Source: Candidatus Alcyoniella australis (GTDB taxonomy: Bacteria > Lernaellota > Lernaellaia > JAVCCG01 > Alcyoniellaceae). Taken from it: a DNA stretch of 22,257 nt. The notes below the pieces were generated by a model, which worked only from the letters and a program-made list of their open reading frames with translations, was not told where the DNA came from and ran no database searches. The stretch's first letter is position 1; every line of letters begins with the position of its first letter. Shown here piece by piece: positions 1 to 22,257 of this stretch. The translations under genes and the position numbers were made by a program. Location of the stretch: positions 1 to 22,257 of the forward strand of contig JAVCCG010000122.1 of the NCBI GenBank assembly GCA_030765605.1. Direction: 5' to 3'.

Positions 1-696
1 CTGGTGGCCGGGATTTTCGGCGGCATGATCGTACTGCAAGTGTTGATCTACCTCTGGACGATCCAGGCCCTGGGTCGGCCCGAGATGCGCGGCGGCGTGC
101 TCTCGGCGGCCTTTGGCAACACCGGCGCGATCAACCTGCCGCTGAGTTACCTGGCCTTCGGCGACGAGGGCCTGCGCGTGGCCGTGCTGGTGATGGTCGT
201 GACCGCGGTGCTGCATTACAGCCTGGGGATCTACTCGATTGCCGGACGCCGGGCCGGGCTCGAGCTGGTTCGCTCGCCGCTGCTCTATGCGGCGATCGCC
301 GGATCGCTGGCCGGGCTCTACCAGTGGCAGGCGCCGCAGTGGATCGGCGTGACGATCCAGACCCTGGGTCAGGCCACGATTCCGCTGCTGCTGATCATGC
401 TCGGATTCCAGCTCTCGGCCACGCCGTTCACGATGTTCGGCAAAGGCGCGCTGATCGCGTTGGGCCGCAGCCTGGGCGGAGTGGCGATCGTCTGGCCGCT
501 GGTTGTACTGCTGCGGCTCGACGGACCACTGGCCGCGGTGCTGGTGATCTCCTCGTCAATGCCGCCGGCGATCGTCAACTTCATGCTCGCCCGACGCTAC
601 AACGCGGCGCCGGAACTCAACGCTGGGGCAATCATGGTCGGCACCGGCCTGGCGCTGGTAATCAGCTCGCTGCTGCTGATCCACTTCGCCGTCTAG
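1..696 (+). CDS. AEC-family transporter, 3' part (5' end outside window)
   Basis: The reading frame is open from the first base to the TAG at 694-696, so the gene is cut by the window edge; about 231 residues are visible. They are very hydrophobic and form roughly six to seven membrane segments. They include the conserved pattern of the auxin efflux carrier (AEC) family: a glycine/asparagine stretch AAFGNTGAINLPL near the start, a TIPLLLIMLGFQL segment in the middle and SSSMPPAIVNFMLA near the end. Family members are inner-membrane permeases for small carboxylates or amino acids; the substrate cannot be told from this fragment. It converges on the lipoprotein gene that ends at 707, with only 10 bases between the two stop codons and no obvious hairpin. 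The AEC family call is fairly safe; the specific function is unknown. Confidence 0.85.
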   Translation: MVAGIFGGMIVLQVLIYLWTIQALGRPEMRGGVLSAAFGNTGAINLPLSYLAFGDEGLRVAVLVMVVTAVLHYSLGIYSIAGRRAGLELVRSPLLYAAIAGSLAGLYQWQAPQWIGVTIQTLGQATIPLLLIMLGFQLSATPFTMFGKGALIALGRSLGGVAIVWPLVVLLRLDGPLAAVLVISSSMPPAIVNFMLARRYNAAPELNAGAIMVGTGLALVISSLLLIHFAV

Positions 697-706
697 CTCG
701 TATTAT

Positions 707-2335
707 TCAACGATCCTCAGGTACGGGCGGTCCCTTGACCGCGTGGTCGTGGTGCCCGTCCTGGTCAAAGGCTTCAGCCTGCTCGTCGTCGTAGAACAGC
801 ACCGCCACGGCCTCGGAGTCGTCCTCGGAGTTGATCGCCATCAGCATGCCGTAATAGAGGAACCCCTCGTAGGTCTTGCTGTCGATCTCCACGCTCACGC
901 CCTCGGCGCTGTTCTGGATCAACCAGGCCCAGTCCAGGGCCACCGACCACTGGCCGAGCACATCGTCGGTCGCGGGGTAGGCGCAGCGGTTCATCTGCTT
1001 CTCGCCGGTGAATTCGATGCTGACGTAGTCGCCGCCCTGGCACTCGATCTGGAACAGCCCGTCCTCGATCGTGCCCGAGACGAAGGTCCCGGAGTAGCTG
1101 ATGGTCAACTGCGTGGGGCAGACCTCGGGTTCGGGGTCGATCAGCACGTAGCTCAGCTCGAACCCGACGTCGGTCACCTCGCCGCTTAGCGGCAGACCCG
1201 AGACCTCGCCCAGATCCTCATCCGCCGGCGGCATGTACCAGGCGGCCGCGCCGTAGCCCTGGTCGCCGAAACGATTGATTGTAAGAAAGTACAGCGGCTC
1301 CAGGTCGCCGGGCCACTGCATCTGGAGCAGGTACGGACCCACCGGATCGTCCGGATCCCAAGCCATGTCGTCGCATTTACCCAGATCGTTGTTAAAAGCC
1401 GACAGCGGCATGCGCCAGATCAACGAGCTCGCGGACACGACCTGCCCGGCATCTGAGTCGTAGAGCCCGGCAATGCAATCGACCTGCACCGCATCGTCCC
1501 CCGGCAGCAGGCTCGAGGGAATCTCGCTCCCATCGGGGCTGCCGCGCGCGGGCAGGCTCAACTCGACGTCCACCGTCTGCGCGTTGTCCTCGATCTCGAA
1601 CTCGAAAATCGATTCTTCGCCCGACCCGTCGACGGCCACGTTGCCGCGCGAATCATCCCAGTCCATGCCGCACGAGGCGTAGCGGATCAGCCCTGCCTTG
1701 GCCGGGGCAAACTCGATTCGGCCGCTGAGCTCAATGCTTCCGCCCGGCGACGCGCTGTTTGCTGGATTGATTTGCAGGCTGCTTAGGTCGGGCTGCAGCG
1801 ACTCGTCGCCGCCCCACAGCGTTGAGACGCCCGGCCGCGAGGGACTGGAGGTCACCTTCCAGTCGGTGTCTCCCTGGCTGTCCTGCTCGCGGGAAAAGAC
1901 CGCCGTCGAGTTGGCCTGGATCTGCGCGTAGAGCACCAGATCGAGCTGTTCTTCATCCATCTGCGCCTGGTAGAGCACGTCGATCTGCGCCTGCGCCGCG
2001 TCGCCGTCGATCGTTACCACGGTCTGAAGCGTATAGCTGGTAACCGTCAACTCCGAGTCCTCGATATTCTCGTAGGCCTCGGCATGCAGGCCCGCACGAT
2101 CCAGGCCCGCGTAATTGTAGTGCTGCGAGATGTGCGGCCAGACCAGCTCGTCGTAGGCCTCGTTGGTCTGCAAGGAATAGCCCTGGATCATCTCGGCCAC
2201 GATCTGCTCGATGCGCGCTGCATCGTCGTCGTCGTCGTCGTCGTCGTCGTCCGCCTCGCAGGCACCCAGCAGCAGCCCCAGGACCAAAAATCCCAGCAGC
2301 GCGAATATCGCCAGTAGTTTAAGCGTGCGTCTCAT
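707..2335 (-). CDS. Secreted poly-Asp lipoprotein, possible NTF2-like domain
   Basis: The 542-aa product has a type II signal peptide: charged MRRTLK, a leucine-rich core, then the lipobox LLGAC with Cys26 as the lipidation site. Ten consecutive aspartates follow at 29-38, then a soluble exported region. Residues about 40-165 look like an NTF2/SnoaL-type alpha+beta fold: a helical start, alternating strands ending in a DWKV-type strand, and an aromatic-rich middle. This is a judgement from pattern, not a database match. The rest (about 170-525) is acidic, beta-rich and contains six scattered cysteines that could pair as disulfides. Start chosen: ATG with AGAGGA seven bases upstream. No enzyme motif was recognised. 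The +2 residue after the lipid cysteine is Glu. It is probably cell-envelope exposed, function unknown. The neighbouring AEC gene is convergent and unlikely to be related. Confidence 0.8.
   Translation of the reverse strand: MRRTLKLLAIFALLGFLVLGLLLGACEADDDDDDDDDDAARIEQIVAEMIQGYSLQTNEAYDELVWPHISQHYNYAGLDRAGLHAEAYENIEDSELTVTSYTLQTVVTIDGDAAQAQIDVLYQAQMDEEQLDLVLYAQIQANSTAVFSREQDSQGDTDWKVTSSPSRPGVSTLWGGDESLQPDLSSLQINPANSASPGGSIELSGRIEFAPAKAGLIRYASCGMDWDDSRGNVAVDGSGEESIFEFEIEDNAQTVDVELSLPARGSPDGSEIPSSLLPGDDAVQVDCIAGLYDSDAGQVVSASSLIWRMPLSAFNNDLGKCDDMAWDPDDPVGPYLLQMQWPGDLEPLYFLTINRFGDQGYGAAAWYMPPADEDLGEVSGLPLSGEVTDVGFELSYVLIDPEPEVCPTQLTISYSGTFVSGTIEDGLFQIECQGGDYVSIEFTGEKQMNRCAYPATDDVLGQWSVALDWAWLIQNSAEGVSVEIDSKTYEGFLYYGMLMAINSEDDSEAVAVLFYDDEQAEAFDQDGHHDHAVKGPPVPEDR
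2222..2251 (-). repeat. GAC trinucleotide run encoding ten Asp
   Basis: On the minus strand nine identical GAC codons followed by one GAT form an almost pure trinucleotide tract just after the lipidated cysteine codon. Gain or loss of repeat units would keep the frame and change only the length of the acidic linker. Confidence 0.9.
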
Positions 2336-2642
2336 GGTTTTATCCTCTCTTCTTTCTCATACAAATCAAATCAGCTGCCGCCTTTAGCGTCAACTTGTTT
2401 ACTGCGGCGAGCCGATCGAACTGGGGCCAGGCGACGCGCTGATCGGGCCATCGCGCCGGCTTAGAGTCGGCACAAAACTCGCGAACTACGATTGGTTTTA
2501 ACCAACGACCAATCCCGCGTCGCGGCATGGGGTTTGGCGTTGAACAATGATGGTCGTGCTACGCGAGTTTTGCGGGCACCTCAAAGGTGCCCCAGGCGAG
2601 CCCTAGACACAAAGATTGTGGCGGCTTCAAGCCGCCGTTGTG
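2336..2642. other. Non-coding gap rich in inverted repeats
   Basis: No credible gene lies in these 307 bases. Several inverted repeats are visible. CAAAACTCGCG at 2473-2483 is repeated inverted at 2562-2572. Between these arms sits TTGGTT-TT-AACCAA (2492-2505) and an overlapping alternative pair, GATTGGT (2490-2496) with ACCAATC (2508-2514). Next to the outer arm is the hairpin GGGCACC-TCAAA-GGTGCCC (2574-2592). The stretch must hold the promoter of the lipoprotein gene and the 3' end of the rhodanese/MauE transcript. TTGGTTTTAACCAA could be an operator about 160 bases upstream of the lipoprotein start. Confidence 0.5.
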
Positions 2643-2644
2643 TC
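2606..2644 (-). terminator. Stem-loop at the end of the MauE-like gene
   Basis: Outer arms GACACAA (2606-2612) and TTGTGTC (2638-2644) enclose a perfect inner hairpin, GGCGGC-TTCAA-GCCGCC (2620-2636). The outer arm overlaps the stop codon of the MauE-like gene (2643-2645). There is no long T-run after it, so it may act as a weak terminator or a 3'-end stabiliser rather than a classical intrinsic terminator. Confidence 0.4.
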
Positions 2645-3104
2645 AGCGCAAGGCCTTGATCTTGCTCCCCAGGCCCCAGACGCCGCTGTGCAGCCACCAG
2701 ATCGCCGCGCACAGCACGAACAGTCCGTTGTCGCGCAGCACGGTGAGTATGGTGATGTTCGAGCCCGAGCCGTCCTGGGTGAAGCAGCCGCAGTCGATGT
2801 CCAGGCCGATGATCCGCGCGCGGGTCACGCCGACGGCAAACGAGAGGCTCATCAGGCTGACAAGCAGCGCGCTGGGTCGCACAAAGATCCCGAGAATCAG
2901 CGCCACACCGATCAGCAATTCGCACGGCGGCAGGCACAGGGCGAACAGGTTGTTCAGCGCATAGGGTAAAAAGGCGTAGTTGGCCACGGACTGACTGAAC
3001 AGCTCGGGGTTGGCGATCTTGTCCAACGAGGCGTAGACGAACACCGCGCCGACGAAGATCCGCGCCAGGGCCAGCAGCCGATCGACGATCGCGCGGCCGC
3101 TCAT
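2643..3104 (-). CDS. MauE/DoxX-like four-helix membrane redox protein
   Basis: The 153-aa protein has about four membrane helices and matches the MauE/DoxX-type pattern: ARIFVGAVFVYASLDKI in helix 1, a PPCELLIG segment in helix 2, and IDCGCF (Cys105, Cys107) in the loop before the last helix. MauE was named for methylamine dehydrogenase maturation, but most homologues outside mau clusters are membrane proteins of uncertain redox role, often next to thioredoxin- or rhodanese-like genes. The start is the ATG at 3104 that overlaps the rhodanese TGA (ATGA). The frame stays open further upstream to 3218, but that part lies inside the rhodanese gene. The overlap implies translational coupling with the rhodanese gene. 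Family call good; function inferred only from context. Confidence 0.8.
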   Translation of the reverse strand: MSGRAIVDRLLALARIFVGAVFVYASLDKIANPELFSQSVANYAFLPYALNNLFALCLPPCELLIGVALILGIFVRPSALLVSLMSLSFAVGVTRARIIGLDIDCGCFTQDGSGSNITILTVLRDNGLFVLCAAIWWLHSGVWGLGSKIKALR

Positions 3105-3682
3105 GGCTCGCCCCAGGCGCCGCCGGAATCTGATGGCGGAAACAGCTCGTTCACATCGAGTTGCTGTTCTTGCGGCTGCTCGCCGCTGCCCAATGTCGGG
3201 TAGCCCGCGGCACTCCACTCGGGCCAGCCGCCAAAGAACACGCCGATGCCCGAGTAGCCCATATCGACCAGGCGTTCGGCCAGCAGGTCGCTGGAGTGGC
3301 AGTCGACGCCGGAGCAGTAGGTCACCAGCCGGATTCCGGGCAAGGCCTGCTCCAAAATTCGATCGATGTGCTCCGGATCAAGGGTATCCACGTTCAACGC
3401 GCCGCTGATGTGACCGGCGTCGTATTCTTCCCGGCTGCGCGAGTCCAGGAACAGCGCCTCAGCTGTATCGAACAGCTCCTTGGCCTGTTCCAGGTCGATC
3501 GGGTTGGTGGCCGACGGGGCCGTGCGCTCGTAGATCCAGGGGATGCGGTCGGACCGCAACGCGTTGCTCCCCAGGCCGATGGCGGCCGCAAGGGCGACGA
3601 TCAATGCGGCGATGACAAGCGTACGCAACGACAATGGGCCATCGGAATAGCTCTGTTTATTGCCGTTCGATGTATTGCCCAT
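3101..3682 (-). CDS. Membrane-anchored rhodanese-domain protein
   Basis: The product is about 193 aa. A single membrane anchor lies near residues 19-40, followed by a periplasmic rhodanese domain at about 60-165. Visible hallmarks are LFLDSRSREEYDAGHISGALN, the catalytic-loop cysteine in YCSGVDCHSS (Cys123, with a second cysteine at 128), and the closing FFGGWPEWSAAGYP. Rhodaneses move sulfane sulfur or act in thiol redox. The loop lacks the usual Arg before the SS pair and instead has a second Cys, which could allow a disulfide. Start chosen: ATG 3682, preceded by GAGAG; an in-frame ATG at 3697 has no ribosome binding site. The gene overlaps the MauE-like gene downstream by four bases, suggesting a joint sulfur/thiol redox role at the membrane. 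Confidence 0.85.
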   Translation of the reverse strand: MGNTSNGNKQSYSDGPLSLRTLVIAALIVALAAAIGLGSNALRSDRIPWIYERTAPSATNPIDLEQAKELFDTAEALFLDSRSREEYDAGHISGALNVDTLDPEHIDRILEQALPGIRLVTYCSGVDCHSSDLLAERLVDMGYSGIGVFFGGWPEWSAAGYPTLGSGEQPQEQQLDVNELFPPSDSGGAWGEP

Positions 3683-3801
3683 CTTACATTCTCTCATTGG
3701 TTGATCGGGCTACACTTTTCCAGCCGGTCGACCGCTGAGGGTAGCACAACAGGCCCTTTGCATGAAGACGACGGCTGACAACACACCGGCCCGAAGCTGG
3801 A

Positions 3802-3831
3802 TTGACATGGTAAACGCTCAGCGAGTAGTAT
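3802..3831 (+). promoter_or_regulatory. Sigma70-like promoter for the NFU gene
   Basis: TTGACA (3802-3807) is a perfect -35 box, followed by an 18-base spacer and TAGTAT (3826-3831) as the -10 box. It sits about 30 bases before the NFU start codon in the divergent gap between the rhodanese and NFU genes. Confidence 0.5.
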
Positions 3832-3861
3832 CTTGCGATCTTTCGGGCAAACGGAGGCATT

Positions 3862-4086
3862 ATGAAGGAAAAGGTACAATCGGTAATCGAACGCATCCGC
3901 CCATTCCTGCAGCGTGACGGCGGGGATATCGAGCTGGTGGACGTCGACGAGCAGGGCGTGGTTTCGGTCCGGCTCAGAGGCGCGTGCCACGGCTGTCCCG
4001 GCGCGCAGATGACGCTGAAGATGGGTGTTGAACGCACTTTAAAAGAAGAAATTCCCGAGGTTAAAGAGGTCGTGGCCGTCAACTGA
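3862..4086 (+). CDS. NifU C-terminal-like (NFU) Fe-S cluster carrier
   Basis: The 74-aa protein consists only of the NFU domain. It contains the family signature [17 protein letters not shown]-like start (here [15 protein letters not shown]) and the cluster-binding CxxC in GACHGCPGA (Cys42, Cys45). Two subunits usually share one [4Fe-4S] cluster, which is passed to apo-proteins in the cytoplasm. Single-domain NFU proteins of this length are common in anaerobes and delta-proteobacteria. The ATG has a good ribosome binding site (GGAGG) and a convincing promoter upstream. The next gene encodes a ferredoxin, a likely client or functional partner. The call is secure. Confidence 0.95.
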
Positions 4087-4134
4087 TTTCGTTGCCGACC
4101 GTTTCTTGTTTTAGTCGAAAAGAGGAGTTGCTCG

Positions 4135-4305
4135 ATGGCCTATAAAATCACCAGTGAATGTATCGCCTGTGGCTCGTGCATCGAGGAATGCGCTGCGGAC
4201 GCCATCTCCGAGGGTGACATCTATACGATCGACCTTGAGAAGTGCACCGACTGCGGCGCCTGCGCCGATGTCTGCCCGGTAGACGCCTGCGTTCCCGCCG
4301 AGTAA
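4135..4305 (+). CDS. Small 2[4Fe-4S] ferredoxin
   Basis: This 56-aa gene has two ferredoxin motifs: CIACGSCIEEC (Cys9, 12, 15, 19) and CTDCGACADVC (Cys37, 40, 43, 47), spaced as in clostridial-type ferredoxins. The second motif ends in the usual CP; the first has Ala instead of Pro after its last cysteine. An extra Cys52 lies near the C-terminus. It serves as a low-potential cytoplasmic electron carrier. Ribosome binding site GAGGAG sits seven bases before the ATG. It follows the NFU gene by 48 bases in the same direction and is probably co-transcribed, so carrier and cluster-donor genes are side by side. Confidence 0.95.
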   Translation: MAYKITSECIACGSCIEECAADAISEGDIYTIDLEKCTDCGACADVCPVDACVPAE

Positions 4306-4330
4306 TCCAAGCTTAACGTTCTGTTGCGAA

Positions 4331-4380
4331 ATAAATCCGTTACGCCGCCGGCAATCGACCGGAGGGGCGTAGCGGTTTAT
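4331..4380. other. Long stem-loop between ferredoxin and maf
   Basis: ATAAATCCGTTACGCC (4331-4346) pairs with GGCGTAGCGGTTTAT (4366-4380) with one bulge and one G-U pair. The loop contains CCGG twice and can fold further. There is no T-run, so it is not a standard intrinsic terminator. It could end or stabilise the ferredoxin transcript, or be a leader structure of the maf operon. Confidence 0.5.
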
Positions 4381-4403
4381 CTGCGTCCAAGGATCGCCTG
4401 CTA

Positions 4404-4991
4404 ATGAAAAAATTCGTCCTGGCCAGCGCCTCGCCCCGCCGCAAAGAACTGCTGGGATCGCTGGGGCTGGATTTCATCATCGACCCGGCGCACGTTGACG
4501 AGAGCGCCCTGCCCGGCGAGGGGCCCGAGAAGCACACCCTGCGGCTGGCCCAGACCAAGGCCCGCACCGTTGCCGCCCGGCATCCGGGTTTTTGGGTGCT
4601 CGGCGCGGACACCGCGGTGGTGATCGACGAACTGATTTTGGGCAAGCCGCGCGACGTCGAGGACGCCGTGGCCATGCTGCTGCTGATCCAGGGGCGCAGC
4701 CACACGGTTGTCAGCGCCTTCGCCTTTTGCGGCGGGCCGCACGACGCGTGCGAGTCCGCGGCGGTCGCCTCGCAGGTCGAACTGCGATCCTTGACGCCCG
4801 CTCAAGCACGGTGGTATGTCTCCACCGGCGAGCCGATGGACAAGGCCGGCGCCTACGCGATCCAGGGCATCGGCGCCTGCTTGGTGCGCAGTGTGCGTGG
4901 ATCATACACCAACGTGGTCGGCCTGCCCTTGGCCGAAACGATCGACGTTGCCGCGCGTCTGGAGATCCTCGATTTGGAGGAACTTAGATGA
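4404..4991 (+). CDS. maf: Maf-like nucleoside triphosphate pyrophosphatase (dTTP/UTP type)
   Basis: The 195-aa protein has the typical Maf length and signatures: N-terminal [12 protein letters not shown], the catalytic-region [19 protein letters not shown], and [10 protein letters not shown] near the C-terminus. Maf proteins hydrolyse non-canonical or pyrimidine NTPs to NMP and pyrophosphate, acting as house-cleaning enzymes and influencing septum formation. The pattern before [10 protein letters not shown] ([15 protein letters not shown]) is that of the YhdE-like dTTP/UTP subgroup rather than the YceF subgroup, though this sub-assignment is by eye. The ATG is preceded by AAGGA. The stop overlaps the start of the yggS-like gene (ATGA at 4988-4991), implying translational coupling in the operon maf-yggS-proC-yggT. 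Confidence 0.92.
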
Positions 4992-5707
4992 ATAAAATCG
5001 CAATCACCCTCGAGCAGGTCAAAGAACGCATCGCCAAGGCCGCGCACGCGGCGGGCCGCGATCCCGATACGGTGCGGCTGGTGGCGGTAAGCAAAACCAT
5101 GCCGCTGGAGATGATCGAGCAGGCGCTTGAGGCCGGACAGCGCGACTTCGGCGAGAACTACATCCAAGAGGCGGTAAACAAAGTCGACACGCTCAGCGGT
5201 AGGGACATCTGCTGGCATTTCATCGGCCATCTGCAACGCAACAAGGCCAAATTCGTGCCCGGCCGTTTTAAGTTGATGCACTCAGTGGATAGTCTGCGCC
5301 TGGCAGAGGCGTTGAACAGGCGCGCCGGTGCCGAAGGGCTCGTGCAGCAGGTGCTGGTGCAGGTCAACATCTCCGACGAACAGAGCAAGTCGGGAATCGA
5401 CTCCGCAGGGCTGCGCGAATTGCTCATTGCGATCTCCGAGCTGGGCAACGTCAAGGTGCTGGGACTGATGACCATGCCGCCGTTTCTGCCCAACGAGCAG
5501 GCGCGGCCCTACTTCCGCGAGCTAATAAAGCTGCGCGAGCAGGTCGCACCGCACGTTCCGGCCAACGTCAGCCTGGACGAGCTGAGCATGGGCATGACCG
5601 GCGATCTGGAGGCGGCGATCGAGTTCGGCGCTACAATCGTCCGCGTGGGAACGGCGATCTTCGGCGCGAGGCAAGGCTCCTCGTGCGCAATTGGGGAAAC
5701 GGACTGA
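4988..5707 (+). CDS. yggS: YggS/PROSC-family PLP homeostasis protein
   Basis: The 239-aa protein belongs to the YggS (PLPBP) family of pyridoxal-5'-phosphate-binding proteins, which buffer PLP and affect amino-acid and keto-acid pools; no enzymatic activity is established. Key features are VAVSKTMP with the PLP-binding Lys36, [28 protein letters not shown], and the phosphate-binding C-terminal [18 protein letters not shown] followed by VRVGTAIFG. The length is normal. The ATG overlaps the maf stop and has a strong GGAGG. The TGA shares one base with the next ATG (TGATG at 5705-5709). Being next to proC matches the very common yggS-proC-yggT gene order. Confidence 0.94.
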
Positions 5708-6546
5708 TGTTCACAGGGCATTCGATCGGCATTATCGGTGCGGGCAATATGGGCGAGATCCTGATCAAGGGAATTCTGCGCGGCGAGCTGCTGCCCGCCG
5801 AGCGGATCATCGCCTCAGACTTGGGAGCCGACAAGCTGGCGGGGATCGCAAAAAACTACGGAGTGCGCACCACCGCGGACAACCGCGAATTGGTGCGCGA
5901 GACCTCGATCGTGTTGCTGGCGGTCAAGCCGCAGAACGTGACCCATGTGCTCAAAGGGATCGGCGACGAGCTCGACTCGAATCATTTACTGATCTCGATC
6001 GCCGCCGGAGTCTCGACCGGCACGCTGCACAAGCTGGCGGGCAACGGCTCGCGCCTGGTGCGGGTAATGCCCAACGCGCCGGCAATGGTCGGCGAGGGGA
6101 TGTCGGTGCTCTGCCCGGCGCAAAACGTGGGCGAGGACGACCTAGCGCTGGCCCGCGAGATCTTCGACTCCATCGGACGCAGCGTGGTGTTGCACGACGA
6201 GAGCCTGATGGACGTGGTCACCGGACTCTCCGGCTCGGGACCTGCGTTCATCTTCATGATGATCGAGGCGCTCTCCGACGCCGGTGTGCAACTGGGCCTC
6301 TCGCGCAAGGTCAGTAATCTGCTCTCGGCTCAGACAGTGCTCGGCGCGGCTAAAATGTTCATCGACACCGGCCGCCACGCCGGATACCTCAAGGACCTGG
6401 TGGCCACGCCCGGCGGCACGACCTTCGCCGGACTCAAGGAACTCGAGCGCGGCAACTTCCGCTCGACGATGATGGAGGCTGTGGAGGCCGCCACGCGGCG
6501 CAGCCGCGAGTTGGGCTTGCTGCGCGAGCAGGAGCAGGAGGACTAA
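5707..6546 (+). CDS. proC: Pyrroline-5-carboxylate reductase
   Basis: The 279-aa enzyme catalyses the last step of proline synthesis, NAD(P)H-dependent reduction of 1-pyrroline-5-carboxylate. The N-terminal Rossmann motif is GIIGAGNMGE; later come LLAVKPQNV, RVMPNAPAMVGEGMSVL, the helix entry GLSGSGPAF, and the signature LVATPGGTTFAGLKELE. All are canonical and the length is standard. I chose the ATG at 5707, which abuts the yggS stop (TGATG). An in-frame ATG 24 bases further upstream lies inside yggS and would add an atypical extension before the Rossmann fold. It is the third gene of the coupled operon. Confidence 0.95.
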   Translation: MFTGHSIGIIGAGNMGEILIKGILRGELLPAERIIASDLGADKLAGIAKNYGVRTTADNRELVRETSIVLLAVKPQNVTHVLKGIGDELDSNHLLISIAAGVSTGTLHKLAGNGSRLVRVMPNAPAMVGEGMSVLCPAQNVGEDDLALAREIFDSIGRSVVLHDESLMDVVTGLSGSGPAFIFMMIEALSDAGVQLGLSRKVSNLLSAQTVLGAAKMFIDTGRHAGYLKDLVATPGGTTFAGLKELERGNFRSTMMEAVEAATRRSRELGLLREQEQED

Positions 6547-6553
6547 GCGGGTT

Positions 6554-6805
6554 TTGATAATCAGGCTGCTGATCGCGCTGATTAACCTCTACGTGCTGGT
6601 GATCGTGGCCCAGGCGTTGCTCAGTTGGTTCATCCGCGATCCGCGACACCCGCTGATGCAGACCCTGCGGCGCTTGACCGAGCCGCTGTACGGACCGATC
6701 CGCCGCACGCTGCGCCTCGAAGGCTTAAGCATCGATCCCACGCCGCTGATTTTGATTGTCCTGCTGATGATCGTGCAGGCGATGCTCGAGGGTCTGCTAC
6801 GCTGA
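6554..6805 (+). CDS. yggT: YggT-family small membrane protein
   Basis: The 83-aa product has two hydrophobic helices (about residues 2-26 and 62-80) around the conserved YGGT-family loop SWFIRDPRHPLMQTLRRLTEPLYGPIRR. The family is found next to proC/yggS in many bacteria and in chloroplasts; roles in osmotic stress, cell division or thylakoid biogenesis have been proposed, and its molecular function is not settled. The start is a TTG at 6554, seven bases after the proC stop, with only a weak upstream purine signal. No ATG or GTG gives a better start. Its last nine bases overlap the end of the convergent acyl-CoA synthetase gene. Confidence 0.88.
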   Translation: MIIRLLIALINLYVLVIVAQALLSWFIRDPRHPLMQTLRRLTEPLYGPIRRTLRLEGLSIDPTPLILIVLLMIVQAMLEGLLR

Positions 6806-8671
6806 TTTCCACTCCACGCGATAGCGCACAGTGTAGTTCGCCAGCGCCTGCTTAATCTTGCTCTCCACCGCCTGCTCGGGCTCGTCGGCCGCGACAACGC
6901 GGATCGTCGCCAGCATGCCGTGGATCTTGTCTTCGCCGACCTCGACCTTGCAGCTTTGGACCATCTCGCCCAGAGCCCCGAGTTCGCGCTGGTACACGCG
7001 GCGCACCGCATCCCAACGCAGCGCGGGCTTGAACAGCTTGCCCACCGCGGTCTTGGGCAGACTTTCGAGCACCACGATCTCCTTGGGCACGGCCGCACGC
7101 TCGCCGATCAGCTCGCCGGCGCGCTTCATCAGCTCATCGCTGGTCAGCGCGACGCCCTGCTCGGGCTCGACGTAGGCCACGGGCACCTCGCCGGCATAGG
7201 GGTCGGGACGGCCGATGGCCGCCACCAGCGAGACGCCGGGGATTTTGGCCAGGGCGTTCTCGATCATCGAGGGGTCGATGTTGTGGCCGCCGCGGATGAT
7301 CAGATCCTTTTCGCGGCCGGTGATCCAGAAGTACCCCTCAGCGTCGCGGCGTCCCAAATCGCCGGTGTTGAGCCAATCCTGGGCGACCCAGCAGGTCTCG
7401 TTATAGGCCTCGTCGGTGTACCCGGGAAAGACGTTGGGGCCCTTGATCACGATCGTGCCGATCTCGTCGTCGTCGCAATCGCGCTGAAAAACGCCGTTCT
7501 CGTCGAGCTTGACGCACTTCATCGGCTGGTAGGGCAGGCGGATGCCGATCGAGCCGACCTTACGCTCTCCGTCGCGGGGGTTGATCGAGCTGACCAGCGT
7601 GGCCTCGGTCAGGCCGTAGCCTTCCAGAATTTTCATGCCGGTGGCGGCCTCGAAGTTGCGAAAAAGTTCGATAGGCATCGGCGCGGCGCCGCAGATCGCG
7701 TAACGCAGCGAGGAGATGTCGATCCCGGCCGCGGGCACCTGCAACAGCCCGGCGTAGACCGTGGGCACGCCGGAGAAGAACGTGGCGCGATAGCGCTCGA
7801 CGATCTTGTAGAAGTTGCCGATCAACGTGCGGTCGCGGTAGCCCGCGGCCCCGGCGAGCACCACGCGCGCGCCCACCGCGTAGGGCGCCAGGCCGGTGGC
7901 GAGTACCGCGTTGACGTGAAACAGCGGCAGGCCGCAGATCATCGAGCTGTCGCAATCAAAGCCCGCCATCACGCCCACGGCCCAGGCGATGTAGGTCTCC
8001 ATGGCGTGGGTGTGCTTGGCCAGCTTGGGCGTGCCCGTGGTTCCGCCGGTATGAAACAGCGCGCATAGGTCCTGCGGATCGATGCTGCGCTCGAAGCTCA
8101 GCCCCTGGGCGTCGTAGCGCCCGAGTTGCTCGTCGAAGTCCAGCACTCCCTCCGCCGTAGTCGGCGGTCCGAGCACGCGCAGCACCACCTTGAGTTCGGG
8201 CAACATACTGCGCAGCTTTTCGACCTTGGGCCAGATGTCGCTGCCCGGCACGTCGCCCAGCGCGATCAGCACCTTGGTTTTGGCCGCTGCCATGATCTGG
8301 CCGATCACCTCGGCCTCGAGCATTGGATTGATCGGGTTGACCACGCCGCAGGCCTGGCCGCCCCAGATCGCAAATTGAGTCTGCGGCAGGTTGGGCAGCA
8401 GCAGCGAGACCACGTCGTCCGGGCCCACGCCCAGGTCGCGCAGCATATTCGCAGTACGATGGATCCCGCCCAACAACTGCTGGTAGCTAAAGTCCAGGGG
8501 CTTATCGTACTGCTCGCCGTTTTGAAAAAAGGTCAGCGCGATGCGCTCGGGCGTGCGCTGCGCCTGGTCGCGGATCATCTCGTAGGTCGAAGCGGGGATG
8601 CCGCGCTGCTCCAGCGGAACCTGCTCAATGCGCTCAATGTCCGCAATTCCGCGGATGCTGTACTGCTCCAT
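6797..8671 (-). CDS. AMP-dependent acyl-CoA synthetase
   Basis: The 624-aa enzyme belongs to the ANL superfamily and activates a carboxylic acid to its CoA thioester through an acyl-adenylate. Motifs are in the expected order: P-loop-like FHTGGTTGTPKLAKHTH (206-222), GYGLTEAT (351-358), TGDLG (436-440), the hinge GREKDLIIRGG (452-462), and the catalytic lysine in KTAVGKLFKP (Lys545). It is somewhat longer than typical 500-560-aa members, with an N-terminal extension before the first domain. The substrate is probably a fatty acid; chain length cannot be read. Start chosen: ATG 8671 with GAGGGA upstream, in preference to the in-frame ATG at 8692. A probable promoter and a palindrome precede it. 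The ETF cluster in the same window supports a role in fatty-acid oxidation. Confidence 0.92.
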   Translation of the reverse strand: MEQYSIRGIADIERIEQVPLEQRGIPASTYEMIRDQAQRTPERIALTFFQNGEQYDKPLDFSYQQLLGGIHRTANMLRDLGVGPDDVVSLLLPNLPQTQFAIWGGQACGVVNPINPMLEAEVIGQIMAAAKTKVLIALGDVPGSDIWPKVEKLRSMLPELKVVLRVLGPPTTAEGVLDFDEQLGRYDAQGLSFERSIDPQDLCALFHTGGTTGTPKLAKHTHAMETYIAWAVGVMAGFDCDSSMICGLPLFHVNAVLATGLAPYAVGARVVLAGAAGYRDRTLIGNFYKIVERYRATFFSGVPTVYAGLLQVPAAGIDISSLRYAICGAAPMPIELFRNFEAATGMKILEGYGLTEATLVSSINPRDGERKVGSIGIRLPYQPMKCVKLDENGVFQRDCDDDEIGTIVIKGPNVFPGYTDEAYNETCWVAQDWLNTGDLGRRDAEGYFWITGREKDLIIRGGHNIDPSMIENALAKIPGVSLVAAIGRPDPYAGEVPVAYVEPEQGVALTSDELMKRAGELIGERAAVPKEIVVLESLPKTAVGKLFKPALRWDAVRRVYQRELGALGEMVQSCKVEVGEDKIHGMLATIRVVAADEPEQAVESKIKQALANYTVRYRVEWKSA

Positions 8672-8693
8672 TAGGTTTCCCTCTTGATACATG

Positions 8694-8708
8694 CCGACCG
8701 GCGGTCGG
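8694..8708. promoter_or_regulatory. Palindrome CCGACC-GGC-GGTCGG before the acyl-CoA synthetase
   Basis: A perfect 6+6 inverted repeat with a three-base centre sits 23 bases upstream of the acyl-CoA synthetase start codon, downstream of the candidate promoter. Position and shape fit a TetR-type repressor site, but no regulator is assigned. Confidence 0.4.
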
Positions 8709-8739
8709 GCGAATTGATTACCATTAATGGAATCGAATC

Positions 8740-8769
8740 AATCTATCGTTCGCACTTTAATGCTGTCAA
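8740..8769 (-). promoter_or_regulatory. Candidate promoter of the acyl-CoA synthetase gene
   Basis: On the minus strand TTGACA (8769-8764) is followed after 18 bases by TAGATT (8745-8740). The start codon is about 70 bases further on and the palindrome at 8694-8708 lies between. Confidence 0.4.
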
Positions 8770-8880
8770 ACCCGAGCTTGGCAATGCTTATTTGGGGAGC
8801 AAAATCGATTGCTGGCGTAAGGCTTTTTTATTATTAGGTATTTCTCCTTATTTAAATTGTATCCGTCGCAATGAAACGTC

Positions 8881-8909
8881 TTGCTTTCAGGATCAACGGC
8901 TCTGATAAT
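8881..8909 (+). promoter_or_regulatory. Candidate promoter of the transglutaminase-like lipoprotein gene
   Basis: GATAAT (8904-8909) is a good -10 box. TTGCTT (8881-8886), 17 bases upstream, is a modest -35 box. The start codon at 8948 follows about 38 bases later. The surrounding 8,700-8,940 gap is AT-richer than the genes and holds nothing else recognisable. Confidence 0.35.
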
Positions 8910-8947
8910 CGATCGGCCGATACTGAAGAAGTCAAGGAAAATTCATT

Positions 8948-11137
8948 ATGCATCATCAAGGTAGACTTTTTCTCTTCTCGATATTGTTGTTGGCGCTGTT
9001 GCTCGCGCTATGCACGACCGCCTGTGATAACGGCGATCAGGGCAATAGTGCGCAAAACGATGACAACGAAGACGACAACGATGACGACGATGACGACAGC
9101 GTCGAGTATCCACCCTGCCCGGCGGACGGCGCGCTCGAGGCGACCTATCAGCCCGAGGAGTTCCCCGACTCGGGACCGATTTTCTCGCCGCTCTACGACC
9201 GGCTTTACCAGCATCCGCAGCCGGTATTAATGCTCAATCCGACCTACAAGATCAGGCAGGTGGAGGTCTTTGATTGGGACCAGCCGTTGGACGCGCACAA
9301 CGGCTTCGAGCTGCCGGCCCTGGCCGATGGCTACCACTGCCTGCGGGTCGAGGGGCTGTCCGCGGACAAGGGATTAGTGCGCGTTTACCTGCCCTTCGAG
9401 GTGCGCAGCACCGAGGACTTTCAGACGGCGCAGGTCGCAACGCCGCCCCTGGGTTCGGCCGCGCCGCTGGGGCTCGACGATGGTTCAGCGAACCTGCCGC
9501 AGTGGATCGAGCTAAGCAACGAGGGCTCGCAGCTGATCGAAGGGTTGCGCGTGTACGACGGACAGCTCGGCGATCGGTCCGACATCGAGGCCTGGGTCGA
9601 CCAATACACAGCGGGCATGAGCGATAGTCAGGCGGCCCAGGCATTGTACGAGGCGGTGACCGCCCAATTGCGTTGGGGCATGGTGCCGGAGCTCGAGGGG
9701 ATGTTCGACCCGGCGCTGATGTTCAACGTTTTCGGCTACGGCTGGTGCGGCGAACAGAGCCACGTTCTGGTCTATCTCTGGCAGATCGCCGGGCTCGATG
9801 CGCGGGTGGCTTACCTCGTCGGCCACGTCTGCGCCGAGGTCTACTATGACGGCGGCTGGCACTTCTTTGATCCGAGCAGCAGGCTGTTCTTTCTTGACCA
9901 CGGTCTGAGCAACGTGACCTCGCTCGAGACACTGGAGAACGACTCTTCGTTGATATATGCCTCGACCGATCCCGACGAGCGATTGGCCAACCTGACCGAT
10001 TTCGCCGACCATTACACTGATCTCTTGGGGCCGCCCAACGGCTCGGAAGAGCCGGATCCCCTGGCGCATCAGACCGTGCGCCATCAGCTCTATCCACGCG
10101 AGAGCTTGAAAATTCACTACAGCGGTTTGGGCGCCAGCTTCTGCCACGATTGCACCGAGGCGCGTTTCTTCAGCGGGGCCATGCGCCGCGAGTGGCAGGT
10201 GCTCGATCCCGAACTCGGGCTCGCACCGCTGTCCATGGAAAACATCGAGCACCTGATGTTCGAGCAGCAGGCTCCGGCGCCGCTGCATCCCGAAGACACG
10301 ACCAATACCGGACGCTGGACCATCAAGCGCGAGTTCAGCGGCTTCGTCCTGGGCGTCTATCTGCACGCGGTGATCAAAGGCGACGATGCCTCGGACACCG
10401 TAACCTTCCTGGTGGGCCCGGACGCGGATTCCCTGGTGCAGGCTGCGACCTACCGTCCCACAACGGAACAACAGGTCTACCTCGATCTGGGCTCGCGGCT
10501 CGATCTTCAGGCATTCATGCCGCTGCGCTCCCTGACCATCGAGATCAGGATCAACGCCGCGGGCAGCGCGGACAGCGTCGGACTCAAACAGCTCGAGCTG
10601 GTCTATATCGAACAGACCGGAGCCTGGGCCGCGCCCGCGCCCCACGGCCCGACCGACGAGCTGATCGTGGACCTCGAGTCCGGGCCCGCGCCGGCGTTGC
10701 GTCTGGGTTATGCGCAACTCGAACGCGAGCAGCCCTCGTCGGTGGACAGCTTCTGCTCGGCTGAGGGCAAACAGATCGCGGCCGACGGCAGGGCCTTCGC
10801 CTCCCTGGCCTACAAGCTCCACGGCGCCAACGGCCATAGGCTTGGCGGCGGCCAGAAGGTCCAGCTGGTATCAAACCGCGGGACGGCCGATCAGATCCAA
10901 CGCATCTGGTTCATGGGTCGCGACGTTTTTTCGCTGTGGCGCTCGCCGGGCGTGCTCAGTCCGGAGAAGGGAGCGTCGGTCGCCGATGGAACTTCCAAGG
11001 ATTGGTTGTCCGACAATGACTGGGACCTGCTGTACGTAGTACGCTCCACACAGCCGGGCCAGGCGACGTTCTCTCTTGAGATCAACGGCCAGGCTGTGGA
11101 GGGATCGGATGTCAACGTACAATTTATCGAGCCCTGA
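8948..11137 (+). CDS. Poly-Asp lipoprotein with transglutaminase-like domain
   Basis: The 729-aa product has a signal peptide ending in the lipobox-like LCTTAC (Cys26) and an Asp/Asn-rich linker at 38-50. The middle region carries a transglutaminase/cysteine-protease-like core: Cys267 in YGWCGEQSHVLVYLWQIAGLDARV, His293 in LVGHVCAEVYYDGGWHFFD, and Asp308, in the spacing of the usual Cys-His-Asp triad. In this superfamily the fold is used for peptide bond cleavage or cross-linking. The N-terminal 60-200 and the C-terminal 400-729 are beta-rich; residues about 445-560 (GRWTIKREFSGFVLGVYLHAV) resemble a carbohydrate-binding-like sandwich, which is only a guess. Ribosome binding site AAGGAAA precedes the ATG. 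The residue after the lipid cysteine is Asp, a retention signal in E. coli. It overlaps the next gene by 29 bases. Confidence 0.82.
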   Translation: MHHQGRLFLFSILLLALLLALCTTACDNGDQGNSAQNDDNEDDNDDDDDDSVEYPPCPADGALEATYQPEEFPDSGPIFSPLYDRLYQHPQPVLMLNPTYKIRQVEVFDWDQPLDAHNGFELPALADGYHCLRVEGLSADKGLVRVYLPFEVRSTEDFQTAQVATPPLGSAAPLGLDDGSANLPQWIELSNEGSQLIEGLRVYDGQLGDRSDIEAWVDQYTAGMSDSQAAQALYEAVTAQLRWGMVPELEGMFDPALMFNVFGYGWCGEQSHVLVYLWQIAGLDARVAYLVGHVCAEVYYDGGWHFFDPSSRLFFLDHGLSNVTSLETLENDSSLIYASTDPDERLANLTDFADHYTDLLGPPNGSEEPDPLAHQTVRHQLYPRESLKIHYSGLGASFCHDCTEARFFSGAMRREWQVLDPELGLAPLSMENIEHLMFEQQAPAPLHPEDTTNTGRWTIKREFSGFVLGVYLHAVIKGDDASDTVTFLVGPDADSLVQAATYRPTTEQQVYLDLGSRLDLQAFMPLRSLTIEIRINAAGSADSVGLKQLELVYIEQTGAWAAPAPHGPTDELIVDLESGPAPALRLGYAQLEREQPSSVDSFCSAEGKQIAADGRAFASLAYKLHGANGHRLGGGQKVQLVSNRGTADQIQRIWFMGRDVFSLWRSPGVLSPEKGASVADGTSKDWLSDNDWDLLYVVRSTQPGQATFSLEINGQAVEGSDVNVQFIEP

Positions 11138-12080
11138 ACGCGGACGATTTCTTCTGCACTACGCGCTAAGCGCGCTGCTGGCGGTCGTGCTTTTATGCAG
11201 CGCGGCCCTGGCCGCGGACAAGCCGTTGCGGCCGTGCTTCCCGGGCATCAGCGGCATGGCGATCTTGGACGAGCACAGCCTGCTGGTGGTTTACGACACC
11301 AAGAACAAGCCTAAAAATGCGGACAAGCCGCGCGTCGCCGCCCTGACCATCGACCGCAAGGGTCGGCCTGAGCTGCGCGATGTGCGGCTGACATGGCCCG
11401 CATCCGCTGCCCTGCCCAACGATTTGGAGTCGATCTGCCCGGTACCCGGACGCACCGACGAGTTCCTCGCGGCCGAAAGCGGCTTTTACCAGGGTCGCTA
11501 CGGACGGGTGTTTCACCTGCTCATCCAGCGCGCCAATACGCGCTGGACGGGCGCGGTCCTCGCCGTCTACCGCTTGCCCGCTGATACGGACAATGTCGAG
11601 GGGCTGGTCTGTCTGCGGTTCGACGATCAGCGCAAACTACTGCTGCTGGGAGAGCGCGGCGGCTCGGACGCCAATCCAAACGGCAAGCTGCGGCTGTGCA
11701 GCATCGGGACGGACAACGCGCTGCAAGTGATCCAGGAGCAGGCGCTGTCCGTGGACGATACGCTGTGGAGCGACCCGCTGCGCAATCGCGACATCGCGGA
11801 GCTGTACCTCGATCCCGAGGGCCGACTGTGGGGCGCGGCGGCCCAGGACCAGGGCGACGGCGGGCCGTTTCGCTCGGTGATCTACCTCGCGGGCAAGGTC
11901 GAGACCCAGGCCGAGAATCCGCTGCAACTGCGCCCCGCGCCGCTGGTCGTCTATCGCATCGACGGGTTCAAGGTCGAGGCGCTGTGTGCGCCGCTGATCC
12001 CGGGCAGCGCCCTGAGCGCGGGCACGGACGACGAGGATTACGGCGGAACCTGGCGACCGCTCCAGGAGCTGCTCCCGTGA
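11109..12080 (+). CDS. Secreted beta-propeller-like protein (phytase-like/SdiA-regulated-like)
   Basis: The 323-aa product has a Sec signal peptide whose hydrophobic core spans about residues 15-36 and ends in AALA-ADK. The mature part has repeated beta-rich segments typical of small propellers. The phrase LPNDLESICPVPG followed by FLAAESG resembles the conserved start of the phytase-like and SdiA-regulated families, and YLDPEGRLWG looks like a blade. The catalytic function is not established. Start chosen: ATG 11109 with GGAGGG just upstream, lying inside the 3' end of the lipoprotein gene (29-base overlap), so the two genes are probably translationally coupled. Envelope location together with the transglutaminase-like lipoprotein suggests a shared extracytoplasmic task. 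Family placement is moderate confidence. Confidence 0.7.
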   Translation: MSTYNLSSPERGRFLLHYALSALLAVVLLCSAALAADKPLRPCFPGISGMAILDEHSLLVVYDTKNKPKNADKPRVAALTIDRKGRPELRDVRLTWPASAALPNDLESICPVPGRTDEFLAAESGFYQGRYGRVFHLLIQRANTRWTGAVLAVYRLPADTDNVEGLVCLRFDDQRKLLLLGERGGSDANPNGKLRLCSIGTDNALQVIQEQALSVDDTLWSDPLRNRDIAELYLDPEGRLWGAAAQDQGDGGPFRSVIYLAGKVETQAENPLQLRPAPLVVYRIDGFKVEALCAPLIPGSALSAGTDDEDYGGTWRPLQELLP

Positions 12081-12525
12081 GATACTCGTCCACCCACAAG
12101 CAACCATAAAATTAATCTTAGGAAACAAGATGATGCGATTAATACAGATAAACCGTTTACAGCTTGCTTTTTTTCTGAATCGTTATGGACAAACACCTTG
12201 ACAAATGGATCACAACCTCATAGAAAGATGTAGACAATAAAAATAAACACCATGGAGCAAGGCATAATCGGGTCATTAAAGCGGACAAGCAGCGACGAGA
12301 CGACAACTAGTATGAACGCTAACCAGTGACGTACGGTAGAGTCTTAAATATGGAAATGCACCCGATGCAGAGCTTAGTCGATTCGGCGATTGGTCCTATC
12401 AATGAGACCGTCGAGATCAAGCATACAGGGAGCGACCCTCACAGTTCATGCCGTTTACGCTATTACCGGACCAACAGGTCGGCAACGCTCGCCCGTTTCA
12501 GAACAACCGTTTCGAGGTTAATCCA
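12081..12525 (+). other. AT-rich non-coding leader of the island
   Basis: These 445 bases contain no convincing gene. GC content falls sharply right after the stop codon at 12080. A TTGACA at 12198-12203 with TAGAAA 17 bases downstream is a weak promoter candidate for the following operon. GACC-AACA-GGTC (12469-12480) is a small hairpin 46 bases before the first gene. A short open frame from GTG 12326 to 12535 has no ribosome binding site and no recognisable content. No terminal repeats, integrase remnants or tRNA were seen. Confidence 0.4.
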
Positions 12526-13419
12526 ATGCAGATAGATAACACCCTTTCCATTAAAGGGAAAAGGGATCTAATCAACAGTGTCCTTGAACCTCTGACATCG
12601 GTCGAAGCTTTCAAGAGTCGCTTTTTACAAAATACCGGCGATTCTATGGCTGAAGCTGATGTTGCTGATCCTGTTAAATGGCTAACAGCTCTTACTGAAG
12701 AGATGATTAAAAATATCAACAAGGATAAGTATAATAATCTTTTCAACGCACTCAACTTTAAAAACCCTCAGTCTTTCCTGAAGTGGAAATCTCCTCAGGT
12801 TTGGGATGAATATATTGAATATTGTAAGGATCTAGTTAGAAATACGTCGTATGGGCTCGTATTGGTTCCTACCAATATAAACACACGCAAAGAATGCTTA
12901 ATCAGGCTTTTCTCGGGAAATCTTAAATTGCTTTGGTTGAATCTTGGTGCCGTCAATGAAGCTGTTTGGGACATTAATACCGTATCGTCATTAGCAACAT
13001 CCCTCAGGAAGCACAAGCCCAAGGTCATTGCAAGCTTTGGTTGGGAACATATTAGTCCAGAAATGGAATTTGACGATAAACAGATAAAAAATCTAATAAA
13101 AAAGAGAAATGTCCTACAAACGATAGCCTCGTATGGTAAAGAGAATAAAGAGAAAACACTGTTGATCGTACTTCGCGAGAGAATGGAAAACCATTTTGTT
13201 TTATCCGTTAACAAAAACCTGGCAGAAAAGACTGTTGCCACTTTGATGTTTGAGTACTTACATAGTGAGGACCAACAACGTCGCGACACTTACTTCCTGG
13301 AGTCACCAACGGCTAAATTGTTTGAAATAGGCATTATTACGAAACATTTACTCAGAGAGCCTATAGTGGAACCTGAATCTGAAAGGGGCTCTCCTGATTC
13401 CTACTGGATCAGATTCTAG
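12526..13419 (+). CDS. Orphan 297-aa protein of the AT-rich island
   Basis: I do not recognise this protein. It is soluble, with no signal peptide or membrane helix. The N-terminal half (about 1-110) is predicted helical and lysine-rich. The second part reads as an alpha/beta domain with strands YGLVLVPT, LKLLWLNLGAV, PKVIASFGW and KTLLIVLRER separated by helices; the C-terminal tail SPDSYWIRF is polar and aromatic. No catalytic motif, zinc cluster or helix-turn-helix stands out. Start chosen: ATG 12526 with GAGG eight bases upstream; an in-frame ATG at 12448 has no ribosome binding site. Composition is AT-rich with AAA, ATA, TTA and AGA codons, unlike the flanking genes. It precedes the HD-domain gene by 37 bases in the same direction, so the two probably form an operon. 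Confidence 0.75.
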   Translation: MQIDNTLSIKGKRDLINSVLEPLTSVEAFKSRFLQNTGDSMAEADVADPVKWLTALTEEMIKNINKDKYNNLFNALNFKNPQSFLKWKSPQVWDEYIEYCKDLVRNTSYGLVLVPTNINTRKECLIRLFSGNLKLLWLNLGAVNEAVWDINTVSSLATSLRKHKPKVIASFGWEHISPEMEFDDKQIKNLIKKRNVLQTIASYGKENKEKTLLIVLRERMENHFVLSVNKNLAEKTVATLMFEYLHSEDQQRRDTYFLESPTAKLFEIGIITKHLLREPIVEPESERGSPDSYWIRF

Positions 13420-13456
13420 TTATCCCAAAAAAATCAAAATGAATCAAGGTGGCCTT

Positions 13457-14554
13457 ATGTCAGCTGAGAATGTACCCAGGGATGTAGTCGATGAATTCTT
13501 TACTCATTCGAAGATAATCAGCAGAATTGTAATGAAAGGTAGCGTTACCTTTTTTATTCAAGGCGATTTTCGATGGGATAATGGTAAATTAATAGATTTT
13601 GACGATCGCCAAAGAAACCTTGGAGAAGAAGCACAAATTCTCGCTAGGTATTTAAGTAAGGGGTGGCTTGTAATCCCATGGCCACTTTTAAAGCGAAATT
13701 CAGCAAGTTTTCAGGACGATCTAACATCGATTTGGCCATGTAGAAAAACGATAAATCCTCCTACTTATCATAAAATTATTTGTATTGAAACATCAAGCTT
13801 CCTGGCAAAATCTGAAAGAATTGATATTGATGATGTCAATTATACAGTAGAATCTCAGTTTTGCAACATGACTCCCCTTCAATATTTATGCGCTAAAGAC
13901 GATTATACGTGGGAGCACTCGATGCGCGTTGGTCGCATAACATCTAATATGGTTAATTTATTTGATGCTTTATTCACCTTTGCCGAGATCAATGCTTTAC
14001 GCCTCTGTGGTTATCTTCATGATTTTGGTAAATTAAATGCTCCCGATATTCTACTAAGCAAGCCCTCTAGCTTATCACCAAGGGAAATGTATTGGGTAAA
14101 TAGGCATCAATTGGTGGGCCTTGGTCTTGTCAGCATTCTCTCTGACGCTTCCCCATATTTGAAAACCTTGCCAATTTTATGTCATCACCTTCGACCATAT
14201 CAGGTAGAACTAGTTGGAAGAGACTTTTTTCAAGAGGAAAAAATACATGACGTTGAAGGACGATATGCTAAATTCGTTGTTGGTACTACTATACTGAAGC
14301 TAGCTGACGCTTTAGATTGCCTTTTATCTAGTCGATCATATCAAAAACGGAAGACACCCAGGGAAGCAATAGATATTCTTTTGAAAGACATTAAGATAAC
14401 TGAAAGAGTTAGTAATCACCATGCGTTCCCATTAGTTCCTCTGATTGGAAAAAACATTTACTTCCCGATCATTGAAAATTGGTTAAACTCTGCTAAAACT
14501 ATAATCTTTCTTAATGATCTACTTAGAACATTTCCATCACCACCCCCTGATTAA
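13457..14554 (+). CDS. HD-GYP-like domain protein lacking the GYP motif
   Basis: The 365-aa protein has an unknown N-terminal domain (about 1-140) and an HD-GYP-like phosphohydrolase domain (about 145-335). Metal-ligand positions are kept: His154 in EHSMRVGRIT, HD at 188-189 with Lys192 in YLHDFGKLNAPDILLSKPSSLS, His217, the pair His243-His244, and Asp284/Asp287 in LKLADALDCLLSSRSYQKRKTPREA. In canonical enzymes the HH is followed by E-x-x-DGSGYP; here it is LRPYQVELVGRDFF, so GYP is absent. HD-GYP proteins degrade cyclic di-GMP or related dinucleotides; loss of GYP leaves activity and substrate open. ATG 13457 has AAGGTGG upstream. AT-rich codon use matches the preceding orphan gene. No receiver or sensor domain was recognised. 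Confidence 0.82.
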   Translation: MSAENVPRDVVDEFFTHSKIISRIVMKGSVTFFIQGDFRWDNGKLIDFDDRQRNLGEEAQILARYLSKGWLVIPWPLLKRNSASFQDDLTSIWPCRKTINPPTYHKIICIETSSFLAKSERIDIDDVNYTVESQFCNMTPLQYLCAKDDYTWEHSMRVGRITSNMVNLFDALFTFAEINALRLCGYLHDFGKLNAPDILLSKPSSLSPREMYWVNRHQLVGLGLVSILSDASPYLKTLPILCHHLRPYQVELVGRDFFQEEKIHDVEGRYAKFVVGTTILKLADALDCLLSSRSYQKRKTPREAIDILLKDIKITERVSNHHAFPLVPLIGKNIYFPIIENWLNSAKTIIFLNDLLRTFPSPPPD

Positions 14555-14560
14555 GAGCAG

Positions 14561-14589
14561 AAAAAACCCGCGCCCCAAAGGGACGCGGG
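14561..14589 (-). terminator. Intrinsic terminator of the ETF/oxidoreductase operon
   Basis: Read on the minus strand, CCCGCG-TCCC-TTT-GGGG-CGCGGG forms a strong GC-rich hairpin (one bulge) followed directly by six T. It lies about 30 bases after the TAG of the Fe-S oxidoreductase gene. On the plus strand the T-run is missing, so it mainly ends minus-strand transcription, though it also sits just after the HD gene. Confidence 0.9.
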
Positions 14590-14617
14590 CTGGTAAATAA
14601 CTGTCTTGCTCTAGGGT

Positions 14618-16744
14618 CTATTCGTCGAGGGACTTAGCTACGACCTCTGCCAGGTCGAACAGCTCGACTCCCTGCTCGTCGTACCCTTTGAGCTTATAGG
14701 CCTCGTCGAACATCGTCAGGCAGAACGGGCAGGCCGAGCACAGCACGTCGGGCTTGGCCTCCATCATCTGCTCCACGCGGGTGACGTTGATCTTGGGCGC
14801 GTGCTCCTCAAGCCACATCAGACCGCCGCCGCCTCCGCAGCAGAAGGCCTTGTTGCGGCTGCGCTCGATCTCGGTGGTCTTCAGGCCGGGAACCGCTGCC
14901 AGCACCTGGCGCGGCTCGTCGTACAGGTCGTTGTAGCGGCCCAGGTAACACGAGTCGTGGAACACCAGGTTCTTGCCGCTAAAACCGTTGTTCTTGAGTT
15001 TAATCTTGCCGCCCTGAATCAACTCGGCGATGAACTCGGTGTGGTGTTTGACCTCGTACTCGCCGCCAAGTTTCGGGTACTCATGCTTGAGCGTGTTGTA
15101 GCCGTGCGGGCAGGTGGTGACGATCTTCTTCACGCCCAGCTCGTTCATGATCTCGACGTTTTGCATCGCGATCATCTGGAACAGGCCCTCTTCGCCCAGA
15201 CGGCGGGAGGAATCGCCGCAGCAGCTCTCGTCGTTGCCGATCACTGCAAACTTGATTCCGGCCTGGCGCATGATCTTGACCAACGACTGCGAGACCTTCT
15301 GCGCGCGCGCGTCATAGGCGCCCATGCAGCCGACCCACAGCAGCACGTCGAAATCACCGTCGGAGGCCAGCGGAATATCCAGGCCCTCGGCCCAGCCTAT
15401 GCGGTCGCCGGGGTTCATACCCCAGGGGTTCATGTTGTTGGTCATGTTCTTGAGGAAGTTGCTTCCCTCGGCGGGCATAATCATGTTGAACACCAGGGCG
15501 CGACGAACCTCGTTCATCAGCGAGAGGTGCTCGATCATCACCGGGCAGGCCTCCATACAGGCCATGCAGGTTGTACACGACCAGACCACGTCGGGCTTGA
15601 CCACGTCGTTGAGGAACGGCTCGGGATCGTACTCGTCGTCCGCGGCCTTTTCCTCGCCCTCGCCCTCGACCGACTTGGCGGCCTCAGCCTTGCACTTGGC
15701 GTCCCAATAGATCTTGAAGTCCTGGATGAACTGCTTGGGGCTCAGCGGCTTCTCGGTGTTGTAAGCCGGGCAGACCTCCTGACAGCGTCCGCAGCGGGTG
15801 CAGGCGTCGAGCATCACAAGCTGCTTGGGCGTGAAATCGGCGATACGATCATAGCCCAGGCGCTCGATCTGATCGTTCTCCATCTTCTCGATCAGGTTGT
15901 CGATGGGCACGACCGCACCATCGAGCTCCAGGTTGCTCGAATAGATGTTGGCCGAGCTGGCCACGATGTGCCACAGCTTGGTGTAGGGGATTACGGCGAT
16001 GAAGCCCAGTCCCAGGAACAGGTGCAGGAACCAGATCACCTTGTGGAACGCCGCTGTGCCGCCCACGCCCAATCCCTTGAGTCCCAGGGCCAGCAAATAG
16101 CCCACCGGGCTGGCCAACGGCTCGAAGCTCGCGTAGTCCGGGTTGATGCCGTGCGTGGTCAGCTGGGTCCCCGGCGCCACGAGCAGCCCGTTGGCAATGC
16201 GTCCGGCCTCGGAAAGGAAGCCCGTGACCAGGATCAGCGCGATCAGGCCCAGCACCACCGCGTCGTCGGAGCGGTTGTCGAGACGATCGGGCTTGGTCAC
16301 GTAGCGTCGCCAGGCAGCCATGCCCAGGCCGATGATCGCCAGCACGCCGAACAGGTCGAGGAAAAAGCTGAACGCGACGTAGAATCCGCCTTGGATGAAC
16401 TTGCTGCCGGTGATCAGTCGGTAGAGATCCTCGTCGAGCACCGTGGCCGCCGTTCCGATGAACAGCACTACGAAGCCGAAGAAGATGCAGGCGTGCATGA
16501 TCCCCGGGTAGGCCTCTTTGAAAACCTTGATCTGCACCAGGGCGTACTTGAGCAGATTGACGATGCGCGCGCCCATCTGGTCCAGGCGCGGCTTTTCAGA
16601 CTTGGTACCGGCGCGCCACAGCTTGACCTTGGTCCACACGCCGTAGGCGAAGATCGCCATGGTCACCAGCGCCAAGCCGTAGACAAACCAGCGGGTCCAG
16701 CCGTATCCCTGGTAGATCTCCCAGAAGGCTAACCGTTCCTTCAT
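14618..16744 (-). CDS. Membrane Fe-S oxidoreductase, ETF:menaquinone oxidoreductase type
   Basis: The 708-aa protein combines an N-terminal NarI-like heme b membrane domain with a soluble HdrD/GlpC-like part. About six helices lie in residues 18-265, with candidate heme ligands His84, His234 and His241. Two [4Fe-4S] motifs follow: CTRCGRCQEVC (Cys315-325) and CTTCMACMEAC (Cys390-400), then two CCG domains with key pairs at 508-509 and 635-636. This architecture matches the family shown in other bacteria to pass electrons from ETF to menaquinone (EMO). An acidic, Ala/Glu-rich stretch separates the two cluster motifs (about 355-375). Start chosen: ATG 16744 with AAGGAG. It follows etfA by 82 bases in the operon, supporting the role. 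Confidence 0.88.
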   Translation of the reverse strand: MKERLAFWEIYQGYGWTRWFVYGLALVTMAIFAYGVWTKVKLWRAGTKSEKPRLDQMGARIVNLLKYALVQIKVFKEAYPGIMHACIFFGFVVLFIGTAATVLDEDLYRLITGSKFIQGGFYVAFSFFLDLFGVLAIIGLGMAAWRRYVTKPDRLDNRSDDAVVLGLIALILVTGFLSEAGRIANGLLVAPGTQLTTHGINPDYASFEPLASPVGYLLALGLKGLGVGGTAAFHKVIWFLHLFLGLGFIAVIPYTKLWHIVASSANIYSSNLELDGAVVPIDNLIEKMENDQIERLGYDRIADFTPKQLVMLDACTRCGRCQEVCPAYNTEKPLSPKQFIQDFKIYWDAKCKAEAAKSVEGEGEEKAADDEYDPEPFLNDVVKPDVVWSCTTCMACMEACPVMIEHLSLMNEVRRALVFNMIMPAEGSNFLKNMTNNMNPWGMNPGDRIGWAEGLDIPLASDGDFDVLLWVGCMGAYDARAQKVSQSLVKIMRQAGIKFAVIGNDESCCGDSSRRLGEEGLFQMIAMQNVEIMNELGVKKIVTTCPHGYNTLKHEYPKLGGEYEVKHHTEFIAELIQGGKIKLKNNGFSGKNLVFHDSCYLGRYNDLYDEPRQVLAAVPGLKTTEIERSRNKAFCCGGGGGLMWLEEHAPKINVTRVEQMMEAKPDVLCSACPFCLTMFDEAYKLKGYDEQGVELFDLAEVVAKSLDE

Positions 16745-16826
16745 AACATGCTCCTTGCACCGAACCGCCCACAACGGCCGGCTTTATGCCGACCGTTGCA
16801 GACGTATTGTATTCGACCGCTACGGG

Positions 16827-17792
16827 CTATTCGGCCAGCAGTTTCTTGAATTCCTCGGTCAGCAGTGGAACCACCTCGAACAGGTCGTCGACGATGCCGT
16901 AATCGGCCTTCTGGAAGATCGGGGCTTCCACGTCCTTGTTGACGGCCACGATGACCTTGGAGGTCCGCATGCCGGCCAGATGCTGGATCGCGCCGGAGAT
17001 GCCGAACGCCAGATACAGCGAGGGGTTGACGACCTTACCGGTCTGTCCGACCTGCCAGGACTGCGGGGCGAAGCCCGAGTCCACGGCGGCGCGGCTGGCG
17101 CCGATGGTCGCACCGATCGCGTCGGCGAGATCCTCGAGAATTTTGAAGTTCTCGGCGGCCTTCATCGCGCGTCCGCCGGAGACGATGCGGTCGGCCTCGG
17201 TCAGGTCCGGACGATCGCTCTCGCCCTCGACCGTCTCTTTGAGCACGGCCTTGATCACACCTGCGTCGGCTGCCACAACGTTCTCGGCTGCGGCTTTGCC
17301 CGCCTCGGGCTCGGCCACGGCGATCACGTTGGGGCGGATCGCAACGATCCCCTTGCCGTCCCTGAAGATCACGTCGTTGAACGCCTTGCCGGCGAACACC
17401 GGGCGGCGCGCCACGACCCTGTCGCCGTCTTTGTTGATGTCGACGGTGTCGGCGGCGATGCCGATGCCCAGCTTGGCGGCCAGGCGCGGGGCCAGATCCT
17501 TGCCCGTGGTGGTTGAGCCGAACAGGATCAGCTCGTACCCTTTGTCGTTGATCAGATCGGCCAGAACCTTGGCGTAACCCTCGTTGGAGTAGTCGGCCAG
17601 GGCGTCGGACTCGAGCAGATAGACATTGTCGGCGCCGTACGGTCCGACCAGGGCGCCGATGCCGGCCAGGCCCTTGCCGATGGCCGCGACGTCGGCGGTC
17701 TCGCCCAGATTCTTGGCGGCGCTGAGCAACTCGAAGGTTATCTTTTTAGGCTCGCTGCCCTTGAGCTCCGCAATAACGAGTATCTTAGACAT
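16827..17792 (-). CDS. etfA: Electron transfer flavoprotein, alpha subunit
   Basis: The 321-aa subunit has the normal length. The N-terminal domain ([10 protein letters not shown]) pairs with EtfB. The C-terminal FAD-binding domain shows the family pattern: [39 protein letters not shown], and [22 protein letters not shown] takes electrons from acyl-CoA dehydrogenases and delivers them to a quinone oxidoreductase. The ribosome binding site AAAGGAG stands before the ATG. It lies 24 bases after etfB and ahead of the Fe-S oxidoreductase gene, giving the acceptor side of beta-oxidation or a related pathway. Secure call; which dehydrogenases feed it cannot be seen here. Confidence 0.97.
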
Positions 17793-17816
17793 GGTGCTGC
17801 TCCTTTCCCGCCAGGG

Positions 17817-18593
17817 TTAGATAACCTTGGCTTCTTCGCGAAGCAGGCGAACCAATTCCTTGACGTTCTGCTCGCGATCGCCGGTGTTGATGACCTTGCC
17901 GGCCGCCCTCTCGTCGGGCAGCGACCAGCCGATGATCTCGGTCTTGGACACGGGCTCCACGCCCAGATCGGCGAAGTTCTTCACGTCGACCGGTTTGCGC
18001 TTGGCCTTCATGATACCCGGAAGGCTGGCATAACGCGGCTCGTTGAGTCCCTTGGTCGCGGCGACCAGAGCCGGCAGCGGGGCCTCGATCACCATCTTGG
18101 CGCCGCCCTCGATGTCGCGGTTGACGGTGACGGTGCCCTCGCCGACCTCGACCTTGCTCACCACGGTGACCTGCGGGATGCCTAAAAGCTCGCAGAGCAT
18201 CGCCGGGACCGCTGACTGGTCATCGTCCATCGCCTGCTTGCCGCAGACGATCAGGCCGTACTCCACGCCGTCCAGACCCTTGGCCAAAGCCTGGGCCGTG
18301 GTCAGTGCGTCCATGCCGTCCAGCGAGTCGACCTTGACGTGGATCGCCTTGTCGGCTCCCATCGCCAAGCCGGTGCGGATCGCCTCGATGGCGCGGTCCG
18401 GACCCATGGAAAGGATAGTCACTTCGTCGGCCTTGCCGGCCTCCTTGATCTTCAGAGCCTCTTCGACCGCGTACTCATCATAGGGGTTCATCACCCACTT
18501 GATACCGTCAGTCTCGATACCCGATCCGTCGGCCTTGATCTTGATCTTGGTCTCGGTATCGGGCACCTGCTTGACAAGAACTACTATGTTCAC
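17817..18593 (-). CDS. etfB: Electron transfer flavoprotein, beta subunit
   Basis: The 258-aa subunit shows MNIVVLVKQVPDT at the N-terminus, the conserved MNPYDEYAVEEAL, TILSMGP, CGKQAMDDDQSAVPAMLCELLGIPQVT and EAPLPALVAATKGLNEPRY. It binds AMP and forms the partner-docking surface of ETF. The start codon is GTG, not ATG, with a strong AGGAGGT five bases upstream. It is first of the etfB-etfA-oxidoreductase set. The TetR-family gene ends 130 bases upstream on the same strand, so the four genes may share a transcript, or etfB may have its own promoter in that gap. One half-site of the FadR-like box (TCATTCA, 18640-18646) also lies in the gap. Confidence 0.97.
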   Translation of the reverse strand: MNIVVLVKQVPDTETKIKIKADGSGIETDGIKWVMNPYDEYAVEEALKIKEAGKADEVTILSMGPDRAIEAIRTGLAMGADKAIHVKVDSLDGMDALTTAQALAKGLDGVEYGLIVCGKQAMDDDQSAVPAMLCELLGIPQVTVVSKVEVGEGTVTVNRDIEGGAKMVIEAPLPALVAATKGLNEPRYASLPGIMKAKRKPVDVKNFADLGVEPVSKTEIIGWSLPDERAAGKVINTGDREQNVKELVRLLREEAKVI

Positions 18594-18723
18594 AGGGCAC
18601 CTCCTCGGATTGGTTTCTTGATGCCCGCCCTACCCTGGGTCATTCATGATAGGACGTGCGCCTTAAATCGTTTCCCCCCGCAGGCGGGGTCGGTCCGTTA
18701 TCCGTATCAATTCCAGCGCCGCG
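18594..18723 (-). other. Gap between regulator gene and etfB, with small hairpin
   Basis: The 130 bases contain a perfect hairpin CCCCGC-AG-GCGGGG (18676-18689) and a single FadR-like half-site at 18640-18646. On the minus strand a TTGACG overlapping the regulator stop codon, followed by GGATAA 18 bases later, is a weak promoter candidate. There is no T-run after the hairpin. Confidence 0.35.
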
Positions 18724-19341
18724 TCAACCTGCGGCGACCGGTTGCCTGTCGACCAATATTCCCTTTACGAAGATCCGGTAGATCTGCTCCTCGGCGGTCT
18801 TGAGCGAGTACTTGCGCTTGGGCGTCAACACCCAGTAGAGCACCATCTCGTCCAACGCCCCGAACAACGCGCGCTTGAAAACCCCGGGCTTGACCTCGGC
18901 GTCGAATACGCCCTGATCTTTGCCCTCGCGCACGATGTAACTGACGATCTGCATGTAATCCGCGAACTTGCGCGGAACGTACTCCTTCATGAACTTGTGG
19001 CTCTGACGCAACTCGACGGTCAGCACCTCGGCCAACGCCTGGTTGGCCTCCATGGTCGTCAGGTGCAGGTGGATAAATGTCTTGAGCTTTTCCACCGGGT
19101 CGTGCACCTGCTCCAGACGGCTCTTGAACTGCGAAATCAGGGTTTCGAGGTTCTCCTCGAAGAGCTTGATCAGAATGTCGTCTTTATTCTTGAAGTACAG
19201 GTAGATCGTGCCGTCGGCCACTCCGGCCTCGTTGGCGATCTGGCTGATTTTACTCTTGTGAAAACCGTTCTTGGCAAATACTTTTATGGCGGCCTGTAGT
19301 ATTTTTTCGTGCTTGTCGTCGATGTTCTTCAACGTCACCAT
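18724..19341 (-). CDS. TetR-family regulator, FadR-like
   Basis: The 205-aa protein has a TetR N-terminal helix-turn-helix: ILQAAIKVFAKNGFHKSKISQIANEAGVADGTIYLYFKNKDDIL, then an alpha-helical ligand domain. Together with its location before etfBA it resembles acyl-CoA-responsive regulators of fatty-acid oxidation such as Bacillus FadR. A near-perfect FadR-type box lies at 19483-19500, overlapping the predicted start of its own transcript, so auto-repression and control of the downstream etf genes are likely. Start chosen: ATG 19341 (MVTLKNID), giving the usual short arm before the first helix; a TTG at 19371 would add ten residues. The ligand is inferred, not shown. Confidence 0.88.
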   Translation of the reverse strand: MVTLKNIDDKHEKILQAAIKVFAKNGFHKSKISQIANEAGVADGTIYLYFKNKDDILIKLFEENLETLISQFKSRLEQVHDPVEKLKTFIHLHLTTMEANQALAEVLTVELRQSHKFMKEYVPRKFADYMQIVSYIVREGKDQGVFDAEVKPGVFKRALFGALDEMVLYWVLTPKRKYSLKTAEEQIYRIFVKGILVDRQPVAAG

Positions 19342-19464
19342 TGTCTCGGCCGGCCTTAAGATTTTGAGCAAAACCTACTTCGAAACATTCATCAGCCCAA
19401 TACTGCGAGATGGCCCCGTCGCGCAGCAACTCCGGCTGCACGGCTTGACTGTAATTCGGACTAA

Positions 19465-19480
19465 TTAGCGGAACCGCTAA
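19465..19480. repeat. Palindrome TTAGCGGAACCGCTAA
   Basis: A perfect inverted repeat with 7-base arms and an AA centre lies two bases from the FadR-type box, in the leader of the TetR gene. It may be a second operator or a leader hairpin. Confidence 0.5.
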
Positions 19481-19482
19481 AA

Positions 19483-19500
19483 TGAATGAATGTTCACTCA
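19483..19500. promoter_or_regulatory. FadR-type TetR operator
   Basis: TGAATGAATGTTCACTCA is an imperfect palindrome with seven of eight matching arm positions. It closely follows the consensus I recall for the Bacillus FadR box (TGAATGA, variable centre, TCATTCA). It begins about five bases after the predicted -10 box of the TetR gene, an expected place for a repressor. Confidence 0.65.
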
Positions 19501-19504
19501 GTAG

Positions 19505-19533
19505 AGACTAACCAACAGATTCCCCCCTGTCAA
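19505..19533 (-). promoter_or_regulatory. Predicted promoter of the TetR-etfBA operon
   Basis: On the minus strand TTGACA (19533-19528) is a perfect -35 box, followed by 17 bases and TAGTCT (19510-19505) as a moderate -10 box. Transcription would start inside the FadR-type operator and leave a leader of about 155 bases before the regulator start codon. Confidence 0.5.
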
Positions 19534-19571
19534 GGGGATTATCTCAGCCGCGAAACTGAACCGAAAAAGGG

Positions 19572-19600
19572 CTGGCATTCAGACTTTTTCCGATTATACT
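19572..19600 (+). promoter_or_regulatory. Promoter of the MXAN_5187-like gene
   Basis: CTGGCA (19572-19577), 17 bases, then TATACT (19595-19600) gives a good sigma70-like pair 20 bases before the first possible start codon. It is divergent from the TetR promoter. Confidence 0.4.
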
Positions 19601-19619
19601 GTGACAAACATCATCTATT

Positions 19620-20261
19620 ATGAGTCCAACGGATTCCCCAAAGATGAACAACGAGCAGCAGATCAGCGAATTCGAGAGCAAAATGCGGGAACTGACCGTG
19701 CTCTACGAACATTATTTCAGCGGCCTGAACAAGCGCGAGCCGTTCAGCGAACGACAGCAGCTGCAGAAGCTGGTGCTCCATTTCTCGGGCAGGCGACCGA
19801 ACAATACCCAACTGGCTTTCAGGCTCTCGGCGTTGCTCTCGCGCTACGAGGCGATCTCGCGCTTCTGGGACCGCACCATGCTCGAGATCGAGAAGGGAAC
19901 CTACAAGCGCGACCGCTTCAAGGCCGACATACGCATCGGTCGACTGGACGACATCAAGCACGGCGGCCCGCGTAAGCCGTTGGGCTCCGAGGCGTTGGAG
20001 CGCGTACAGAGCACGGCGCACAGGTCCGAGCAGGCCGGCCAGGCCGAGCGCGAGGGGCGCGAGCTGCGCAAGCTCTACCGCGAGTTCGTCGAGGCCCGGC
20101 GCAGCACGCGCGAGCAAACCCAGATCGACTTCAAGAAATTCTCCAAAACCGTTCGCACGCAACGTAAGAACCTGCAGCAGCGCCTGGGCGGCGACGTGGG
20201 GTTCCGCGTGGTGGTCGAAGAGGGCAAGACCAAGCTCAAGGCGGCCAAGCGCAAGGGCTGA
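19620..20261 (+). CDS. MXAN_5187-like C-terminal-domain protein
   Basis: The 213-aa cytoplasmic protein is basic and largely helical. Its block EFESKMRELTVLYEHYFSGLNKREPFSERQQLQKLV, followed by NNTQLAFRLSALLSRYEAISRFWDRTMLEIEKGTYKRDRFK, is the pattern I associate with the MXAN_5187 C-terminal family of delta-proteobacteria, named from Myxococcus xanthus and of unknown function. A charged coiled-coil-like stretch follows (about 125-185) and the tail is rich in lysine. The start could be ATG 19620 or ATG 19644; neither has a strong ribosome binding site, and the former lies close behind the predicted promoter. The next gene starts 11 bases after the stop, so they form an operon. Family recognition is from memory; the role is not known. 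Confidence 0.7.
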   Translation: MSPTDSPKMNNEQQISEFESKMRELTVLYEHYFSGLNKREPFSERQQLQKLVLHFSGRRPNNTQLAFRLSALLSRYEAISRFWDRTMLEIEKGTYKRDRFKADIRIGRLDDIKHGGPRKPLGSEALERVQSTAHRSEQAGQAEREGRELRKLYREFVEARRSTREQTQIDFKKFSKTVRTQRKNLQQRLGGDVGFRVVVEEGKTKLKAAKRKG

Positions 20262-20272
20262 GGACCGCTTAG

Positions 20273-20773
20273 ATGACAGCAGGCCGAGACTGGGATGATG
20301 ACGACCGCCCGAGCTGGCGCGAGATCGACAAGGCGCGCGACCGCAGCGGCCACCGCGGTTCCGAACGATCGAGTTCCTCCCCTGATTCGCGCAGCACTCG
20401 CAGCCAATATATGAAAAAGCAGCTGCTCAAACAGGCCGAGAGCGCGTTCCAGGGCAAGCGCGGCAGCGCAGCGTACCGCAAGAGCGTAAACGCCCTGCGC
20501 GACGCCTTTGGCGACGAGGGCTTCGACAAGCTGGCGACCGATTTCGTGGCCGAGCACGGCCTGCCCGACGACGACTGGAGCACCCTGCTGTTGCTGCTGG
20601 ACTGCTCGGACCCGACCCTGGCCGCGGACGCGCTCGAGGCGTTGCAAAAGCTGATCCAGGGTCGCTCCGCGGCCGAGCTTACGGCCCTGCGCTCCAAGCT
20701 GCGCATGCTCGCGCTTACAGCCCGCGACCGCAGGTTGCGCGGCCTGACGGCCCAGATCCTCGAACAACTCTAG
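20273..20773 (+). CDS. Hypothetical helical protein paired with the MXAN_5187-like gene
   Basis: The 166-aa protein begins with an acidic and serine-rich, probably disordered stretch containing RPSWREIDKARDRSGHR (residues 12-28), a motif I believe recurs in delta-proteobacterial proteins. Residues about 45-166 are helical with leucine-rich repeats (WSTLLLLLDCSDPTLAADALEALQKLI) that look like a HEAT-type or armadillo-like fold. No enzyme motif, signal peptide or membrane segment is seen. It follows its neighbour by 11 bases and ends six bases before the stop of the convergent oxidoreductase gene. Function unknown; a binding partner of the upstream protein is a reasonable guess. Confidence 0.75.
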   Translation: MTAGRDWDDDDRPSWREIDKARDRSGHRGSERSSSSPDSRSTRSQYMKKQLLKQAESAFQGKRGSAAYRKSVNALRDAFGDEGFDKLATDFVAEHGLPDDDWSTLLLLLDCSDPTLAADALEALQKLIQGRSAAELTALRSKLRMLALTARDRRLRGLTAQILEQL

Positions 20774-20779
20774 CCCGTT

Positions 20780-22257
20780 TTATTCAGATTCAGTGGATTC
20801 GGCTTTGGTATCGGCTGCCGCCTGTTCGCAGAACCGATCGAAATCGAGCTGTTCGGCCTTGTCCTGGGCCAGGCTTTGCGCGGCGCACAGCGCCAGGTAA
20901 GTGCCCAACGCGGCGTCGGGCAACAGCAGCGGGTCGGCGGGCTTGCCGCCAAGATAGGCGATCCAGTCGTCGAACTGCGGGCGCTGCCCTTTATCCTGGG
21001 CTCGGGTGCGCAGCTCCTTGCGCTGTGTCCCGAGGAACTGCGTGCGTTTGAAGTCGTACACCAGGCAGGCCTGTCCTTGGGCAAAGACCTCGATGCGTTC
21101 TTTGGGCAGTTCCTTGATCCCCTGGCTGACGTAGTCCAGCCGACCGATGCTGTTGTCGGCAAAGTTCAGGCTGACGCTGAAGTCCTGGCACAGGGCCGGA
21201 TCAACGCCGGGCCGCAGCACGCCTTGGGCGTAAAGCGCTGTGGGCCGCGCGCCGGCGATCTGGCACAGCAGGTCCAGAAAGTGGCAGCCCTCGCCCAGCA
21301 GTCGTCCGCCGCCGATGGCCGGATCGTTGATCCAGTGAGCGCCGGGCAGCGCCTCGGCGTTGACCGTGTAGATCATCTGTAACGGCCCGCCGAGCTTCCG
21401 CCGCCAGTCCAACAGCTCGCGGATGTGGGGGCTGAAGCGTCGGTTGTGTCCCACGCTCAGCGCCCTTCCCGACTCCCGCGATGCGCGAATCAGCTCGGTC
21501 AGATCATCGAGGCTCAGGGCCAGCGGCTTCTCGATGAATACGTGCTTGCCGGCCCGCAACGCCTCGAGGCCCAGGGCCGCATGGGAGTCGTGGCGCGTGG
21601 CAACGATCAGGCAGTCCACATCGTCGCAGGCGATCGCCTGCTCGGGCTGGGTGGTTGCCAGCGCCGCGCCGTAACGCTCGGCCAGTCGCTTGGCCTCCAC
21701 ACCCTTGTGCGTGGCCACGGCCCGCAGTTGCGCCGCGGGATTGGCCTCGATGTTGGGCAGGTGGAACGCCGCGGCGTAGTTGCCCGCGCCGATCAGGCCC
21801 AGGCCGACCCGGCCCTGTTTTTTCGGCCCGGCCTTGATCTCCCAAACGGTCGACGGGCTGCGCAACGGCTCGTCCATGTGCTGCGCCGCCTGGTAGACGA
21901 ACAGCGCGGCCAGATGCTGCGTCCCGGTGTCGGCCAGGCCCTGGTAGACCTGGGGCGCGTCGTCCGGCGGACCCTGGAGGGTGACCAACTCCGCGGGCCG
22001 GACTTTGCCCGCGGCCACAAGTTCAAGAAACGAAAGCATGTTGCGCTGCTCGGTCCAGCGCACGTACCCCAGGGGGTAGTCGTGCCCTTGCTCCTCGTAG
22101 ACCGGGTCGTAGCGGCCCGGGCCGTAGGAGGTCGAAATCAGCAGGTCCAGTTCCTTGGCGTAGAGCTCGTCGCGATCGATTTCCATGCCCACCGCGCCTA
22201 CGGCCACTACCCCTCCCTTGCGCCGGCAGGCATTAACCGCCTGGTTCAGCGGCGCGC
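20780..22257 (-). CDS. Two-domain oxidoreductase (ADH-like + Gfo/Idh/MocA), N-terminus outside window
   Basis: The frame is open to the window edge, so the gene is incomplete at its 5' end; about 491 residues are visible. The first 115 or so are the end of a zinc-type alcohol dehydrogenase fold (CRRKGGVVAVGAVG, then DLLISTSYGPGRYDPVYEEQ and YPLGYVRWTEQRNM). A Gfo/Idh/MocA domain follows: Rossmann GLIGAGNYAAAFHLPNI, LIVATRHDSHA, the substrate/cofactor lysine in GKHVFIEKPLAL, then GHNRRFSPH and GGGRLLGEGCHFLDLL. Such fusions are known as bi-domain oxidoreductases and often sit in polysaccharide or nucleotide-sugar gene clusters. The GTG at 22207 is not the true start. Substrate unknown; the missing neighbours would decide the pathway. 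Confidence 0.88.
   Translation of the reverse strand, partial: APLNQAVNACRRKGGVVAVGAVGMEIDRDELYAKELDLLISTSYGPGRYDPVYEEQGHDYPLGYVRWTEQRNMLSFLELVAAGKVRPAELVTLQGPPDDAPQVYQGLADTGTQHLAALFVYQAAQHMDEPLRSPSTVWEIKAGPKKQGRVGLGLIGAGNYAAAFHLPNIEANPAAQLRAVATHKGVEAKRLAERYGAALATTQPEQAIACDDVDCLIVATRHDSHAALGLEALRAGKHVFIEKPLALSLDDLTELIRASRESGRALSVGHNRRFSPHIRELLDWRRKLGGPLQMIYTVNAEALPGAHWINDPAIGGGRLLGEGCHFLDLLCQIAGARPTALYAQGVLRPGVDPALCQDFSVSLNFADNSIGRLDYVSQGIKELPKERIEVFAQGQACLVYDFKRTQFLGTQRKELRTRAQDKGQRPQFDDWIAYLGGKPADPLLLPDAALGTYLALCAAQSLAQDKAEQLDFDRFCEQAAADTKAESTESE

Follow-up and report, generated by a model that had tools for sequence, protein, structure and literature searches.

An AT-rich two-gene segment in Candidatus Alcyoniella australis encodes an orphan protein and a GYP-less HD-domain protein and is possibly an acquired accessory module

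A short AT-rich segment with two genes, P0001 and P0002, interrupts a contig of Candidatus Alcyoniella australis, which raises the question of whether the segment was acquired and whether its two proteins act together. The window analysed is the whole contig of 22,257 bp, from a draft genome of 4.29 Mb in 157 contigs. Its GC content is 36-40% over ~12.1-14.56 kb and 60-67% around it. In our estimate there is about an even chance that the segment is an acquired two-gene accessory module of the conflict type, in which P0002, a predicted dinuclear HD phosphohydrolase, is the executor working with P0001. The features of the locus are listed below; residue numbers of P0002 count from position 13439.

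12081-12525, no strand: non-coding lead of 445 bases, 39% GC to 12325 and then 51% GC to 12525
12096-14565, no strand: AT-rich segment, the presumed insert, with the limits of a likelihood scan; the real joints lie between 12081 and ~14564
12526-13419, plus strand: P0001, orphan protein of 297 aa, start backed by a ribosome-binding site
13457-14554, plus strand: P0002, predicted HD-domain phosphohydrolase, 365 aa from the ATG backed by a ribosome-binding site, 371 aa from 13439
13457-13873, plus strand: P0002 residues 7-145, an orphan N-terminal stretch that matches no family
13889-14386, plus strand: HD domain of P0002, residues 151-316, with seven ligands and K198, GYP loop replaced
14565-14591, minus strand: intrinsic terminator of the native convergent FeS oxidoreductase gene, formed by a strong hairpin and a T-run and bounding the insert on its right
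14618-19347, minus strand: native TetR-EtfB-EtfA-FeS oxidoreductase block, order kept in three class relatives

In the likelihood scan of the whole contig, the top-scoring low-GC segment was 12096-14565, with 39.0% GC inside and 62.6% outside. Its log-likelihood ratio is 248, compared with 27 for the next best segment elsewhere in the contig and at most 28 in block shuffles. GC3 is 0.41 in P0001 and 0.30 in P0002, against 0.80-0.88 in eight neighbouring native genes, which bears out the AT-rich codon usage described in the original prediction. The hand counts given there (22/60 GC at 13141-13200 and 39/60 at 11941-12000) are exact, and the GC drop that it saw after the stop codon at 12080 stands. 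The terminator near 14561, where it saw the GC content recover, is however on the minus strand and belongs to the native FeS operon rather than to the island. The lead at 12081-12525 is single copy in its own genome. The idea that 12300-12525 in the lead might be part of an integron or an RNA element was rejected, as no stable fold (z +1.6) and no Rfam family were found there. Between the 39% GC part of the lead and the island genes lies a 200-base non-coding stretch of 51% GC (12326-12525), which gives the insert itself the look of a mosaic. The contig has a second short GC dip, 48% over 8501-9000, with the intergenic stretch 8693-8947 between the acyl-CoA synthetase gene and a transglutaminase-like gene.

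The left edge of the segment falls just past the stop codon of a native gene at 12080. Three relatives from other genera of the same class (L048-L050) carry TetR, EtfB, EtfA, and FeS genes in this order, probably a fatty-acid oxidation electron-transfer operon, and continue past the FeS gene into GC-rich DNA without the island. In two of the three, L049 and L050, the FeS gene is followed by a terminator similar to the one at 14565-14591, which can therefore be assigned to the native FeS operon. The event may be pictured as the insertion of a two-gene cassette between the native gene and the terminator of this conserved ETF/FeS operon. P0001 and the P0002 N-terminus were absent from all six searched genomes of the class, which disfavours vertical inheritance with the pair carried by all relatives. 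Because of the contrast in composition, the native flanks with their conserved operon and terminators, and the class relatives that carry the FeS operon without the island, the horizontal acquisition originally proposed is well supported. Neither an integrase, a transposase, a tRNA site, nor a target duplication was found in the contig, so the segment does not classify as cargo of a mobile element, and there were no convincing repeats at the joints. An assembly chimera, or a stray piece of another organism in the contig, could also explain a compositionally foreign segment in a draft genome of this many contigs. Yet both joints lie within a single contig of 22 kb, the sequence across each joint is unique in the genome, and the edges coincide with the stop codon at 12080 and the native terminator at 14565-14591; we consider this explanation very unlikely.

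Within the acquired segment, P0001 and P0002 are long genes on the same strand, separated by 37 bases and with likely starts at 12526 and 13457. Each is preceded by a purine-rich ribosome-binding site, CGAGG for P0001 and AAGGTGG for P0002, confirming the arrangement as first described and supporting the notion of a two-gene unit. The open frames exceed what is expected by chance (P ~2e-9 and 8e-12 in a mononucleotide model), and the genes probably form one transcription unit. A partnership of the two proteins is suggested by gene order, and adjacency is the one argument for it because no second example of the pair turned up in anything searched. The segment could instead hold two unrelated genes, a stand-alone HD phosphohydrolase and an orphan reading frame, brought in by one transfer and having no joint function. 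This would agree with the lack of co-occurrence evidence, with the unlike GC3 of the two genes, and with searches in which relatives of P0001 were not found, but not readily with a common strand, a short gap, a ribosome-binding site on each gene, and a cargo that consists of exactly these two genes. It is regarded as unlikely.

P0001 is an orphan, as originally claimed. No Pfam or NCBIfam profile matched it above cut-off, PADLOC, PHROGs, and the PDB gave no match, and tblastn found none in 72,556 plasmids or 50,697 phage records. An alternative in-frame ATG upstream at 12448 would extend the protein to 323 aa, with no visible ribosome-binding site. A single-sequence fold was uninformative (pLDDT 35). 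The idea of an effector-associated adaptor at the N-terminus of P0001 was dropped for want of Pfam support. Among the Pfam, NCBIfam, and PADLOC profiles P0001 matched no nucleotidyltransferase or cyclase family, a comparison that a very diverged member could escape. The earlier idea that the HD protein makes a nucleotide signal is therefore unsupported, since HD phosphohydrolases hydrolyse and P0001 matched neither kind of synthesizing enzyme.

The distribution of the unique parts of the pair was examined with a query of P0001 joined to the P0002 N-terminus, run on sets of 386, 398, 195, and 297 genomes (~1,280 in total), which represent ~1.3% of the species in the collection and so speak to rarity, not to absence. 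Only the pair itself and a few weak matches were recovered; those examined were a sensor kinase and valyl-tRNA synthetases and were ascribed to chance. Thus, the unique parts of the pair are rare or very fast evolving. The same plasmid and phage records held neither P0001 nor the P0002 N-terminus, tblastn yielding HD-domain matches only. The longest plasmid match (Pseudomonas BA28, L013) proved to be an ordinary HD-GYP with GYP intact and no P0001-like neighbour. Patterns of 8-residue peptides, which detect close relatives only, found no relatives in genome and viral contigs.

The second gene was predicted to encode an HD-type phosphohydrolase, and profiles and ligands support this. P0002 matched HD PF01966 with 30.3 bits (cut-off 22) and HD_5 PF13487 with 29.7 bits (cut-off 27.2), and these profiles together with the H...HD...D ligands place it in the HD-domain superfamily. 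The seven-ligand H...HD...H...HH...D site is complete (H160, H194, D195, H223, H249, H250, and D290), all seven residues are invariant in an alignment with 11-13 HD-GYP domains, and K198, R299, and Y301 are also kept. Dinuclear HD phosphodiesterases, including the GYP-less PgpH, have these seven ligands (PMC8177086), and on this ground P0002 would be of the HD phosphodiesterase type. Trinuclear PmGH-type enzymes have a glutamate as eighth ligand four residues ahead of the first histidine, E185 in PmGH. P0002 has Y156 in its place (KDDYTWEH, compared with the E of KDPETQNH in 4mcw), suggesting a dinuclear site. The genome encodes four other HD domains, all of the ordinary kind.

The GYP triad is absent from P0002. 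No GYP loop matches the columns G262-Y263-P264 of the aligned HD-GYP domains, and beside the site, where the HD-GYP subclass has the loop HHExxDGxGYP, P0002 reads HHLRPYQVELVGRDFFQEEKIHD. Judged by its sequence, the HD domain is derived from HD-GYP with loss of the GYP, and P0002 is not an HD-GYP protein by definition. The description HD-GYP-like holds for descent from the HD-GYP/HD_5 branch, but is unsupported as stated because the triad is gone. Compared with the HD-GYPs PmGH and PA4781 (HD_5 PF13487), P0002 shares the HD fold, the seven ligands, HDxGK, and the R and Y of SRSYQK, whereas it differs in the missing triad, a 12-residue insertion between HH and the last D, an unrelated N-terminus, and the tyrosine at the eighth-ligand position. 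Given the GYP loss and the insertion, the substrate is probably not c-di-GMP.

In a structure model of P0002 the HD part was obtained with confidence (pLDDT mostly 60-90), and the N-terminal part was modelled below pLDDT 50. A Pfam search gave no family match for the N-terminal ~145 aa, and a degenerate PD-(D/E)XK fold considered there was dropped, likewise finding no Pfam support. The structures closest to the HD model were PA4781, PmGH, DvhD, and PgpH, with Bd1817 also among the matches, a ranking biased toward HD-GYP because the model was built from an alignment of HD-GYP domains; no weight is given to the families missing from it. PgpH, which acts on c-di-AMP (4S1B), matched with Z 12-13 at ~18-19% identity; it is a membrane protein, whereas P0002 is a soluble two-part protein. 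The two have in common the seven-ligand pattern without GYP (PMC8177086).

All HD-GYPs reported to be active retain GYP (PMC8177086), and P0002 could therefore be inactive or a binding protein. This leads to the main rival explanation, in which the two proteins are a receptor pair: P0002, as a degenerate HD-GYP, would still bind a dinucleotide, cyclic or linear, but would have lost the ability to cleave it and would relay the signal to P0001. The loss of GYP fits such a role, and there are precedents among the structural matches: Bd1817 has a degraded GYP and is inactive on c-di-GMP (PMC8177086), and the HD-GYP domain of DvhD is a c-di-GMP receptor (PMC13090378). All three have an HD-GYP-derived fold with an altered signature or no catalysis. 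P0002, however, retains its seven ligands and K198, whereas Bd1817 lacks the last aspartate, and this retention suggests selection for catalysis. P0002 also differs from Bd1817 and DvhD in its extra domains, and no P0001-like gene partner has been described for them. A receptor pair is accordingly considered unlikely.

In the preferred reading, an acquired module with an HD enzyme as executor, the C-terminal HD domain of P0002, a descendant of the HD-GYP/HD_5 branch, would hold two metal ions in the seven-ligand site. As its family predicts, it would cleave a nucleotide-type substrate by hydrolysis of a phosphodiester or phosphoanhydride bond. The P0002 N-terminus and the presumably co-transcribed P0001 might sense a trigger, restrain the enzyme, or select its target. 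An analogy is offered by other acquired modules of the accessory kind whose HD enzyme clears or destroys a nucleotide, and a conflict, or defence-like, role of the pair is guessed at from its likeness to Clover (PMC12265719) and comparable acquired HD systems. The fuller version, in which the two genes form a new conflict module and a partner from a new family controls a GYP-less HD enzyme that has a new N-terminal domain and clears or destroys a nucleotide, is judged unlikely.

Clover (CloA/CloB) has the same two-gene logic with an HD nucleotide hydrolase as effector (PMC12265719), which would suit a two-gene anti-phage system in the general Clover or dGTPase style, where an HD nucleotide hydrolase is restrained by its neighbour. 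Against this, P0001 is not recognizable as a nucleotidyltransferase, the role of CloB, and P0002 belongs to another HD branch, HD-GYP/HD_5 with its HH ligand pair, with no demonstrated likeness to dNTPases. The system-specific models of PADLOC did not match P0001 and showed for P0002 weak HD similarity to Cas3 (E 9e-5) and DndG (0.02), which does not assign the pair to a known defence system. The island contains no recognizable nucleotidyltransferase or known defence family, and no defence genes are nearby in the contig. We therefore judge a system of this style very unlikely.

Should P0001 and P0002 prove to work as a module, the list of acquired nucleotide-hydrolase systems would gain an HD enzyme whose substrate pocket is altered, together with a new partner family. 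Otherwise they are a foreign orphan pair, of use mainly as a sign that genes have been transferred into a bacterial class that is poorly sampled. Elsewhere in the window, secreted lipoproteins encoded at 713-2335 (minus strand) and 8948-11134 (plus strand) carry a long aspartate/asparagine tract after the lipobox cysteine. The first 60 residues of the transglutaminase-like protein match many otherwise unrelated proteins throughout the class (many contigs, G000-G005), suggesting an acidic lipoprotein leader common across it.
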